From positions 74,036 to 138,035 of the forward strand of contig JAKSIU010000002.1 in the NCBI GenBank assembly GCA_024398615.1: a DNA stretch of 64,000 nt. The letters are read 5' to 3'. The notes beneath the pieces were generated by a model. It was not told the origin of the DNA and did not search any database. It was given only the letters and a program-made list of their open reading frames with translations. The position numbers and the translations under genes are program-made. Shown here piece by piece: positions 1 through 64,000 of the stretch (positions are counted from its first letter, which is position 1; each line of letters starts with the position of its first letter). The DNA comes from Bacteroidaceae bacterium. GTDB lineage: Bacteria > Bacteroidota > Bacteroidia > Bacteroidales > Bacteroidaceae.

Positions 1-3000
1 GTATCGGCACGTACACTTGCCAGCCACTCACTTTGCATATTCGGTGACCATCAGGACGTTATGGCATGCCGCCAGACCGGTTTCGCCATGTTCTGCGAAG
101 GTTCTGTACAGGAAGTCATGGACCTGACAGCCGTTGCACACCTGTCAACTCTGGAAACCTGCGTTCCTTTCGTGAACTTCTTTGACGGTTTCCGTACTTC
201 ACACGAGTACCACAAGATTGAAGTCATGGACCAGGAGGCTATCCGTCCGCTGGTCAAGGAGGAGTACATCAAGCGCTTCCGTGACCGTGCACTGAGCCCT
301 GAACGTCCTGTGACACGCGGTACTGCCGAGAACCCTGAAACATTCTTCACACACCGTGAGGCCTGCAACCAGTACTATGACAGCGTACCTGAAGTTGTAG
401 AGAAGTATCTTGGTGAAATTTCAAAGATCACCGGCCGCGAATATCATCTGTTCTCATACTATGGTGCCAAGGATGCTGACCGCATGATCATTCTCATGGG
501 TTCTGCTACCGATGCCGCACGTGAGGCCATCGACTATCTGAACGCCAACGGCCAGAAGGTCGGCATGATTTCAGTCCATCTGTATCGTCCTTTCTCAGTC
601 AAGCATCTGCTTGCTTCAGTTCCTGCAACTGTAAAGCGCATTGCCGTTCTTGACCGCACAAAGGAACCTGGTGCTGACGGCGAGCCTCTGTATCTTGATG
701 TCAAGGCTGCTTACTATGATGCAAAGGAACGTCCTCTCATCGTAGGCGGTCGCTATGGACTCGGTTCACATGATACCACTCCTGCCCAGATCATCAGCGT
801 GTTCAACAATCTGGCAATGCCGGAGCCAAAGAACCATTTCACCATCGGTATCACTGATGATGTCACCTTCACTTCACTTCCTGAAGTCGAGGAAATCGCC
901 CTTGGCGGTGAAGGCATGTTCCAGGCAAAGTTCTACGGCCTTGGTGCTGACGGTACTGTAGGTGCCAACAAGAACTCTGTAAAGATTATCGGCGACAACA
1001 CCGACAAGTACTGCCAGGCATACTTCTCATACGACTCAAAGAAGTCAGGCGGTTTCACCTGCTCGCATCTGCGTTTCGGTGATACTCCAATCCGTTCCAC
1101 ATATCTGGTGACCACACCTAATTTCGTGGCTTGCCACGTTCAGGCCTACCTGCACATGTACGATGTTACACGCGGTCTGCAGAAGAACGGTACATTCCTG
1201 CTGAACACCATCTTCGAGGGTCAGGAACTTGCCAACTTCATTCCTAATAAGGTGAAGCGTTATTTCGCACAGAACAACATTACCGTATATACAATCAATG
1301 CAACGAAGATTGCCCAGGAAATCGGCCTTGGCAACCGTACCAACACCATTCTCCAGTCGGCATTCTTCCGCATTACCGGTGTCATTCCGGTAGAGCTTGC
1401 CGTTGAGAAGATGAAGGCTGCCATTGTCAAGTCATACGGTTCAAAGGGTCAGGACGTTGTCGACCTGAACTACGCAGCTGTTGACCGTGGCGGTGAATAC
1501 AAGCAGTTTGCCGTTGATCCCGCATGGGCAAACCTTCCGGACGATGCAGAAAAGCAGGACGATGCTCCGGCATTCGTCAAGCAGCTTGTACGTCCCATCA
1601 ACGCTCAGGCAGGTGACCTGCTCAAGGTCAGTGACTTTGTCAACAACAATACAGTTGACGGTACATGGATGGTCGGCACAGCAGCATACGAGAAGCGTGG
1701 TGTCGAAGCATTCGTTCCCGTCTGGAACAAGGACAACTGCATACAGTGCAACCAGTGCGCATACATCTGTCCTCACGCAGCTATCCGTCCGTTCGTTCTG
1801 ACCGATGACGAGATGAAGGGCTTCGACGGTCTTGACACCATTGAAATGAAGGCTCCTGCAGCAATGAAGGGCATGCATTTCGTAATTGAACCTTCAGTCC
1901 TTGACTGCCTTGGCTGCGGCAACTGCGCCGACATCTGCCCGGGCAACCCGAAGCTGGGCAAGGCTCTTACCATGGTTCCGTTCAACCCCGATGCAGCCGA
2001 CATGAAGAAGATGGCCGCCGACTGGGACAAGCTGGTCAAGGTTCCTTCAAAGCAGAATCTGGTCGACATAAAGCAGAACGTCAAGAACTCGCAGTTCGCA
2101 CAGCCTCTGTTCGAATTCTCGGGCGCCTGCTCGGGCTGCGGCGAGACTCCGTACGTCAAGCTCATCTCACAGCTGTTCGGTGACCGTCAGATGATTGCCA
2201 ACGCTACAGGCTGTTCATCAATCTACTCGGCTTCAATTCCTTCAACACCTTATACAAAGAACGAAAAGGGTCAGGGTCCTGTATTCAACAACTCCCTGTT
2301 CGAGGACTTCTGCGAGTTCGGTCTCGGTATGGCACTTGGCAACAAGAAGATGAAGGAACGTATTTCAGTCCTGCTGGCCGATGCCACTTCAAACGAGCAG
2401 TGCCCTGCAGAATTCAAGGCTCTTGCCGAAGAGTGGATTGCAAATAAGGACGATGCAGACAAGACTAAGGAAATAGCTCCCAAACTCAAGGAATACATTG
2501 CCGGAGGCGCAAATGCCGGTTGCCCCACCTGCAAGGAACTGCAGACCCTTGACCACTATCTGGTCAAGCGTTCACAGTGGATAATCGGTGGTGACGGTGC
2601 ATCGTACGATATAGGTTACGGTGGCCTTGACCACGTAATTGCCAGCGGTGAGGATGTCAACATCCTGGTTCTTGACACAGAGGTATATTCCAATACCGGA
2701 GGTCAGGCATCGAAGGCCACTCCTCTGGGCGCCATTGCACAGTTCGCAGCTCAGGGCAAGCGCATCCGCAAGAAGGATCTGGGCATGATTGCCACCACTT
2801 ACGGTTACGTCTATGTTGCCCAGATTGCAATGGGCGCTGACCACGCACAGTGTCTCAAGGCTATCCGTGAGGCAGAGGCATGGCACGGTCCTTCAATCGT
2901 AATCGCTTATGCTCCATGTATCAACCACGGTCTGAAGGCCAAGGGCGGTATGGGCAAGAGTCAGGCCGAGGAGGCCAAGGCCGTTGAGTGCGGTTACTGG

Positions 3001-3243
3001 CATCTGTGGCGCTTCAATCCGGCTCTGGCCGAGGAAGGCAAGAATCCGTTCAGCCTTGATTCGAAGGAACCTGACTGGGCAAAGTTCCACGACTTCCTGA
3101 TGGGTGAGGTCCGTTACCTGAGCGTCAAGAAGGCATATCCGAACGAAGCCGAAGAACTGTTCGCCGAGGCTCAGAAGATGGCACAGATCCGTTACAAGAG
3201 CTATCTGCGCAAGCAGGCCGAAGACTGGAGCGAAAACGCCTGA
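1..3243 (+). CDS. nifJ: Pyruvate:ferredoxin (flavodoxin) oxidoreductase, 5' end cut by window
   Basis: This single-chain enzyme oxidatively decarboxylates pyruvate to acetyl-CoA and CO2 and passes electrons to ferredoxin or flavodoxin in the cytoplasm of anaerobes. The frame is open from base 1, and the first codons already read as conserved domain I (HSLCIFGDHQDV, then MACRQTGFA), so the gene starts upstream and the Met codon at 61 is internal. About 1080 codons are present against roughly 1170-1190 for the family, so about 100 residues are missing. Two ferredoxin-type 4Fe-4S motifs are visible (CIQCNQCAYICP near 1739, CLGCGNCADICP near 1908). They are followed by the cysteine pair CSGCGE near 2128 and the TPP-binding region GGDGASYDIGYGG near 2587. 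A strong hairpin terminator follows, so it is probably the last gene of its transcript. Identity is very secure. Confidence 0.97.
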   Translation, partial: VSARTLASHSLCIFGDHQDVMACRQTGFAMFCEGSVQEVMDLTAVAHLSTLETCVPFVNFFDGFRTSHEYHKIEVMDQEAIRPLVKEEYIKRFRDRALSPERPVTRGTAENPETFFTHREACNQYYDSVPEVVEKYLGEISKITGREYHLFSYYGAKDADRMIILMGSATDAAREAIDYLNANGQKVGMISVHLYRPFSVKHLLASVPATVKRIAVLDRTKEPGADGEPLYLDVKAAYYDAKERPLIVGGRYGLGSHDTTPAQIISVFNNLAMPEPKNHFTIGITDDVTFTSLPEVEEIALGGEGMFQAKFYGLGADGTVGANKNSVKIIGDNTDKYCQAYFSYDSKKSGGFTCSHLRFGDTPIRSTYLVTTPNFVACHVQAYLHMYDVTRGLQKNGTFLLNTIFEGQELANFIPNKVKRYFAQNNITVYTINATKIAQEIGLGNRTNTILQSAFFRITGVIPVELAVEKMKAAIVKSYGSKGQDVVDLNYAAVDRGGEYKQFAVDPAWANLPDDAEKQDDAPAFVKQLVRPINAQAGDLLKVSDFVNNNTVDGTWMVGTAAYEKRGVEAFVPVWNKDNCIQCNQCAYICPHAAIRPFVLTDDEMKGFDGLDTIEMKAPAAMKGMHFVIEPSVLDCLGCGNCADICPGNPKLGKALTMVPFNPDAADMKKMAADWDKLVKVPSKQNLVDIKQNVKNSQFAQPLFEFSGACSGCGETPYVKLISQLFGDRQMIANATGCSSIYSASIPSTPYTKNEKGQGPVFNNSLFEDFCEFGLGMALGNKKMKERISVLLADATSNEQCPAEFKALAEEWIANKDDADKTKEIAPKLKEYIAGGANAGCPTCKELQTLDHYLVKRSQWIIGGDGASYDIGYGGLDHVIASGEDVNILVLDTEVYSNTGGQASKATPLGAIAQFAAQGKRIRKKDLGMIATTYGYVYVAQIAMGADHAQCLKAIREAEAWHGPSIVIAYAPCINHGLKAKGGMGKSQAEEAKAVECGYWHLWRFNPALAEEGKNPFSLDSKEPDWAKFHDFLMGEVRYLSVKKAYPNEAEELFAEAQKMAQIRYKSYLRKQAEDWSENA

Positions 3244-3265
3244 GTCCTGTAGGCAAACCATATTG

Positions 3266-3309
3266 AAAGGGGAGGGTGACTGTCAGGCCATCCTCCCCTT
3301 TGATTTTTT
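3266..3309 (+). terminator. Rho-independent terminator after nifJ
   Basis: An 11-pair stem (AAAGGGGAGGG at 3266-3276 with TCCTCCCCTTT at 3291-3301, one G-U pair) closes a 14-base loop. A run of six T residues follows directly. It lies 22 bases after the nifJ stop and separates it from the downstream cassette. Confidence 0.85.
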
Positions 3310-3340
3310 GCAATCTGTATATGTAGGAAGGTAAAATCAT

Positions 3341-3348
3341 TATCTTTG
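3341..3348 (+). promoter_or_regulatory. Putative Bacteroidetes -7 box (TATCTTTG)
   Basis: The octamer matches the TAnnTTTG consensus of the Bacteroidetes primary sigma factor. No good -33 TTTG is seen 19-21 bases upstream. Transcription would begin near 3352, only about 8 bases before the ATG at 3360. Either the leader is very short or translation begins at the in-frame ATG at 3375. Confidence 0.55.
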
Positions 3349-3359
3349 TGAACGTATAA

Positions 3360-4259
3360 ATGAATTGGTTTACAATGAACTTATCTTCCAGTCCGGATCA
3401 GATTACGCGTGACTTTTTCGATTCGCTGCTTCTTGAGACCAGATATTTGGATTCGTCGATACCATCGACTGAAATCACACTGTTCGGGCACAGCTTCTCG
3501 ATGCCTGTAATGACTGCGGCCCTTTCCCATCTTGACAATACCGCACCCGGCGGAATGGTTACATACGCTGCGGGTGCTGCCAAGGCCGATGTCCTGCACT
3601 GGGTCGGTATGGGGTCGGAGCAGGAACTCGAGGCTGTTCTTGCAACCGGAGCCAAAACGGTGAAGATCATCAAACCGCATGCTGACAACAGAGTCGTGTT
3701 CGGGAAAATGGAGCACGCAGTCAAGGCCGGATGTATTGCAGTCGGCATGGACATTGACCATGCCTTCAATTCCCAAGGCGGGTATGACAGTGTGTTCGGA
3801 CTTCCAATGAAGGCAAAAACGACCGATGAAATCAGGGATTTCGTTCAGGCTGCCGGAGTCCCGTTCATTGTCAAGGGAGTGCTGAGCCCGTACGATGCTG
3901 AAAAGTGTATCAAGGCGGGATGTGCGGGCATTGTGGTTTCGCATCACCACGGAATGATGCAGTACAGCGTGCCTCCGCTCATGGTTCTTCCGGACATACT
4001 CAAAGCCATAGGTCATGACATTCCGGTGTTCGTTGACTGCGGCATAGAAAGCGGCATGGACGCCTACAAGTGTCTTGCCCTGGGCGCAACTGCAGTTTCG
4101 GTGGGCCGCCATCTCATGCCTCTGCTCAAGGATGGTGCCGATGCCGTGGCTGCACGTATTGGACAGATGGGTGCCGAACTGGCAGGCGTGATGGCACGCA
4201 CAGGTGTAGCTTCGCTCTCACAGATGGATTCCAGCGTCATCCACAAAAGGAATTTCTGA
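3360..4259 (+). CDS. FMN-dependent alpha-hydroxyacid dehydrogenase-like protein
   Basis: A 299-residue TIM-barrel protein of the FMN-linked (S)-2-hydroxyacid oxidase/dehydrogenase family (lactate, glycolate and mandelate enzymes). It shows the family's barrel segments: MPVMTAAL early, VKIIKPH, FIVKGVLSPYDAEKC, and FVDCGIESGMDAYKCLALGA with VGRH for FMN phosphate. Family members are usually 350-390 residues, so this one is short at the N-terminus. The active-site motif normally written SNHGxRQ reads S194-HHHGMMQ. The catalytic His is retained, but the Arg that anchors the substrate carboxylate appears to be Met200, so the substrate may not be a simple 2-hydroxyacid. The stop overlaps the next start (TGATG), coupling it to the symporter. 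ATG at 3375 is an alternative start. Family call is firm; substrate unknown. Confidence 0.85.
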   Translation: MNWFTMNLSSSPDQITRDFFDSLLLETRYLDSSIPSTEITLFGHSFSMPVMTAALSHLDNTAPGGMVTYAAGAAKADVLHWVGMGSEQELEAVLATGAKTVKIIKPHADNRVVFGKMEHAVKAGCIAVGMDIDHAFNSQGGYDSVFGLPMKAKTTDEIRDFVQAAGVPFIVKGVLSPYDAEKCIKAGCAGIVVSHHHGMMQYSVPPLMVLPDILKAIGHDIPVFVDCGIESGMDAYKCLALGATAVSVGRHLMPLLKDGADAVAARIGQMGAELAGVMARTGVASLSQMDSSVIHKRNF

Positions 4260-5671
4260 TGGAATACAACGGTTTTGTCCGTCTGACCTGGTTCCAGAGA
4301 ATCAGTTTCAGCGTAGGTGACCTGGCCCAGAATCTCATATATCAGACCATCAGCATCTGGTTGCTGTTCTATTACACAAATGTGTTCGGTCTGAAACCTG
4401 AAGTTGCGGCAACGATGTTCCTCATTGTCAGGATAGTCGATGTGATTTGGGATCCCATTGTAGGCGCCTTTGTGGACAAGTCCAATCCGAAGTGGGGAAA
4501 ATACCGCTCCTGGCTGCTGTTGGGCGGAGTCCCGATGGCCGGATTCGCAATATTGTGCTTCTGGAACGGATTCAGCGGCTCGCTCCTCTATGCGTATATT
4601 ACATATGTCGGAATGTCAATGTGCTATACCATGGTCGGGGTTCCATATGGAGCATTGAACTCTTCACTGACCCGCGATACGGACGAAATTACCATTCTGA
4701 CAAGCGTGCGCATGGTCCTGGCCAATCTGGCAGGACTCATCATAAAGACTTTGCCGCTGATTATCGCAATCTTCGCTCCCAAGGTATACAATCCGGAAAC
4801 AGGAAAGACGGTTGCCGTATACAACACTCCTGAATCTGCCGGGGCATGGTTCATTACCATGTCCCTGTTCGCTCTGACCGGTCTTGCCCTGCTCATTTTC
4901 TGCTTTACCCAGACTCGGGAGAATGTCGTGATGGACAAGAAGCAGTCTGACAATGTCAAAGCCAGTGACCTGTGGATGGAACTGGTCCGGAACCGTCCGT
5001 TGCGCATATTGTCGATATTCTTTCTGATTGCCTTCACCATGATGAGTGTGAGCAATGCAGCTGACTCATATTTCATGGCATACAACATAGGCGCCACACC
5101 GTTCATGACCACGGTGTTCATGTGGCTCGGGACAGTTCCTGCATTCATCCTGCTTCCGCTTGTGCCGGCAATCAAAAGACGTATTGGAAAACAGGGCATG
5201 TTCCGACTTTTCATCGGCCTGGCTACATTCGGCATGCTGCTTCTCTATGTGGTCGTAACAGTTCCGTCATTGAAGCAGCATTTCATTCTGCTCTGTATTG
5301 CTCAGGTCATAAAGAATTCAGGTGTGCTGGTAGCTACCGGCTACATGTGGGCGCTTGTTCCTGAAGTGGTGACATACAGCGAATACACGACCGGCAGGCG
5401 TGTGGCAGGCATAGTCAATGCTTTGACCTGCATCTTCCTTAAGGCAGGCATGGCTTTAGGTGGGGTGATTCCCGGCTATGTGCTGGCATGGGTGGGTTTC
5501 CATGCCGATGCAGCCACGCAGACGCCTCTCGCTCTCCAGGGGATTCTCTGGCTTGTGACAATAATTCCCGCCATACTCTTTGTGATAGGGTATTTGGTCA
5601 TAAAATGCTATGAACTTACCGATGAAAGGATTGATGCCATTAACCGTGAGATAGAAGACCGTAAGAAATGA
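4259..5671 (+). CDS. GPH-family sugar:cation symporter (MFS)
   Basis: A 470-residue integral membrane protein with about 12 hydrophobic helices, of the glycoside-pentoside-hexuronide:cation symporter family (MelB/YicJ-like). Family hallmarks seen are an N-terminal helix region with SFSVGDLAQNLIYQ, the RIVDVIWDPIVGAFVDKS segment that carries cation-site acidic residues in MelB-type proteins, and KYRSWLLLGGVP in the loop between helices 2 and 3. It presumably imports a sugar or sugar acid across the inner membrane. The start is taken as the ATG overlapping the previous stop; an upstream extension in the same frame would run through the preceding gene. It is coupled by ATGA overlap to the isomerase gene, so the three genes form one translational unit. 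Substrate cannot be read from sequence. Confidence 0.9.
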   Translation: MEYNGFVRLTWFQRISFSVGDLAQNLIYQTISIWLLFYYTNVFGLKPEVAATMFLIVRIVDVIWDPIVGAFVDKSNPKWGKYRSWLLLGGVPMAGFAILCFWNGFSGSLLYAYITYVGMSMCYTMVGVPYGALNSSLTRDTDEITILTSVRMVLANLAGLIIKTLPLIIAIFAPKVYNPETGKTVAVYNTPESAGAWFITMSLFALTGLALLIFCFTQTRENVVMDKKQSDNVKASDLWMELVRNRPLRILSIFFLIAFTMMSVSNAADSYFMAYNIGATPFMTTVFMWLGTVPAFILLPLVPAIKRRIGKQGMFRLFIGLATFGMLLLYVVVTVPSLKQHFILLCIAQVIKNSGVLVATGYMWALVPEVVTYSEYTTGRRVAGIVNALTCIFLKAGMALGGVIPGYVLAWVGFHADAATQTPLALQGILWLVTIIPAILFVIGYLVIKCYELTDERIDAINREIEDRKK

Positions 5672-6519
5672 AACTTGGAATATCATCGGCCCTGGAACAT
5701 ACAGACCCGCACGATTGGGCCCTGAAACATAAACGGTTGGGACTGGAATGCGTGAACTTCCCGGTAGACCACACTGCCGGTGAAGAAGTGTTCATGGCAT
5801 ATAAGGAAGCGGCCGATGAGGCAGGTCTCATGATTGCCGAAGTCGGGGTGTGGCGCAACACTCTGGCGCGTGACCCAGAAGAGCGTGAGCGGTGGATACG
5901 TTATGCCATAGGGCAATTGGAGATGGCTGACCGTATAGGAGCCCGATGCTGTGTGAATGTGGTGGGCACTCCGTATGGTCCGCGTTGGGATGGCGGATAC
6001 CGTGGCAACTATTCTCCTGAACTGTGGAAAATGGCAGTGGACATGATACGGCGCATAATCGACTCGGCCCGTCCCAAACACACGAAATACAGCATAGAAT
6101 CCATGCCCTGGATGATACCCGACAGTCCGGATCAGTATCTGAGGCTGATTGAAGATGTGGACCGCGATGAGTTCGGTGCGCATTTGGATGTGGTCAACAT
6201 GATAACATCACCAGAACGCTATTTCTTCAATGAACTCTTTATTGAAGAATGTTTTGAAAAGCTGGATGGCCGCATCTGCAGCTGTCATCTGAAGGATGTG
6301 CTTCTGAAACAGGAATACACTTTCCAACTTGAAGAGTGTGCATGTGGCCAGGGAACGCTGGACATTGGGCGATATGCAGATCTGGCATCGGCCCAGGATC
6401 CTGATATGCCCATGATAATCGAGCACCTTGACACAGACAGCGAGTACCGCGACAGCGTCATGTACGTCAGAAACCGCCTTTTACAGTTGGGCGATGGGGG
6501 TGTCCCAGATGGGGCCTGA
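5668..6519 (+). CDS. TIM-barrel sugar (phosphate) isomerase/epimerase, AP-endonuclease-2 fold
   Basis: A 283-residue cytosolic protein of the xylose-isomerase-like TIM-barrel superfamily. The expected metal-binding acidic and His residues are at strand ends: YSIESMPW (Glu), FGAHLDVVN (Asp), CSCHLKDV (His) and MIIEHLD (Glu). Members isomerise or epimerise sugars, inositols or sugar acids; some are mere hydrolase-fold relatives. It starts inside the stop of the symporter gene (ATGA). Together with the hydroxyacid-dehydrogenase-like gene and the transporter it looks like a small catabolic cassette: import, oxidation, isomerisation. Its last 39 bases overlap the end of the convergent BrkB gene. 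The order of reactions and the substrate are inference. Confidence 0.82.
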   Translation: MKLGISSALEHTDPHDWALKHKRLGLECVNFPVDHTAGEEVFMAYKEAADEAGLMIAEVGVWRNTLARDPEERERWIRYAIGQLEMADRIGARCCVNVVGTPYGPRWDGGYRGNYSPELWKMAVDMIRRIIDSARPKHTKYSIESMPWMIPDSPDQYLRLIEDVDRDEFGAHLDVVNMITSPERYFFNELFIEECFEKLDGRICSCHLKDVLLKQEYTFQLEECACGQGTLDIGRYADLASAQDPDMPMIIEHLDTDSEYRDSVMYVRNRLLQLGDGGVPDGA

Positions 6520-7803
6520 CTGGGTGGAACGGGTCTTTTCCAACTGTTTCAGGGACTTGTAGATGTGGCTGTCTGCCTTGCCGAAGCTGAAGTTGCTGTA
6601 ACCGGCTTCGTTCAGGCTGTTCAGGACTGTTGCCACGGTCATCTTATTGATGTCAAAGGCCGGTATGTAGCTCAAGGCCTCCATTGGGCCGTCATTTGAT
6701 ACCGTTTCCAGGAGTTCGGCATCAACCATGTTATAGACAGACTGAAGCGTTGTCCGCAGCGGAATGTGCAGTTCTTTGGAAATCTGCTGGGCCGTGTATG
6801 GCGTCTCGCCTTTCGCGAAACGGCGTGCTATCAGGTTCAGGACCATGAGTGCATAGAAATCCTCATGGTAACGGCTTATCTTTTCAGGTTCCGTATAGTA
6901 GCTGAAGAAGTCATTGTTCTGGCTTACGTATGTCAGTTCGCAGCCGAACAGGACTATTGCCCATGATACATTGCACCAGAACATGAACAGCGGGAGTGCT
7001 GCGAAACCTCCGTATATGGCGTTGTAGTTGCTCAATGACAGCTGTCCCTGGAAATACAGGTTCTGGACGAACTGGAAAATGATGCCGGCAAAGAATCCCG
7101 GGATTATGGCATGCCTGAATTTGACCTTGGTGTTGGGCATGAACATGTAGAATCCGGTAAAGATGAGCCCGGCCATGATATACGGAATGGCTCTGATCAG
7201 GAACTGGACGAAACTGCCAAGCAGCTGGTAGCCCTGTGTGCGTGTAAGTATGTTCGATGCCAGGACAGACAGACCGCTCAGCAGGATTATTGCAATGGGA
7301 ATCAGCAGCAGAAGCGAGAAGTAGTCGGTGATTTTGCGACTGACCTTACGGGTTTTCTTGAGACGCCAGATGAAATTCAGGTTGATTTCTATACCGTTGG
7401 CAAGCGCAAAGACTGACCATAGCAGGAACAGAAGTCCGAATCCCACGAACAGACCGTTGTGTGTGAACTGCAGGTAACTTTGGATGAACTGCATCACGGT
7501 GTCGGTCTTCTCCTGGCCTATTACACCATTCTTGAGCAGTTCTTCCACGATGTTCTCAAAGCCGAAGCCTTTGGCCACGGCAAATATCAGTGCCAGAATG
7601 GGAACCAGAGCGAACAGGGTGGAGTAGGTCAGGTCGGCAGCCCGCCTGATTATCCTGTCGTCAAGGAAACGGCGCACGGCAATGGCGCATACCTTTGACG
7701 TGTTGTTCAGCGCGCGCCGCATGAATGAGGCGTCGCTCAGGTCCTGGGTCCATATTGTCGTTTTGAAGAAATCCCTGATTGTGGCAATTCGTTTGCTGGG
7801 CAT
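6481..7803 (-). CDS. YihY/BrkB family inner-membrane protein with C-terminal winged-helix-like domain
   Basis: A 440-residue protein of the YihY/BrkB (formerly RNase BN) family. About six membrane helices lie in the first 300 residues. The family signature RAADLTYSTLFALVPILAL is near residue 50, followed by the GFYMFMPNTKVKFRHAIIPG segment. The last 120 residues are soluble and include a helix-turn-helix-like stretch (YTAQQISKELHIPLRTTLQ), a tail common in Bacteroidetes homologues and absent from short E. coli YihY. The RNase BN assignment for this family was an error, so no nuclease role is claimed. It begins 14 bases after the uvrA stop on the same strand, so the two are probably co-transcribed. 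Its 3' end overlaps the convergent isomerase gene. Confidence 0.87.
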   Translation of the reverse strand: MPSKRIATIRDFFKTTIWTQDLSDASFMRRALNNTSKVCAIAVRRFLDDRIIRRAADLTYSTLFALVPILALIFAVAKGFGFENIVEELLKNGVIGQEKTDTVMQFIQSYLQFTHNGLFVGFGLLFLLWSVFALANGIEINLNFIWRLKKTRKVSRKITDYFSLLLLIPIAIILLSGLSVLASNILTRTQGYQLLGSFVQFLIRAIPYIMAGLIFTGFYMFMPNTKVKFRHAIIPGFFAGIIFQFVQNLYFQGQLSLSNYNAIYGGFAALPLFMFWCNVSWAIVLFGCELTYVSQNNDFFSYYTEPEKISRYHEDFYALMVLNLIARRFAKGETPYTAQQISKELHIPLRTTLQSVYNMVDAELLETVSNDGPMEALSYIPAFDINKMTVATVLNSLNEAGYSNFSFGKADSHIYKSLKQLEKTRSTQSGPIWDTPIAQL

Positions 7804-7817
7804 ATGGCTCTGATGTT

Positions 7818-10640
7818 TTAAATTTTGTCCTTAAGGTAACGGCCGGTGTAGGATTCCGGGCAGGCGGCAACCTGTTCTGGCGTACCGGCTATGACCAGAT
7901 GACCTCCCTTGTCTCCGCCTTCGGGACCAAGGTCGATAATGTGGTCGGCGCATTTTATCACGTCAAGGTTGTGCTCAATGATGATTACGGTATGGCCGCG
8001 GCGCAGAAGTGCATCGAATGAGTCGAGCAGCTTGCGTATGTCGTGGAAATGCAGGCCGGTGGTGGGTTCGTCAAATATGAATATTGTGGGCTCGGCTTTC
8101 TCCAGGCTGAGGAAATAGGCCAGTTTGACCCGCTGGCTTTCACCTCCGGACAATGTCGATGACGACTGTCCCAACTTGATGTAGCCAAGACCGACCCACT
8201 GTAGCGGTTCCAGCTTGCGTACAATCTTCTTTTCCGTGGCGTTGTCAGAGGAGAAGAACTCAATGGCCTGATTCACGGTCATTTCAAGTATGTCCCAGAT
8301 GTTCTTGCCCTTGTAGGTGACTTCTAGCACGTCCTTCTTGAAACGCTTGCCGTGACAGCTTTCGCATTCAAGGGTCAGGTCTGACATGAACTGCATGGAA
8401 ACAGTCACAGTGCCCTCGCCCTTGCATTCCTCGCATCGGCCTCCCTCGGAATTGAATGAGAAATGTGTGGGACGGTAGCCCATCTGTTGGGACAGGGGCT
8501 GGTCGGCGAACAACTTGCGTATCTCATCGTATGCCTTGACGTATGTGACAGGGTTGGAGCGCGATGTCTTGCCTATGGGGTCCTGGTCAACGAATTCCAC
8601 GCCCTTGGCAAGGAAGGTGTCTCCTGTGAGACCATCGCACTGTCCTGGTATCTGTCCGTCGCTTTCTCCGTAAACCGATTTGAGTTTCTGGTACAGGATG
8701 TCACGCACCAGCGTGCTCTTGCCCGATCCGCTCACTCCAGTTACAACGGTCATCACGCCAAGAGGGAATTTTACGTCAATCCCGGCCAGGTTGTTCTGGC
8801 GTGCACCTTTTATTTCTATGTGGTTGTTCCACGGCCTGCGGCTGGCCGGAATGTCAATCCGCTCGCTACCCGTCAGGTAACGGACGGTCCAGCTGTCTGA
8901 ACTGCTGTCCAGTTCAGAGGTCTTGCCCTGCCAGACGATCTGGCCTCCATGGCGGCCTGCGTCGGGCCCTACATCAATTATATAGTCCGATGAACGGATT
9001 ATCTCTTCATCGTGTTCAACGACAACGACTGTGTTGCCAAGCTGCTGCAGCTGCTTGAGCACATGAATGAGTTTCTCGGTATCACGGCTGTGAAGTCCGA
9101 TGCTGGGCTCGTCCAGAATATACAGCGATCCCATCAGGCTGCTGCCCAGTGATGTGACGAGGCTGATTCGCTGGCTTTCACCGCCCGACAGTGTTCCGCT
9201 GCCGCGGTTCAGGGTGAGATATTCAAGTCCGGTATCGACCATGAACTGCAGACGGCTTTTGATTTCTATCATAATGCGGCTGGCTGCAAGCGACTGTGAC
9301 TTGTCAAACTCAAGATTGTCAAAGAATGACTTGAGTTCCTTGATTGGCATCCCGACAAGTTCTGTTATGGACTTACCGCCTATTTTGACATATTCGGCCT
9401 CTTTCTTGAGGCGTTTTCCGTGGCATTCGGGACAGATGGTCTTTCCGCGATATCTGGCCAGCATGACGCGGTACTGGATCTTGTACTGGTTCTTCTCCAG
9501 CATTCTGAAGAAGTTGTCAATGGAGGGTTCTTCCCATCCGTTTTCGTCAGGGCCACATCCGCATCCGTGCCAGAGATAGTCCTTCTCGCTTTGGGTAAGC
9601 TGGTGGTATGGCGTGAATATGGGGAAATCGTGTTTCTGGGCATTGAGTATGAACCAGTTCTTCCATTCCACCATTTTCTCTCCCTTCCAGCAGACTACGC
9701 ATCCGTCATAGACGCTCAGCGAGCGGTTGGGAATGACAAGGTCTTCATCGATTCCTATGACCCGCCCGAAACCTTCGCAGCGCGGACAGGCTCCAACCGG
9801 CGAATTGAACGAGAAAAGGTTTTCTGTAGGTTCCTGAAACTGTATTCCATCGGCTTCAAAACGGTTGCTGAATGTGTGGAGAACGCTGGTGCGGTCCGGG
9901 TTGTAGAAACGTAGCAGACATTCGCCCCTGCCTTCAAAAAATGCCGTTTCCACCGAATCATTCAGACGGCTTATGTTTTCCTGCGAATCCGATACTGCCA
10001 GACGGTCAACAAGCAGGAACAGGTTTGCCTGAGATTTCTCAACTTCCTGAGTCCGTGACTTCATGTCATTGATTTCGACCATTTCACCGTCAAAATCAAT
10101 GCGGGAGTAACCTTCCTTAAGGTAAATGGCCAGCTGTTCTTCAAGACTGCGTCCGGCAGCCAGCCGTATGGGGGCCAGTACGGTGAAACGCTGTCCCGCG
10201 GGCTGTTCCTGAACGAAACTGACTACATCGTCAACACTGTGCTTCCTGACTTCCTGTCCGCTTATGGGGGATATGGTCTTTCCTACGCGGGCAAATAACA
10301 GTTTCAGATATTCGTAGATTTCAGTCTGTGTGCCTACTGTGGAACGCGGATTGCGGCTGCTGCCGGAACGTTGTCCTATGGCTATTGTCGGAGGAAGCCC
10401 CTCAATGCCGTCACATTCGGGCTTCTTCATGCGGCCCAGGAACTGGCGGGCGTAAGCTGACAGCGATTCCACATAGCGGCGCTGCCCTTCAGCGTAAAGG
10501 GTGTCAAAGGCAAGAGACGACTTTCCGGAACCTGACAGACCGGTAATGACGGTGAAACTGTCCCTGGGAATTCTGACGTCCACACTTTTCAGGTTGTTGG
10601 CCCTTGCTCCGCGTATGTTTATGTATTCTTCCTTATCCAC
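7818..10640 (-). CDS. uvrA: Excinuclease ABC subunit A
   Basis: UvrA is the damage-sensing ATPase of nucleotide excision repair, acting as a dimer with UvrB. The 940-residue protein has two ABC modules with Walker A motifs GLSGSGKSSLAFDT near residue 33 and GVSGSGKSTLVRDI in the second half. There are two LSGGESQR signatures, and zinc-finger cysteine pairs (CPRCEGFG, CPECHGKR, CEECKGEG, CESCHGKR). Length is normal for the family. The start codon is GTG at 10640-10638; the protein then reads DKEEYINIRGARANNLKSV as expected for a complete N-terminus, and no ATG lies nearby. A TATTTTTG promoter box lies about 24 bases upstream on the minus strand. The BrkB gene follows closely. Confidence 0.98.
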   Translation of the reverse strand: MDKEEYINIRGARANNLKSVDVRIPRDSFTVITGLSGSGKSSLAFDTLYAEGQRRYVESLSAYARQFLGRMKKPECDGIEGLPPTIAIGQRSGSSRNPRSTVGTQTEIYEYLKLLFARVGKTISPISGQEVRKHSVDDVVSFVQEQPAGQRFTVLAPIRLAAGRSLEEQLAIYLKEGYSRIDFDGEMVEINDMKSRTQEVEKSQANLFLLVDRLAVSDSQENISRLNDSVETAFFEGRGECLLRFYNPDRTSVLHTFSNRFEADGIQFQEPTENLFSFNSPVGACPRCEGFGRVIGIDEDLVIPNRSLSVYDGCVVCWKGEKMVEWKNWFILNAQKHDFPIFTPYHQLTQSEKDYLWHGCGCGPDENGWEEPSIDNFFRMLEKNQYKIQYRVMLARYRGKTICPECHGKRLKKEAEYVKIGGKSITELVGMPIKELKSFFDNLEFDKSQSLAASRIMIEIKSRLQFMVDTGLEYLTLNRGSGTLSGGESQRISLVTSLGSSLMGSLYILDEPSIGLHSRDTEKLIHVLKQLQQLGNTVVVVEHDEEIIRSSDYIIDVGPDAGRHGGQIVWQGKTSELDSSSDSWTVRYLTGSERIDIPASRRPWNNHIEIKGARQNNLAGIDVKFPLGVMTVVTGVSGSGKSTLVRDILYQKLKSVYGESDGQIPGQCDGLTGDTFLAKGVEFVDQDPIGKTSRSNPVTYVKAYDEIRKLFADQPLSQQMGYRPTHFSFNSEGGRCEECKGEGTVTVSMQFMSDLTLECESCHGKRFKKDVLEVTYKGKNIWDILEMTVNQAIEFFSSDNATEKKIVRKLEPLQWVGLGYIKLGQSSSTLSGGESQRVKLAYFLSLEKAEPTIFIFDEPTTGLHFHDIRKLLDSFDALLRRGHTVIIIEHNLDVIKCADHIIDLGPEGGDKGGHLVIAGTPEQVAACPESYTGRYLKDKI

Positions 10641-10663
10641 TGAAGCTGTTCAAAACGAATGTG

Positions 10664-10671
10664 CAAAAATA
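10664..10671 (-). promoter_or_regulatory. Putative -7 box for uvrA (TATTTTTG)
   Basis: On the minus strand the octamer reads TATTTTTG, matching TAnnTTTG. It would give a leader of about 20 bases before the uvrA GTG. No convincing -33 element is seen. It sits back to back with the purL box. Confidence 0.55.
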
Positions 10672-10694
10672 CCGATTTTCTTATTATAAAAGGT

Positions 10695-10702
10695 TACCTT
10701 TG
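10695..10702 (+). promoter_or_regulatory. Putative -7 box for purL (TACCTTTG)
   Basis: TACCTTTG matches TAnnTTTG and ends 23 bases before the purL ATG. A T-rich stretch lies where a -33 element would be but is not a clean TTTG. Confidence 0.6.
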
Positions 10703-10725
10703 CAAATCCAAATTCAAATATAGAA

Positions 10726-13700
10726 ATGATTATCTTCTTCAAGAACCCGTCAGGCACGATAGTTGCCACCGAGACTGTTTCAAAACCAACAAGTGAAGAC
10801 ATCAGTAAACTCAGCTGGCTGTACGGCAATGCAACCGCACTCGAGGCTGAGTCGTTGGAGGGCTATTTCATTGGCCCGCGTCGCGAAATGATTACCCCGT
10901 GGAGTACGAATGCAGTTGAAATAACCCAGAACATGGGTCTTTCAGGCATTGCCCGTATAGAGGAATATTTCCCTGCAAAGGATGAGAATGCTGAGTTCGA
11001 TCCAATGCTCCAGCGTCTCTACAAGGGTCTTGACCAGAAGATATTCACGGTTGATATCAAGCCGCAGCCAATTCTTTTCATTGAGGATCTGGATTCCTAT
11101 AATGAGGAGGAGGGTCTTGCCCTTTCAAAGGATGAGATCGACTATCTGCATAAGGTGGAAGGTGAACTGGGACGCAAGCTTACTGACAGTGAGGTGTTCG
11201 GTTTTGCACAGATCAATTCAGAACACTGCCGTCACAAGATTTTCGGTGGCAAGTTCATCATTGACGGAAAGGAAATGGAGTCTTCCCTGTTCCAGATGAT
11301 CAAGAAGACCACTCAGGAGAATCCCAATCAGATCCTTTCTGCATACAAGGATAATGTTGCATTCGCTCAGGGACCGGTTGTAGAGCAGTTCGCTCCGGCT
11401 GACCATTCGACATCGGACTATTTCATTATCAAGGATATCGAGACGGTCATTTCACTCAAGGCCGAAACCCACAACTTCCCGACTACGGTCGAGCCGTTCA
11501 ACGGCGCATCGACCGGAACAGGCGGTGAAATCCGTGACCGTATGGGCGGCGGTACAGGTTCCTGGCCTATTGCTGGTACTGCTGTCTATATGACTTCATA
11601 CCCGCGTAATGATGAAAAACGTACTTGGGAAAAGGGCATGAAGGAGCGCCAGTGGCTGTATCAGACTCCGGAACAGATCCTGATCAAGGCTTCGAACGGC
11701 GCATCGGACTTCGGAAACAAGTTCGGCCAGCCGCTCATCTGCGGTTCCCTGCTTACTTTCGAGCATCAGGAGAACGGCGAGCAGTACGGATATGACAAGG
11801 TCATCATGATGGCCGGCGGTGTTGGCTACGGAACCAAGCGTGACTGCCTGAAGGGCGAGCCCCAGAAGGGTAACAAGATTGTCGTGCTGGGTGGTGACAA
11901 CTACCGTATCGGTCTTGGCGGCGGCTCGGTTTCATCGGTTGAGACAGGCCGATATTCAAGCGGCATTGAACTGAACGCAGTCCAGCGTGCCAATGCTGAA
12001 ATGCAGAAGCGTGCATACAACGTGACCCGTGCTCTCTGCGAAGAGGATACCAATCCTATCGTTTCAATCCATGATCATGGTTCTGCAGGTCATGTGAACT
12101 GCCTCTCCGAACTGGTTGAGGAATGCGGAGGTCTCATTGACATGACAAAGCTGCCGGTCGGTGACAAGACCCTTTCATCGAAGGAAATCATTGCCAACGA
12201 GTCGCAGGAGCGTATGGGACTCCTCATTGACCAGAAGCATATTGAACATGTTCAGAAGATTGCTGACCGTGAGCGTGCTCCGATGTACGTTGTCGGTGAG
12301 ACCACAGGCGATGCCCGTTTCGCTTTCGAGCAGGGTGATGGCATACGTCCATTCGACCTGGCTGTCAGCCAGATGTTCGGCTCATCACCAAAGACCTATA
12401 TGGTTGATGAAACAGTCGAGCGCAAGTATGAGGATGTAACCTATTCAGAGAACAATATCCAGGACTACCTGAAGGATGTGCTCCAGCTTGAGGCAGTTGC
12501 CTGCAAGGACTGGCTTACCAATAAGGTGGACCGTTCCGTTACAGGTAAGATTGCACGTCAGCAGTGTCAGGGCGAGCTGCAGTTGCCGCTTTCGGACTGC
12601 GGTGTCGTGGCTTTGGACTATCGCGGTGAAAAGGGTATAGCCACTGCTATCGGTCATGCTCCTCAGGCAGGTCTTGCCGATCCTGCTGCAGGTTCAGTGC
12701 TTTCAGTAGCCGAATCACTTACAAACATAGTCTTTGCCCCTCTGACCGATGGGCTCAAGACCGTATCCCTGTCAGCCAACTGGATGTGGCCATGCCGTGC
12801 GCAGAAGGGTGAGGATGCACGTCTGTACAAGGGTGTCAAGGCTCTGTCGGATTTCTGCCAGGAACTTGGAATCAATGTTCCTACCGGAAAGGATTCCCTG
12901 TCAATGACCCAGAAGTATCCCAATGGCGAGAAGGTCATCAGTCCGGGTACTGTAATCGTCACCTCAGGCGGTCAGGTATCGGACGTGAAAAAGACGGTTT
13001 CACCGGTGCTTTCCGACCGTAGGGACAGCGTGCTGCTGCACGTTGACTTCAGTTTCGATGCACAGAAGCTTGGCGGTTCAGCATTCGCTCAGGTACTTGG
13101 CAAGGTGGGCAGTGACGTCCCGACCGTAAGGAATGCCGAATATTTTGCCGATGCATTCGATGCCGTCCAGAAACTGATTGAAAAGAGACTGGTTCTGGCC
13201 GGTCATGACATATCAGCCGGTGGTCTCGTGGTGACCCTGCTTGAAATGTGCTTTGCCAATGTTGCCGGAGGTCTGGAAGTGTCGCTTGACAAGCTGCAGG
13301 GTCAGGATCTTGTGAAGATGCTGTTCTCCGAGAATCCGGGCGTGGTGCTTCAGATTGAGTCGAAGAAACTTGATGCAGTCACGGAAATCCTTGATGAGGC
13401 AGGTGTAGGTTATGCGGTAATAGGCCGTCCGTCTGATGCACGTACCCTTTATATACGTCGTGACAGGAAGGACATCACCATCGATATCGATGCAATGCGC
13501 GACCTCTGGTTCAGGACTTCATATCTGCTTGACCGCAAACAGTCAATGAACGGTTGTGCTGACAAACGTTACGCAAACCTTGGAAAGCTCCCGATGAACA
13601 TCAAGCTTCCATACAGTTTCACCGGCAAACTGGCACAGTTCGGACTGAATCCCGACCGCAGGACCGCAAGCGGCATCAAGGCCGCCATTATCCGTGAAAA

Positions 13701-14424
13701 GGGAACCAACGGTGACCGCGAAATGGCCTACACACTGTGGCTGGCCGGTTTCGATGTCAAGGACGTTACCATGACCGACCTTGTAAGCGGCCGTGAAACC
13801 CTTGATGACATCAACATGATTGTCTATTGCGGAGGCTTCTCGAATTCCGATGTCCTGGGTTCGGCAAAGGGCTGGGCAGGCGCATTCCTGTTCAATCCCA
13901 AGGCCAAGGAGACACTTGACCGCTTCTATGCCCGCAAGGATACGCTGTCACTGGGTATCTGCAACGGTTGCCAGCTCATGATGGAACTTGGCCTTATCAC
14001 CCCGGACCATGAGGAGAAGGGCCGCATGCTGCATAACGATTCACACAAGTTCGAATCGTCATTCCTTGGCGTAACCATTCCTGAGAACAACAGCGTCATG
14101 TTCAAGTCTCTTGCCGGCACCCGCCTGGGTGTGTGGGTCGCTCACGGAGAAGGCAAGTTCTCACTTCCGTATGCTGAAGACAAATACAATGTGATTGCCA
14201 AATATACGTATTCCGGTTATCCCGCAAACCCGAACGGTTCGGACTACAACATTGCAGGTATTGCCAGTGCAGACGGCCGTCACGTGGCTATGATGCCGCA
14301 TCCCGAGCGTGCAATATTCCCGTGGCAGTGCGGTTTCTATCCCGCTGACCGTAGGGATGACCAGATCACACCGTGGCTTGAGGCATTCGTGAATGCCCGC
14401 AAGTGGGTCGAGTCACAGAAATGA
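10726..14424 (+). CDS. purL: Phosphoribosylformylglycinamidine synthase, single-chain
   Basis: Catalyses step four of purine synthesis, converting FGAR, glutamine and ATP to FGAM. The 1232-residue protein is the long form with all domains in one chain. It has an N-terminal PurS-like region, two AIR-synthase-like ATP domains ([11 protein letters not shown] near 164, [24 protein letters not shown] near 247) and a C-terminal class I glutaminase domain. The glutaminase nucleophile Cys is in GICNGCQLM near residue 1085 and the His/Glu pair in MMPHPERA near 1190. The small two- or three-subunit form (PurQ/PurS) is therefore not needed here. It is monocistronic: its own promoter box upstream and a hairpin terminator downstream. 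Confidence 0.98.
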
Positions 14425-14443
14425 TTTCGGCGAACCGATAAAC

Positions 14444-14480
14444 AAAGGGACTGCTCCATTGCCGGAACAGTCCCTTTATT
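14444..14480. terminator. Bidirectional terminator between purL and the GH-like gene
   Basis: AAAGGGACTG (14444-14453) pairs perfectly with CAGTCCCTTT (14468-14477), with extra pairs TCC/GGA inside the loop. It lies between two convergent genes and has A/T tracts on each side, so it can serve both strands. Confidence 0.75.
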
Positions 14481-14493
14481 GTATGGTATGCCG

Positions 14494-16005
14494 TTATTGC
14501 AGGCTGACTTTGCAGCGCACCGGGTCGGATTCCATGTCTGACCGGTTCAGGGCGGTTACCACATAGGTGGCCTTTTCCTTTTCTCCAAAGGCGGAATTGA
14601 ATTCGTAATAGTTGTTGCGGGTTATCGCTACAATGCATGAGGTGTCATCCAGGTCAACTGACTGTCCGTGCTCAAAGCGGTAGACTACGTAGCGGCAGGC
14701 TTTCTCGTAGTCCTCGACGCGTTTTGCTTTCGGCGCGGTCCAGAACAGCACGGGCCCGTTGCTGGTCTCAACTACCATAAGCTTGCGTACTTTTCCCGGA
14801 GCTTTGAACTTGAAGCTTTTCGGCACAGGCTGGAGGGCAGGGGTGTTGTAATACTCCTCACTGAGGACTGTCCTGAATCCGTCAATGTTGTTGACGACTG
14901 GCAGGGCAGGCCAGAAGCAGCTGCCGCTGAGACCGTCAAGAGAGCGCTGGAGGTTCAACTTGTGACGTTCCTGGTTCTGGTTTCTGTCTGCAGGGTCCTT
15001 CTCGCTGACAGTGCGTTCAACGTCCTGGCCTATATACATGAGGCATCCTTTGCCGTATTTTGACCACCATTCGGTAAGGACGGAATAGTCGGCTTTCTTG
15101 AAACCTGTATTCCAATATACCTGTGGAATGCAATAGTCAACCCATCCGTTCCTTATCCATAACAGAATGTCGGCATACAGGCCGCTGTAGCTTTCAAAAC
15201 CGTTTGTCTCGCTGCCAGCGGGATACGCTTCCGACTGGTTGCGGTAAATGCCGAAAGGTGAAATACCGAATTTTACCCAAGGCTTGATTCGCTTTACGGT
15301 TTCGTACAACTGCTCAATGAAGAGGCTGATGTTGTCACGTCTCCAGTCGCCTATGCTGCTGAATCCGCGCGGGTCTTTCCGGAATGTGGCGTTGTCGTTG
15401 AATGAAAGACCATCTTCAGGGTAGGGATAGAAGTAGTCGTCAATGTGAAATCCGTCTATGTCATAACGGGTTACGATGTCTGCTGCTATGCTGCAGATGT
15501 AATCCCTGTTTTCCTTAAGCCCCGGGTTGAATAAGGTCAGTCCTCCGTAACGTACCATGCGTTCCGGATGGAGACTTGCCTGATGGTTGGCAGCCAGCAT
15601 TGTTGTCGATGTGGTTTTTGCTCTAAAGGGGTTGATCCATGCGTGCAGTTCCATGTCCCTGCTGTGACATTGGTCTATCATGAAACGTAACGGGTCCCAG
15701 TCCTCATCAGGGGCCTGGCCCTGACGACCCGTCAGAAAAGCGCTCCATGGTTCAAGTGAGGATTTGTATAGGGCATCGGCCTCAACTCTGACCTGAAACA
15801 GTATGGTGTTGATGCCGGCTGCCTGAAGGGAGTCCAGCTGGTCGGACAGTGTCTGCTTGAGCTCCTGGGTCGGGACACCTTCAAACTGATGGTTCACAGC
15901 CTGTATCCATGCACCACGGAATTCACGTTTTGGCCCTGATGCCAGGCATATGCCAGTTACGGACAGCAGAAGAAAGAATGCGAGAATTGTCCTTTTCATG
16001 GGCAT
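14494..16005 (-). CDS. Secreted family-10-like glycosidase (GHL10/DUF187)
   Basis: A 503-residue exported protein. The N-terminus MKRTILAFFLLLSVTGICLAS is a signal peptide; either ATG (16005 or 15999) is possible. The body is the glycosyl-hydrolase-like GHL10 TIM barrel common in Bacteroidetes. Its segments include FRGAWIQAVNHQ at the start of the mature part, INTILFQVR, LHAWINPFRA, the acidic motif GFHIDDYFYPYP and FGISPFGIYR. The last 110 residues look like a small beta-sandwich appendage (fibronectin-like, with VLFWTAPKA). Members are assumed to act on cell-wall or polysaccharide linkages in the periplasm, but few have been assayed. It directly follows the aminotransferase gene (TAAATG junction), so they share a transcript without an obvious functional link. 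Confidence 0.85.
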   Translation of the reverse strand: MPMKRTILAFFLLLSVTGICLASGPKREFRGAWIQAVNHQFEGVPTQELKQTLSDQLDSLQAAGINTILFQVRVEADALYKSSLEPWSAFLTGRQGQAPDEDWDPLRFMIDQCHSRDMELHAWINPFRAKTTSTTMLAANHQASLHPERMVRYGGLTLFNPGLKENRDYICSIAADIVTRYDIDGFHIDDYFYPYPEDGLSFNDNATFRKDPRGFSSIGDWRRDNISLFIEQLYETVKRIKPWVKFGISPFGIYRNQSEAYPAGSETNGFESYSGLYADILLWIRNGWVDYCIPQVYWNTGFKKADYSVLTEWWSKYGKGCLMYIGQDVERTVSEKDPADRNQNQERHKLNLQRSLDGLSGSCFWPALPVVNNIDGFRTVLSEEYYNTPALQPVPKSFKFKAPGKVRKLMVVETSNGPVLFWTAPKAKRVEDYEKACRYVVYRFEHGQSVDLDDTSCIVAITRNNYYEFNSAFGEKEKATYVVTALNRSDMESDPVRCKVSLQ

Positions 16006-17196
16006 TTAAAGGCTGTTATATTCTTCAAGGGCCTGCGCCAGAAGATTCAGTGCCACTTTCAGTTCTTCAATGTCAAGGACGTAGGCCATACGGACCTGGT
16101 TCCGTCCCATGCTGGGGTCTGAATAGAATCCGGTACCCGGGGCCAGCATTATTGTCTTCCCGTCACGGCGGAAATCGGTGAGACACCATTTGCAGAACTT
16201 CTCGCAGTCATCTATGGGAAGCTGCACTGTAGTATAGAACGCTCCCATAGGAATTGGGGAGTATACTCCGGGAATCTTGTTCAGACCGTCAATGAGACAT
16301 TTGCGGCGGGTGATGAACTCCTCGTAAGTGTTCGTGAGATACTCTCTGGGAGCTGATATTGATGCTTCGGCAACAATCTGTCCGATAAGGGGCGGGCTGA
16401 GACGTGCCTGGCAGAACTTCATGACGGCATCACGTACCTCATGGTTCTTGGTGGCAAGTGCACCTATTCTTATGCCGCATTCGGAATATCGCTTTGATAC
16501 CGAGTCAATGAGAATGACGTTGTTCTCAATCCCTTCCAAGTGACAGGCCGATATGTATGGCGAACCGGTATATATGAATTCGCGGTAGACCTCGTCCGAG
16601 AACAGGAACAGGTCATATTTTTTGACCAGATCGCGGAGCTGGAGCATCTCCTTGCGGGTGTAGAGGTATCCTGTTGGGTTGTTCGGATTGCATATCAGAA
16701 TGCCTTTTGTCTTTTCAGTGATCAGTTCCTCGAATTTTTCGACAGGTGGCAGCGCAAATCCGTCTTCAATGGTTGAGACAATCGGCTTGATGACCGCACC
16801 GGCCGATACTGCGAAGGCCATATAGTTGGCATAGGCAGGTTCCGGTACTATGATTTCATCACCGGGATTCAGACAGGTCATGAATGCGAACAGAACCGCC
16901 TCGGAACCGCCGCAGGTTATGATGATGTCATCCGGATTGAACTTTATCTGATACTGTTCATAATAATCGCAAAGCTTCTTTCTCAAACTTAAGAAACCCT
17001 GGCTGGGCGAGTATTCAAGAACCTTGCGGTCTATGTTCTTTGCCGCTTCAAGTCCGATTTCGGGTGTGGGCAGATCTGGCTGTCCTATGTTGAGGTGGTA
17101 GACGTGTACCCCTTCGGACTCTATTTTCTGTGCAATGCCTGACAGCTTGCGTATGGGCGAACTTGGCATTATCTCAGCGCGGGTTGAAATTTTCAT
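16006..17196 (-). CDS. PLP-dependent class I aminotransferase (aspartate aminotransferase-like)
   Basis: A 396-residue cytosolic fold-type I enzyme. Conserved features seen are LNIGQPDLPTP near 35, the NPNNPTG motif near 170, the tyrosine/aspartate SDEVYREF near 200, the PLP lysine in DSVSKRYSECGIRIG near 233, and the substrate-carboxylate Arg in RNQVRMAYV near 370. It is of the AspC/alanine-aromatic aminotransferase type. Specificity cannot be fixed, although the neighbouring divergent trpB2 makes an aromatic or aspartate role conceivable. It is transcribed divergently from the Trp attenuator with a promoter box 33 bases upstream, and is followed without a gap by the GH-like gene. Confidence 0.9.
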   Translation of the reverse strand: MKISTRAEIMPSSPIRKLSGIAQKIESEGVHVYHLNIGQPDLPTPEIGLEAAKNIDRKVLEYSPSQGFLSLRKKLCDYYEQYQIKFNPDDIIITCGGSEAVLFAFMTCLNPGDEIIVPEPAYANYMAFAVSAGAVIKPIVSTIEDGFALPPVEKFEELITEKTKGILICNPNNPTGYLYTRKEMLQLRDLVKKYDLFLFSDEVYREFIYTGSPYISACHLEGIENNVILIDSVSKRYSECGIRIGALATKNHEVRDAVMKFCQARLSPPLIGQIVAEASISAPREYLTNTYEEFITRRKCLIDGLNKIPGVYSPIPMGAFYTTVQLPIDDCEKFCKWCLTDFRRDGKTIMLAPGTGFYSDPSMGRNQVRMAYVLDIEELKVALNLLAQALEEYNSL

Positions 17197-17228
17197 TGTT
17201 TCCTTTTAATATATATGCAATTTGATTG

Positions 17229-17236
17229 CAAAGATA
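17229..17236 (-). promoter_or_regulatory. Putative -7 box for the aminotransferase gene (TATCTTTG)
   Basis: The minus strand reads TATCTTTG, 33 bases from the start codon at 17196. No clean -33 element is seen. It is divergent from, and close to, the trpB2 promoter. Confidence 0.55.
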
Positions 17237-17257
17237 ACCATTTTTTTGCCTTTGCAG

Positions 17258-17289
17258 TTGATATTATTCAAATTGATTGCATAACTTTG
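17258..17289 (+). promoter_or_regulatory. Promoter of the trp leader and trpB2
   Basis: A TTGA at 17258-17261 (one change from TTTG) lies 20 bases before TAACTTTG at 17282-17289, the spacing expected for Bacteroidetes -33/-7 elements. Transcription should start near 17293, about 20 bases before the leader-peptide ATG and far upstream of trpB2. The message therefore carries the whole attenuator. Confidence 0.65.
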
Positions 17290-17312
17290 CATCGGACAAG
17301 AAGAAAAACAGC

Positions 17313-17375
17313 ATGGATTTGAACAGGTATTGGCGACTCTATTGGCAAACCGTACGATGGCGTGGGGTGGCATAA
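17313..17375 (+). CDS. Trp-rich leader peptide of the trpB2 attenuator
   Basis: A 20-codon open frame reading MDLNRYWRLYWQTVRWRGVA. Three of 20 codons are Trp (17331, 17343, 17358) and two are Tyr, far above background for a rare amino acid. It lies between a promoter box and trpB2, is followed by competing RNA hairpins, and its stop codon TAA overlaps the last base of the antiterminator's 5' arm. This is the arrangement of classical ribosome-mediated attenuation, as in E. coli trpL, although there is no sequence similarity to that peptide. I name no gene symbol because the element is inferred, not recognised. No Shine-Dalgarno is evident beyond AAGAAAAA, which is usual in Bacteroidetes. Confidence 0.8.
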   Translation: MDLNRYWRLYWQTVRWRGVA

Positions 17376-17423
17376 TCCTGTATCCCGACTTTCTGTAAAG
17401 TCAATCATGCATGTCCGTCCCAC
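17362..17423 (+). promoter_or_regulatory. Antiterminator hairpin of the Trp attenuator
   Basis: GTGGGGTGGCAT (17362-17373) can pair with ATGTCCGTCCCAC (17411-17423): 12 pairs including two G-U, with one bulged U. The 3' arm is the same sequence that forms the 5' arm of the terminator, so the two structures exclude each other. The 5' arm starts two bases after the third Trp codon and ends on the first base of the leader stop. A ribosome terminating there would mask it and allow the terminator. A ribosome paused at the first or second Trp codon would leave it free. A small hairpin GACTTT/AAAGTC (17388-17402) lies inside the loop. I see no clear protector hairpin (region 1:2). Confidence 0.75.
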
Positions 17424-17454
17424 AGAATCAAGAGAGCAGTGAGGCGGATTTTTT
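17414..17454 (+). terminator. Intrinsic terminator of the Trp attenuator
   Basis: TCCGTCCCAC (17414-17423) pairs with GTGAGGCGGA (17439-17448) through nine pairs, one of them G-U, with one C-A mismatch. The loop is 15 bases and six T residues follow (17449-17454). It ends nine bases before the first trpB2 ATG. A terminator directly in front of a gene and after a promoter makes sense only as a conditional stop. Confidence 0.8.
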
Positions 17455-17463
17455 ATAACCGGA

Positions 17464-18843
17464 ATGAAAACAGAATACAATATGAAACAGAAAAGATTTT
17501 TCCTCAGCGAGTCTGAGATCCCGTCACAGTGGTATAACATTCAGGCCGATATGACCACCAAGCCCATGCCGCTCAAGAACCCGGCAACAGGCGAACCCAT
17601 TAAACCGGAAGACCTTTATCCCATTTTCGCAAAGGAGTGCTGCCATCAGGAACTGGATATGGAACACCAGTGGATCGATATTCCTGAGAAAGTCCGCGAA
17701 ATGTACACCTATTATAGAAGCACACCTCTGGTGCGTGCTTACGGTCTTGAGGAGGCTCTCGGAACTCCGTGCCACATTTATTTCAAGAACGAAAGCGTAA
17801 GTCCTGTCGGTTCTCATAAGTTGAATTCGGCAATTGCACAGGCATACTACTGTAAGGAAGAGGGCGTTACCAATGTGACCACTGAAACCGGTGCAGGACA
17901 GTGGGGTACAGCTCTTTCATACGCAGCCAAAGTGTTCGGACTGGAGGCAGCTGTCTATCAGGTCAAGATAAGCTACGAGCAGAAGCCGTACCGCAGGAAC
18001 ATGATGCAGGTGTTCGGAGCACAGGTGACAGCATCGCCTTCGATGTCGACCCGTGCCGGAAAGGATATCCTTACCGCAACCCCGAACCATCAGGGATCAC
18101 TTGGAACTGCAATATCCGAGGCTGTCGAACTGGCCCGCACTACTCCTAACTGCAAATACACGCTGGGATCGGTCATGAGCCATGTTTCTCTGCATCAGAC
18201 TGTAATAGGACTTGAGGCTGAAAAGCAGATGGAAATGGCCGGTGAATATCCTGATGAAGTCATTGCATGTTTCGGTGGCGGCTCCAATTTCGGAGGCCTG
18301 GCCTTCCCGTTCATGCGCCACTATTATGACGGAACCCACAAGGATACCCGATACATTGCAGTCGAACCGGCATCGTGCCCCAAACTGACAAAGGGTAAGT
18401 TCATGTATGACAATGGTGATGAGGCCGGATATACTCCACTCATGCCAATGTTCACTCTTGGTCATAAATTCGCGCCTGCCAATATCCATGCCGGAGGTCT
18501 GCGTTTCCATGGCGCGGGGGTCATTGTGTCGCAGCTGCTCAAGGACGGAATCATGGAAGCTATGGACGTTGACCAGCTGGAGACATTCCAGGCAGGAATG
18601 CTTTTCGCACAGAGTGAAGGTATTGTGCCGGCTCCGGAATCATGTCATGCCATTGCCGCGACCATACGTCGTGCAAAGGAATGCAAGGAAACCGGCGAAA
18701 GCAAGGTGCTGCTGTTCAATCTTACCGGTCACGGACTCATGGATATGAGCGCCTACAACCAGTTCCTGAGCGGAAATCTGGTGAATTACGCCATGAGTGA
18801 CGAGGAAGTGACAGAAAATCTCAGAAAGCAGAATATGCTCTGA
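17464..18843 (+). CDS. trpB2: TrpB2-type tryptophan synthase beta chain
   Basis: A 459-residue PLP enzyme of the long TrpB2 class, which condenses indole and serine to tryptophan, usually without a TrpA partner. Visible motifs are RSTPLVRAYGLEE near 80, the PLP lysine in SPVGSHKLNSA near 118, ETGAGQWGTA near 141 and the phosphate-binding GGGSNFGG near 272. Normal TrpB is about 400 residues; the extra N-terminal segment (FFLSESEIPSQWYNI) is typical of TrpB2. ATG at 17482 is an equally plausible start and gives more room after the terminator. The Trp-codon leader upstream independently supports a tryptophan role. The dipeptidase gene follows after 21 bases. Confidence 0.93.
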   Translation: MKTEYNMKQKRFFLSESEIPSQWYNIQADMTTKPMPLKNPATGEPIKPEDLYPIFAKECCHQELDMEHQWIDIPEKVREMYTYYRSTPLVRAYGLEEALGTPCHIYFKNESVSPVGSHKLNSAIAQAYYCKEEGVTNVTTETGAGQWGTALSYAAKVFGLEAAVYQVKISYEQKPYRRNMMQVFGAQVTASPSMSTRAGKDILTATPNHQGSLGTAISEAVELARTTPNCKYTLGSVMSHVSLHQTVIGLEAEKQMEMAGEYPDEVIACFGGGSNFGGLAFPFMRHYYDGTHKDTRYIAVEPASCPKLTKGKFMYDNGDEAGYTPLMPMFTLGHKFAPANIHAGGLRFHGAGVIVSQLLKDGIMEAMDVDQLETFQAGMLFAQSEGIVPAPESCHAIAATIRRAKECKETGESKVLLFNLTGHGLMDMSAYNQFLSGNLVNYAMSDEEVTENLRKQNML

Positions 18844-18864
18844 TTCAGCATTCAGAACGCAAAT

Positions 18865-20211
18865 ATGAAACAGTATATAGAACAGAACCGTGACAGATTC
18901 TTTGAAGAGCTTTTCTCCATTCTGAGAATTCCTTCAATCAGTGCCAAACCTGAAAACAGGCCGGACATGGAACGCTGTGCCGCCCGTCTTGCGGAACTTC
19001 TGCTTGAAGCGGGTGCCGATACCGCCCAGGTCATGCCGACAGCCGGCAATCCTGTCGTCTTCGGTCAGAAAATGATAGATCCGACCCTCAAGACGGTGCT
19101 GGTCTATGGCCATTATGATGTCCAGCCACCTGAACCTCTGGAAAAGTGGAACAGCGATCCGTTTGAGCCTGTTATCCACGACGGCGCGATATGGTGTCGC
19201 GGAGCCAACGATGACAAGGGTCAGCTGTTCATGCATATCAAGGCATTCGAATTCCTGGTACGTTCAGGTCAGCTTAGACATAACGTCAAGTTCATCTTCG
19301 AGGGTGAGGAGGAAACCGGAAGCGCATCGCTTCCAGCCTTCATCAAAGCCCACCATGAGCTTCTGAAGGCCGATGTCTGTCTGGTTTCGGACACCACCAT
19401 GATATCGGATAAGGTACCGTCAATCAACTGCGGAATGCGCGGTCTTTCATATCTGGAAATCAAGGTGACGGGACCGAACAAGGACCTTCATTCCGGTCAT
19501 TACGGAGGTGCTGTGGCCAACCCTATCAATGTGCTCTGCGAAATGATAGCATCGCTCATGGATGCCGACAACCGTGTCACGGTGCCGGGATTCTATGACA
19601 ACGTGGTCGAACTTTCGCAGGCAGACAGGGATATGCTGGCCCGTGCCCCCTTTGATATGGAAGAGTATAAGAACTTTCTTGATATTGATGAGGTCAAGGG
19701 CGAGAAGGGTTACACGACACTGGAGCGTACCGGCATACGTCCGTCACTTGATGTCTGCGGCATCTGGGGCGGTTATACCGGTCAGGGTGCCAAAACTGTT
19801 CTGCCGAGCGTGGCTCATGCCAAGATTTCAGCCCGTCTGGTACCGAACCAGAGGAGCACGGATATAACCAGGCTTATTTCAGACCATCTGAAGAAGATAG
19901 CCCCGCCGTATGTGAAGGTCGAGGTCACTCCGTTTGAAAGCGGTGACGGCTTCCTTATTCCAATCACGTCCGATGCCTATCGTGCCGCATCGCGCGCAAT
20001 GGCTCAGGTATATGGCATTGAACCGGTTCCCAGCCGCGGTGGTGGCAGCATTCCGATTCTTGCGGAATTCCAGAAGGAACTTGGCTTGGATCCGTTGCTC
20101 ATGGGCTTCGGCCTGGAGCGTGACACCATCCACAGCCCTAATGAGAGCTATCTGCTCAGACAGCTCTTTGCCGGTATGGAGAGCATCGTGCTGTTCTATC
20201 AGTATTATTGA
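18865..20211 (+). CDS. M20-family dipeptidase/peptidase
   Basis: A 448-residue cytosolic zinc metallopeptidase of the M20 (CNDP/PepV-like) group that splits dipeptides or small peptides. Metal and catalytic motifs are present: VYGHYDVQP near 77, the bridging Asp in RGANDDKGQ near 114, EGEEETGS near 147 and the His of KDLHSGHYGG near 207. The lid (dimerisation) domain spans about residues 190-350. It is 21 bases from trpB2 with no terminator between, so it is likely read from the attenuated trp promoter. Supply of amino acids from peptides under the same control as Trp synthesis would be logical, but that is inference. Its end overlaps the convergent gene by seven bases. Confidence 0.9.
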   Translation: MKQYIEQNRDRFFEELFSILRIPSISAKPENRPDMERCAARLAELLLEAGADTAQVMPTAGNPVVFGQKMIDPTLKTVLVYGHYDVQPPEPLEKWNSDPFEPVIHDGAIWCRGANDDKGQLFMHIKAFEFLVRSGQLRHNVKFIFEGEEETGSASLPAFIKAHHELLKADVCLVSDTTMISDKVPSINCGMRGLSYLEIKVTGPNKDLHSGHYGGAVANPINVLCEMIASLMDADNRVTVPGFYDNVVELSQADRDMLARAPFDMEEYKNFLDIDEVKGEKGYTTLERTGIRPSLDVCGIWGGYTGQGAKTVLPSVAHAKISARLVPNQRSTDITRLISDHLKKIAPPYVKVEVTPFESGDGFLIPITSDAYRAASRAMAQVYGIEPVPSRGGGSIPILAEFQKELGLDPLLMGFGLERDTIHSPNESYLLRQLFAGMESIVLFYQYY

Positions 20212-20873
20212 ATGCTGTAAAGTTCTTCTCTTGTCAGAAGACTTCCTTCTTTCTTATAGGTGTCGTGGCGCACGTAGCCCACATCCTTGCTGTACCAGCT
20301 TATGTTTCCGACCTCGCGGTTATGGCCGGGGCCTGATTCCTTCTTGAATTCGCGTATGACTATGCATTCGAAGCTGCCGGCAGGGACCGTTATGGTTTCG
20401 CGGCGCAGGACTTTGCGTGAATACACGGATACCGTATATTTCAACGGCCCGATTTTTGCCTGTGCCTGTACGCTTGCCAGCGTGTCGCCCGGCTGCATTC
20501 CTGATGGCAGGACTGAAAGCTTTCCGGACCCGGTGGCATCAAGGCGTGTGCGGGCTTTTATGTATGATGCCAGCGCCTTGCCCATGTCCAGTATCACTTC
20601 GCCAGTTCCGGCATCGACCCGGGTCTTTTCGATGACAGGTCCGCTGTACATATTCTTTCCGTCAGCCTTAAGAAAGTCCGATGACGTGGTGACAGTACCG
20701 TCCTGGGTGACATCGGTCACGGTCATGACATGGCGCCAGACGAATTCTCCTCTGGTGGTTTTGCGTACGTATTCCAACCTGGCACCCTTGCGGCTGCAGA
20801 AATAGCCCTGCGCCGGTAACGGACTGCACGTGAGGAGTGTGATGAAACAGATTACAACTGTGCGTTTTAACAT
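20205..20873 (-). CDS. Secreted protein, DUF3108/TapB-like, function unknown
   Basis: A 222-residue protein with a signal peptide (MLKRTVVICFITLLTCSPLPAQ). The mature part is a predicted all-beta lipid-binding-like domain. Segments such as GARLEYVRKTTRGEF, VTDVTQDGTVTT, ETITVPAGSFECIVIREF and ISWYSKDVGYVRHDTY match the pattern of Bacteroidetes DUF3108/TapB-like periplasmic proteins. The frame stays open upstream to 20936, but a TAAATTTG promoter box at 20880-20887 lies inside that extension. The ATG at 20873 in front of the signal peptide is therefore the start, leaving almost no leader. It is divergent from the next gene and abuts the dipeptidase. No function is assigned. Confidence 0.75.
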   Translation of the reverse strand: MLKRTVVICFITLLTCSPLPAQGYFCSRKGARLEYVRKTTRGEFVWRHVMTVTDVTQDGTVTTSSDFLKADGKNMYSGPVIEKTRVDAGTGEVILDMGKALASYIKARTRLDATGSGKLSVLPSGMQPGDTLASVQAQAKIGPLKYTVSVYSRKVLRRETITVPAGSFECIVIREFKKESGPGHNREVGNISWYSKDVGYVRHDTYKKEGSLLTREELYSIQ

Positions 20874-20879
20874 CAGTGG

Positions 20880-20887
20880 CAAATTTA
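20880..20887 (-). promoter_or_regulatory. Putative -7 box (TAAATTTG) next to a start codon
   Basis: The minus strand reads TAAATTTG and ends six bases before the first base of the start codon at 20873. Transcription would begin within a few bases of the ATG, so the mRNA may be nearly leaderless. Confidence 0.5.
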
Positions 20888-20918
20888 TATCTATTTTCCG
20901 GTAATGTGAAAAAATAAC

Positions 20919-20926
20919 TATATTTG
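20919..20926 (+). promoter_or_regulatory. Putative -7 box (TATATTTG)
   Basis: TATATTTG matches TAnnTTTG, 16 bases before the ATG at 20943. It is divergent from the box at 20880-20887, with 31 bases between them. Confidence 0.6.
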
Positions 20927-20942
20927 CACAATTCAAAATTAT

Positions 20943-21692
20943 ATGACAATGAAAAAATCTCTCATCCTTCTTGCTGTGGCAACGCTGTTTGCCGTTCCGG
21001 CAGATGCCCAGCTACTTAACAGACTTGCTGAGAAAGCCGCTCAGGCCGCTGAACGTGGCGTGGAGAGGGCTGTGGAAAAGAAGACGGAACAGGCTGCCCA
21101 GAAGGCAACCGAAAAAATCCTTGGCGGAGCTGAAAAAGCTATTGACAAGCAGACAGACAAGGCGGCTGCCGCTATTGAACAGGCTACCGTAAATGCTACA
21201 CAGGCATATACTGATGCACTGGTTGAATCTGCCAATGCAATAAACGCATCGGCTTCTGAACTGAATGCTACTACTGATTCCCTGCGTAAGGCCAATGAAG
21301 CTGCCGGCATTTCTGCCGCAGGCGGTCTTGGAGGTCTGATGGGTTCATACATGACTCTTATGGGAGCCGGGACTCCGGTCTATGAGGACAATGGCAATGA
21401 AGTGTCTATGACTTGGAAGTACATCCAGTTCGATATGGCCTGGACATGCAAGTTCAGTGGTGACAAATGCAACAGTTCGATTATAGCATTCACATTCCCG
21501 ACCGAGGAACTGGCCACCGAATACTATCGTGAGGAAACTGACGGGTTGGATAAAAAGGAGGCCAAGCAGTACAGCGTAAAGGGAAAGACTGTCTATCAGG
21601 ACAATACCGAAGAATATTCCGGCAAGGACAAAATTGCCGTAAAGGCCGAAATACAGAAAGTGGTTCTTGCTATGGGAGGCAAACTTGAATAA
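20943..21692 (+). CDS. Secreted alanine-rich helical protein of unknown function
   Basis: A 249-residue exported protein; ATG at 20949 (MKKSLILLAVATLFAVPADA) is an alternative start two codons on. After the signal peptide, residues 24-120 are rich in Ala, Glu, Lys and Gln (repeats of AEKAAQAAERGVERA type). They look like a long amphipathic helix or coiled coil. A Gly-rich turn (AAGGLGGLMGSYMTLMG) follows, then a compact C-terminal domain with MTWKYIQFDMAWTCKF. I do not recognise the family. It has its own promoter box and a strong terminator, so it is a single-gene unit expressed independently of the efflux operon behind it. Confidence 0.75.
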   Translation: MTMKKSLILLAVATLFAVPADAQLLNRLAEKAAQAAERGVERAVEKKTEQAAQKATEKILGGAEKAIDKQTDKAAAAIEQATVNATQAYTDALVESANAINASASELNATTDSLRKANEAAGISAAGGLGGLMGSYMTLMGAGTPVYEDNGNEVSMTWKYIQFDMAWTCKFSGDKCNSSIIAFTFPTEELATEYYREETDGLDKKEAKQYSVKGKTVYQDNTEEYSGKDKIAVKAEIQKVVLAMGGKLE

Positions 21693-21713
21693 CCCTATTC
21701 CTCATATTGGATA

Positions 21714-21751
21714 TGCAGGGGCGGTCTTTGACCGCCCCTGCATTTTTTTTT
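21714..21751 (+). terminator. Strong rho-independent terminator
   Basis: TGCAGGGGCGGTC (21714-21726) pairs perfectly with GACCGCCCCTGCA (21730-21742): 13 pairs, a TTT loop and nine T residues. It ends the transcript of the alanine-rich secreted protein. Confidence 0.93.
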
Positions 21752-21806
21752 GCCTTTAAAAAAGGTTAATGGATTATGAATCAGGTGTTCCTGTGCCATT
21801 TTTACT

Positions 21807-21814
21807 TAAGTTTG
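21807..21814 (+). promoter_or_regulatory. Putative -7 box of the efflux operon (TAAGTTTG)
   Basis: TAAGTTTG lies 23 bases before the adaptor ATG and downstream of the preceding terminator, placing the operon start here. No clear -33 element and no regulator gene is adjacent. Confidence 0.58.
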
Positions 21815-21837
21815 CACAAAACACTTTATAACGAGAT

Positions 21838-22917
21838 ATGAACAGAATAACCAAATGGGTGATAGTGGCAGTTGTAGTGATCGGATTGACGGTTCTTGGC
21901 ATATACCGTTTCAGACCCAAACAGAATCCTGATATTCCTGCAGGCCCCGGACCTCAGGCGGGTGCTCCTGCCGGACGAGGTGCTTCGGCACTTCTTGTAC
22001 GCTATTCCGTCATGCAGCCTATGGAACTTGTAGATGGCATCAACATCAGCGGCAGTCTTATACCGAATGAGGAAGTTGACCTGTCATTCGAGACTTCAGG
22101 AAAGATAACCGGCATATATTTTGAGGAAGGAACTCATGTCAGAAAGGGACAGGTGCTTGCCAAAATCAACGATGCTCCGCTTCAGGCGCAGCTCAAGAAA
22201 CTGGAGGCCCAGTATCAGTCAACCAAGGACCGTCTGGACCGTCAGAAAGCCCTGTATGAGAAGGAAGCTGTCAGTAAGGAGGCTTATCAGGATGCCGAAG
22301 CCAATTTCAACAAGCTGCAGGCCGATATTGAAGAGGTTCGTGCAAAGCTGGACCAGACTGAACTCAAGGCTCCGTTTGACGGTATCATCGGACTCCGTCA
22401 GGTCAGCTTGGGCGCATACGCATCGCCAAATACCAACGTGGCCACTCTGACTAATGTCCAGAAGCTTAAAATCGAGTTCGCGGTACCTGAACGTTATGCC
22501 GGAATCCTGCAGGATGGTGCCAGTCTGACATTTACCGTTGAGGGTATTGACGAAGTGTTTCCTGCCAAGGTGTATGCCACCAATTCAAAGGTCGACCAGG
22601 GTACCCGTACTTATCAGGTGCGTGCCATATATGACAATTCCAACGGAAAGCTTGTTCCTGGACGCTATGTCAGTGTAAGTCTGGATACACGTGTCTTCCA
22701 CGATGCTCTTGCTGTACCCAGCGAGGCCATCATCTCGGAAATGGGCATTGACAAGGTGTTCCTCTACAAGGCTGGAAAGGCCATTCCTCAGGAAATTACC
22801 AAGGGACTCAGAACCGATGCCCAGGTCCAGGTCCTGAGCGGTCTGAACGTGGGTGATACCGTAATCACCAGCGGAACCATGCAGCTCCGTACCGGAATGA
22901 ATGTCGAACTGAAATAA
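21838..22917 (+). CDS. RND efflux periplasmic adaptor (membrane fusion protein)
   Basis: A 359-residue HlyD/AcrA-family adaptor that bridges the RND pump and the outer-membrane channel. An N-terminal hydrophobic helix (KWVIVAVVVIGLTVLGIY) anchors it; there is no lipobox. The biotinyl-lipoyl halves are recognisable (VDLSFETSGKITGIYFEEGTHVRKGQVLAKIND and ELKAPFDGIIGLRQVSLG in part). They flank a short coiled-coil hairpin at about 115-170, followed by the beta-barrel and membrane-proximal domains (VITSGTMQLRTGM). The permease gene starts 12 bases on. The absence of a local regulator leaves the substrate open (drugs, bile salts, or fatty acids). Confidence 0.95.
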   Translation: MNRITKWVIVAVVVIGLTVLGIYRFRPKQNPDIPAGPGPQAGAPAGRGASALLVRYSVMQPMELVDGINISGSLIPNEEVDLSFETSGKITGIYFEEGTHVRKGQVLAKINDAPLQAQLKKLEAQYQSTKDRLDRQKALYEKEAVSKEAYQDAEANFNKLQADIEEVRAKLDQTELKAPFDGIIGLRQVSLGAYASPNTNVATLTNVQKLKIEFAVPERYAGILQDGASLTFTVEGIDEVFPAKVYATNSKVDQGTRTYQVRAIYDNSNGKLVPGRYVSVSLDTRVFHDALAVPSEAIISEMGIDKVFLYKAGKAIPQEITKGLRTDAQVQVLSGLNVGDTVITSGTMQLRTGMNVELK

Positions 22918-22929
22918 GCCCGCCAATTC

Positions 22930-25900
22930 ATGAACATATCAGAAACCAGTATCCGCCGCCCGGTACTGTCAACAGTGCTGGTGCTCATAGTCATGCTGTT
23001 CGGCGTGGTGGGCTATACCAGTCTGGGCGTACGTGAATATCCGTCAGTTGACAATCCCATAATTTCGGTATCGGCCTCTTATCCCGGTGCCAATGCCGAA
23101 GTCATTGAAAATCAGATTACCGAACCTCTGGAACAGCAGATCAACGGCATTCCGGGCATACGTTCGCTGTCATCGGTCAGCCAGTACGGAAGCAGCCGCA
23201 TAACCGTTGAATTCGAACTGTCGGTCGATCTGGAGACTGCCGCCAACGACGTGCGTGACAAGGTCTCCCGTGCCCAGCGTATGCTGCCCCGCGACTGCGA
23301 CCCCCCAACCGTCTCAAAGGCCGATGCCGATGCCATGCCTATCCTCATGGTCGCTCTGAACAGCGACAAGCGTTCTCTGCTTGAACTGAGCGAACTGGCA
23401 GATCTTGTGGTCAAGGAACAGCTTCAGACCATCCAGGACGTAAGTTCCGTCGGTATCTGGGGCGAAAAGCGCTACTGCATGCGCCTGTGGCTTGATCCGG
23501 TCAAGATGTCAGGTTACGGAATCACCCCCATGGATATCAAGAACGCTTTGGACAAGGAGAACGTGGAGCTTCCATCGGGAACCATCGAAGGCAATACCAC
23601 AGAACTTGAAATCCGTACTCTCGGGCAGATGCATACCACCCAGGAATTCAATGACCTGGTGATCAAGCATGACGGCACACGTGTGATACGCTTCAGCGAT
23701 GTGGGTCAGGCCGAACTCAGTCCGCGCGATATAAAGAGCTACATGAAGATGAACGGCATACCGATGGTAGGCGTGGCAGTGACACCGCAGCCGGGAGCCA
23801 ATCACATCAATATTGCCAATGCTGTCTATGAGCGTATGAAACTCATGGAGAAGGACCTTCCTGAAGATGTCCACTACGAATACGGCTTTGACAACACCAA
23901 GTATATCCGTGCCAGTATCAATGAAGTGAAGAGCACTCTGTTCGAGGCCTTTGCTCTGGTTATCCTTATCATATTCCTGTTCCTGCGCGACTGGCGTGTC
24001 ACATTGATTCCCTGTCTGGTAATCCCGGTGTCCATTGTGGGCTCGTTCTTTGTCATGTATCTGATGGGATTCAGCATAAACGTGCTGTCCATGCTGGCTG
24101 TCGTGCTTTCGGTAGGACTGGTGGTCGATGATGCCATAGTCATGACCGAGAACATCTACAACAGGATTGAAAAGGGCATGACCCCGTTCCAGGCCGGTAT
24201 CGAGGGCTCGAAGGAGATTCTGTTCGCGGTAATATCGACTTCCATAACACTGCTCTGCGTATTCATACCCATTGTGTTCATGGAGGGCCAGACCGGACGT
24301 CTTTTCCGCGAGTTCGCGTTCGTGATTGCAGGTGCTGTGGTCATATCGACCTTTGCGGCCCTGACCTTCACCCCCATGCTTTCAACCAAGATTCTTGTTA
24401 AGCGTGAAAAGAAAGGCTGGTTCTACAGCAAGACAGAACCGTTCTTCGACGGCATGAACCGTTATTACAGCAAGAGTCTTGACTTCGTTCTCAGAAACCG
24501 TTGGATTGCCATGGTCCTCATGGTGCTTGCCATTGGCGGATGCGTATGGATGTGGATGACAACCCCGTCCGAGATGGCTCCTATGGAGGACCGTTCTCAG
24601 GTGACAGTGCGTACCCAGGGACCGGAAGGCGTGACTTACGAGTACATGCGCGACTATACCGAACATATCAATGACGTTGTCGATTCCATCATGCCCGATG
24701 CCAAGTTCGTCACCGCCCGTGTTCAGAGCGGAGGTGGCAATATCCAGATCACATTGAAGGATATAGCCGAGCGTGACTATTCCCAGATGGAGGTGTTCGA
24801 GAAATTGTCTGCAGCGGTGCGCAGGGAGAACGATGCCCGTTCATTCGTGCAGCAGCAGTCATCGTTCGGAGGTGGCCGTGGCGGCATGCCGGTACGTTAT
24901 GTCATCCAGGCTACAAACATTGAGAAGCTTCAGGATGTGCTTCCAACATTCCTGCAGAAGGTCAACGCGAATCCAGCCTTCCAGATGGCCGATGCCGATC
25001 TGAAATTCTCCAAGCCGGAGGTCCGCATCTCCATAAACCGGGAAAAGGCCAACCTGCTTGGCGTGAGCACCCGCGACATTGCACAGACCCTGCAGTGGGG
25101 ACTGAGCGGCCAGCGTATGGGCTATCTCTATATGAACGGAAAGCAGTATGACATTATCGGTGAAATAAACCGCCAGCAGCGCAATACCACGCAGAACCTG
25201 AAGTCAATCTATATGCGTTCCGGCAGCGGCGACATGATCCAGATGGAGAATCTGGTCGAACTCAAGGAAGATATCGCACCTCCAAAACTGTACCGCTACA
25301 ACCGATTCGTGTCAGCAACCATATCGGCCGGTCTGGGTAAGGGCTATACTCTTGGCCAGGCTCTTGACGAGATGGACAAGATCGCCAAGGAAACGCTCGA
25401 TGACACTTTCCGCACAGCTTTGACGGGTGAGTCAAAAGACTTCCGTGAAAGTTCCAACAGCCTGCTGTTCGCCTTCGGTCTTGCCCTTTTGCTTATCTAT
25501 CTGATTCTGGCGGCACAGTTCGAGAGCTTCAAGGACCCGATCATTGTGATGCTTACCGTTCCGCTTGCCGTTTGCGGTGCACTCATTTTCATCCGGGCCG
25601 GCGGACAGACAATGAACATATTCAGCGAGATCGGTATCATCATGCTTGTGGGACTGGTGGCCAAGAACGGTATTCTGATTGTGGAATTCGCAAACCAGAA
25701 GCAGGATGCCGGAATTGACAAGGCCACCGCAATACGTCAGGCATCGGTCCAGCGTCTGCGCCCGATCCTGATGACCAGTACGTCAACCATGCTGGGTCTG
25801 CTGCCGCTCATGTTCGCACATGGCGAGGGCAGTGCCGGTCGTGTGGCCATGGGAACGGCTGTCGTAGGTGGAATGCTCATATCGACATTCTTTACCATGT

Positions 25901-25959
25901 ATGTCGTGCCTTCAATCTACACATATATTTCAACCTCACGTAAAAAGAAGGAAGAATGA
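22930..25959 (+). CDS. RND efflux transporter permease (AcrB/MexB family)
   Basis: A 1009-residue proton-driven inner-membrane pump of the HAE1 type. It opens with MNISETSIRRPVLSTVL, typical of the family. It has 12 membrane helices with two large periplasmic loops, the proton-relay Asp pair in GLVVDDAIVMTENIYNRI near 400, and the second relay lysine in LVGLVAKNGILIVEFAN near 915. C-terminal STSTMLGLLPLMFAHGEGS near 955 is also conserved. It forms the central trimer of the tripartite system with the adjacent adaptor and TolC protein. Its stop overlaps the TolC start (ATGA). Confidence 0.97.
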   Translation: MNISETSIRRPVLSTVLVLIVMLFGVVGYTSLGVREYPSVDNPIISVSASYPGANAEVIENQITEPLEQQINGIPGIRSLSSVSQYGSSRITVEFELSVDLETAANDVRDKVSRAQRMLPRDCDPPTVSKADADAMPILMVALNSDKRSLLELSELADLVVKEQLQTIQDVSSVGIWGEKRYCMRLWLDPVKMSGYGITPMDIKNALDKENVELPSGTIEGNTTELEIRTLGQMHTTQEFNDLVIKHDGTRVIRFSDVGQAELSPRDIKSYMKMNGIPMVGVAVTPQPGANHINIANAVYERMKLMEKDLPEDVHYEYGFDNTKYIRASINEVKSTLFEAFALVILIIFLFLRDWRVTLIPCLVIPVSIVGSFFVMYLMGFSINVLSMLAVVLSVGLVVDDAIVMTENIYNRIEKGMTPFQAGIEGSKEILFAVISTSITLLCVFIPIVFMEGQTGRLFREFAFVIAGAVVISTFAALTFTPMLSTKILVKREKKGWFYSKTEPFFDGMNRYYSKSLDFVLRNRWIAMVLMVLAIGGCVWMWMTTPSEMAPMEDRSQVTVRTQGPEGVTYEYMRDYTEHINDVVDSIMPDAKFVTARVQSGGGNIQITLKDIAERDYSQMEVFEKLSAAVRRENDARSFVQQQSSFGGGRGGMPVRYVIQATNIEKLQDVLPTFLQKVNANPAFQMADADLKFSKPEVRISINREKANLLGVSTRDIAQTLQWGLSGQRMGYLYMNGKQYDIIGEINRQQRNTTQNLKSIYMRSGSGDMIQMENLVELKEDIAPPKLYRYNRFVSATISAGLGKGYTLGQALDEMDKIAKETLDDTFRTALTGESKDFRESSNSLLFAFGLALLLIYLILAAQFESFKDPIIVMLTVPLAVCGALIFIRAGGQTMNIFSEIGIIMLVGLVAKNGILIVEFANQKQDAGIDKATAIRQASVQRLRPILMTSTSTMLGLLPLMFAHGEGSAGRVAMGTAVVGGMLISTFFTMYVVPSIYTYISTSRKKKEE

Positions 25960-27239
25960 AAAGACTTTCCATAATACTGTCCATAATTGCACTGATGCCC
26001 CTTGTGGCACATGCCCAGACAATGACTCTGGAAGATTGTCTGACAGAAGGGATAGACAGCAGTTTTCAGGTAAGACTCGTACGGATTCAGCAGGAACAGA
26101 GTGCCAACAACGACAGTTGGTCCAATGCAGGTGCGCTGCCTACTGTGAACATGTCAGGCACCTATTCCACAAGGGATCTTGAAAACCATTCCATGAATGC
26201 CCAGGTCAGGGCAGACTGGACAGTCTTTGACGGTTTCGGAGTACAGGCCACACACCAGCGCCTGCAGCAGCTGCACCGTCAGGGTGATCTGCAGTTCCGC
26301 GTGTCGCTTGAAGATTATGTGGCATCGCTTGCATCGGAATACTACAATCTGGTCCGTCAGACCATAAAGCTCAAGAATCTGGAATATGCGGTTTCGCTTT
26401 CCAAAGAGCGTCTGCGTGTGGCACGTGAGCGTTATGACATGGGAGGCAACTCGCGTCTTGAGTACCAGCAGGCTCTGGTTTATTTCAATGCCGACAGCGC
26501 GCAGAGCCTGAAACAGCATGAGGCCCTGGCATCGGCTCGGATAAGGATGAACCGTATCATGTCGAACAGTGACCTTGGCCGTATGATTGTTGCTGCCGAT
26601 ACGGCAATAGAACTTTCTTCGATGCCCGATTACGAAACCCTGCTTGACTGGATGATGGCTACCAACGGCAGCATCCTGAAGGCTGAGAGCACAAGCGAAA
26701 TGGCCCAGATTGACCGCCGTACCGTACAGTCCCGCAATTATCCGTATCTGAAACTGAATGCCGGCTACGGGGTGACGCATAATATTGGCAGTGACATGAC
26801 AAGCACAGACTGGTCTCCTAATCTGGGAGCCACCGTAGGCATGAACATTGTGACCGGCAAGCAGCGTACTCAGGAACGCAATGCCCGTCTTGATGTGCTC
26901 AGTGCTGAAATTTCGCAACAGCAGCTTGAACTGCAGCTTCGGGCCAATCTGGATGATTTGTGGCAGTCATACCTCAATAACCTTCTGCTCGTTGAATTGC
27001 AGGAGTCAAATCTGAAAACCGCTCAGGAAACCATGGAGGTCGCTCAGGAACGTTACATGCTGGGTGATTTGTCGGGCATTGAAATGCGTGAGGCGCAGAA
27101 ATCCCTGCTTGATGCCGAGGAAAGCCTGCTCCAGGCTCAGTATGACACCAAAATCTGCGAAATCTCACTGATGCAGATAAGCGGACGCCTGCTTGATCTT
27201 TTGAATCTTGTCAAGCCAGTGGAGTATAGTGGGCTTTAA
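25956..27239 (+). CDS. TolC-family outer-membrane efflux channel
   Basis: A 427-residue outer-membrane factor with a signal peptide (MKRLSIILSIIALMPLVAHAQ). The two repeated helical OEP modules span about residues 25-215 and 220-420. Characteristic pieces are MTLEDCLTEGID at the mature N-terminus, RYDMGGNSRLEYQQAL and the second-half counterpart RYMLGDLSGIEMREAQ. There is no lipobox cysteine. It completes the adaptor-pump-channel operon and is translationally coupled to the pump. The gene ends 12 bases from the convergent lipid-kinase gene, with no obvious hairpin between them. Confidence 0.94.
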   Translation: MKRLSIILSIIALMPLVAHAQTMTLEDCLTEGIDSSFQVRLVRIQQEQSANNDSWSNAGALPTVNMSGTYSTRDLENHSMNAQVRADWTVFDGFGVQATHQRLQQLHRQGDLQFRVSLEDYVASLASEYYNLVRQTIKLKNLEYAVSLSKERLRVARERYDMGGNSRLEYQQALVYFNADSAQSLKQHEALASARIRMNRIMSNSDLGRMIVAADTAIELSSMPDYETLLDWMMATNGSILKAESTSEMAQIDRRTVQSRNYPYLKLNAGYGVTHNIGSDMTSTDWSPNLGATVGMNIVTGKQRTQERNARLDVLSAEISQQQLELQLRANLDDLWQSYLNNLLLVELQESNLKTAQETMEVAQERYMLGDLSGIEMREAQKSLLDAEESLLQAQYDTKICEISLMQISGRLLDLLNLVKPVEYSGL

Positions 27240-27251
27240 GGAGGTTGTCAC

Positions 27252-28157
27252 TCAGCTAGGAATAATCAGACTGATTGCTCCTGGGATAATTTCCACATGA
27301 AAATCCTGACCGGGCAGCATTTCTCCGTCCAGACACAGTTCTGTGGGCTTGTGGCTGTGAATGTCAATCACACTGGCGCGGCGGTATATGAAATAGCGGC
27401 TTGAACGTGGATTGTCAAGGTGAGTACCTTTCTTATATCTTGGCATCAGCGTAACCAGAAAGTTAATCAGTGTGCTGGTTTTGCACAGACCTACTTCAAT
27501 AAGTCCGTCATCGTTGCTGGCGCGTGGAGAACAGTAGTATTCACCTCCGATATGGTCATTGTTCCCGAGCGTGCACAGGAACAAGCGTTTGCCTTCGTTG
27601 ATCCGCTCACCGTCAACCGTCACGTCAATGCTGTTGCGCATGGCTGTCAGAATTGCGTTCAACAACCCCCAACGGTAACTGTTCTTCCAGCCGCGGCGGT
27701 TCAGACGGTTGGCTACGCTGCATACCTTGGCATCGAATCCGAAATTGCAGATGTTGATGGAGTAGTGGTCATCACCGACTTTCATGATGTCGATGTCATG
27801 GGGTTGTCCGGAAACGATGTTCCCGATATTCTGGAAGTTCTTTCCGGGGTAGTATTTGATGAAGTCGTTGCCGCTTCCGTATGCCAGTACAGCCAGATGC
27901 TTGTGCGATGTTCCTCCCAACATCATTCCTGTCGCCACCTCGTTGATTGTGCCGTCTCCTCCGCAGGCTACAAAGCAAGTTTCAACATCCGGTTTCGTTT
28001 TGCAGTAGTTGCAGACAAAATCGGTTGCCGTGCGCATGGCCGTAGTCTTATATACCTCGTAATCAATGATTGTATCCAGCCTGCCTATCTGGTCTATTAT
28101 CTTCGGGGCATTCAACACCTTGTCAGGTGCGTTGTTTATTATGAAGCAGTAGTGCAT
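27252..28157 (-). CDS. Diacylglycerol kinase-like lipid kinase (DagK/YegS family)
   Basis: A 301-residue cytosolic or peripheral membrane kinase of the DAGK catalytic-domain family. It starts with the strand typical of the fold (MHYCFIINNAP), then the nucleotide loop CGGDGTINEVATG near residue 65, LAVLAYGSGNDFIKYYPG near 85 and the C-terminal DGEMLPGQDFHVEIIPGA. The phospho-acceptor could be diacylglycerol, a sphingoid base or undecaprenol. Sphingolipid-making Bacteroidales keep several paralogues, so no symbol is given. The frame continues upstream to 28211, but a TACCTTTG box at 28186-28193 lies there, so ATG 28157 is chosen. It is divergent from PFP. Confidence 0.87.
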   Translation of the reverse strand: MHYCFIINNAPDKVLNAPKIIDQIGRLDTIIDYEVYKTTAMRTATDFVCNYCKTKPDVETCFVACGGDGTINEVATGMMLGGTSHKHLAVLAYGSGNDFIKYYPGKNFQNIGNIVSGQPHDIDIMKVGDDHYSINICNFGFDAKVCSVANRLNRRGWKNSYRWGLLNAILTAMRNSIDVTVDGERINEGKRLFLCTLGNNDHIGGEYYCSPRASNDDGLIEVGLCKTSTLINFLVTLMPRYKKGTHLDNPRSSRYFIYRRASVIDIHSHKPTELCLDGEMLPGQDFHVEIIPGAISLIIPS

Positions 28158-28185
28158 GCCGGACTGACTATGGAAATATTTTCGG

Positions 28186-28193
28186 CAAAGGTA
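28186..28193 (-). promoter_or_regulatory. Putative -7 box of the lipid kinase gene (TACCTTTG)
   Basis: The minus strand reads TACCTTTG, 29 bases from the chosen ATG at 28157. Its position decides the start by excluding the longer N-terminal extension. Confidence 0.6.
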
Positions 28194-28227
28194 AGCATTT
28201 TGACTTGTCATCTTGACTAATGTTGAC

Positions 28228-28235
28228 TAAATTTG
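28228..28235 (+). promoter_or_regulatory. Putative -7 box of pfp (TAAATTTG)
   Basis: TAAATTTG lies 48 bases before the PFP ATG. Immediately before it the octamer TTGACTAA occurs twice in tandem (28213-28220 and 28223-28230), the second copy overlapping the box. These could be an operator, but that is a guess. Confidence 0.58.
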
Positions 28236-28282
28236 CAAGTCAAATGGAAATGTGAATCATTTATCAAACAAAATAATCCAAA

Positions 28283-29929
28283 ATGAGTACAAAGAGTGCA
28301 TTGCAGATTGCACGCGCTGCCTATCAGCCAAAACTGCCTAAGGCATTGCGCGGAGCTTTGAAGGCTGTTGAGGGAGAACCCACACAGTCAGTAGCTGATC
28401 AGGAAGAGGTAAAGAAACTTTTCCCGAATACATACGGAATGCCGTATCTGCATTTCGAACCGGTTGCAGGTGAGACGGCAAAGGCCAGTCTCAATGCCGG
28501 TGTCATCCTGTCCGGAGGTCAGGCTCCCGGTGGTCACAATGTCATCGCCGGTCTGTTTGACGGACTCAAGAGACTGAATCCTGAAAACAAACTGTACGGT
28601 TTCATTCTTGGTCCTGGCGGTCTTGTTGACCATAACTATATGGAACTGACAGCCGACATCATCGACGAATACCGCAACACTGGCGGATTTGACATTATCG
28701 GCTCAGGCCGTACAAAGCTGGAGAAGAAGGATCAGTTTGACAAGGGGCTGGAAATTCTCAAGGAACTTGACATCAAGGCTCTGGTCATTATAGGTGGTGA
28801 TGATTCGAATACCAATGCATGCGTTCTGGCAGAGTATTACAAGTCCATTGGTGCCGGAGTACAGGTAATCGGATGCCCCAAGACCATTGACGGTGACCTC
28901 AAGAACAGTGAAATTGAGACTTCATTCGGTTTCGATACCGCAACCAAGGTCTATTCCGAGATAATCGGCAACATTGAGCGTGACTGCAATTCAGCTCGCA
29001 AATATTGGCATTTCATCAAGCTGATGGGCCGTTCTGCAAGCCATGTGACTCTGGAATGCGCTCTTCAGACACAGCCGAACATCGCCCTTATCGGTGAGGA
29101 AGTTGAAGCTAAGAACTACTCACTTGACGATGTTGTCACCTACATAGCAAAGGCTGTGGCCGCCCGCGCAGAGAAGGGCCTGAATTTTGGTACTGTCCTG
29201 GTTCCGGAAGGACTCATCGAGTTCATTCCTGCCATCAAGAAGCTCATTGCCGAACTGAATGACGTTCTGGCTGCAAATCAGGCAGAGTTCAACCTTATCA
29301 AGATGAGCCGTAAGATTGAGTACATTGTCAGCAAGCTTTCACCTGTCAATGCTGAAATATTCAAGAGCCTGCCGGAAGGTGTAAGCCGTCAGCTTGCTCT
29401 GGAGCGCGATCCTCACGGAAACGTTCAGGTTTCTCTTATCGAGACCGAACAGCTTCTTGCCGACATGGTCGGAGCCAAGCTCGCCCAGTGGAAGGAAGAG
29501 GGCAAGTACAATGGCAAGTTCTCGACCCAGCACCATTTCTGCGGTTATGAAGGCCGATGCGCAGCCCCATCGAACTTTGATGCCGACTACTGCTACAGTC
29601 TGGGCTTCAACGCATCAATGCTGATAGCTGCCGGCAAGACCGGTTACATGTCATCGATCAAGAATACCGTAGCTCCTGCTGATGAGTGGATTGCCGGTGG
29701 TATTCCAATCACGATGATGATGAACATGGAGAAGCGAAACGGTGAAATGAAACCGGTTATCCGCAAGGCTCTGGTTGAACTGGACGGTGCTCCTTTCAAG
29801 GAGTTCGCAAGCCATCGCGAAGAGTGGGCCATCGAAACAGCTTTCGTATATCCCGGTCCTATCCAGTATTTCGGTCCGACACAGGTTTGTGATCAGACGA
29901 CCAAGACTCTGGCTTTGGAACACAAGTAA
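28283..29929 (+). CDS. pfp: Pyrophosphate:fructose-6-phosphate 1-phosphotransferase
   Basis: Reversible PPi-linked phosphofructokinase of glycolysis and gluconeogenesis. At 548 residues it is the long clade resembling plant PFP beta subunits, standard in Bacteroidetes. Seen are [18 protein letters not shown] near 72, the GGDDSNTNA motif near 172 where Asp in place of the ATP-enzyme Gly marks PPi use, the catalytic [10 protein letters not shown] near 199, and the [11 protein letters not shown] sugar-binding motif near 248. It is monocistronic, with a promoter box upstream and a long hairpin after the stop. Confidence 0.96.
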
Positions 29930-29951
29930 TTAATTGACAGCTGCTTGACAT

Positions 29952-30005
29952 AAAACTGCCGTCCGCGTCCGCTTCAGGAAGAAGACATGCGTGGACGGTG
30001 GTTTT
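29952..30005 (+). terminator. Terminator hairpin after pfp
   Basis: AAAACTGCCGTCCGCG (29952-29967) pairs with CGTGGACGGTGGTTTT (29990-30005) over 16 positions including three G-U pairs, with a 22-base loop. The T tract forms the end of the 3' arm. Confidence 0.7.
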
Positions 30006-30010
30006 CATTT

Positions 30011-30045
30011 ATAGGGCTTTCCCCCATGACAAATAGGGTTTTTCC
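30011..30045 (+). repeat. Direct repeat of an ATAGGG-T3-5-CCCC element
   Basis: ATAGGGCTTTCCCCC (30011-30025) is followed after seven bases by ATAGGGTTTTTCCCC (30033-30047 by eye). Each unit is itself a small GGG/CCC dyad. The pair sits between the pfp terminator and the promoter box of the next gene, which suggests an operator or activator site. The role is unproven. Confidence 0.45.
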
Positions 30046-30069
30046 CCGTGCAGGGTTATTGTTCCTTGA

Positions 30070-30077
30070 TATATTTG
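30070..30077 (+). promoter_or_regulatory. Putative -7 box (TATATTTG)
   Basis: TATATTTG matches TAnnTTTG and lies 33 bases before the ATG at 30110. A clean -33 TTTG is missing, which would suit an activator-dependent promoter given the repeats just upstream. Confidence 0.55.
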
Positions 30078-30109
30078 CAGTGAGAAAAACCTGTAAAACA
30101 ATTATAATT

Positions 30110-31336
30110 ATGAAAAAGTCAGCTTTGGTTTTAGCACTTCTGGCAGTCACAGTGGCAGCCGGTGCACAGAGAAATGACCTGTATTCAACTGGCAAGACCA
30201 GCAGCAAGTCAGTTTCAACCGGGACCGTTCAGGTTTCAGGTGTGACAGAGACCAATGTTACGCGGGTTCCGGCAGGACAGACCGTACCTGAGTACAGACC
30301 GTACGTTCAGAGCACGGCCGAGCGCGACGTTGATGAATACAACCGCCGTTCCGGCAGTTATTCGTACGGAAACCAGTATGATGAGAATACAGTCTATGTA
30401 CATGATACTATCTACATGATAGCCGATCAGGTGTCCCGTAATGAGAGCCGTTCATACCTTGAGGGGTACAGCGATGCAGTTGAGGATTTCTATGCAACCA
30501 GACTCATCAGCCGTTTCCACAGACCGGGCCTCAGACTGAGCCTCGCATACGATCCATGGTTCCGTGACTACTGGTATTATGACACATGGTACAGCCCTGC
30601 CTTCGATCCCTGGTTCGATCCCTGGTATGACCCTTGGTATGATCCCTGGTATTATGGTTCATGGCATTTTTATGATCCCTGGTACGGACCTTCATACCGT
30701 TACGGATATTACTATTCGTATGTCACACGTCCGGTGTATGTCAGAACGGTTGACCGTTTCGCTCCGAATCGTAGGGTAAATACAGGCGGATGGGACCGCA
30801 ATCTCAGTGCCCAGAGTACAGGACGCAATGCCTTTGACGGTTCCCGCAGTTCCCGCAGCGTAAGCCGTAACCTTAATTCAGCGCAGGGCGTATCATCCCG
30901 TTCAATCAGTTCAGGCTCATCACAGGGCAACGGCACAGCTAACAGGAGTGTGGCTGTTCGTGGCAGCGATTCCCGTCGTGGTGTAACCGGCTCATCATCG
31001 AACTATGATCGTCCCAGCAGCACCAGCTCAACTACGAGAAGCGTTTCCAGCGGCAACAGTTCGAGTTCCACCCGCAGCGTTTCCAGAAGTACGGGAACCG
31101 GCAGCCGTGGTGAAAACACCCAGGCCGCAACCCGCAGCTCCTCAACCCGTAGCGTGAGTTCCTCAAGCAACTCATCAACTCGCAGTGTAAGCTCCTCAAG
31201 CAGTTCATCGAGCCGTAGCGTGAGCTCTTCCAGCAGTTCTTCCAGCTTCGGTGGCGGCAGTTCTTCGCGCAGTGTATCCAGCGGCTCAAGTGGCGGCGGC
31301 TCACGCGGTGCTTCCGGCAGTTCATCAAGACGTTGA
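30110..31336 (+). CDS. Secreted repeat protein with aromatic DPW block and Ser/Arg-rich tail
   Basis: A 408-residue exported protein (signal MKKSALVLALLAVTVAAGAQ); an upstream extension to 29987 would run through the promoter box, so ATG 30110 is used. Residues 20-145 are ordinary. Residues about 148-205 are extremely rich in Tyr, Trp, Asp and Pro with six DPW units. Residues 235-408 are low-complexity Ser/Arg/Gly built from SSRSVSS-like units. No enzymatic motif is seen. Such composition resembles Bacteroidetes surface or envelope proteins of unknown job; the aromatic block could bind glycans or pack on a membrane, and the basic tail could bind nucleic acid or cell wall, all speculative. The FadL-like gene follows after 44 bases. 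Confidence 0.75.
   Translation: MKKSALVLALLAVTVAAGAQRNDLYSTGKTSSKSVSTGTVQVSGVTETNVTRVPAGQTVPEYRPYVQSTAERDVDEYNRRSGSYSYGNQYDENTVYVHDTIYMIADQVSRNESRSYLEGYSDAVEDFYATRLISRFHRPGLRLSLAYDPWFRDYWYYDTWYSPAFDPWFDPWYDPWYDPWYYGSWHFYDPWYGPSYRYGYYYSYVTRPVYVRTVDRFAPNRRVNTGGWDRNLSAQSTGRNAFDGSRSSRSVSRNLNSAQGVSSRSISSGSSQGNGTANRSVAVRGSDSRRGVTGSSSNYDRPSSTSSTTRSVSSGNSSSSTRSVSRSTGTGSRGENTQAATRSSSTRSVSSSSNSSTRSVSSSSSSSSRSVSSSSSSSSFGGGSSSRSVSSGSSGGGSRGASGSSSRR
30551..30722 (+). repeat. Coding DPW/aromatic repeat
   Basis: In-frame repeats of GAT-CCC-TGG type codons give DPWF, DPWF, DPWY, DPWY, DPWY and DPWY at irregular short spacing. They merge into a Tyr-rich tail (YGYYYSY). The repeats are short enough for slippage to alter copy number. 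Confidence 0.8.
30840..31333 (+). repeat. Coding Ser/Arg low-complexity repeats
   Basis: Imperfect reiteration of codons for SSRSVSS and SSSSSS blocks, ending in a Gly/Ser stretch before the terminal Arg-Arg. Codon choice for Ser varies (AGC, TCA, TCC, AGT), so the repeat is selected at the protein level rather than being recent DNA slippage. Confidence 0.75.
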
Positions 31337-31380
31337 TCTTATGTGTTGGCAATAGTGGACATGTTGTACTTACATTTAAA

Positions 31381-32796
31381 ATGAATGCAGCTATGAATAA
31401 CAGAATACTTTTTGCAGCAGGCGCAGTTCTGGCGTTTGGTACTGCCACATTTGCTCAGACATCATTTGATGCAGCTGTCGTGAGCAGTCAGGAACTTAAC
31501 GGCACATCGAGATATGTTGCCATGGGAGGTGCCATGGGTGCTCTTGGCAGTGATATCTCGGTTATCAATCAGAATCCTGCCGGAATAGGAACATTCCGTC
31601 AGAGTGACTTCAATGCTACCATGTCAATAATGGGCGCACAGTCAAGGACCAACCCTCTGTTCGATCAGGCCAACCCTGGGATCTTCGGCAATTACAGCCT
31701 TTATTCACATAACAGCAAGTCCGATCTGGTTGGAAGCTTTGATAACGTGTCAATAGTGCTGAGCGGATTTGAAGGTGATGGCTGTTATGCGAATTTCGGT
31801 TTTTCATATCACAAGGTGAACAATTCCGATTGTGACATGGATTACATTGACTCGTTCAGTGATGATGACGGGTATATGGTATATCGTGAGTATCGCGATC
31901 ACAGACGTATCATGAACAACTCCTTTGATTTCAATCTGTCGTTCAATGTGAATGACAAGATGTATTTCGGTGTAACCATGGGGATTCTCCAGACTGACAC
32001 ATGGACCGATGGATACTACTATGATTACTATCCGACCGGTTCTCACCCGGATTTCCCGGAAGGGCTTGATTATACCTGCGGTGACTGGCAGACGAATGCA
32101 GCCGGAGCAGGTGTGAACATGGCTTTCGGTATGATTGTCAGACCAGTTCCTACATTGAGATTGGGAGCTGCTTTCAAGTCGCCCACATGGATGCATCAGT
32201 CTCTTGATTATTTTGACTGTCTGTACGCACTGCGCGGCGAGCAGAAGGATGGCAAGGATTTTTCAACTGGTACTGACTACCGCTTCACTTCACCATGGTC
32301 TCTTGACCTGAGTGCCGGATACACCATTGGCAGCACTGCCTTCGGACTTGAATATGAGAGACATTTCACAGGACGCTCGTTCCTTTCAGTGGGTGGTACA
32401 CGTATGGATGCTCAGGGCGCTCCGCAATACCGTAACTATTCGACTGTCCGTTTCGGCTTTGAGCACAATATCGGCAAACTGGCTCTCCGTGCCGGCTATT
32501 GTGGAACTGGGAGCATGCTGCGGAACGATGCTTATCCTGTCATGATTGATTCCGATTTCAACGACAACCGTCTGGAGTTCCAGCTGCATCGTCCTGAAAA
32601 TACGAATAACCTGACATTCGGTCTCGGCTACTGCTCAGAACCCGACGAATTCGGTTCCCAGTTCTATGCTGATATGGCATACGTTCATGGAGTGCAGAAC
32701 AGTAAGGTCTGCGCAAATGAGTATCTGGAAGATCCTGTTGTGAAATACCAGTATGTGACAGACAAAATCCAACTGACTTTAGGAATAAATTTCTAA
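31381..32796 (+). CDS. FadL/OmpP1-like outer-membrane beta-barrel protein
   Basis: A 471-residue outer-membrane protein; ATG at 31393 is an alternative start. The signal peptide (NNRILFAAGAVLAFGTATFAQ) is followed by the hatch-like motif shared with Bacteroidetes OmpP1/FadL transporters: ELNGTSRYVAMGGAMGALG, then SVINQNPAGIGTFRQSDF. The rest alternates polar and hydrophobic residues as amphipathic strands and ends in an aromatic residue (LTLGINF), the usual barrel terminus. Family members move hydrophobic compounds across the outer membrane. The preceding repeat-rich secreted gene is 44 bases away with no terminator, so they may be co-expressed. The convergent porin gene ends 34 bases beyond. 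Confidence 0.85.
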   Translation: MNAAMNNRILFAAGAVLAFGTATFAQTSFDAAVVSSQELNGTSRYVAMGGAMGALGSDISVINQNPAGIGTFRQSDFNATMSIMGAQSRTNPLFDQANPGIFGNYSLYSHNSKSDLVGSFDNVSIVLSGFEGDGCYANFGFSYHKVNNSDCDMDYIDSFSDDDGYMVYREYRDHRRIMNNSFDFNLSFNVNDKMYFGVTMGILQTDTWTDGYYYDYYPTGSHPDFPEGLDYTCGDWQTNAAGAGVNMAFGMIVRPVPTLRLGAAFKSPTWMHQSLDYFDCLYALRGEQKDGKDFSTGTDYRFTSPWSLDLSAGYTIGSTAFGLEYERHFTGRSFLSVGGTRMDAQGAPQYRNYSTVRFGFEHNIGKLALRAGYCGTGSMLRNDAYPVMIDSDFNDNRLEFQLHRPENTNNLTFGLGYCSEPDEFGSQFYADMAYVHGVQNSKVCANEYLEDPVVKYQYVTDKIQLTLGINF

Positions 32797-32830
32797 AGCA
32801 GCTTCATCAGATATCTGGTTGTAAACCGGA

Positions 32831-35182
32831 TCAATCGTAGAATACCCAGCTCAATCCGAACTTGAAAGTACCTGGATTGGCTGGGTATCCTGGTACTATG
32901 AAGGAGTCGCGCAAATTCATGAGACCATCATTGAAATGATAGTACATGACGTAGAATCGGACTCCGCGAAGACTGCAGTTGACATAGCCGGTAAGCAGGG
33001 GGTAACCGCCGACCTGCTGCAGGCAGTCCGGATTCTGCAGATGATACATGCCGACAGCCGGACAATACCCCGGTGCGTCATATCGGGTGAAATATGTGGC
33101 ATTGGCACCGATTTCCATGTTCAGACGTTTGGCGTAGATGAATTTTAGATACATGTCGGCAAACACGTTCAGTTCCGGCAAGGGAAGAATGCGTTCGTCC
33201 GATGAATGCTGCCATGCTATGCGGCTGTCTATGTGTAACGGACCAAGTTTCAGTTTCTGGTCAAGGCTGGCACTTAGAACCTGAATGGATTTGTCTTTCT
33301 GATAAGCTCCTATGAGATATTCCGGCTGGGTCACACCGTCAGAGTTCGTATGTGCTCCTCCTGTGTTGTCAAGATAGATATAACCGTCAATGTTGCTCAA
33401 GTCTATGTCAAGTGTTGTTCCCGTCTTTGCAAGATGGGCGGATGCTCCCAAGTGAGTACGTATCTCATTCTTGAAACTGCAGTCCCACCATGCAAATGTG
33501 GAATGATATTTCTCCATGAAGAAAGCAGGGTGCAGACTTGACAGGTCTGCGCTGACTGACAGGGATGCAATGTCATGGAACAGACTGTCTGCCAGCCTTA
33601 CCTGGCCATGAATATCCAGATCTCCGAAATGTGCTCCGGCAATGGTGGCCTCGGCCAGTCCCTTGAATGTGAGATTGTCGCCCTTCGCCTTTTCCAGAAC
33701 AGCTCCTGCTGTCAGGTCCTGTACGTTATAACGGTGCGTGTATTCAAGATAATCGTCTTCTTCCTTCGCATCGGGCATTTCAAACGATTTGTATTCATGC
33801 CTGAGAAAACCAGTCAGTCCGGCAATGGCCCATTTCGTGGAGCCTTCAAGAAGTGACACGGAGAGTGTGTTGGTCACATAAAAGTTCGAGAACAGGTCAA
33901 TGGAATCGTCATACAGGTACTGTTCCGGATAGAAGCCATCCGGCTGGGCATAACTGATATAACGTCTGCCAAGCTTGCCTACTTCAGCGCTGTGGGCCAG
34001 ATGTCCTATGTTCACTGTGTCATGATCTGTTACGGTTATGATCTCATTTTCAGCAATAAGCTCCTCGGTTTTGAAAATGGAATCTGTCATCATCAGATCG
34101 GACACCAACGGAATTGTTTCAGTCGAGTCCGCTGATATGGAGTCTTCAGTAGCGGAACTGAATGTTACGGCATCGGCCAGCACGGCGCCAAATACGGTAA
34201 TTGAATCTGAACTGACGGAATCAGGCTGGACATTAATGCTGTCCTGTGCCGGTATGTTTTCCGGTTTTGGGGTGGCCGGTACTGAAACTTCTCTAACTGT
34301 TGCCCTGACTCTGTTGATTGGAACCGACTGGTTGAACAGAATCTGTTTGTGTGTGATATTGTTCCAGTTTTCGTAGAGACGGAAGGGTATGTCTTCGGGG
34401 GAATAGGACTTCCGTCCCTCGGCCATTGCTTCAGGATTGGTAATATATCTGGGGTCCTGTATGCCTCCGTTCTCGGCAATCTTCATGTTGTCGCTGTTCC
34501 CTGACAGATGCATGCTGTATCTGTCTCCGCGATAGTATGCATACACTCTGGCGTCAAAGAACGATGTGGACTCATTGCTGTACCGGCCCCTGCCGACCAG
34601 ATAGTCCATGTCGAATCCGATACCGAATCTTTTGTTGAAATTGGCTGCAAAATAACCTTTGATGTGTTCTTCACCGGTACGCTTGTCTCCACCCTTGTAG
34701 TAATCGACGTTCATATGCGGTGTCTTCGTGTCCGTGAACCGGAAATCCATGGGCTTCTTTATCCAGGAGTCATACGGAGAATCAAACATGAAGTCATTCA
34801 GATAGCCGCGTTCGGAAAACAGACGTGACAGGCGTGGAGATCCCATGTTGCCAAGACTGCTGTAACTGCTCCACATGCCCTCGGTCAGATGGACGGAGTG
34901 GAAGGAGTGGTGAAGGGTATCCGGTTGTATCTCGGTCGGCAGACCGCTGTATGGGGCAATGGTCCACTGCCAGTATTCCGTGGAAACGCTACGCTCTACA
35001 ACTGTGGAGTCCTTGTCAGGACCGGAATCCATGAATCCGTCCATCTGTTCTCCCGAAAAACCATCCTGATTCTGAGACAGTGTGGATTGGGCGTATATGC
35101 CGGTGGAAACAGATAAGGCTGTAGCCAAAGCAATCAATGACCTGACAGAAGAAAAATGCATTCCTGAAATGAACTTCATCAT
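32831..35182 (-). CDS. Putative outer-membrane porin (Porin_10-like)
   Basis: A 783-residue exported protein. Starts at 35182, 35179 or 35161 are possible; all precede the signal peptide (SSVRSLIALATALSVSTGIYAQ). The first overlaps the stop of the J-like gene by one base (TAATG), which favours coupling. The mature protein carries the conserved N-terminal segment of Bacteroidetes putative porins (STEYWQWTIAPYSGLPTEIQ, MGSPRLSRLFSERG). Many amphipathic strands follow, and it ends GLSWVFYD. A Ser/Asp/Thr-rich insertion at about 300-410 (with TVFGAVLADAVTFSSATEDSI) is unlike a barrel strand and may be a surface or periplasmic loop. It is last in a three-gene operon with the J-like and DUF4468 genes. 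Confidence 0.8.
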   Translation of the reverse strand: MMKFISGMHFSSVRSLIALATALSVSTGIYAQSTLSQNQDGFSGEQMDGFMDSGPDKDSTVVERSVSTEYWQWTIAPYSGLPTEIQPDTLHHSFHSVHLTEGMWSSYSSLGNMGSPRLSRLFSERGYLNDFMFDSPYDSWIKKPMDFRFTDTKTPHMNVDYYKGGDKRTGEEHIKGYFAANFNKRFGIGFDMDYLVGRGRYSNESTSFFDARVYAYYRGDRYSMHLSGNSDNMKIAENGGIQDPRYITNPEAMAEGRKSYSPEDIPFRLYENWNNITHKQILFNQSVPINRVRATVREVSVPATPKPENIPAQDSINVQPDSVSSDSITVFGAVLADAVTFSSATEDSISADSTETIPLVSDLMMTDSIFKTEELIAENEIITVTDHDTVNIGHLAHSAEVGKLGRRYISYAQPDGFYPEQYLYDDSIDLFSNFYVTNTLSVSLLEGSTKWAIAGLTGFLRHEYKSFEMPDAKEEDDYLEYTHRYNVQDLTAGAVLEKAKGDNLTFKGLAEATIAGAHFGDLDIHGQVRLADSLFHDIASLSVSADLSSLHPAFFMEKYHSTFAWWDCSFKNEIRTHLGASAHLAKTGTTLDIDLSNIDGYIYLDNTGGAHTNSDGVTQPEYLIGAYQKDKSIQVLSASLDQKLKLGPLHIDSRIAWQHSSDERILPLPELNVFADMYLKFIYAKRLNMEIGANATYFTRYDAPGYCPAVGMYHLQNPDCLQQVGGYPLLTGYVNCSLRGVRFYVMYYHFNDGLMNLRDSFIVPGYPANPGTFKFGLSWVFYD

Positions 35183-35589
35183 TAGAATAGTCTCAGAATA
35201 TATTCTGTCAGTTTGATGACAATCGAAATTCCACAGGCCCAATAGAACGGAGCAGTTCCGGCTCCGCACCATTGCAGGATGAAAAGCACGGTGGTGACAG
35301 CTGCACATGCCAGAAACAGCGTATTCAGGGCGTATCTCACTTTCTCGATCTTTCCACTGTTGGAATGGGTCCTGCGCTTTGCTGTCTTCCGGGTGGTCTT
35401 GCCTGTAATGTCATATACGGCCCTACTGTCCATGTTTCCAAGAATCCGGTAGGCGCGCTCCACATTCTCCCTTTCAGGCGTTCCTTCTGCGTAGAGTTCC
35501 GACAGTCTGGAATAAGCGTCTCTGATTTCCTGATCAGAGCAACTGTCATTCAGACCCAGAATACTGTACAAATCCTTGTCTTTGGCCAT
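35182..35589 (-). CDS. Degenerate J-domain membrane protein
   Basis: A 135-residue protein. Residues 5-60 follow the DnaJ J-domain pattern (DLYSILGLNDSCSDQEIRDAY for helices I-II, VERAYRILGNMDSRAVYD for helices III-IV). The loop that should carry HPD reads YAEGTPERENV, so the residues that trigger DnaK ATPase are missing. A basic linker (TTRKTAKRRTH) leads to two hydrophobic helices (residues about 85-130). It is probably an inner-membrane protein that uses the J fold for binding rather than for Hsp70 stimulation; that is inference. It sits between the DUF4468 and porin genes, overlapping the latter, which suggests a role in handling that outer-membrane protein. Confidence 0.78.
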   Translation of the reverse strand: MAKDKDLYSILGLNDSCSDQEIRDAYSRLSELYAEGTPERENVERAYRILGNMDSRAVYDITGKTTRKTAKRRTHSNSGKIEKVRYALNTLFLACAAVTTVLFILQWCGAGTAPFYWACGISIVIKLTEYILRLF

Positions 35590-35607
35590 TTGTAGGTCTC
35601 AAGTGCG

Positions 35608-36195
35608 TTATCTGCTGCCCGCAACAGTCTGGCTGATACTGTCGAACAAGCTGTCTTTCAGGTCTATTGTCTTGATGCGGAACTTGCCTGTGCGCTTCAG
35701 GAACCTGGTCTTCTTTGCGTTGAAGGCCTCTTCGTCGGTAATCCACTCCTCTGCGTTCAACAGCTGGCCGCCACCTTCGCGTCCTTCCTCGTAGCGGTAT
35801 TTGATGTCGGTCATCGTGGCAGTTACGCTATTGTCTCCTACTGCTACGGAGAAGTTGTATTCAATGCGCGATTCGTCAGCGACAAGTCCGGTTCTCTTGA
35901 ATGTGATGGTCTGGTCAGCATGGAAAACGAAACGTCTTGACTGGGCGTTCTCTGTCAGAACGCGCCCGGCCTGAACGAACGGTTGGGCGAAACGTCCTTT
36001 TGCCCAGTTGAGCATGAGTTCATAACACTGGTCCTGTGTCATTCCTGAAGGAATAGGGAAGGACTGCTGGAAATACACTTTGCCGTTCTCGTTGGTAACA
36101 ATTGCACCTACGCCGTACTTTGGATCTATGTCTCCCTTTGCCCAAACTGACAATGAGACAATCCCTAACAGAACTGATAAAAGATACTTCTTCAT
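35608..36195 (-). CDS. DUF4468 (TBP-like fold) secreted protein
   Basis: A 195-residue exported protein (signal MKKYLLSVLLGIVSLSVWA). The mature domain matches the DUF4468 pattern common in Bacteroidetes: VYFQQSFPIPSGMTQDQCYELMLNWAK in outline, then FKRTGLVADESRIEYNFSV and VTATMTDIKYRYE. Many copies exist per genome in this group, and their function is unknown. A GTG codon at 36204 is in frame but coincides with a TATTTTTG promoter box, so ATG 36195 is used; the leader would then be only a few bases. It is the first gene of the J-like/porin operon. Confidence 0.85.
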   Translation of the reverse strand: MKKYLLSVLLGIVSLSVWAKGDIDPKYGVGAIVTNENGKVYFQQSFPIPSGMTQDQCYELMLNWAKGRFAQPFVQAGRVLTENAQSRRFVFHADQTITFKRTGLVADESRIEYNFSVAVGDNSVTATMTDIKYRYEEGREGGGQLLNAEEWITDEEAFNAKKTRFLKRTGKFRIKTIDLKDSLFDSISQTVAGSR

Positions 36196-36203
36196 ATTGT
36201 CCA

Positions 36204-36211
36204 CAAAAATA
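36204..36211 (-). promoter_or_regulatory. Putative -7 box (TATTTTTG) beside the DUF4468 start
   Basis: The minus strand reads TATTTTTG and ends eight bases before the ATG at 36195. It would give a leader of roughly five bases. No -33 TTTG is visible. Confidence 0.5.
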
Positions 36212-36326
36212 GTTCATTTTTTGTATTCATGATGGAATTGACTCGCGCTTTTTGCGGTCAAAATAGGATTCTGCTCCTGATAATTGTTGAATTATAAGCA
36301 AATAAAAGAAAAAAAATAATCTAATG

Positions 36327-36357
36327 TTTGCTGATTGTTAAAATAGTGTTACTTTTG
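36327..36357 (+). promoter_or_regulatory. Consensus Bacteroidetes promoter of the histone-like gene
   Basis: TTTG at 36327-36330 and TACTTTTG at 36350-36357 are separated by 19 bases, a full match to the -33 TTTG / -7 TAnnTTTG consensus. It suggests strong expression, with a leader of about 38 bases. The 110 bases between the divergent DUF4468 promoter and this one are AT-rich and show nothing else definite. Confidence 0.8.
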
Positions 36358-36398
36358 CCGTCAGCGTAAATTCATTAATCATTTAACAATAACAAATT

Positions 36399-36572
36399 AT
36401 GGAGACAATTCTGAAACAGGTTGCTGAGCTCTATGCAGATTTTGCAAAGGATGCTAACTCACAGATTGAAAAGGGCAACAAGGCTGCCGGAACCCGTGCT
36501 CGCAAGGCTTCTCTGGAAATCGAAAAGCTTATGAAGGACTTCCGCAAGGCTTCACTCGCTGCTGCAAAGTAA
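36399..36572 (+). CDS. Histone H1-like small basic protein
   Basis: A 57-residue Lys/Ala-rich protein beginning METILKQVAELYADFAKD, with a central GNKAAGTRARKASLEIEK and ending FRKASLAAAK. It matches the small Hc1/histone-H1-like proteins found throughout Bacteroidetes, where they are thought to bind DNA as nucleoid-associated proteins. The gene has a full-consensus promoter and its own strong terminator, the signature of a highly expressed monocistronic transcript. The start ATG is the only one in frame near the promoter. The DNA-binding role is from family knowledge and not demonstrated for this group. Confidence 0.88.
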   Translation: METILKQVAELYADFAKDANSQIEKGNKAAGTRARKASLEIEKLMKDFRKASLAAAK

Positions 36573-36593
36573 TTCTTCAAGGACAGATCTGAC

Positions 36594-36637
36594 AATGAGG
36601 CGTGCCGGATATGATGCGGCATTCCTCATTTTTTTTG
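36594..36637 (+). terminator. Terminator after the histone-like gene
   Basis: AATGAGG (36594-36600) pairs with CCTCATT (36624-36630), and the stem continues past one mismatch with GTGCCG/CGGCAT. It is followed by eight T residues in all. Confidence 0.88.
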
Positions 36638-36652
36638 CACGTGTTTTAAATG

Positions 36653-36686
36653 AAAAGCCCCATACAGAGTAGTTCTGTACGGGGCT
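36653..36686 (-). terminator. Terminator of the glycine-rich protein gene
   Basis: On the minus strand AGCCCCGTACAGA (36686-36674) pairs with TCTGTATGGGGCT (36668-36656), 13 positions with one G-U, a five-base loop and a TTTT tail. It lies 23 bases past the stop codon. Confidence 0.85.
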
Positions 36687-36708
36687 ATATAAATGTTGAT
36701 CGGCTGGA

Positions 36709-37566
36709 TCAGAACATCATGCCGCCGCCCATGCCGCCGCCGAAGCCGCCCATGCCGCCGCCGAAGCCACCGAAATCGCCGCCGCCGAAGCCACCCATGC
36801 CGCCGCCGAAGCCGCCGAAGTTAGGCTGTTCAACCTTGCAGCCTTCGGGAAGCTGGAACAGTGATTCTGATATATTGGGGTTCTGCTCGAACTTGACAGC
36901 TGTCTGGGTTACCGGGGTCGTGTTCCATTCGCTGAGTGTTTCAGTTGAGAGGACAATGCCTTCATATACGCAAAGGGTGGTTGTGGTTGTCATACCCATC
37001 TGGTTGACAGGTGACATTGTGTATTTCTTGCAGGTTACACCGGCTACAGTCTCTTCGCCGAGTTCCTTGATCTTGTTGCGACGGATGGTCTTCTTGTCAA
37101 GGTTTCTCCAGTCAATCTGGCCGAGTGTGCCTACTGAAGCACCGCCCATGCCGCCGAATCCCATTCCCATACCGCCGAAACGTCCGCCACGGCCTCCGAA
37201 AATAGGCATTGCCGTTGCAGTGTTCTTGGCTTCATTGATGGTGTAGGTGGTGTCGCCAATGGCAACTGTACGGGTAATACGGTCACCGCTCTTGGTTACA
37301 GTAGCAGTCTTGCGGCCATAGTCGTCAAAATAAATCATCTCAACCATGTCGTTGGGGTTGAAATTCATGAAATCCTCCATGCCTTCGGGAACTGTCATTC
37401 CTTCTCTCATACCTGCGAATTCGCTGAAATCAGGCATTTCCATGTCTGATGAGATGGTGATGATACCGGACTTGATTCCGAACTGTGGTTCGCTCTTTTC
37501 CTTCTTGGCGTTAGCTGAAACGCATACTGCAGCAAGCATCATGGCTGCGAGAACATACTTCTTCAT
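36709..37566 (-). CDS. Secreted protein with Gly/Met/Phe-rich C-terminal repeats
   Basis: A 285-residue exported protein (signal MKKYVLAAMMLAAVCVSANA). A beta-rich domain follows (FGIKSGIITISSDMEMPDF, VEMIYFDDYGRKTATVTKSGD, ETVAGVTCKKYTMSP, SEWNTTPVTQTAVKFEQNP), in layout like the GLPGLI/DUF-type lipid-binding-like domains of Bacteroidetes. A first Gly-rich insert (GGRGGRFGGMGMGFGG) lies near residue 147. The last 36 residues are an almost pure Gly/Phe/Met repeat ending GGGMMF. The function is unknown; the tail resembles glycine-loop sequences that self-associate. The in-frame extension to 37608 lacks support. A terminator follows, so the gene is a single unit. Confidence 0.78.
   Translation of the reverse strand: MKKYVLAAMMLAAVCVSANAKKEKSEPQFGIKSGIITISSDMEMPDFSEFAGMREGMTVPEGMEDFMNFNPNDMVEMIYFDDYGRKTATVTKSGDRITRTVAIGDTTYTINEAKNTATAMPIFGGRGGRFGGMGMGFGGMGGASVGTLGQIDWRNLDKKTIRRNKIKELGEETVAGVTCKKYTMSPVNQMGMTTTTTLCVYEGIVLSTETLSEWNTTPVTQTAVKFEQNPNISESLFQLPEGCKVEQPNFGGFGGGMGGFGGGDFGGFGGGMGGFGGGMGGGMMF
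36712..36822 (-). repeat. Coding GGFGGGM repeats
   Basis: The C-terminal codons encode tandem units of the type GGFGGGMG and GGDFGGFG. The DNA is a near-repeat of GCCGCCGAAGCCGCC on the plus strand, so replication slippage can change the number of units. Confidence 0.85.
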
Positions 37567-37673
37567 TCTTTTATTTGGTTTGATTGTACATTTTCCATTA
37601 TCGGACACATTATATATAAATCGTTTTCCGGAATGTTAAACGGTCCGCCTGTTGAAAACTAATTATTGAAATA

Positions 37674-37706
37674 ATTTGCCGGAAAGAGTACGATTGCCTA
37701 CCTTTG
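37674..37706 (+). promoter_or_regulatory. Consensus Bacteroidetes promoter
   Basis: TTTG at 37674-37677 and TACCTTTG at 37699-37706 are 21 bases apart, matching the -33/-7 consensus. The leader to the ATG at 37734 is about 24 bases. It probably drives the run of genes from 37734 onwards. Confidence 0.78.
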
Positions 37707-37733
37707 GTAAACAAACAATAAACATTCGGAATT

Positions 37734-38006
37734 ATGGCAAGTCGCAGAAAATTGAAGAGAGATGTAGGTTATGTGATTGGTGATCTTTTTACGGAGTGCC
37801 TTATTACAAAGGAATTCGTGCCGGGTGCAGACAAGGCTGCAGCAGACGATCTGATGGTGGATCTGCTCAAGATGGACAACGAATTCATTACGCGTATCAG
37901 CCATACCCAGCCGGGTGAGGCAAAGCAGTACTATCGTGCATACTATAAGGATTTCAACGCTGCTCTGCAGAATATTGCGAACAAGTTGAACTCTCTCAAG
38001 AAGTAA
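37734..38006 (+). CDS. Small conserved Bacteroidales protein, function unknown
   Basis: A 90-residue soluble protein with a basic start (MASRRKLKRDVGYVIGDLF) and a mostly helical remainder (DDLMVDLLKMDNEFITRIS, then YRAYYKDFNAALQNIANKL). It resembles short proteins conserved across Bacteroidales that lack a characterised member. It has no signal peptide or membrane helix, so it is cytosolic. A full-consensus promoter precedes it, and the amidase-like gene begins 21 bases after it, so it is likely the first gene of a longer transcript. Confidence 0.8.
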   Translation: MASRRKLKRDVGYVIGDLFTECLITKEFVPGADKAAADDLMVDLLKMDNEFITRISHTQPGEAKQYYRAYYKDFNAALQNIANKLNSLKK

Positions 38007-38027
38007 CTTTCCTAAAGGAATAGAAGA

Positions 38028-40928
38028 ATGCTGCATTGTGGCAGGACCCTGGTGGCGGTGCTTGCCGCCATGCTTGTTGTTCCCATACCTGACGCATCTG
38101 CCCAGAAGGCAGGGAGCGTGGGGATCAAGACGCTGGTCCAGCAGCATTTCGATTCATTGCAGACTGACGTCGACCTTGGAAAACTGACAGTGCGCAGTGT
38201 GAGTGTCAGTGAGAAAGGCCGACGTCTTGACGTTGAGTTGAGCCCCACTTTCAGCTATCTCCGTTTCAGACGTGAGTTGGCTGATTCAATTTATTCAGGC
38301 CTGCTGCGGGACCTTCCAGACAAATACTCAGGATATAAGGTCATAATCAGGACGAATGGATATGACATGGAAGAGCAGATACCGCTCTGGTCATATCCGA
38401 CGGCTGAAGATGACGGATATCGCATTGTCTTTGATGAGAGGCCTCAGATACCGGCCTGGAAAAGGAATGACAGCCGTCCGGCTGTTCCTGAACGGCGGGC
38501 CGGACTCGAAGGCGTTCCGCTGGCAGTCACTCCAAGCCACGGGCTATATTATGACCGTGGAGACACGCTTTGGGAACTGCAGCGCCCCCCGCTTTACTGC
38601 TCGCGTGAGGATCTTCTTACGCAGTCTATTGCCTATCCCTATCTTATTCCTATGCTGGAGAACGCCGGAGCAGTGGTGCTTTGCGGGCGTGAACGTGACT
38701 GGCAGGAGAACAGGGTGACAGTCGGCGTATCCGAAAGGGGTAACTATAGGGAAACAGGAAAATGGACAGACCTGAAGGCTGGCGGATACAGTTCAGACAG
38801 CGTGCGGATCATGCCTGACAGCGTTGGCCTGACCACCAGGGTGGCGCTGGCCGGACCGGGTACTGCAAGTGCCACGGCCATGTGGGTCCCTGATATACCG
38901 GAGTCCGGCGAATATGCGGTGTATGTGACTTACCGTTCTGATTCGACCCGTGTAACCGATGCCAGATACGTGGTGTATCATTCGGGAGGGACGACTGTGT
39001 TCCGTGTGAACCAGAGGATTGGTGGTGGAACCTGGCTCTATCTGGGTACTTTCCAGTTCGATGAGGGGAGAGGACCACAGGGCATGGTCTCGCTTGACAA
39101 CAGTTCTGCAATGGAGGGAACTGTAAGTGCCGATGCCGTGCGTTTCGGAGGCGGTACGTTTACAGAGACCCGTGAAGGTCTGACTGTAACGGCTCCGGCA
39201 TTCATGTTCGGAACCAGATATTACGGACGTTATGCAGGAGCTCCTGACAGTGTCACCTGGTATTATCAGGGGCAGGATGACTATCGGGAGGATATCTGGG
39301 CCCGTCCGCTTATGGCCAACTGGGTCGCGGGGACATCGGTCTATAATGAGAAGAACCATGGACTTGGCGTGCCGTTGGAAATGTATTTTGCCCTGCATAC
39401 AGATGCCGGCTATCACTATGGTGACACATTGTACGGTTCGCTTGGAATATGCACTACCGATTTCAATGATGGCCGCCTGGCCATGAACGAGTCACGGCTC
39501 AGAAGCAGGGATTGGGCCGATATGGCTGTCAGCGAGCTTATCAGGGACTTCAAGGCATCAACCGGAAGGGACTGGGCATGGCGCGGTATCTGGGACAAGA
39601 ACTATTGTGAGAGCCGTGTACCGAACATGCAGTCCATACTGGTCGAACTGCTTTCCCACCAGAATTTCTGGGATATGAAACTGGCTCTGGACCCCAATTT
39701 CCAGTTCATGGCCGCCCGCTCGCTGTATAAGGCATTGCTCAAGGAGAACATATCCATGTATGGCGGCAAGGCGGTGGTGCAGCCGCTTCCTGTCAACCAT
39801 TTCAGCATATCGCGTCAGGGCGACAATCTGCTGCTGCAGTGGAAGGAAACGGTTGACACATTGGAGGCAAGCGCAAAGCCCGAGGGGTATATAGTATATA
39901 CGTCAGTCGATGGAAAAGGCTTTGACAACGGCACTTTCGTCAAGGAAAACTCTATGCGTTTCTATCCTAAGAAAGGCAGTATCTACCGCTTCAAGGTTAC
40001 TGCCTGGAACAAGGGAGGGCAGAGCATGGACAGCGAAATCCTTGCAGCTTCCATCCGGGAAGATTCAAGAAGGACGGCACTTGTGGTGAACGGTTTCCAG
40101 CGTCTGGGACCGCCTGCAACAGTCGAGACAGACACAACCGTAGGTTTCGATATCAAGGCCGATGCCGGTGTCCAGTATCGCCGTTCGCCCATCCTGTGCG
40201 GTGAGCAGGTGGTGTTTGACCGTTCCATGATGGATCTGGACGAGAAGATTCAGACCGGAGCCAGCGACTGCAGTCTGGAAGGGCAGATACTGGCAGGAAA
40301 CAGTTTCGATTACCCGTATGTCCACGGACAGGCGCTGGTTCATGCCGGGTGGTCATTCGTGTCATGCAGCCGTGATGCATTCATGGACAGCCAGGTCGAT
40401 TCCAGACAGTACAATATGGTGGATCTGATTCTTGGCTTCCAGAAGAGTAGCATCACAGACAGCACTTTCCATCGTGATTACTCCTGCTTCCCGGAACGTA
40501 TGCGTCTGGCCTTGGATGCATATCTGACTGCCGGCGGACGGCTGATGGTCAGCGGCAGTTACGTGGCATCGGACCTCAAGGACCCGCAGTCAGAGGAGTT
40601 TGCAAGAGAACAACTGCATTATTCGTTGTCCGATGCTGTGGTACCCGATGACTGTACCGGAATAGACGGACGCCGTACGGCTGCTTTCGGGATCCAGCGT
40701 GTGACCGATTCCCACCGTATGGGAGTGCAGCACCCGGACGTTCTGAAGCTTGAAGGTAGCGGAGACCGCCTGTTTACATACGGAAACGGACGTCTGACTG
40801 CGGCAATCGGTGTCAAATATACTACTTCACGTGTCGTTGTTTTGGGATTTCCCTACGAATGCATATCTTCGGCACGCGAACGTGATCATGTGATGCGTTA
40901 TATTCTGAATTATCTTATAGAAAAATAG
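38028..40928 (+). CDS. Secreted N-acetylmuramoyl-L-alanine amidase-like protein with golvesin-type domain
   Basis: A 966-residue exported protein (signal LVAVLAAMLVVPIPDASAQ). Residues about 285-380 form a golvesin C-terminal-like beta domain (ESGEYAVYVTYRSDSTRVTD, then GGTWLYLGTFQFDEG and SADAVRFGGG). Pieces of an Amidase_3 fold lie on both sides. HTDAG near residue 463 corresponds to the zinc-site His strand, and SILVELLSHQNFWDMKLALD near 540 to the catalytic Glu strand. A fibronectin-like segment (YIVYTSVDGKGF) is near 620, and the last 280 residues form a globular domain of unknown kind. It probably cleaves or binds peptidoglycan in the periplasm. Homologues are often mislabelled xanthan lyase. 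Domain order is inferred by eye. Confidence 0.75.
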   Translation: MLHCGRTLVAVLAAMLVVPIPDASAQKAGSVGIKTLVQQHFDSLQTDVDLGKLTVRSVSVSEKGRRLDVELSPTFSYLRFRRELADSIYSGLLRDLPDKYSGYKVIIRTNGYDMEEQIPLWSYPTAEDDGYRIVFDERPQIPAWKRNDSRPAVPERRAGLEGVPLAVTPSHGLYYDRGDTLWELQRPPLYCSREDLLTQSIAYPYLIPMLENAGAVVLCGRERDWQENRVTVGVSERGNYRETGKWTDLKAGGYSSDSVRIMPDSVGLTTRVALAGPGTASATAMWVPDIPESGEYAVYVTYRSDSTRVTDARYVVYHSGGTTVFRVNQRIGGGTWLYLGTFQFDEGRGPQGMVSLDNSSAMEGTVSADAVRFGGGTFTETREGLTVTAPAFMFGTRYYGRYAGAPDSVTWYYQGQDDYREDIWARPLMANWVAGTSVYNEKNHGLGVPLEMYFALHTDAGYHYGDTLYGSLGICTTDFNDGRLAMNESRLRSRDWADMAVSELIRDFKASTGRDWAWRGIWDKNYCESRVPNMQSILVELLSHQNFWDMKLALDPNFQFMAARSLYKALLKENISMYGGKAVVQPLPVNHFSISRQGDNLLLQWKETVDTLEASAKPEGYIVYTSVDGKGFDNGTFVKENSMRFYPKKGSIYRFKVTAWNKGGQSMDSEILAASIREDSRRTALVVNGFQRLGPPATVETDTTVGFDIKADAGVQYRRSPILCGEQVVFDRSMMDLDEKIQTGASDCSLEGQILAGNSFDYPYVHGQALVHAGWSFVSCSRDAFMDSQVDSRQYNMVDLILGFQKSSITDSTFHRDYSCFPERMRLALDAYLTAGGRLMVSGSYVASDLKDPQSEEFAREQLHYSLSDAVVPDDCTGIDGRRTAAFGIQRVTDSHRMGVQHPDVLKLEGSGDRLFTYGNGRLTAAIGVKYTTSRVVVLGFPYECISSARERDHVMRYILNYLIEK

Positions 40929-40930
40929 TC

Positions 40931-41236
40931 ATGTATACTATCAAAGCCAATGAATCGGGCACCCGCCAGATTGGAATTTCAACAGAAAACCTTGTAACCA
41001 TACGTAAATATAACCTGTTCCAGTTCCTGATTGACAGCAACGGAATCGTTACCGAACCGGTTCTGGACAAATTGCGTCTCAACCTCCGTTCCATGCTGAC
41101 CGGTGGTGCGGACAAGGATCTTGTGGATCTGTGTATTGACGTGATTTTCCATAGGGACATGAAGGCCCTTGGCCTGTCGAATCTTCTTGCTCTCTACGAG
41201 GAGTGGAACACCGCAAATCCTGAATCGGCCGAATAA
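40931..41236 (+). CDS. Small conserved protein, function unknown
   Basis: A 101-residue soluble protein (MYTIKANESGTRQIGISTEN, then NLFQFLIDSNGIVTEPVLDKLRL and DLCIDVIFHRDMKALGL). I do not recognise a characterised family. It is acidic, has no signal peptide, and starts two bases after the amidase-like stop. The radical SAM gene begins 13 bases after it ends, so it is embedded in an operon. The tight spacing argues that it is a real gene. Confidence 0.75.
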   Translation: MYTIKANESGTRQIGISTENLVTIRKYNLFQFLIDSNGIVTEPVLDKLRLNLRSMLTGGADKDLVDLCIDVIFHRDMKALGLSNLLALYEEWNTANPESAE

Positions 41237-41249
41237 ATTTAAAGAGAGA

Positions 41250-43046
41250 ATGGCTGAATGGCTTCCGACAACTAAGAAGGAATGTGAACGTCTGGGTTGG
41301 GATGAACTGGATGTGATCCTGTTCAGCGGTGACGCCTATGTGGATCATCCGTCATTCGGAACTGCCGTGATAGGCCGTGTGCTCGAAGCGCAGGGCTACC
41401 GTGTGGCCATAGTTCCTCAGCCGAACTGGCAGGACGATCTGCGCGATTTCAGGAAACTGGGACGCCCGCGCCTGTTCTTCGGAGTCACGGCTGGCTGTAT
41501 GGATTCCATGGTGAACCGCTATACTGCCGCCCGCCGTCTGCGCTCGGAAGACGCATATACCCCTGATGGCCGTCATTCCGGAAGGCCCGAATATGCATCG
41601 GTCGTATATACCAAAGCATTGAAGAAGCTTTTCCCCGATGTGCCGGTCGTGCTTGGGGGCATAGAGGCAAGCATGCGCCGTCTTACCCATTATGACTACT
41701 GGCAGGACAAGCTGCTGCCAAGTATTCTTGAGATGAGCGGAGCTGACTACCTGATATACGGTATGGGTGAAAAGCCTGTTGTCGAACTGGCTCTGGCCAT
41801 AGATGAAGGCCGATGCGCGGACATCCTGACTCAGCCTCAGATAGGCTTCCTGTGCCGAGAGGTACCTGGAGGAATACAGGAAACGGACAAGCTGCTTGCA
41901 TCGCATGAGCAATGTCTTGGGGATAAAGTGCAGCAGGTGCTGAACTTCAAGGTAATAGAAGAGGAGTCCAACAAGATAGTGGCTCAACGTATTGTCCAGC
42001 CAATCGACAAGCGCTATGTGGTCATCAATCCTCCTTACAGGCCGATGACCACACAGGAGCTGGATGCTGTCTATGACCTTCCTTATACCCGGCAGCCGCA
42101 TCCGCGTTACAAGGGTAAACGTATTCCGGCATACGAAATGATACGTCATTCGGTGACAATCCACCGGGGCTGTTTCGGCGGTTGCTCGTTCTGCACCATA
42201 TCGGCCCATCAGGGCAAGCAGATTGTGAGCCGCAGCAAGGCAAGCATACTCAAGGAGGTCCGGGCCATTACCGCAATGGATGATTTCCACGGACAGGTAT
42301 CGGATCTGGGCGGTCCTTCGGCAAATATGTACGGACTTGGCGGCCGTGACCGTTCGCTTTGTGAGAAGTGCAGGCGCCCGACCTGTCTGCATCCCAAGGT
42401 CTGTCCCAATCTGAACACTGATCTGAGTGCTTTGACTGATCTGTATCAGGCTGCCAGTCATGTTCAGGGCGTAAAGAAGATTGCCATAGGAAGCGGCATA
42501 AGATATGATATACTGCAATACCGTGATCCTGATACTAAAGCTGACAGGTCACATCTGGAATATGCGCGCGAGCTCATTGTGAATCATGTGAGCGGACGTC
42601 TGAAAGTGGCTCCGGAACATACCCAGACTCCGGTTCTTGACTTGATGCGCAAGCCCGGTTTCGAGCAGTTCGAACAGTTCAAGAAGACTTTTGACAAAGT
42701 GAACCGTGAGGCCGGTCTCCGTCAGCAGCTTATTCCTTATTTCATAAGCAGCCATCCGGGATGTACACCGCAAGACATGGCGCTTCTGGCGGTAATCACC
42801 AAAAAACTGAACTTCCATCTGGAGCAGGTTCAGGACTTCACTCCAACGCCCATGACTCTGAGTACGGAGATTTTCTATTCAGGAATAAATCCCTATACAA
42901 TGCAGAAAGTATTCGTGCCCTGTTCCGACCGTGACAAACAGGCGCAGCGCATGTTCTTCTTCTGGTACGATCCGTCAGTCAGGCATCAGATCATGACCGA
43001 ACTGCGCCGAATGGGCCGACCGGACCTTATATCCAAACTTTTTTGA
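41250..43046 (+). CDS. YgiQ-family radical SAM protein
   Basis: A 598-residue cytosolic protein of the YgiQ family. Order of parts: N-terminal B12-binding-like region (DVILFSGDAYVDHPSFG, residues about 20-150); radical SAM core with the cluster motif CFGGCSFC (CX3CX2C) near residue 310; a second Cys cluster (CEKCRRPTCLHPKVC) near 370; and the C-terminal YgiQ-specific part with LKVAPEHTQTPVL near 451 and YFISSHPGCT near 497. The reaction is unknown for the family. The start MAEWLPTTKKECERLGWDE matches family N-termini; an in-frame extension to 41169 overlaps the previous gene and is rejected. The TlpA gene follows after 28 bases. Confidence 0.92.
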   Translation: MAEWLPTTKKECERLGWDELDVILFSGDAYVDHPSFGTAVIGRVLEAQGYRVAIVPQPNWQDDLRDFRKLGRPRLFFGVTAGCMDSMVNRYTAARRLRSEDAYTPDGRHSGRPEYASVVYTKALKKLFPDVPVVLGGIEASMRRLTHYDYWQDKLLPSILEMSGADYLIYGMGEKPVVELALAIDEGRCADILTQPQIGFLCREVPGGIQETDKLLASHEQCLGDKVQQVLNFKVIEEESNKIVAQRIVQPIDKRYVVINPPYRPMTTQELDAVYDLPYTRQPHPRYKGKRIPAYEMIRHSVTIHRGCFGGCSFCTISAHQGKQIVSRSKASILKEVRAITAMDDFHGQVSDLGGPSANMYGLGGRDRSLCEKCRRPTCLHPKVCPNLNTDLSALTDLYQAASHVQGVKKIAIGSGIRYDILQYRDPDTKADRSHLEYARELIVNHVSGRLKVAPEHTQTPVLDLMRKPGFEQFEQFKKTFDKVNREAGLRQQLIPYFISSHPGCTPQDMALLAVITKKLNFHLEQVQDFTPTPMTLSTEIFYSGINPYTMQKVFVPCSDRDKQAQRMFFFWYDPSVRHQIMTELRRMGRPDLISKLF

Positions 43047-43074
43047 AACATAATCAACAAAACAACTTACATAT

Positions 43075-44121
43075 ATGAAAAAGATTTATTCAATTGCACT
43101 GGTATCGGCATTGTTATGCGCATGCGGTGAGCCGCAGTATAAGATAAGCGGCAATGTTGAGGGACTTGACGGAATGGTTTATATGCTTGACTCGAAGCGT
43201 AATCCTATTGATTCCGTTCAGGTGGCAGATGGAAAGTTCGAATTCCAGGGAGAGTTTACTGAGGCGAAACGCATTTACATTACCGACAACAGCGACCTGT
43301 CAAAGGTGGAGAAATATGTCATGCTGTTCATTGAGGAGGGAAAGATTCTTGTTCAGGAAAACGAGAACGGACTCTTTGCAACCGGAACTCCGTCAAACGA
43401 TGCCTATTCTGCATATAATGATCAGGCAGAAAAGCTTTTCAAGGAATATGATGCCGAAGAGACGACCGCAGAACGCCGTAATCAGATTGATGAGGAGTAT
43501 GACCAGATGACAATGCAGTCAGTCAAGGATAATCTTGACAATCTCTTTGGAATGTATCAGTTCGGCTCTGTCTTCTATGATCTGGACGGACAGGGAGCGA
43601 TTGATCTGCTGGAACAGTTCTCGGACGAGTTCAAGGCAGGCGAATCATGGAAGTCATACATGGAAGTCGCACAGGCCAAGCTTAATGTCGCCGATGGCAA
43701 ACCGTACATTGACTTTGCACAGAATACTCCTGAAGGAGTGGAACTGTCACTGAAGTCGGTCGTCGAGAATCCGGAGAACAAATATGTTCTTGTCGATTTT
43801 TGGGCCAGCTGGTGCGGACCATGCATGGGCGAGGTTCCATATCTCATCAGCGATTATGAGAAGTATCATGACAAGGGATTTGAAATTCTGGGCTCATCGC
43901 TTGACCGTGACAGCGAAAGCTGGACTCAGGCAATTGAGAGCAAGGGCATGAACTGGCTGCATGTAAGCGATATCAAGTATTGGGACAATGCTGCCGCAGC
44001 TCTGTATGCCGTCCGTTCAATTCCGGCTAACTTCCTGATTGACTGCTCAACCGGAAAGATCATAGCTCACGATCTCCGTGGCGAAGGTCTTGGTTCCAAG
44101 CTTGCAGAACTGCTTGATTGA
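43075..44121 (+). CDS. TlpA-like thiol:disulfide oxidoreductase lipoprotein
   Basis: A 348-residue lipoprotein; the lipobox ends at Cys17 (LLCACG). An N-terminal DUF4369-type beta domain (YKISGNVEGLDGMVYMLDS, VQVADGKFEFQGEF) covers about residues 20-120, and a helical linker follows. The C-terminal thioredoxin fold carries the redox motif W246-CGPC (Cys247, Cys250) and the cis-Pro loop in RSIPANFLID near 320. Such proteins reduce disulfides in the periplasm or at the cell surface, for example during cytochrome c maturation or oxidative repair; the partner here is unknown. It ends 20 bases from the convergent nitrilase gene. Confidence 0.92.
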   Translation: MKKIYSIALVSALLCACGEPQYKISGNVEGLDGMVYMLDSKRNPIDSVQVADGKFEFQGEFTEAKRIYITDNSDLSKVEKYVMLFIEEGKILVQENENGLFATGTPSNDAYSAYNDQAEKLFKEYDAEETTAERRNQIDEEYDQMTMQSVKDNLDNLFGMYQFGSVFYDLDGQGAIDLLEQFSDEFKAGESWKSYMEVAQAKLNVADGKPYIDFAQNTPEGVELSLKSVVENPENKYVLVDFWASWCGPCMGEVPYLISDYEKYHDKGFEILGSSLDRDSESWTQAIESKGMNWLHVSDIKYWDNAAAALYAVRSIPANFLIDCSTGKIIAHDLRGEGLGSKLAELLD

Positions 44122-44141
44122 AGTGTAAGATCGTGCCTGTT

Positions 44142-44900
44142 TCAGAGACGGTCTGCGTCTGCCAGAACCGGAAACTTGGTGCGGAAGCGTGTCAGCAGGT
44201 CCATGTCAATAGTACCGACAGCAATTGACTCTGTGTCGTTCGGATTTGCTGCCAAAGTATCGCCGTATGGGCCGATGAGGGCGCTGTGACCCTGATATGT
44301 GCCGTACTGGTCCTGACCGGTACGGTTGACTCCTATAATGTATGACTGGTTTTCAAGGGCACGGGCACGGAGCAGGGTGTCCCATGCGAAACTGCGTCGG
44401 TCCGGCCATGCTGCCACGTATATTGCCGCATCATAGTCGTTCATGTTGCGGCTGAAAATGGGGAAACGCAGGTCGTAACAGATCTGAAGCAGGAAACGGA
44501 CTCCACGGAATCCAACAGTCACGCGCTTCTGGCCTGATGTGAAATGCTGGTTTTCCCCGGAATAACTGAACAGATGACGTTTGTCATAACATGCCATCGT
44601 GCCGTCAGGCATGGCAAAGCACAGACGGTTTACAAAGTGTCCGTCATCACTGATTGCAATGCTTCCGCAGACTGCGGCATCCAGTTCTGCGGATTTCGCT
44701 TTCAGCCAGCTGACTGTCGGGCCGTCCATGGTTTCGGCAATACCGGCAGGGTCAAGATACTGGCCTGATGAGAACATTTCTGGAAGTACATAGACATCGG
44801 CTTTGGCATCCTTGCGTCTGTCAATGAGGCGGTCCAGGTTCTTGAGGCTTGCCTCTACATTGCCCTGGACCGGAATGCTTTGGACCAATGCTATTTTCAT
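44142..44900 (-). CDS. Nitrilase-superfamily omega-amidase-like hydrolase
   Basis: A 252-residue cytosolic C-N hydrolase with the complete Glu-Lys-Cys triad: LPEMFSSG near residue 40, YDKRHLFSY near 106, and LLQICYDLRFP near 140. It resembles YafV/omega-amidases, which hydrolyse 2-oxoglutaramate or 2-oxosuccinamate and also repair deaminated glutathione in some organisms. It is the last gene of the glycine-cleavage cluster, 16 bases after lpdA. It may handle by-products of transamination, but no direct link to glycine cleavage is known to me. Confidence 0.88.
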   Translation of the reverse strand: MKIALVQSIPVQGNVEASLKNLDRLIDRRKDAKADVYVLPEMFSSGQYLDPAGIAETMDGPTVSWLKAKSAELDAAVCGSIAISDDGHFVNRLCFAMPDGTMACYDKRHLFSYSGENQHFTSGQKRVTVGFRGVRFLLQICYDLRFPIFSRNMNDYDAAIYVAAWPDRRSFAWDTLLRARALENQSYIIGVNRTGQDQYGTYQGHSALIGPYGDTLAANPNDTESIAVGTIDMDLLTRFRTKFPVLADADRL

Positions 44901-44916
44901 TCAGCTTTTAATCCGA

Positions 44917-46212
44917 TTATTGACGCAGTGCAGACAGGACCGTCTCACTCAGGGTGGGGTGGGCGAAAATGGTCTGCTGTAATGTCTGAAGGGTGGCACC
45001 GGCATTCATGGCGACTGCCAGCTCATGGATGAGATCCGATGAGTGGGCTCCCATGATATGGGCCCCGAGAAGTGACCCGTCAGCGCCTGCAAGTATCTTG
45101 CAATAGCCGTCAGTCTGGTCCATGGATACGGCTTTGCCGTTGGCACGGTAGAATGACTTGAGCGCGCGGTATTCAATGCCCTGCTGCTTGCAGTCCTCTT
45201 CTGTGAGTCCTATGGTCGCAACTTCGGGGCTGGTGAACACTGCTGCGGGAATAAGGTCGAATCGGATTCTGTCTGGGGTGCCGCATATATGGTTCAATGC
45301 GTGCAGACCCTGGGCCGATGCGGCATGTGCCAGCATGATCCCTCCTGTCACATCGCCGACAGCGTAGATGCCCGGTACGTTGGTGCGGAAGTCTGAATCG
45401 ACAGTGATTCCGCGTCTGGTGTATCCGATTCCGGCGGCTTCAAGATTCAGACCATCCATGTTGGCCCTACGGCCGACAGCCATGAGTACCTTTTTTGCGC
45501 TGACTTCAAACTGCTTGTCCTTCTGTGTGTAGAAGACTGTGCCGTTGTCAATGGCTGTAACCTGGGCCTGCAGTTCAATGCGTATGCCCTGTCTGGAAAG
45601 TGACTGCTTGAGCCGTTTTGCCAGGTCTACGTCGAAACGCGGCAACAGGTTCGGACAGTATTCGAGGACGGTTACCTGACTGCCCAGACTGTTGAAGACC
45701 GATGCGAATTCGAGTCCTATCACTCCACCGCCTATCACGCACAGGCTTTCGGGAACCTGTTCAAGTTCGAGTATCTCTTTCGATGTGATTGCTTGGTCTG
45801 CACCGGGAATCGGCAGCATGGCACTTCTTGAACCTGTGGCAATGATAATGGCATCGGCCTCGACATCCTGACCGTTGACTGTGATGGTACGGGTGTCCTT
45901 GAAACAGGCTTTGCCGTAAATTACATTGACGTTCTTGAGAAGCATCTCAATGCCGGATTGCAGCTGGCTTATGACCGCAAGACGGCGTTGCTGGATGAAA
46001 TCAAACGGTATTGTGGCGTTGATGCCGGCCTTCCGGTTCTCGTCAATGAGTTGTGCGTAGTGACAAAGTGTCTTGGTGGGAATGCAGCCTTCGTTCAGAC
46101 ATGTTCCTCCCAGTGGTCCCTCAGTGACAAGTGTCACTTCCAGACCGCGTCCGGCGGCCTGGACGGCGGTTTCGTAACCGCCAGGTCCGGCTCCTATGAT
46201 CAGCAGGCGCAT
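44917..46212 (-). CDS. lpdA: Dihydrolipoyl dehydrogenase (glycine cleavage L-protein)
   Basis: A 431-residue FAD/NAD flavoenzyme that reoxidises the dihydrolipoyl arm of GcvH with NAD+. Seen are the N-terminal FAD motif IIGAGPGGYETAVQA, the redox disulfide GGTCLNEGCIPTK near residue 35, the NAD motif IGGGVIGLEFASV near 160, the FAD loop YAVGDVTGGIMLAHAA near 288, and the C-terminal catalytic HP.SE pair (AHPTLSETV near 420). At 431 residues it is somewhat shorter than typical (about 460). Its start lies within the last 13 bases of gcvPB, so it is coupled to glycine cleavage rather than to a 2-oxoacid dehydrogenase, none of which is adjacent. Confidence 0.95.
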   Translation of the reverse strand: MRLLIIGAGPGGYETAVQAAGRGLEVTLVTEGPLGGTCLNEGCIPTKTLCHYAQLIDENRKAGINATIPFDFIQQRRLAVISQLQSGIEMLLKNVNVIYGKACFKDTRTITVNGQDVEADAIIIATGSRSAMLPIPGADQAITSKEILELEQVPESLCVIGGGVIGLEFASVFNSLGSQVTVLEYCPNLLPRFDVDLAKRLKQSLSRQGIRIELQAQVTAIDNGTVFYTQKDKQFEVSAKKVLMAVGRRANMDGLNLEAAGIGYTRRGITVDSDFRTNVPGIYAVGDVTGGIMLAHAASAQGLHALNHICGTPDRIRFDLIPAAVFTSPEVATIGLTEEDCKQQGIEYRALKSFYRANGKAVSMDQTDGYCKILAGADGSLLGAHIMGAHSSDLIHELAVAMNAGATLQTLQQTIFAHPTLSETVLSALRQ

Positions 46213-47609
46213 TCGTCCCAGATTTTGAGTATCGGATTACGTGCGGCTGCAGTCTCGTCAGGACGTGATATCGGAGTGTTGTGCGGTGCCGTGTGCAGCA
46301 GGTCAGGATCCTGTGCGGCTTCCTGGGCTATGGTGCGCATCACTTCGATGAACTGGTCCAGAGTCTCCTTAGATTCCGTTTCCGTAGGCTCGATCATGAT
46401 TGCCTGATGGAACAGAAGCGGGAAGTAGATGGTCGGGGCATGGAAACCGTAGTCGAGCAGACGCTTGGCTACATCAAGGGTGGTGGCTCCGGCAACGCCT
46501 TCGCGTGCACCGTCATTCACAAGTCCGTCAAATACGAATTCGTGTTTGCAGACCTGAGCGAGCGGCAGCTTGTAGCAGTCCTTGAGCGATTCCTTTATGT
46601 AATTGGCTCCGAGAGTTGCCAGACGTCCGCACATCTTGACATTCTCGCGACCAAGCATGAGAATGTATGCGTATGCGCGCAGCATGACTCCGAAATTGCC
46701 GTTGAAGCCCGACACGTTTACCTTGAAGAAGGGAACCAGCTTCTCGCATACACCTACAGGACCGCTTCCGGGGCCTCCGCCTCCATGTGGAGTGGAGAAT
46801 GACTTGTGCAGGTTCAGATGCATCACGTCAAAGCCCATGTCGCCCGGACGGACTGTGCCGATGAGCGGGTTCATGTTGGCTCCATCGTAGTACAGCAGTC
46901 CTCCGCATTCGTGGACGAGCTGTGCAATCTCCCTGATGTCCTTTTCAAACAGTCCCAGAGTATTCGGATTGGTCATCATGATTCCGGCTATGGTGTCGTC
47001 CAGCAGTGGTTTCAGGTCTTCGACATCGACCAGACCGTTGGCATTGGACTTTACCTGGACAATTTCCAGACCGCATACGGCGGCACTTGCTGGATTGGTT
47101 CCATGGGCGCTGTCCGGAACGATTATGCGGGTGCGTTTCATATCGCCGCGTGACATGTGGTACTCGCGGATAATCATAAGTCCCGTAAGTTCACCGTGTG
47201 CTCCGGCGCAGGGCTTGAAGGTGAAGTGCTTCATGCCGGTAATGGCGGCAAGAGCGCTGTCCAGTCCCTGATATACGGCTTCGATACCCGGCAGGTTCTT
47301 CTGCAGCGGGTGTATGCCTGCGAACTGCGGCATGGAGGCAATCTCTTCGTTGATTTTGGGATTGTACTTCATGGTGCAGCTGCCAAGCGGATAGAAGCCG
47401 GTGTCAACACCGAAGTTCATCTGGCTCAGATTGGTGTAGTGGCGTACCACATCGACCTCGCTTACCTGAGGCAGCAGGGGAGCTTCGCTGCGGCGAAGAT
47501 TGGCTGGAATGGAATCACAGGTGTCCAGATTGTCTTTGGGCCTGGGAAGCGAGTATCCCATGCGTCCTTCTTTGGACAGCTCGAATATCAGTTTGTCGTA
47601 GTATTTCAT
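46200..47609 (-). CDS. gcvPB: Glycine dehydrogenase (decarboxylating) subunit 2
   Basis: A 469-residue PLP half of the split P-protein, which decarboxylates glycine and transfers aminomethyl to GcvH. The PLP lysine is in NLHKSFSTPHGGGGPG near residue 270, preceded by YYDGANMNP near 240 and the phosphate region DSAHGTNPAS near 167. The N-terminus MKYYDKLIFELSKEGRMGYSLP is typical of split GcvPB. The partner subunit gcvPA lies six bases upstream on the same strand. Many Bacteroides carry a single fused GcvP of about 950 residues instead, so this organism uses the alternative architecture. Confidence 0.96.
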   Translation of the reverse strand: MKYYDKLIFELSKEGRMGYSLPRPKDNLDTCDSIPANLRRSEAPLLPQVSEVDVVRHYTNLSQMNFGVDTGFYPLGSCTMKYNPKINEEIASMPQFAGIHPLQKNLPGIEAVYQGLDSALAAITGMKHFTFKPCAGAHGELTGLMIIREYHMSRGDMKRTRIIVPDSAHGTNPASAAVCGLEIVQVKSNANGLVDVEDLKPLLDDTIAGIMMTNPNTLGLFEKDIREIAQLVHECGGLLYYDGANMNPLIGTVRPGDMGFDVMHLNLHKSFSTPHGGGGPGSGPVGVCEKLVPFFKVNVSGFNGNFGVMLRAYAYILMLGRENVKMCGRLATLGANYIKESLKDCYKLPLAQVCKHEFVFDGLVNDGAREGVAGATTLDVAKRLLDYGFHAPTIYFPLLFHQAIMIEPTETESKETLDQFIEVMRTIAQEAAQDPDLLHTAPHNTPISRPDETAAARNPILKIWDECAC

Positions 47610-47615
47610 GATTCC

Positions 47616-48941
47616 TTATCCTTTGAGTGCTTTAATCAGTTCGAAAATCTGTTCCTTGGTGCGCATCTCGGTAACGGCAAAGGTTGTATAGCCCTCGGGT
47701 GTCTGGAGAGCTCCGAAAATGCCGTGCTCCTGCAGCTTCTCCTGAATGTAACGTGGTGGAATGAGCGGCTTGAGGGCAAATTCCTTGATGAATGGCGCAC
47801 CTGGGAATGCTTCCTTGAACAGACCTGTCTCCAATAGGTTCTGCATGAGGAAATGGGAACGCTGATAACAGATGTCGTTGACCTGTTTCAGACCTTTGGG
47901 ACCCATGAGCGACAGATATACGGTCACCCACAGAGCCATGAGACTCTGGTTCGAACAGATATTACTGGTGGCCTTTTCACGGCGGATGTGCTGCTCGCGT
48001 GCCTGCAGTGTGAGTACGAACGCACGGCGGCCTTCTCCGTCACGGGTCTCGCCGACAATACGCCCGGGCATCTTGCGCATCAGCTCGCGGCTGGTGGCCA
48101 TGAACCCTACGTATGGTCCGCCGTAGCAAAGCGGAATGCCCAGCGTCTGTCCGTCACCGACTGCAATGTCGGCTCCCCATTCGGCCGGAGTCTTGAGGAC
48201 TGCCAGAGTCGAGGGGTCACAATATACTGTCATGACGGCTTTTGCGGCATGGATCATGTCGGCAAAGCCTTCGAGATTCTCAATGATGCCGAAACGGTTG
48301 GTAAGAGGAACTACAACGCCTGCCACCTGTCCGCCTGCCAGCAGACTTTCCAGACTGGAGGCCGATGTCTGTCCGCCTTCCTGTGCGATCTCGACAATCT
48401 CAATGCCTGCATAGCGTGCGTATGTGTCGATGACGGCACGGACGTTCGGCATCAGAGTGTTGGAAACCAGAACGGTGTTCTTCTTGCGGGCCTGCGCTAC
48501 AGACATGCGGACGGCTTCGGCTGCAGCAGTGGGACCGTCATACATTGACGCATTGCTGACATCCATGCCTGTCAGAGTACATATCATGCTCTGAAATTCG
48601 AAAATATAGCGCAGTGTACCCTGTGAGATTTCACACTGATACGGTGTGTATGCGGTCTGGAATTCGCTTCGGCTTGTGATGTAGGGGATGACGGCCGGTG
48701 TGTAATGGTCGTATGCTCCGGCACCTGCAAAAACCGTCTGGCGCGGATTCCTGTCGGCTAGTTCCTGAAAGAACTGGCGTACCTCTTGCTCCGTCATGGC
48801 TGACGGAAGGTCATATTCGCCCTGGAATATGAAGTCCTGGGGCACATCGGCATACAGGTCATCAAGACTCTTCACGCCTATGCGTTCAAGCATGGCCTGT
48901 ATGTCTTGGTCTGTCTGAGGAAAATACTGGAAGCCCTCCAT
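47616..48941 (-). CDS. gcvPA: Glycine dehydrogenase (decarboxylating) subunit 1
   Basis: A 441-residue fold-type I partner of GcvPB that lacks the PLP lysine. It opens with YFPQTDQDIQAMLERIGV and contains FAGAGAYDHYTPAVI near 77, MYDGPTAAAEAVRMS near 135, and SNICSNQSLMALWVTVYLS near 325, all matching GcvPA. It is required for the P-protein heterotetramer. It is packed between gcvH (start 49324) and gcvPB with only two and six bases between genes, so stoichiometric expression is expected. Confidence 0.96.
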   Translation of the reverse strand: MEGFQYFPQTDQDIQAMLERIGVKSLDDLYADVPQDFIFQGEYDLPSAMTEQEVRQFFQELADRNPRQTVFAGAGAYDHYTPAVIPYITSRSEFQTAYTPYQCEISQGTLRYIFEFQSMICTLTGMDVSNASMYDGPTAAAEAVRMSVAQARKKNTVLVSNTLMPNVRAVIDTYARYAGIEIVEIAQEGGQTSASSLESLLAGGQVAGVVVPLTNRFGIIENLEGFADMIHAAKAVMTVYCDPSTLAVLKTPAEWGADIAVGDGQTLGIPLCYGGPYVGFMATSRELMRKMPGRIVGETRDGEGRRAFVLTLQAREQHIRREKATSNICSNQSLMALWVTVYLSLMGPKGLKQVNDICYQRSHFLMQNLLETGLFKEAFPGAPFIKEFALKPLIPPRYIQEKLQEHGIFGALQTPEGYTTFAVTEMRTKEQIFELIKALKG

Positions 48942-48943
48942 GC

Positions 48944-49324
48944 TTATTCTCCAATCATTGACTTGTAGGCAGAGGCATCCATAAGTCCGTCGACCTGTGA
49001 TGCATCGCTCATTCTGACCTTGATGATCCAGTTTTCGAAAGCGTCCTGGTTGACAAGTTCCGGACTGTCAACAACTGCGTCATTGACTTCAACGACGGTG
49101 CCGCTTACCGGGCAGATGAGGTCGCTGCTGGCCTTAACGCTTTCCAGAGCTCCGAATTCCTCGCCCTGCTCAAACTCATCGTCAACACTGGGACAGTCAA
49201 CGTAGGTGATGTCGCCCATCTCCTTCTGTGCAAAGTCACTGACTCCGATGACAGCAATGTCACCTTCAACCTTTACCCATTCATGGGTCTCACTGTACTT
49301 GAGTCCTTCAAGAATCTTGCTCAT
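48944..49324 (-). CDS. gcvH: Glycine cleavage system H protein
   Basis: A 126-residue lipoyl carrier that shuttles the aminomethyl group between P, T and L proteins. The start MSKILEGLKYSETHEWVKVEG is the family N-terminus; an in-frame extension to 49456 overlaps gcvT and is rejected. The lipoylated lysine lies in ALESVKASSDL near residue 62. The fold is completed by CPVSGTVVEVNDAV and the C-terminal MDASAYKSMIGE. It lies five bases after gcvT and two bases before gcvPA. Confidence 0.97.
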   Translation of the reverse strand: MSKILEGLKYSETHEWVKVEGDIAVIGVSDFAQKEMGDITYVDCPSVDDEFEQGEEFGALESVKASSDLICPVSGTVVEVNDAVVDSPELVNQDAFENWIIKVRMSDASQVDGLMDASAYKSMIGE

Positions 49325-49329
49325 ATTGT

Positions 49330-50433
49330 TTATTTTTTGTAGTTTGTCTGATAAAAACGCTTCTTTACGACCTGTCCGGCAAATGTCTTCTTGCGGATGC
49401 GGATCCAAAGCGGGGTGCCTAGAGCCGCATATTCTGATTTGACCAGTGCAAAGCATATACTGCGGTCAAGGCTGATGCTGTGGTAACCTGTCGTTACCGT
49501 GCCTATCTGAGTTCCGTCTTCAAGTTCCACCGGATAGCCGTTGCGCGGAATGGCGCGGTCCTGAATCTCAATGCCTACGAGCTTCTTTTCCGTACCGAGT
49601 TCCTTCTGTGCCACAAGTGATTCGCGGCCTATGAATTCGGCCTTGTCCAGTTTGCAGAACATGCCCAGCCCGGCCTCGATAGGACTGATGTCCTGTGACA
49701 GTTCATCGCCATAGAGCGGCAGACCAGCCTCGAAACGGAGAGTGTCGCGGCAACCCAGACCACATGGCTGGATTCCGGCTTCAATAAGCCTGTTCCAGAT
49801 TTCAACCGTACCCTGCTGGTCGGTGTAGAGTTCGAAACCGTCCTCACCGGTATAGCCGGTTCGGCTCACAATGAGTCTCTTGCCGTTCCAAAGTGCGTTG
49901 CAGTATTCGTAGAAGCCGAGTGCGGCTGCGCAGTCAAGTCCGAGAACGTCAATGACCGTCTTCTCAGCCAGAGGTCCCTGAACGGCAACCTGTCCCCAAA
50001 TGTCCGACTGGTTGTCGATGTTCACCTCGAATCCTTCCTGCTGGGCCAGCATCCACTCATAATCCTTGTCGATGTTTGCGGCATTGACGACCAGCAGGTA
50101 ATGGTCCGGCTGGAACTCACGGTATACAAGCAGATCATCGACACAGCCACCGTCAGGATACAGCATCATGCCATACATGATCTTGCCCATGGGCATCCCG
50201 CTGATGTTGTTGGTGAAGATGTGGTTGATGAAACGTTCCGCATCAGGGCCGTCAATGAAGATTTCGCCCATGTGGGAAACGTCAAACATGCCTGCACTCT
50301 GCCTGACGGCAAGGTGTTCGGCTGTTATTCCTGCATACTGGATTGGCATGTCAAAGCCTGCGAACGGGCTCATCTGCGCTCCCAGTGCCAAATGGTTTGC
50401 GTGGAGGCAGGTAGTCTTAATGATTTCGGCCAT
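49330..50433 (-). CDS. gcvT: Aminomethyltransferase (glycine cleavage T protein)
   Basis: A 367-residue tetrahydrofolate-dependent enzyme that releases ammonia and makes methylene-THF from the aminomethyl-lipoyl arm of GcvH. Motifs seen are MPIQYAGITAEHLAVRQSAGMFDVSHMGE in outline near residue 30-60, the catalytic Asp region YPDGGCVDDLLVYR near 100, SRTGYTGEDGFELY near 195, and the C-terminal barrel (TVTTGYHSISLDRSICFALV). ATG 50433 is chosen because the protein then begins like family members (MAEIIKTTCLHANHLALGA); it overlaps the end of the lipoate ligase gene by 17 bases. Confidence 0.96.
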   Translation of the reverse strand: MAEIIKTTCLHANHLALGAQMSPFAGFDMPIQYAGITAEHLAVRQSAGMFDVSHMGEIFIDGPDAERFINHIFTNNISGMPMGKIMYGMMLYPDGGCVDDLLVYREFQPDHYLLVVNAANIDKDYEWMLAQQEGFEVNIDNQSDIWGQVAVQGPLAEKTVIDVLGLDCAAALGFYEYCNALWNGKRLIVSRTGYTGEDGFELYTDQQGTVEIWNRLIEAGIQPCGLGCRDTLRFEAGLPLYGDELSQDISPIEAGLGMFCKLDKAEFIGRESLVAQKELGTEKKLVGIEIQDRAIPRNGYPVELEDGTQIGTVTTGYHSISLDRSICFALVKSEYAALGTPLWIRIRKKTFAGQVVKKRFYQTNYKK

Positions 50434-51142
50434 ATCTGATGAAATTTTCGTCCAAATAACTGTTTTCAATCTCGCAGACCTGTGACATCTCGGCCTCAGT
50501 CAGCGTTGATTGAATATTATTGCAAAAATAATAAATCAGTTTGGACTTCAAAGCATCAGAACTCAAATCTGTACCAAATTCCTTAAGATTTGCAACCCTT
50601 TGCCGGACTGACTTGACATGATGGCTCTCAAGTTTCACAGCCGATGGTGTAATGGCCTTTTCCAGTACGGAGAAATCGGTGTCGTAAAGCAGGGTTCCGT
50701 GAATGACGCATCCTTTGGGAGTGGCGTAGCATGCGTTGCCTGAAACCTTGCGTCCGCACACCAGAACGTCATTGTTCTGTGTTATCGCCGATTCGAATCC
50801 CAATTCTCTCAATGCTGATGCCAGACGTTCCAGATACGTACTGAAAGCCCTGTTGACATTCGTGTCGCGGGTTATGAATGAAAGCATGAGACAACCTTCA
50901 TCGGAATAGACGCATCCGCCTCCGCTTTTGCGGCGGTACATCTCTATGCCGTGCTCCCGACAGTAGGAGACATTGACTTCGGCCTCCATGTCCTGATTGT
51001 GACCGAAAATGACGGTGGGGCGACTGCTCCAGATGAAGAATGAATCGCTTGCATTGCGTGATGCCCATTCTTCCATGGCAAGCCAGAACACAAGACGTCT
51101 GGTGTGATCTGTCTCGGGGGTGGGAGTGACTAGATTCTGCAT
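50417..51142 (-). CDS. Lipoate--protein ligase family protein
   Basis: A 241-residue protein of the LplA/LipB-type biotinyl-lipoyl transferase fold. Evidence is the lipoate-binding motif RRKSGGGCVYSDEGCLMLSFI in outline near residue 80, the RPTVIFGHNQD segment near 45, and GRKVSGNACYATPKGCVIHGTLLYD in outline near 130-155, where the Lys contacts lipoyl-AMP. It lacks the C-terminal accessory domain of E. coli LplA, as is common in small ligases. Placement directly in front of gcvT suggests it lipoylates the GcvH of this cluster. It could be a ligase or an amidotransferase; sequence alone does not settle which. Confidence 0.87.
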   Translation of the reverse strand: MQNLVTPTPETDHTRRLVFWLAMEEWASRNASDSFFIWSSRPTVIFGHNQDMEAEVNVSYCREHGIEMYRRKSGGGCVYSDEGCLMLSFITRDTNVNRAFSTYLERLASALRELGFESAITQNNDVLVCGRKVSGNACYATPKGCVIHGTLLYDTDFSVLEKAITPSAVKLESHHVKSVRQRVANLKEFGTDLSSDALKSKLIYYFCNNIQSTLTEAEMSQVCEIENSYLDENFIRYGRNH

Positions 51143-53863
51143 TTATTCACCAAAGTTGTTGAACCTGTAACTGAATGATATTATGAACATTGACGGGCTG
51201 CCGAAAGTGCGGCTCTCATACCAGCCGGTACTGGAAACCGAGGCGTTGAAACCGTTGTAGTCATTGAGAATGTCACGCCATGTGACGCTGATTTCGGCCT
51301 GGCGGCTTTTCAGAAAACTGTATGTTGCACTGATATTCCAGAGACATTCCGTACGGTTGGCCGAGTCCAGTTCATATCCGAACGGTTTTGTAATGCTGAT
51401 GTCGGTCCTTGCACCCAAACCTATGTCGCTGGTGAAGTCAATATCGGCATTGAAGCTGATTCTCTGCCCGCCGTTGGCCGTTGAAATGTAATCGCTTCTG
51501 TTGCGGTCCCTCATATAGCCTGCCCTTCCCTGGAACATCCAGTTCCTGTTGCTGTATCCGGCGTTCAGTGAGCAGTTGAGATTGTGGTAGTTGCTGGCGC
51601 TGGCCGATGGTTCCGAATCGGTGAATCCCTGAACGTATGTGAGGTTGTGGCTGAATGAATGGCTGGCATTGAGTGACAGCGACAGGTCCTGGAACGGATA
51701 GGTCAGGTACATGGATTCCGAGCAGCTCCAGTTGCCGTTGATGTTGGCAGGGCTGGAATGGCGCATGCCTGTCAGGCGGTCAATCATGGTCAGTTGGGTT
51801 ATCTGGTTCCTGGTCGTGGAGTAGGAGAGGTTCGTCCTCATCCAGGATTTCAGCTGGTACTCGAATGAAACATTGTGTCTGAATGAATTCTTGAGGTTGC
51901 TGTTTCCTTCGGTCACGTTCATGGGGTCGCTGTAGTCTGTTACAGTTGAGAGCTGGTCTATGCCGGGAAGGCTGTTGCTGCAGTTGTATCCTAACTGTAA
52001 CTGGCTGAGTTTGAACAGTTTGAACCTGAAACTGGCATTCATGTTGTAGCGTATGCCCTTCTGGGTCAGATTTTCCTCCCTGTCGGCCAGAGTGTTGCTG
52101 ACATTGACGTGGGTCGGACGCGCATTGGCGCTCATGTTGAGCCAGATGGTTGAATCGGACCAGTTGAAGTTAAGGTCCGCACCCTGGTCCAAAGTGGAAT
52201 TGTGTCTTGTGTAATGGAGACTGTCGACACTGCTCAAAGTGCCGTCAGGATTCATGTCGTCATAACTGCGCCTGCTGTCACCGTCAGAATATGAAATGTC
52301 ATATCCCACACCGAGCCATCCGTTTTCGCCGATCTGTCTGTTGAAGGAGATTCCGGTGCGGAAATTGTTTGAACCCGATGGGGATGAAATAAGATGTCTT
52401 ATGGTTCTGGAACTGTCACCCAACTGATAGAAACGGCTTTCCGACAGATTCTCGCTCGTGTTCTCACTGGTGGAACTGCTGAAACTGATATTCGCGCTGA
52501 TGCTGTATTCCTGTTCTTCTCCAAAATTCTGCCACATGTTGGCATTCATGTTATAGCCGTGGGATTCGGAGTCGGATCTGTCCTGCTGTGTGGTGGATGA
52601 CACCATGCCCAGCCCGTCATTGCTCAGCGTATCACTGCTCAGACTGCTGTTGTTTGAACGTGATGAGTTCAGTCCGGCCGATGCATTCCAGCTGCCATGC
52701 TCTCCAATCTGACCGTACATGTCAACGCTGCCGTTCCAACTGTCGCTTCCGCCACTGCTCTCACTGGTGTCCGATGTGGTCTGGGTGTAGTCCGGCAGGA
52801 AGGTCTTTCCCATGCTGGTCTGCCTGTTCCTGTTGAAATTGTCATTGTATGACCCACTCATTCCCATGGTGACCTTCTTGAATTCCCTGTTGTAGTAGAT
52901 GTTTCCGTTATGATGTCTGTTTTCCAGTTCGCCGTAACCGTTCGGAATATCCGAACCGGAGTAGTAAGCGTACATGGAACCCTTGTCCTTGCGCCAGTCC
53001 GATGCGTTCACATCCAGTGAATGCCTGTTGAACCTTTCGTTTGTGCCAAGTCCGACAGTCGCGAACAGAGTCCTGTCCATTGGACCATCGGTTTCCATAT
53101 CCATAATAAGGTGGTTGTCGCTATATACGCTCAGCGTGTCATCAGGCACCTCATAGACCTTCAGACTTTTGAGTTTGTCGGTGGGCATGTTGTTCAAGGC
53201 AATGCTCATGTCCCGCTCAAAGAAATGGTCACCGTTCAGACGGATTTCTTCAATGCTGCGTCCTAGATAGCTCATGGCCCCGTTCTCATATTTCAGTCCG
53301 GGCAGTCGTCTGACAAGGTCAAGCAGTACGCTGCCAGTCGGCATCTCGTATGCTCCTGCATTGAAAATGACCGTATCGCCATGCTGGTACATGCGCTGCA
53401 GCTCCGCCACGATTTCGGCTTCAGCCAGGGTGACGGGCATGCTGTGCAGACATATCGAATCCATTTCCACGGTGTAGCAGTCCACTCCGTCTTCCTTACT
53501 CCTGGCGGGCTGGACTATGGTGTCCAATGACTCCATGCCAAGATATGATATGATGATGTGTACTCTGGTGTCCTTAAGACGAGTCCTTGACCAGATGTCG
53601 GTCCAGAATTCTCCTTCTGATCCTGCAGCCATTCCTTCCATCTGTGTGGTGTCGCCCATGCAGGTCATCCTGACATTGGCACCCTGTAGCGGATATGGCT
53701 CCGGCTCATACTGGTCGGTACCGTAGACATTGCCTTCGAATCTGTAGATCTGCTTGACATACATCCTCATGGCCGATTCCCATTCGGGATCCGAATACCA
53801 GTCCTGTCCCCAGATGCCAATGGCCTGGAGAAACAGGAATACGAGCAGCAACGTTTTCTTCAT
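51143..53863 (-). CDS. Outer-membrane beta-barrel protein with TonB-plug-like domain
   Basis: A 906-residue exported protein (signal MKKTLLLVFLFLQAIGIWG). An N-terminal carboxypeptidase-regulatory-like beta domain (YPLQGANVRMTCMGDT) is followed by a plug-like segment (GDTVIFNAGAYEMPTGSVLLDLVRRLPGL in outline, then IRLNGDHFFERD and MPTDKLKSLKVYE). About 600 residues of amphipathic strands follow, ending SFSYRFNNFGE. This is the layout of the Bacteroidetes OMP_b-brl_3 TonB-dependent receptor relatives. The strand region is rich in Ser and Asn. No SusD partner is adjacent, so it is not a classical polysaccharide locus. The frame extends to 53938 through the terminator, which is rejected. The stop abuts the lipoate ligase start. 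Confidence 0.85.
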   Translation of the reverse strand: MKKTLLLVFLFLQAIGIWGQDWYSDPEWESAMRMYVKQIYRFEGNVYGTDQYEPEPYPLQGANVRMTCMGDTTQMEGMAAGSEGEFWTDIWSRTRLKDTRVHIIISYLGMESLDTIVQPARSKEDGVDCYTVEMDSICLHSMPVTLAEAEIVAELQRMYQHGDTVIFNAGAYEMPTGSVLLDLVRRLPGLKYENGAMSYLGRSIEEIRLNGDHFFERDMSIALNNMPTDKLKSLKVYEVPDDTLSVYSDNHLIMDMETDGPMDRTLFATVGLGTNERFNRHSLDVNASDWRKDKGSMYAYYSGSDIPNGYGELENRHHNGNIYYNREFKKVTMGMSGSYNDNFNRNRQTSMGKTFLPDYTQTTSDTSESSGGSDSWNGSVDMYGQIGEHGSWNASAGLNSSRSNNSSLSSDTLSNDGLGMVSSTTQQDRSDSESHGYNMNANMWQNFGEEQEYSISANISFSSSTSENTSENLSESRFYQLGDSSRTIRHLISSPSGSNNFRTGISFNRQIGENGWLGVGYDISYSDGDSRRSYDDMNPDGTLSSVDSLHYTRHNSTLDQGADLNFNWSDSTIWLNMSANARPTHVNVSNTLADREENLTQKGIRYNMNASFRFKLFKLSQLQLGYNCSNSLPGIDQLSTVTDYSDPMNVTEGNSNLKNSFRHNVSFEYQLKSWMRTNLSYSTTRNQITQLTMIDRLTGMRHSSPANINGNWSCSESMYLTYPFQDLSLSLNASHSFSHNLTYVQGFTDSEPSASASNYHNLNCSLNAGYSNRNWMFQGRAGYMRDRNRSDYISTANGGQRISFNADIDFTSDIGLGARTDISITKPFGYELDSANRTECLWNISATYSFLKSRQAEISVTWRDILNDYNGFNASVSSTGWYESRTFGSPSMFIISFSYRFNNFGE

Positions 53864-53879
53864 CCTGAAGCAATCAGAT

Positions 53880-53913
53880 AAAAAAAGCGCTCTTCTGTTG
53901 GAAAGAACGCTTT
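53880..53913 (-). terminator. Terminator after tRNA-Tyr
   Basis: On the minus strand AAAGCGTTCTT (53913-53903) pairs with AAGAGCGCTTT (53894-53884), with one G-U. Seven T residues in all end at 53880. It lies between the tRNA and the OMP gene. Confidence 0.8.
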
Positions 53914-53914
53914 G

Positions 53915-53997
53915 TGGGTGAAGATGGATTCGAACCACCGAAGTCGAGAGACAGCAGATTTACAGTCTGCCCCATTTGGCCACTCTGGAATTCACCC
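53915..53997 (-). tRNA. tRNA-Tyr (anticodon GTA)
   Basis: The minus strand folds into a class II tRNA of 83 bases without encoded CCA. The acceptor is GGGTGAA/TTCACCC with discriminator A. The anticodon stem-loop reads CAGACTGTAAATCTG with GTA as anticodon. There is a long variable arm (CTGTCTCTCGACTTCGG region) and a T-loop GGTTCGAATCC. All invariant positions expected by eye are present. It starts 21 bases after the stop of the TPR gene and is followed by a terminator, so it may be processed from that transcript. Confidence 0.96.
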
Positions 53998-54018
53998 CCG
54001 GAATAACCTGTCTGCGGC

Positions 54019-54708
54019 TTACTTGCCACCAAGACGGGCTATGTACTTGTCTGCCTGCTGGCCTTCAGCTGATTCAGGGTACTTGACCTTGATCGTCTTG
54101 TAGAGATTCAGAGCCTGAGCCGGCTTTTCCATTGCCTCGTAAATGAGAGCAGCCTGGAAATAGTAGTATGGTGAAAGCAGACCGTTGTCGGCCTTCTTTG
54201 CTGCAGATTCGAATGTGCTTGCAGCCTTGGCGTTGTCACCTGCAATTGCGTAGCAGTTTGCAAGGGTACCCAGAGCTGACGGACCTACCATCTGGTCCTT
54301 TCCGTTGAACTTTGAAAGAAGTTCGATGGCCTTTTCATTGTTTCCAAGCTTGGCGTAGCAGATTCCTGCATAAAGCTTTGCAAGCTTGCCTGCCTTGGTG
54401 CTGCCGTACTGTTTTGCAACGGCTTCGAAACCTTCGTATGAAGCGCCGTCTCCGTTCAGGGCAGTCTCATAGTCTCCGTTCACGAAGAGAGCCTCACCCG
54501 GATAGAGGGCTTCTGATGCTCTGGTCTGACGGGGAACAACCACCTTGGCATTGTAGATCATGCTGCCGGCAATGATGACGACGATTGCAATCATGATGCC
54601 GAATACGGTGTTCTTGTGGTTCTCGAAGAACTCTTCCCAACGGTTAACTGCTTCTCCAATGGCTGTTGGCTGTGCTTCAACGGCCTTCTTATTTTTCTTG
54701 CTTGCCAT
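54019..54708 (-). CDS. Tetratricopeptide-repeat membrane-anchored protein (YfgM-like)
   Basis: A 229-residue protein: a basic cytosolic start (MASKKNKKAVEAQ), one membrane helix (TVFGIMIAIVVIIAGSMIYNA, residues about 37-57), then a periplasmic region of tandem TPR helices. These include AKLYAGICYAKLGNNEKAIELL, ALGTLANCYAIAGDNAKAAST and YYYFQAALIYEAMEKPAQALNLY in outline. The layout resembles YfgM-type proteins that work with envelope chaperones and the Sec machinery. An in-frame extension to 54732 overlaps the TATTTTTG box, so ATG 54708 is used. tRNA-Tyr follows on the same strand. Confidence 0.85.
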   Translation of the reverse strand: MASKKNKKAVEAQPTAIGEAVNRWEEFFENHKNTVFGIMIAIVVIIAGSMIYNAKVVVPRQTRASEALYPGEALFVNGDYETALNGDGASYEGFEAVAKQYGSTKAGKLAKLYAGICYAKLGNNEKAIELLSKFNGKDQMVGPSALGTLANCYAIAGDNAKAASTFESAAKKADNGLLSPYYYFQAALIYEAMEKPAQALNLYKTIKVKYPESAEGQQADKYIARLGGK

Positions 54709-54729
54709 ATCTATTTTATTTAGCGGTTG

Positions 54730-54737
54730 CAAAAATA
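54730..54737 (-). promoter_or_regulatory. Putative -7 box for the TPR gene and tRNA-Tyr (TATTTTTG)
   Basis: The minus strand reads TATTTTTG, 22 bases before ATG 54708. A TTTG (54763-54760) lies 22 bases upstream, close to the ideal spacing. Confidence 0.62.
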
Positions 54738-54830
54738 CTCATTTTTCACAAATCGAAAACAAATTGTACGGAAAAAGCGCAAAGGAAATGAAAAAGAGAA
54801 GTAAATTCGCACGGACCAATACCCGATATC

Positions 54831-55925
54831 ATGCAGTTGGAGCATCTGTTTCTTCAGGATTACAGGAATATAGTTCAGGCGGACCTTGACTTTTCACCGG
54901 GTCTGAACTGTTTCGTGGGACGCAATGGCATGGGAAAGACCAATCTTCTTGATGCCATTTTCTGCCTGTCATTCTGTAAAAGTTCACTGGCTCAGACTGA
55001 TGCTCTGGTAATGCGCCATGGAACCGAGTGTTTCCAGCTGTCAGGAACCTACCGTCTGCCTGACGGGAACAGGACCGTGATAGGATGCATGTCAAGGGCA
55101 AGGGGACGCAAGCAGATAACGCGTGACAGAAAGGAGTATCAGAGGTTTTCCGACCATATAGGTTATGTCCCGCTGGTCATGATGACTCCGCAGGATACCG
55201 ATCTGATTCTTGGTGCCAGCGAACAGCGCCGCCGTTTCATGGATGTGGTCATCTCGCAGTATGACAGGGAATATCTGAATCAGCTTATCCGATACAATAA
55301 GGCTCTTGCACAACGCAATTCGCTGCTTAAGGCCGATGTCATGCCTGACCCGGAAATGATGCTCATGTGGGAACAGGTCATGGACCAGTCGGGTCGTGTG
55401 ATTTTCGAAAAGCGCAGTGAACTGATTGAAAGGATTGTCCCTTATTTCGCTGAAATGTACGGCAGCATTGCTCCCGGCAATGAAAAGGCCGATCTGGCAT
55501 ATTCGTCGCACTGTCAGCGCGGTCCGCTTCTTGGGCAACTCGTTGAAGGACGTGCTGCAGACAGGGCTGTAGGCTATACCCTTCACGGCATTCACAAGGA
55601 TGAACTGGAAATGAAGCTTGACGGCTATCCGGTGCGCAAGGAAGGGTCTCAGGGCCAGAACAAGACATTCCTGACTTCACTTATGCTGGCCCAGTACAGG
55701 CTGCTTGCCGATGCATGCGGACGCAAGCCGCTGCTTCTGCTGGACGATGTGTTTGACCGTCTTGATTCGGTCAGGGTAGAAAGGATCCTGCGTCTTGTCC
55801 AGGATTCCGAAAGGTTCGGCCAGGTATTCATTACCGATGTCGACCGCAATCATATCGGGGGCATTCTGGACTCCATCGGAACCCCGTACCGTCTGTTTAC
55901 TGTAGAAAACGGAAGCGTGATATGA
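54831..55925 (+). CDS. recF: DNA replication and repair protein RecF
   Basis: A 364-residue SMC-like ATPase that loads RecA at gaps through the RecFOR pathway. Walker A is GRNGMGKTNLLDAIF near residue 30, the family segment LVMMTPQDTDLILGASEQRRRFMD in outline is near 113-135, and the ABC signature/Walker B region is QGQNKTFLTSLMLAQ and LLLLDDVFDRLD near 300. Length is normal. The upstream region has only a weak box (TAAATTCG at 54802-54809). The stop overlaps the start of the DciA-like gene (ATGA). It is not next to dnaA/dnaN, as is normal for Bacteroidetes. Confidence 0.95.
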   Translation: MQLEHLFLQDYRNIVQADLDFSPGLNCFVGRNGMGKTNLLDAIFCLSFCKSSLAQTDALVMRHGTECFQLSGTYRLPDGNRTVIGCMSRARGRKQITRDRKEYQRFSDHIGYVPLVMMTPQDTDLILGASEQRRRFMDVVISQYDREYLNQLIRYNKALAQRNSLLKADVMPDPEMMLMWEQVMDQSGRVIFEKRSELIERIVPYFAEMYGSIAPGNEKADLAYSSHCQRGPLLGQLVEGRAADRAVGYTLHGIHKDELEMKLDGYPVRKEGSQGQNKTFLTSLMLAQYRLLADACGRKPLLLLDDVFDRLDSVRVERILRLVQDSERFGQVFITDVDRNHIGGILDSIGTPYRLFTVENGSVI

Positions 55926-56212
55926 AAAGGACCGATTCCCAGAACCTTGGAAACGTGATCATGGAGTACCTGAGAGCCACCGGTCTGGAGACTCCGCTTC
56001 AGGAATACAGGGTAATCAGCGCATGGCCGGAGGTCATAGGCAGTGCGCTTGCCGCATATACTCAGGATGTGAAGATTTTCAACCGGACCCTGTTCGTGAA
56101 AGTCAGTTCGGCTGCGGTCCGTAACGAACTCATGATGCGGCGCACGGAACTGGTGGCACGCCTGAATTCAATATCCGGTGCCCAGACAATAACCCAGATT
56201 GTGTTGAGGTGA
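55922..56212 (+). CDS. DciA-like DUF721 protein
   Basis: A 96-residue protein of the DUF721 family (MKRTDSQNLGNVIMEYLRATG, then YRVISAWPEVIGSALAAYTQDVKIFNRTLFVKVSSAAVRNELMM in outline). The W-P-E-V-G pattern and the KH-like fold match DciA, the ancestral loader/activator of the DnaB replicative helicase in bacteria lacking DnaC. Translational coupling to recF fits a replication role. This is the short, single-domain version found in Bacteroidetes. Function is by family inference. Confidence 0.87.
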   Translation: MKRTDSQNLGNVIMEYLRATGLETPLQEYRVISAWPEVIGSALAAYTQDVKIFNRTLFVKVSSAAVRNELMMRRTELVARLNSISGAQTITQIVLR

Positions 56213-56225
56213 CAGCCAACCGGCC

Positions 56226-57827
56226 TTATTCTCCGTCCAGGACTTCAATGGCCTTGAGAACAGTGGGGTCAGTACGGTTCAGGAAATCAAGATACTGTTC
56301 CATGTCCATCGCATCATATATTACGTTGCAATAGACAGCTGTGCGCATCTGTTTCCTTGCCGGTGCACTGAGGGTCCAGTCTCTTGCCACACCGTTGTCG
56401 GCAGCAAATCTGTAGAACTGTTCCAGTACCTGTTTCCTGTCAAGCCAGTTTTCGAAATCGTCAACCGAACCGATTGCTGACAGTTCCTGACGGTTATCAT
56501 CCACAAACTTGAACGAGAAACGGTTGACAAGATTCTTGCGCATCACGGTGGCATAGTATTCTGAATATCCCGTGGTGTCCGATGCCACGAAAATGTCTGG
56601 CGTGATTCCGCCTCCGCCATAGACCGTGCGTCCGCCCTTGGTCGTGAAGGCATCGGATTCATTCTGTCTGATACTGTCGGCATTGAAGAATTCTCCGTGC
56701 TCGTAACGCTTCAGGATGTCCATGGCGTAATCTTCGTCCGATTCACCGTACGGTTTCTGGATGCAGCGTCCTGACGGGGTGTAGTAGCGGGCTATCGTGA
56801 GGCGTATGCTTGAGCCGTCTTCGAAGTCGATAGGCTCCTGGACCAGTCCCTTGCCGAATGAGCGTCTGCCCACAATGGTGGCACGGTCGTTGTCCTGCAT
56901 GGCTCCGGTAAGGATTTCGGCTGCCGACGCTGACGATTCGTCAATCATGACCACCATGGGAATGTTCTGGTAGAAGCCGCGTCCCGTGGCGAATGTGCGG
57001 CTGGTTTCACTGTGGACACCTTCCGTATATACAATAAGGTCGTTTTTGGGAAGGAATTCATTTGCCATCTGAATGGCTGCGCCAAGATAACCGCCGGTGT
57101 TGCCGCGAAGGTCGATTATGAGCTTCTTCATGCCCTTGCTGCTCAAGTATGCCAGACCCGTCATCATTTCAATGTAGGTGTTCTCGCCGAACTTGTTTAT
57201 CATGATGTAACCTGTCTCGGGGGTGATCATGTATGCGGCATCGACGCTTTTGACCGGAATGTCACCGCGGACAATCTCAAAGTCAATGAGTTCTGGCTCT
57301 CCGCTTCTCATTATTCCAACCTTGACTGTGGTTCCTTTCGGACCTTTGAGACTTTTTACTATGTCGTTGCTGGACATGCCTTTGCCGGCAAATACGGAAT
57401 CGTCAACCGTGATTATGCGGTCACCTGCAAGGAGTCCTACCTTCTCAGACGGACCTCCGTGAATCACGCTGTTCACGCGGATGGTATCCTCCTGAACGGA
57501 AAACTGTATTCCTATGCCGGAGAAACTGCCATGGAGCTCATCGTTGCTGTCCTGAGTCTCCTGTGCAGGGTAATAGGCCGAATGCGGATCCAGTTCCTCA
57601 AGAATGACGGGCAGGGCACGGTCTATTATGGAATCCACATCAACGTGGTCCACATATTTCGTATTGATGGCTTTGATGAGTGTCTCGATTTTTGAAGAAC
57701 CGCGCATGCTGGTCATGTAGTACCCGACACGGGCCTTCTTGACCATATCTATCATGATACGGCCACCTATCAGTATGCCTGCAAAGAGAATGAGAAGTCC
57801 GAGAATTACTTTTTTCAGTGTCTTCAT
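56226..57827 (-). CDS. S41-family C-terminal processing peptidase
   Basis: A 533-residue periplasmic serine protease anchored by an N-terminal helix (VILGLLILFAGILIGGRIMI). A PDZ domain covers about residues 90-175 (FSGIGIQFSVQEDTIRVNSVIHGGP in outline). The protease core follows with the Ser-Lys dyad: Ser in DESSASAAEILTGA near 297 and Lys in GRRSFGKGLVQEP near 323. The last 130 residues are a helical C-terminal extension common in Bacteroidetes CtpA proteins. The start overlaps the stop of the dCMP deaminase gene (ATGA), giving a regulator-deaminase-protease operon. Confidence 0.93.
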   Translation of the reverse strand: MKTLKKVILGLLILFAGILIGGRIMIDMVKKARVGYYMTSMRGSSKIETLIKAINTKYVDHVDVDSIIDRALPVILEELDPHSAYYPAQETQDSNDELHGSFSGIGIQFSVQEDTIRVNSVIHGGPSEKVGLLAGDRIITVDDSVFAGKGMSSNDIVKSLKGPKGTTVKVGIMRSGEPELIDFEIVRGDIPVKSVDAAYMITPETGYIMINKFGENTYIEMMTGLAYLSSKGMKKLIIDLRGNTGGYLGAAIQMANEFLPKNDLIVYTEGVHSETSRTFATGRGFYQNIPMVVMIDESSASAAEILTGAMQDNDRATIVGRRSFGKGLVQEPIDFEDGSSIRLTIARYYTPSGRCIQKPYGESDEDYAMDILKRYEHGEFFNADSIRQNESDAFTTKGGRTVYGGGGITPDIFVASDTTGYSEYYATVMRKNLVNRFSFKFVDDNRQELSAIGSVDDFENWLDRKQVLEQFYRFAADNGVARDWTLSAPARKQMRTAVYCNVIYDAMDMEQYLDFLNRTDPTVLKAIEVLDGE

Positions 57828-58258
57828 CGTTTATCGTCAAGTTCAAGGTATTCAACATTCACTCCGGCCCTTTCAAGAAGGTCGATGCCATCGGTCAGCC
57901 TGTATTTTTCAGTATAGACCACACGACTTATTCCGGACTGGATAATGAGTTTGGCACATTCGATGCAAGGTGATGCTGTCACGTACATGGTGGCTCCATC
58001 GCAGTTGTTTGCCGAGCGTGCGAGCTTGGTTATGGCATTGGCTTCAGCATGGAGCACATAGGGCTTGGAGTTGTTCTCCTGGTCTTCGCAGATGTTCTCG
58101 AAACCGGTTGGCGTGCCGTTGTAACCGTCAGATATTATCATGTTTTCCTTGACTACCAGCGCGCCCACCTTGCGACGGGTGCAGTAGGAGTTCTCTGCCC
58201 ATATCCGGGCCATTCTTGCATATCGGCAGTCAAGTGCCGCAAGTTTTTCCTTGTTCAT
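57824..58258 (-). CDS. Deoxycytidylate (dCMP) deaminase family protein
   Basis: A 144-residue zinc-dependent deaminase of the ComEB/dCMP-deaminase type. It has the zinc motifs HAEANAITKLA near residue 71 (His and catalytic Glu) and SPCIECAKLIIQ near 97 (two Cys). The N-terminal GTPTGFENICED segment matches dCMP deaminases that supply dUMP for dTMP synthesis. It lies one base from the Crp/Fnr stop and overlaps the S41 protease start. Length is typical. Confidence 0.92.
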   Translation of the reverse strand: MNKEKLAALDCRYARMARIWAENSYCTRRKVGALVVKENMIISDGYNGTPTGFENICEDQENNSKPYVLHAEANAITKLARSANNCDGATMYVTASPCIECAKLIIQSGISRVVYTEKYRLTDGIDLLERAGVNVEYLELDDKR

Positions 58259-58259
58259 G

Positions 58260-58913
58260 TCATTTCAGGTTTTCCAACAGGGGAATGCGTATGCCGCCGC
58301 GGCTCAGTTCTATGAGACCCTGGTCCTGCAGCGCATTGAGCTCCCTTGAAACGTTTATTCTGGTGGCGTCCAGAAGGACTGCCAGGTCATTCATCTTGAT
58401 GTACAGCTTCTTCTCTCCCTTGTGGTGGTCGGCCAGACTGCGTATGAAACGGATTATGCGTTCCCTGAGCTCCATCTCATCAATGCTCCATACGTCACTG
58501 TCCAGTTTCTGGACGCGGCCGCTCAGGATGTTGAGCATATTCATGCGGCAGATGTTGTACTTGCCTATTTCAGTATAGACGTACTGCTTGTCGATGAACA
58601 GGAAGTTGGCGCGTCCCACAGCCCGATAGTTGCGACGGTACAGGTTGTGCCGGCCGAACATGGAATAAGGTTCTATGAGGCAGGGCGTGCTGATGAGTTC
58701 GCGGAATTCGAAGCGGCCGTGTTCATCGGACCTGGAACTTTCGACAGTGCCACCCAGAAGGAAGGCGAAATGCGAGCATGTCCCGTTGCTTGAAATGACT
58801 GTCTCGCCGTCTTCAAAGCGGGCAAAATCGAACTTGACCTTCTGCAGGAGACTGTCAAAGTCAGCTTTCGTCATTCCCTGGAACAGAGGCAGACTCAGCA
58901 GCGTGTCGAACAT
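58260..58913 (-). CDS. Crp/Fnr-family transcriptional regulator
   Basis: A 217-residue regulator with an N-terminal cyclic-nucleotide-binding-like beta barrel (MFDTLLSLPLFQGMTKADFDSLL in outline, FARFEDGETVISSNGTCSHFAFLLGG region) and a C-terminal winged helix near residues 145-210 (KLYIKMNDLAVLLDATRINVSRELNALQDQGLIEL in outline). There is no Fnr-type N-terminal Cys cluster, and the cAMP-contact residues are not evident, so the ligand is unknown. ATG 58925 is possible but would lie six bases past the TATCTTTG box; ATG 58913 matches homologue starts. It is first in an operon with dCMP deaminase and S41 protease. Confidence 0.88.
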   Translation of the reverse strand: MFDTLLSLPLFQGMTKADFDSLLQKVKFDFARFEDGETVISSNGTCSHFAFLLGGTVESSRSDEHGRFEFRELISTPCLIEPYSMFGRHNLYRRNYRAVGRANFLFIDKQYVYTEIGKYNICRMNMLNILSGRVQKLDSDVWSIDEMELRERIIRFIRSLADHHKGEKKLYIKMNDLAVLLDATRINVSRELNALQDQGLIELSRGGIRIPLLENLK

Positions 58914-58930
58914 AGAATTTTCCATCGGTC

Positions 58931-58938
58931 CAAAGATA
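58931..58938 (-). promoter_or_regulatory. Putative -7 box of the Crp/Fnr operon (TATCTTTG)
   Basis: The minus strand reads TATCTTTG, 18 bases before ATG 58913. It helps choose that start over 58925. Confidence 0.58.
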
Positions 58939-58980
58939 ATGATTTTTTTCCCTGACGCTTGCATGTATGTGCCGATTTAG

Positions 58981-58988
58981 TATTTTTG
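58981..58988 (+). promoter_or_regulatory. Putative -7 box upstream of the ECF sigma gene (TATTTTTG)
   Basis: TATTTTTG matches TAnnTTTG, 87 bases before the sigma-factor ATG. The leader between contains two T tracts (ATTTTTTTC and GTTTTTTC) but no clean hairpin. An additional ECF-type autoregulated promoter closer to the gene cannot be excluded. Confidence 0.5.
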
Positions 58989-59074
58989 TGAAGAAAGCGA
59001 CACTGAAAAATTTTTTTCATCCGGCTGTAGTTTTTTCAGATTACCGGTGTCTATTGTGATGTAATCTTGAAACG

Positions 59075-59548
59075 ATGAACGATAAGGAACGTCAGTTCAC
59101 GACCATAGTGAACAAGCATAAACGCACTATTTATACCGTGTGCTATATGTTTTCGAATGACAGGAATGAGGTCGAGGACCTTTTCCAGGATATTCTTGTC
59201 AGGATGTGGAACGGTTTCGAGTCGTTTCGTGGTGAAAGCAGTCTGAATACATGGGTATGGCGGGTCAGTCTCAACACCTGTCTTAATTTTGAAAGAAGGA
59301 AGACCCGTGAGGGAGAACGTATTGAGCTCAATGTCGATATCACCCCGGCCGATGATGCCGATTATGATGCGATGCAGATCAGACAACTGCATGAGCGCAT
59401 CGGCAGGCTCGGCTTCATTGACCGGAGCATAATTCTTCTCTGGCTGGAGAACATGAGCTATGATGAGATAGGTGCCATAGTCGGTATAAGCGCTCAGAAT
59501 GTGTCTGTCAGACTGGTACGCATCAGAGAGAAGCTCAAGCGGATGTAA
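59075..59548 (+). CDS. ECF-type RNA polymerase sigma factor
   Basis: A 157-residue sigma-70-family factor with only regions 2 and 4. Region 2 includes YMFSNDRNEVEDLFQDILVRMWNGFESFRG in outline (residues 25-55), with the TWVWRVSLNTCLNFER segment of region 2.4. Region 4 is FIDRSIILLWLENMSYDEIGAIVGISAQNVSVRLVRIREKL in outline (residues 112-155). It probably directs stress or envelope responses. The next gene, 18 bases on, is a coiled-coil membrane protein that could be its membrane partner. No classical FecR-type or zinc-type anti-sigma protein is adjacent. Confidence 0.92.
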   Translation: MNDKERQFTTIVNKHKRTIYTVCYMFSNDRNEVEDLFQDILVRMWNGFESFRGESSLNTWVWRVSLNTCLNFERRKTREGERIELNVDITPADDADYDAMQIRQLHERIGRLGFIDRSIILLWLENMSYDEIGAIVGISAQNVSVRLVRIREKLKRM

Positions 59549-59566
59549 AACCTGAATTTTGGAATC

Positions 59567-60151
59567 ATGGAGGAAAATATCAACATATCGGAAGAACTGG
59601 AGCAGCTGAGGTCTGAATATGCCGTGCTCAAGAACAAGCTGGACGAGCAGGAGATAATCAATGACAGGATCATGCTGGATTCAGTACGCAGCAAGGTCGA
59701 TGTGATTGACAATAACGACAGGGTGATTATCGTGTGTTGTCTACTGGCAATGTTCTTTTCACCGGCTTACCATTATATATTCGGAGCGACCTGGTGGTTC
59801 TGCGGTGCGACTGCCCTGTTCATGGCATACGGGTGCTACTGTACGGTCAGACGTCACAGAAGTCTCTTCCTGACCTATAAGGTTGAAAAGGATATGCTTC
59901 CTCTGGTAAAGAAAATCAAGTATTTTCGCAGTGAGTACGCCAATTGGCTGAATGTAGGTCTGCCGTTGCTCATCGTGTGGGTGATATGGCTGTTCCTTGA
60001 AATCTTCTGGCATGCCGATAACAGACCTGTCGCATTGTTCCTGTCAGGTTGTGTCCTGGCCGGACTGTCCATTGGAGGTGCAATAGGACTGCGCATGCGC
60101 ACAAGGGTTATCCGTACCTGTGACGCCATTATCGGCCAGCTGAAACACTGA
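59567..60151 (+). CDS. Coiled-coil membrane protein, possible anti-sigma partner
   Basis: A 194-residue protein. Residues 5-45 are a charged amphipathic helix likely to form a coiled coil (ISEELEQLRSEYAVLKNKL in outline). Four hydrophobic helices follow in two pairs (residues about 53-90 and 128-170), separated by a basic cytosolic stretch (RRHRSLFLTYKVEKDM). It has no signal peptide. It starts 18 bases after the ECF sigma stop, an arrangement frequent in Bacteroidales. By position it may sequester the sigma factor through the N-terminal helix; this is inference, since no anti-sigma domain is recognisable. Confidence 0.78.
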   Translation: MEENINISEELEQLRSEYAVLKNKLDEQEIINDRIMLDSVRSKVDVIDNNDRVIIVCCLLAMFFSPAYHYIFGATWWFCGATALFMAYGCYCTVRRHRSLFLTYKVEKDMLPLVKKIKYFRSEYANWLNVGLPLLIVWVIWLFLEIFWHADNRPVALFLSGCVLAGLSIGGAIGLRMRTRVIRTCDAIIGQLKH

Positions 60152-60191
60152 ACGGACATGAGTTGAACAATAACAATTAAAAACAACAGAT

Positions 60192-60770
60192 ATGGAATTC
60201 TTTTCATCACTTGAACCGTTGCAGAAGCTGTTCTGGGCAATAGCAGGAGTCGCAACGCTGATTTTTCTCATTCAGACAATCCTCACGTTCATAGGACTGG
60301 GTGCTGATTCCGACATTGATGTCAGTACCGGTGATATGGATATGTCCGGCGATACCTCTGGAGATGATGCCCTTAACGGTGTGTTCTCGTTCCGCAACCT
60401 TGTGAATTTCCTTTTGGGATACGGCTGGGCTGGAGTCCTGCTCTATGGCGAAATCCAGAAGGGATGGGCGCTTCAGGCCGTGGCCATCATTACCGGACTG
60501 GCGCTGGTTGGCGCATTCGTGCTTATGTATCGTGCCATCATGAAACTCTCCCATGACGGCAGTTTCAGAATGGAGGAGGCCGTAGGTCTCAGAGCTTATG
60601 TGTATCTTCGCATTCCGGCATCAAGACAGGGGCGCGGTATCGTACAGATCAGCGTCAAAGGCTCTGTACATGAGATCGATGCTGTCACCGATGCGGGGGA
60701 ACCTATTCCGACAGGCGGATACGTTACGGTCAGGGAAGTCCTTGGCGAAGATCTGCTTCTCGTTGAGTGA
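60192..60770 (+). CDS. NfeD-like membrane protein
   Basis: A 192-residue protein with an N-terminal membrane helix (FWAIAGVATLIFLIQTILTFIG), an acidic Ser/Asp loop (residues 35-60), two further helices (about 72-115), and a C-terminal OB-fold-like domain (EEAVGLRAYVYLRIPASRQG in outline, GGYVTVREVLGEDLLLVE). The layout matches short NfeD proteins, which form operons with flotillins and are thought to help organise membrane domains. The flotillin gene begins 41 bases downstream. It lacks the long ClpP-like protease domain of other NfeD forms. Confidence 0.85.
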   Translation: MEFFSSLEPLQKLFWAIAGVATLIFLIQTILTFIGLGADSDIDVSTGDMDMSGDTSGDDALNGVFSFRNLVNFLLGYGWAGVLLYGEIQKGWALQAVAIITGLALVGAFVLMYRAIMKLSHDGSFRMEEAVGLRAYVYLRIPASRQGRGIVQISVKGSVHEIDAVTDAGEPIPTGGYVTVREVLGEDLLLVE

Positions 60771-60811
60771 TAATGCTATACATTGAATTAACCAACTAAA
60801 AATCAAACAAT

Positions 60812-62194
60812 ATGGACAGTAGTAATTTTCCAATTCTGGTAGTAATCTGCGTGGTCGTTCTGTTTATCCTGTTCGCAACGATCATCAGACGTTATCGCCG
60901 TTGTCCGTCGGACAAGATCCTTGTAGTATATGGCAAGACCGGTGGCGGCAGCGCCAAGTGTATTCACGGAGGTGGCAAGTTCGTATGGCCCGTCATCCAG
61001 GACTATTCTTATCTGAGCCTTACTCCTATTTCAATCGATGCCAACCTGACCAATGCCCTGTCAAAGCAGAACATCCGCGTTGACGTTCCCTGCCGTTTCA
61101 CAGTAGGTATTTCGACCGAGCCGGACAGCATGAACAATGCAGCCGAGCGTCTGCTGGGCCTGAGCGCTGAGGAAATCCAGGAACTTGCCCGCGATATCCT
61201 GTTCGGACAGCTCCGTCTGGTCATTGCAACCATGTCAATCGAGGAAATCAACAGCGACCGCGACACCTTCCTTGAGAAGATTGCAGGCAATGTTGAGGTC
61301 GAACTCAAGAAAATCGGTCTGAGACTCATCAACGTGAACGTCACCGATATCAAGGACGAATCGGGCTATATCCAGGCTCTCGGTAAGGAGGCTGCTGCAA
61401 AGGCAATCAACGAAGCTAAGGTCAGCGTTGCCGAGCAGGACAGAAACGGTGAAATCGGTAAGGCCGAGGCCGTCAAGGAGACCCGTATCCGTACGTCACA
61501 GGCTAACGCAATAGCCGTACAGGGTGAAAACAATGCAAAGGTCGATATTGCCAACTCTGAGGCTTTCCGCCGTGAGAAGGAGGCCGAGGCCAACCGTCTG
61601 GCAGTAACAGCCGAAAAGGTACAGCAGGCCAAGGCCCTGCAGGATGCCTACATTGCCGAGCGCGATGCTGAAAACGCCCGTGCCGAGCGCGAACGTTCAA
61701 CCCAGATGGCCAACATCCTTGTTGCCCAGCAGGTTGAAAAGGAACGTATCATTGTTGCCGCCGAAGCAGAAGCTGAAAAGATGCGCGTGAGCGCCAAGGG
61801 TGAGGCCGATGCCATCTTCGCCAAGATGGAGGCCGAGGCTAAGGGTTATTATGAGATTCTGACCAAGCAGGCTGCCGGTTACGACAAGATGGTGCAGGCT
61901 GCCGGAGGCGATGCTGCAAAGGCATTCATGCTGCTCATGAGCGAGAAGATGCCTGAACTCGTCAAGACTCAGGTCGAGGCCGTCAAGGGCATCAAGTTCG
62001 ACAATGTGACTGTTTGGGATTCAGGCAACAACGCAGACGGAAAGGGTTCGACCGCCAATTTCCTGAGCGGACTGATGAAGTCTGTTCCACCAATGTCCGA
62101 CCTTTTCAATCTGGCCGGTCTGAACCTGCCCGAGTATCTTGCCAAGAAGCAGGAACCCGCTAAGGACGAAGCTGAAATCATAGAAGAAAAGTAA
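60812..62194 (+). CDS. Flotillin-family SPFH-domain protein
   Basis: A 460-residue membrane scaffold. An N-terminal hairpin or helix (FPILVVICVVVLFILFATII) is followed by the SPFH/Band-7 domain (residues about 30-200: KILVVYGKTGGGSAKCIHGGG in outline, IRVDVPCRFTVGIST, INVNVTDIKDESGYI). A long Ala/Glu/Lys coiled coil (about 200-360) has the flotillin EA repeats (KAEAVKE, EAEAEKMRVSAKGEADA). The C-terminal part contains MLLMSEKMPELVK. Flotillins assemble ordered membrane patches. The NfeD gene upstream is the canonical partner. A strong terminator follows. Confidence 0.95.
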   Translation: MDSSNFPILVVICVVVLFILFATIIRRYRRCPSDKILVVYGKTGGGSAKCIHGGGKFVWPVIQDYSYLSLTPISIDANLTNALSKQNIRVDVPCRFTVGISTEPDSMNNAAERLLGLSAEEIQELARDILFGQLRLVIATMSIEEINSDRDTFLEKIAGNVEVELKKIGLRLINVNVTDIKDESGYIQALGKEAAAKAINEAKVSVAEQDRNGEIGKAEAVKETRIRTSQANAIAVQGENNAKVDIANSEAFRREKEAEANRLAVTAEKVQQAKALQDAYIAERDAENARAERERSTQMANILVAQQVEKERIIVAAEAEAEKMRVSAKGEADAIFAKMEAEAKGYYEILTKQAAGYDKMVQAAGGDAAKAFMLLMSEKMPELVKTQVEAVKGIKFDNVTVWDSGNNADGKGSTANFLSGLMKSVPPMSDLFNLAGLNLPEYLAKKQEPAKDEAEIIEEK

Positions 62195-62206
62195 AATGAT
62201 ATGTAT

Positions 62207-62250
62207 GAAAGTTGCCAGTGTCATACCGTGATATTGGCAACTTTCTTTTT
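62207..62250 (+). terminator. Terminator after the flotillin gene
   Basis: GAAAGTTGCCA (62207-62217) pairs perfectly with TGGCAACTTTC (62235-62245), with a 17-base loop and five T residues following. It ends 12 bases before the next gene. Confidence 0.9.
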
Positions 62251-62262
62251 GTAACGTAAGTC

Positions 62263-63021
62263 ATGAGTGCAGCATCGATGACCGCTTTCAGAAAATGCCG
62301 GAAAGGATCACTGGCCTTCTCAGTTCTGAGCGTTGTGTTTTTGATGGTATTATTATGCATGTTATACCCCCACTGTGCAGATCGTGGAGAGTATGATTAC
62401 GTTGTTACTGTCATGTTCGTTATGCTAACAGCATGTTGTCGGGCAATCGGTCCTATATGTGCGGTTCGGGCGAAACGAAAGGGGGAGTCAGCGCTGAAGC
62501 TATATGATGACAGGATAGAATACCGGCAGACAGTCTTTAAGGAAGAGTATGACAAGTATTATTTCCAGGATATGAAATCTGTGGAGATAAATGGGACTGA
62601 TGCAGCCCTCTCTTTTGTCAATGATGTTTCAAAAAAGATTGATTTCAACGATTTGGACTGCTACATGTATGACTTCTTTGAAGAAATACAGGCAAGATTC
62701 AAGGCGTATGGGGAGAGCAGTCAGTTGAATGCTGAAAACGGATCTCACATATTCAAATCAAAGTTCCATGAAGAAAAGGATGGCATTGCTAAGGTCAGGA
62801 AATATATTGATCTGATCTCAGGCGCCACAATGCTGGCTGTTCCCATGTGGGAATTATTAAAGTCTGTTCCTTTAATGAGAAAGAGTGAAAGAATTGTTTT
62901 TTCCAACTCCATGTTTACTTTCGTGCTGGTTATGGGTATCTTTGCGATGTTGGCAGTCATTGGTTCGCGCAAAGAAGGAAACAAGAAGGGAAAACGCAAG
63001 GCCGACAAGGAAAAATGGTAA
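62263..63021 (+). CDS. Membrane protein with PH-like central domain, function unknown
   Basis: A 252-residue protein. Two hydrophobic helices lie at about residues 20-40 and 46-65. A soluble stretch (residues 75-145) follows, with a pattern like bacterial PH domains (LKLYDDRIEYRQTVFKEEY, YYFQDMKSVEINGT, SKKIDFNDLD). Two weaker hydrophobic segments (about 185-200 and 213-232) and a Lys-rich end (NKKGKRKADKEKW) come last. The coding DNA looks more AT-rich, with less selected codon use than its neighbours, so it may be a recent arrival. It sits between the flotillin terminator and the xylanase gene, only four bases before the latter. No recognised family. Confidence 0.7.
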   Translation: MSAASMTAFRKCRKGSLAFSVLSVVFLMVLLCMLYPHCADRGEYDYVVTVMFVMLTACCRAIGPICAVRAKRKGESALKLYDDRIEYRQTVFKEEYDKYYFQDMKSVEINGTDAALSFVNDVSKKIDFNDLDCYMYDFFEEIQARFKAYGESSQLNAENGSHIFKSKFHEEKDGIAKVRKYIDLISGATMLAVPMWELLKSVPLMRKSERIVFSNSMFTFVLVMGIFAMLAVIGSRKEGNKKGKRKADKEKW

Positions 63022-63025
63022 CAAT

Positions 63026-64000
63026 ATGGATAAAACAGGTAGAATTGCAGCTGCAATGCTCTTGACACTTGCAGCGCTTGGAGCATCGGCACAGAAGAAA
63101 TATGAGATTGGTATTCCCTCGGATCCCGCGCATTACGGTTATCTGAAGGAATACCTTCCGCTTAAGGAGTACGTTAACACGGAGAAGTATCCGAATTTCA
63201 GGATAGCAGGGGCGACTACTGCCGATGCCTATCTGACATCGGACCTTACGAAAGGCATGATAAACTCAAATTTCGTGGAGACCGTGCCCGGCAATGCCAT
63301 GAAGATGGGAAGCTGTGTCGATGGCAACGGAAACATGAATTTCGGCACGGTGACCAAGTTTGTCAATGCTGCGACAGGGGCCGGACTGAATGTGTATGGA
63401 CACACTCTGGCATGGCATTCCCAGCAGCCGGGGACATGGCTGCGGAATCTTATCAAGGACAAACCTGCACCTGAGATTGCCGGAGCTGACATACCTGTCT
63501 ATGTGGCATTGGCCGAGAAGGATTTCCGCAAGACAAAGAGTGTTGGCTGGACTGCTGACAAGGCCCAGTACGGGTTCTCTCTGTCTTATTCCGATGCTGA
63601 TGGATTGAACATTCATACCACCAGAAGGTGCAATTCCTGGGAGGTGCAGTTCGTGTCAATGGACAACATCCTGATAGAGAAAGGCAAGACTTACCGGATG
63701 ACGATGACTGTCAGGGGAACGGCATCGGGCAAACTGCACAGCAAACTGGGCGACTGGAGCGTGGGCGCCACCGCCGACATACCTTTCACCAGTGAGTGGA
63801 AGGATGTCACCATAGACTACAAGTCGCAGGGCGGCAGTTTCCTTCTGCTTCAGTGCGGAGATTTTGTGGGTGACATCTACATACGCCGCATAGTGTTCGA
63901 GGAAAAGAAAATGGCCGTGGAGAAGACCGAGCAGCGCAGATGCATAGTGGTCAATGCTACAGACCGGAAAGCCGAAGTGTATGACAATCAGTTCTGGATA
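63026..64000 (+). CDS. Endo-1,4-beta-xylanase, GH10 interrupted by carbohydrate-binding insert (3' end beyond window)
   Basis: The first 325 codons of an exported enzyme; no stop occurs before the edge. A signal peptide (GRIAAAMLLTLAALGASAQ) is followed by the N-terminal part of a GH10 barrel (FRIAGATTADAYLTSDLTKG, MINSNFVETVPGNAMK, and the hallmark GHTLAWHSQQPGTWL near residue 124). After about residue 145 the barrel stops and a beta-sandwich CBM4/9/22-like module runs to about 295 (GLNIHTTRRCNSWEVQF in outline, YRMTMTVRGTASG, VGDIYIRRIVFEE). A second module seems to begin at RRCIVVNATD. Interrupted GH10 enzymes of this kind are known from Prevotella bryantii (Xyn10C). Both catalytic Glu residues lie beyond the window, so activity cannot be judged. 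Confidence 0.9.
   Translation, partial: MDKTGRIAAAMLLTLAALGASAQKKYEIGIPSDPAHYGYLKEYLPLKEYVNTEKYPNFRIAGATTADAYLTSDLTKGMINSNFVETVPGNAMKMGSCVDGNGNMNFGTVTKFVNAATGAGLNVYGHTLAWHSQQPGTWLRNLIKDKPAPEIAGADIPVYVALAEKDFRKTKSVGWTADKAQYGFSLSYSDADGLNIHTTRRCNSWEVQFVSMDNILIEKGKTYRMTMTVRGTASGKLHSKLGDWSVGATADIPFTSEWKDVTIDYKSQGGSFLLLQCGDFVGDIYIRRIVFEEKKMAVEKTEQRRCIVVNATDRKAEVYDNQFWI

What the first reader, a model, noticed from the sequence alone, without database searches (positions are those of the whole stretch)
17258..17482. Complete Trp-codon transcription attenuator in front of trpB2 in a Bacteroidales genome
Seen in sequence: a promoter box, then a 20-codon frame with Trp codons at 17331, 17343 and 17358. 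An antiterminator pairing (17362-17373 with 17411-17423, 12 pairs) has a 5' arm that ends on the first base of the leader stop. A mutually exclusive intrinsic terminator (17414-17448 plus six T) lies nine bases before trpB2. Established: this is the architecture of ribosome-mediated attenuation, well described for proteobacterial trp, his and leu operons. Inference: in Trp excess the ribosome reaches the stop at 17373 and masks the antiterminator's 5' arm, so transcription stops. In Trp shortage it pauses at Trp codon 7 or 11 and trpB2 is read. I know of little description of such elements in Bacteroidetes or for stand-alone trpB2.
Basis: partly seen in the sequence, partly recalled or inferred. 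Interest (0 to 1): 0.88.

Follow-up and report, generated by a model that had tools for sequence, protein, structure and literature searches.

The report
Tryptophan attenuator before stand-alone trpB2
A bacterium, probably from an animal gut, seems to switch on an enzyme that makes tryptophan from indole only when tryptophan runs short, using a small RNA switch of a long-known type in a sequence version that the RNA family library does not recognise.

Summary
In detail: promoter, 20-codon Trp-rich frame (MDLNRYWRLYWQTVRWRGVA*), antiterminator and terminator stand before trpB2. The window alone does not beat chance clearly; relatives do. Nine of 27 same-genus trpB2 loci carry this leader ('type B'). 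Aligned Trp codons 7 and 16 are kept in 9 of 9 and Trp11 in 8 of 9. A 25-nt coding block is identical in seven, whose trpB2 genes keep 11% of comparable codons. Most likely: classical ribosome-mediated attenuation, Trp11 the main sensor. The kind is known: Rfam RF01692 'Bacteroidete tryptophan peptide leader RNA' precedes trpB2 in two same-genus genomes, yet the window has no match to it at E<=10. New are the sequence variant, found only in its own genus among sampled genomes, and its setting: the nine type-B genomes show no trpA, trpC, trpD or TrpB1, so indole salvage is the probable target. New variant of a known kind; nothing tested in cells.

The parts
17258..17289 (+). promoter-like element: TTG 17258-17260 and TAACTTTG 17282-17289 (TAnnTTTG, Bacteroidetes -7 type; consensus recalled)
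   Evidence: a TAnnTTTG box ends 20-32 nt before the leader ATG in 9 of 9 type-B leaders
17313..17375 (+). leader ORF MDLNRYWRLYWQTVRWRGVA*; Trp codons 7, 11, 16 at 17331, 17343, 17358
   Evidence: peptide ends TVRWRGVA in 7 of 9 type-B leaders, the other two have WRWRGAAFQFHLQK
17349..17368 (+). segment 1:2 (protector) hairpin ACC.UACG-AUGG-CGUG.GGU inside the leader ORF
   Evidence: 93.7% of cells paired in 9 sequences; 3 of 7 pairs change on both sides, all in L010/L011, which also break two of the seven pairs each
17362..17373 (+). segment 2, antiterminator 5' arm (ends on first base of the leader stop)
17387..17402 (+). hairpin between the antiterminator arms (GACUUU-CUGU-AAAGUC)
   Evidence: other type-B leaders fold a hairpin of different sequence there (no control run)
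17411..17423 (+). segment 3, antiterminator 3' arm, shared with terminator 5' arm
17413..17454 (+). intrinsic terminator hairpin (3:4) plus T-run
   Evidence: a hairpin with T-rich tail in 37 of 37 Trp leaders scanned (no shuffled control for terminators)
17464..18843 (+). trpB2 (TrpB-like PLP enzyme); start probably ATG 17482
   Evidence: NF009057 685 bits against cut-off 366, TIGR01415 582.8 against 518.85; TIGR00263 trpB 135.9 against 392.45

Best explanation
A ribosome-mediated Trp transcription attenuator controls trpB2. Shown by sequence and comparison: a leader frame with conserved Trp codons, and three mutually exclusive pairings: 1:2 (17349-17368), 2:3 antiterminator (17362-17373 with 17411-17423) and 3:4 terminator (17413-17449 plus T's). 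Inferred: with enough charged tRNA-Trp the ribosome runs to the stop at 17373; its leading edge (about 12-13 nt past the first base of the A-site codon, recalled) reaches about 17385 and masks segment 2, so 3:4 forms and transcription stops near 17454. When charged tRNA-Trp is scarce the ribosome stalls with Trp11 in the A site; its edge (17355-17356) just covers segment 1 (17349-17356) and leaves segment 2 free to pair with 3, so trpB2 is transcribed. Without translation the terminator forms. Trp16 lies in the frozen block and a stall there would mask segment 2; it is probably kept for RNA pairing rather than sensing. Because the nine type-B genomes show no trpA, trpC, trpD or TrpB1, the likely role is to switch on indole-to-Trp salvage.
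For: Nine of 27 same-genus trpB2 loci carry the leader. A sequence-only model built from those nine finds the same nine at E<1e-18 in 37 genus genomes and in a sample of 399 family genomes, always just before trpB2 (they are its training set, so this shows absence elsewhere, not independent confirmation). TGG at alignment columns 19-21 and 46-48 in 9 of 9, at 31-33 in 8 of 9. Eight codons are nucleotide-identical in 7 leaders, while in trpB2 of the same 7 only 11% of aa-identical non-Met/Trp codons are, longest identical run 3 codons. 1:2: 93.7% of cells paired, slid partners 25-57%, covariation score reached by 1 of 500 shuffles. Folding: antiterminator in 9 of 9 when the RNA begins at the block and the terminator's 3' half is not yet made; terminator in 9 of 9 for the untranslated leader and when the first 30 nt from the block are masked. 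L005 and L008 have a different terminator that still pairs with the frozen block (6 and 2 of 200 shuffles as strong). trpA and trpC 0 of 9 type-B genomes against 17 of the other 28; trpD 0 of 9 against 18 of 28, one of them a fragment.
Against: The both-sides changes in 1:2 come only from L010 and L011, sister sequences that each break two of its seven pairs. 2:3 has one both-sides pair, score reached by 98 of 500 shuffles. The single-sequence duplex test is not significant for the window (42 of 200) and reaches 10 of 200 or less in 7 of 37 leaders. At equilibrium the full RNA from the block on folds into the terminator, not the antiterminator, in 5 of 9 leaders including the window, so the scheme needs co-transcriptional timing. 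L004 lacks Trp11 (WWW at 7-9 instead). In L010 and L011 the stop lies well downstream of segment 2. L007 and L009, in the same TrpB2 clade, have no leader. Lack of the Trp pathway is not specific to type B: 11 of the other 28 genomes show no trpA or trpC either, among them G018, about 100% complete, with a type-A leader. The nine genomes are drafts 77-97% complete. No expression data.
Confidence: 0.85

Rival explanations
1. Nascent-peptide sensing as in TnaC: the conserved end of the leader peptide (TVRWRGVA) binds free Trp or indole in the exit tunnel and arrests the ribosome, and that arrest decides termination.
For: The peptide end is identical in 7 of 9 leaders and partly kept (RWRGxA) in the other two; an indole-salvage gene would be a fitting target.
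Against: The block is frozen at synonymous sites too, which RNA pairing explains without a peptide role; the stall sites with the best geometry are Trp codons.
Confidence: 0.07
2. A constitutive leader and terminator: the hairpin only tunes the trpB2 level and the Trp frame is a chance or decayed relic.
For: A Trp-rich frame by itself is not very rare (68 of 5000 shuffles, 12 of 478 tiles); 5 of 27 same-genus trpB2 loci lack any such leader.
Against: Trp codons at fixed places in 8-9 of 9 leaders and a frozen block.
Confidence: 0.05
3. Control of translation rather than transcription: the 3:4 hairpin mainly hinders translation initiation of trpB2.
For: The hairpin ends about 30 nt before the likely start at 17482.
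Against: A hairpin followed by 5-8 T in 9 of 9 type-B leaders points to intrinsic termination; the hairpin does not include the start codon.
Confidence: 0.03

Closest known systems
Rfam RF01692 Bacteroid-trp, 'Bacteroidete tryptophan peptide leader RNA' (listed in PMC2864571, Table 1)
   Same: Trp-rich leader-peptide RNA in Bacteroidetes; matches stand before trpB2 in same-genus genomes G026 (49.9 bits) and G005 (49.2 bits) and, below the cut-off, before trpB at the head of a trp gene cluster in G029 (42.8 bits) (with positions).
   Different: No match at E<=10 in the window or in L001-L012. In the type-A leaders the Trp codons are a WWW run and GUCGUAGG follows the leader stop; in the window type segment 2 lies in the last codons. 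The TrpB2 proteins behind the two types fall in different clades.
E. coli trp operon attenuator (trpL) and other ribosome-mediated attenuators (recalled)
   Same: Four-segment logic 1:2, 2:3, 3:4 with Trp codons just before or in segment 1.
   Different: Different phylum and sequence; segment 2 is inside the leader ORF; the gene controlled is a stand-alone trpB2, not a biosynthetic operon.
Candidate attenuator before trpB2A of Corynebacterium diphtheriae (PMC1262725, passages seen)
   Same: A predicted Trp attenuator upstream of an operon beginning with a gene named trpB2.
   Different: Actinobacterium; the operon includes trpA; sequence relation and enzyme type not tested.

Membership tests
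ribosome-mediated transcription attenuator (trp type) | short leader frame with clustered codons of the regulating amino acid | tested here: met
   aligned Trp7 and Trp16 in 9 of 9, Trp11 in 8 of 9 type-B leaders; translation itself not shown
ribosome-mediated transcription attenuator (trp type) | intrinsic terminator upstream of the structural gene | tested here: met
   (not listed by the simple scan)
ribosome-mediated transcription attenuator (trp type) | antiterminator mutually exclusive with terminator, kept in relatives | tested here: inconclusive
   9-12 of 12 pairs kept in 7 sequences, slid partners 39-53% of cells, but covariation not above shuffles; L005/L008 keep pairing with a replaced terminator
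ribosome-mediated transcription attenuator (trp type) | 1:2 protector hairpin | tested here: met
   with the limit that all both-sides changes come from two related leaders
ribosome-mediated transcription attenuator (trp type) | read-through responds to charging of tRNA-Trp | not testable with these tools
   no expression data
Rfam RF01692 Bacteroid-trp | match to the family covariance model | tested here: not met
   no match in the window at gathering score or E<=10 for 17100-17700, in the own genome at E<=0.001, or in L001-L012 at E<=10
Rfam RF01692 Bacteroid-trp | WWW run, then an antiterminator arm after the leader stop (my reading of the type-A leaders L021 and L027 that match the model) | tested here: not met
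   of the type-B leaders only L004 has a WWW run
TrpB2 / TrpB-like enzyme (NF009057, TIGR01415) | score over curated cut-off | tested here: met
   685 (cut-off 366) and 582.8 (518.85)
TnaC-like nascent-peptide sensor | arrest by free Trp in the ribosome exit tunnel | not testable with these tools
   needs an assay or structure

The most novel reading that the evidence does not exclude
In a clade of gut Bacteroidaceae that has lost or never had the Trp pathway, a genus-specific attenuator, not related by descent to RF01692, governs indole scavenging by TrpB2, and its frozen end block does double duty as RNA switch and as a nascent peptide that senses Trp or indole.
Probability: 0.07. Interest if true: 0.72.

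Novelty: new variant of a known kind. Interest (0 to 1): 0.45.

Why it matters
If true, a bacterium that seems unable to make Trp from chorismate uses a classical attenuator to decide when to turn indole (a microbial signal and uremic-toxin precursor, PMC11085991, passages seen) into Trp. It also shows one genus holding two unlike Trp leaders before TrpB2, one known to Rfam and one not, and a terminator replaced while the coding arm stays frozen. Trp attenuation in this phylum is therefore likely undercounted.

Tried and rejected
Rfam at gathering score gave only a tRNA in the window; at E<=10 only a chance snoRNA match at 17202-17311. The sequence-only model R1 found only the window among 393 genomes drawn evenly from the order, and among 399 drawn from the family the nine training leaders plus weak matches of E 0.007-0.1, which I took as chance and did not read. 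An automatic antiterminator search on 37 leaders with shuffled controls was largely uninformative (7 of 37 at 10 of 200 or less; window 42 of 200): Trp codons themselves pair with GC-rich terminators, and in L010/L011 segment 2 lay outside the range searched. A unit of trpB2 with the M20 dipeptidase 21 nt downstream was rejected: at E<=1e-20 the dipeptidase is found in 2 of 107 loci (27 genus, 80 named), L001 itself and L065, where it lies upstream of trpB2. An overlapping frame in the frozen block (MAWGG) was seen by eye and dropped. Literature, open-licence papers only: 'Bacteroid-trp' (3 papers, of which I saw passages of PMC2864571 and the listing of the other two); trpB2 with attenuation and leader (one Actinobacteria paper); Bacteroidetes with attenuation, leader peptide and trpB (none); other phrasings; trpB2 with indole salvage (four listed); trpB2 with Bacteroidetes (none). 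None that I saw describes a trpB2 attenuator in this phylum.

Full report
What is there. The 20-codon frame reads MDLNRYWRLYWQTVRWRGVA*, with Trp codons at 17331, 17343 and 17358. The partial transcript folds into the antiterminator and the 3' part into a terminator hairpin 17413-17449 followed by T's to 17454. The gene behind it is a TrpB2-type enzyme. Its start is probably ATG 17482: 26 of 27 same-genus proteins have M-x-Q-K-[KR] at that place.

Is it more than chance? From the window alone, not clearly. A short frame with three or more Trp codons occurs in 68 of 5000 shuffled copies of the intergenic region and in 12 of 478 tiles of the window. The antiterminator duplex is matched by 42 of 200 shuffles. 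The whole leader folds with z -1.34, the part after the leader stop with z -2.20. The case rests on relatives. In 37 genomes of the same genus, 27 near-complete trpB2 loci were read; fragments, the more distant TrpB hits and two genomes without a hit were left out. Nine carry the window's type of leader ('type B': L001-L006, L008, L010, L011), twelve carry another Trp leader ('type A', WWW, LQL near the end: L013-L021, L023, L025, L027), L012 is different again, and five have none (L007, L009, L022, L024, L026).

Conservation. In type B the aligned Trp codons 7 and 16 are present in 9 of 9 and Trp11 in 8 of 9. Seven of the nine share the identical block ACCGTACGATGGCGTGGGGTGGCAT. In the trpB2 genes of those seven, 350 of 459 columns are identical in amino acid but only 54 in codon; for aa-identical residues other than Met and Trp the rate is 11%, and the longest identical run is 3 codons against 8 in the leader. 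That is a constraint on nucleotides, not only on the peptide.

The missed hairpin. The block folds on itself (ACC.UACG-AUGG-CGUG.GGU, 17349-17368). In nine sequences 93.7% of cells pair, three of seven pairs change on both sides, and 1 of 500 shuffles reaches the covariation score. All those changes are in L010 and L011, which are sisters and each break two of the seven pairs, so they may be few events. The antiterminator 2:3 keeps 9 to 12 of 12 pairs in seven sequences but has a single both-sides pair and does not beat shuffles (98 of 500). L005 and L008 have another terminator, which still pairs with the frozen block (6 and 2 of 200 shuffles as strong).

Mechanism. Taking the ribosome edge as about 12-13 nt beyond the first base of the A-site codon (recalled), a stall at Trp11 covers 17349-17356, exactly segment 1, and frees segment 2; a stall at Trp16 or arrival at the stop masks segment 2 and favours the terminator. 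Trp11 is then the natural sensor, Trp7 a poorer one, and Trp16 is likely kept for pairing. Folding agrees in part: with the terminator's 3' half not yet made, 9 of 9 leaders fold the antiterminator from the block on; untranslated or with the block masked, 9 of 9 fold the terminator; but the complete RNA from the block on prefers the terminator in 5 of 9, the window among them, so the switch would have to be decided during transcription. A TAnnTTTG box lies 20-32 nt before the leader ATG in 9 of 9.

Setting. None of the nine type-B genomes shows trpA, trpC, trpD or a second trpB; 17 of the other 28 genus genomes show both trpA and trpC. Completeness of the nine is 77-97%, so one absence could be a gap, nine hardly. 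The absence is not specific: 11 of the other 28 lack trpA and trpC too, including G018 (about 100% complete), which has a type-A leader. With NF009709, a tryptophanase model by recollection, no genus genome is over the cut-off (0 of 37; two weak matches). The enzyme therefore probably makes Trp from indole supplied by others. Indole-to-Trp conversion involving TrpB1 and TrpB2 is reported for Thermococcus kodakarensis (cited in PMC11085991, passages seen). This role is inference. One type-B genome, G008, is the record JAFYMP010000028.1, a Bacteroidaceae MAG from water-buffalo cecum, hence the gut setting; the window's own source is not known to me.

Known or new. Rfam RF01692, 'Bacteroidete tryptophan peptide leader RNA' (listed in Table 1 of PMC2864571, passages seen), is a predicted cis-regulatory leader of the same kind. 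It lies before trpB2 in same-genus genomes G026 and G005, and a sub-threshold match lies before trpB in G029. Most type-A leaders are not reported by its model at E<=1: 2 of 12 are. The window leader is not a member by that model. The TrpB2 proteins behind the two types belong to different clades in a tree of 38 rows, the 27 genus proteins and 11 of the 80 named ones, so common descent of the leaders is not shown; L004, with WWW and the type-B end, hints at a link. L007 and L009 are nested in the type-B clade without a leader, which suggests loss. Among 80 further TrpB2 loci of mostly Bacteroidales (the best 80 of 594 or more), I judged 16 to have a Trp-cluster leader (L037 is the same contig as L008); eight others had Trp-containing frames that I did not count. 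The window variant was found only in its own genus among the genomes sampled.

Verdict. A convincing Trp attenuator of a known kind in a new sequence variant and an informative physiological setting. No step has been tested in cells.

Noticed in passing
window 17227-17236: A TATCTTTG box on the minus strand (inverted copy of the leader's TAACTTTG) may be the promoter of the divergent aminotransferase gene 16006-17196; a relative of that gene also lies beside trpB2 in L005 and L008.
   Followed up: partly
L014, L020, L023, L025 near trpB2: Long inverted repeats with CAATTGGGG...CCCCAATTG-like or related ends beside trpB2 in several same-genus genomes (seen); Rfam miRNA and plastid families match such stretches. 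They look like repeat-type mobile elements.
   Followed up: no
G029:C1:99694-99826 (L036): A sub-threshold RF01692 match (42.8 bits) before trpB at the head of a trp gene cluster; the same genome has a type-A leader before trpB2 (L017), so one genome may hold two Trp leaders.
   Followed up: partly
L013-L020, L023, L025: WWW/LQL Trp leaders that Rfam's RF01692 model does not report at E<=1, so the family is probably undercounted.
   Followed up: partly
window 18865-20211: M20-family dipeptidase 21 nt after trpB2 on the same strand, possibly co-transcribed here but not found next to trpB2 in the other 106 loci searched.
   Followed up: yes
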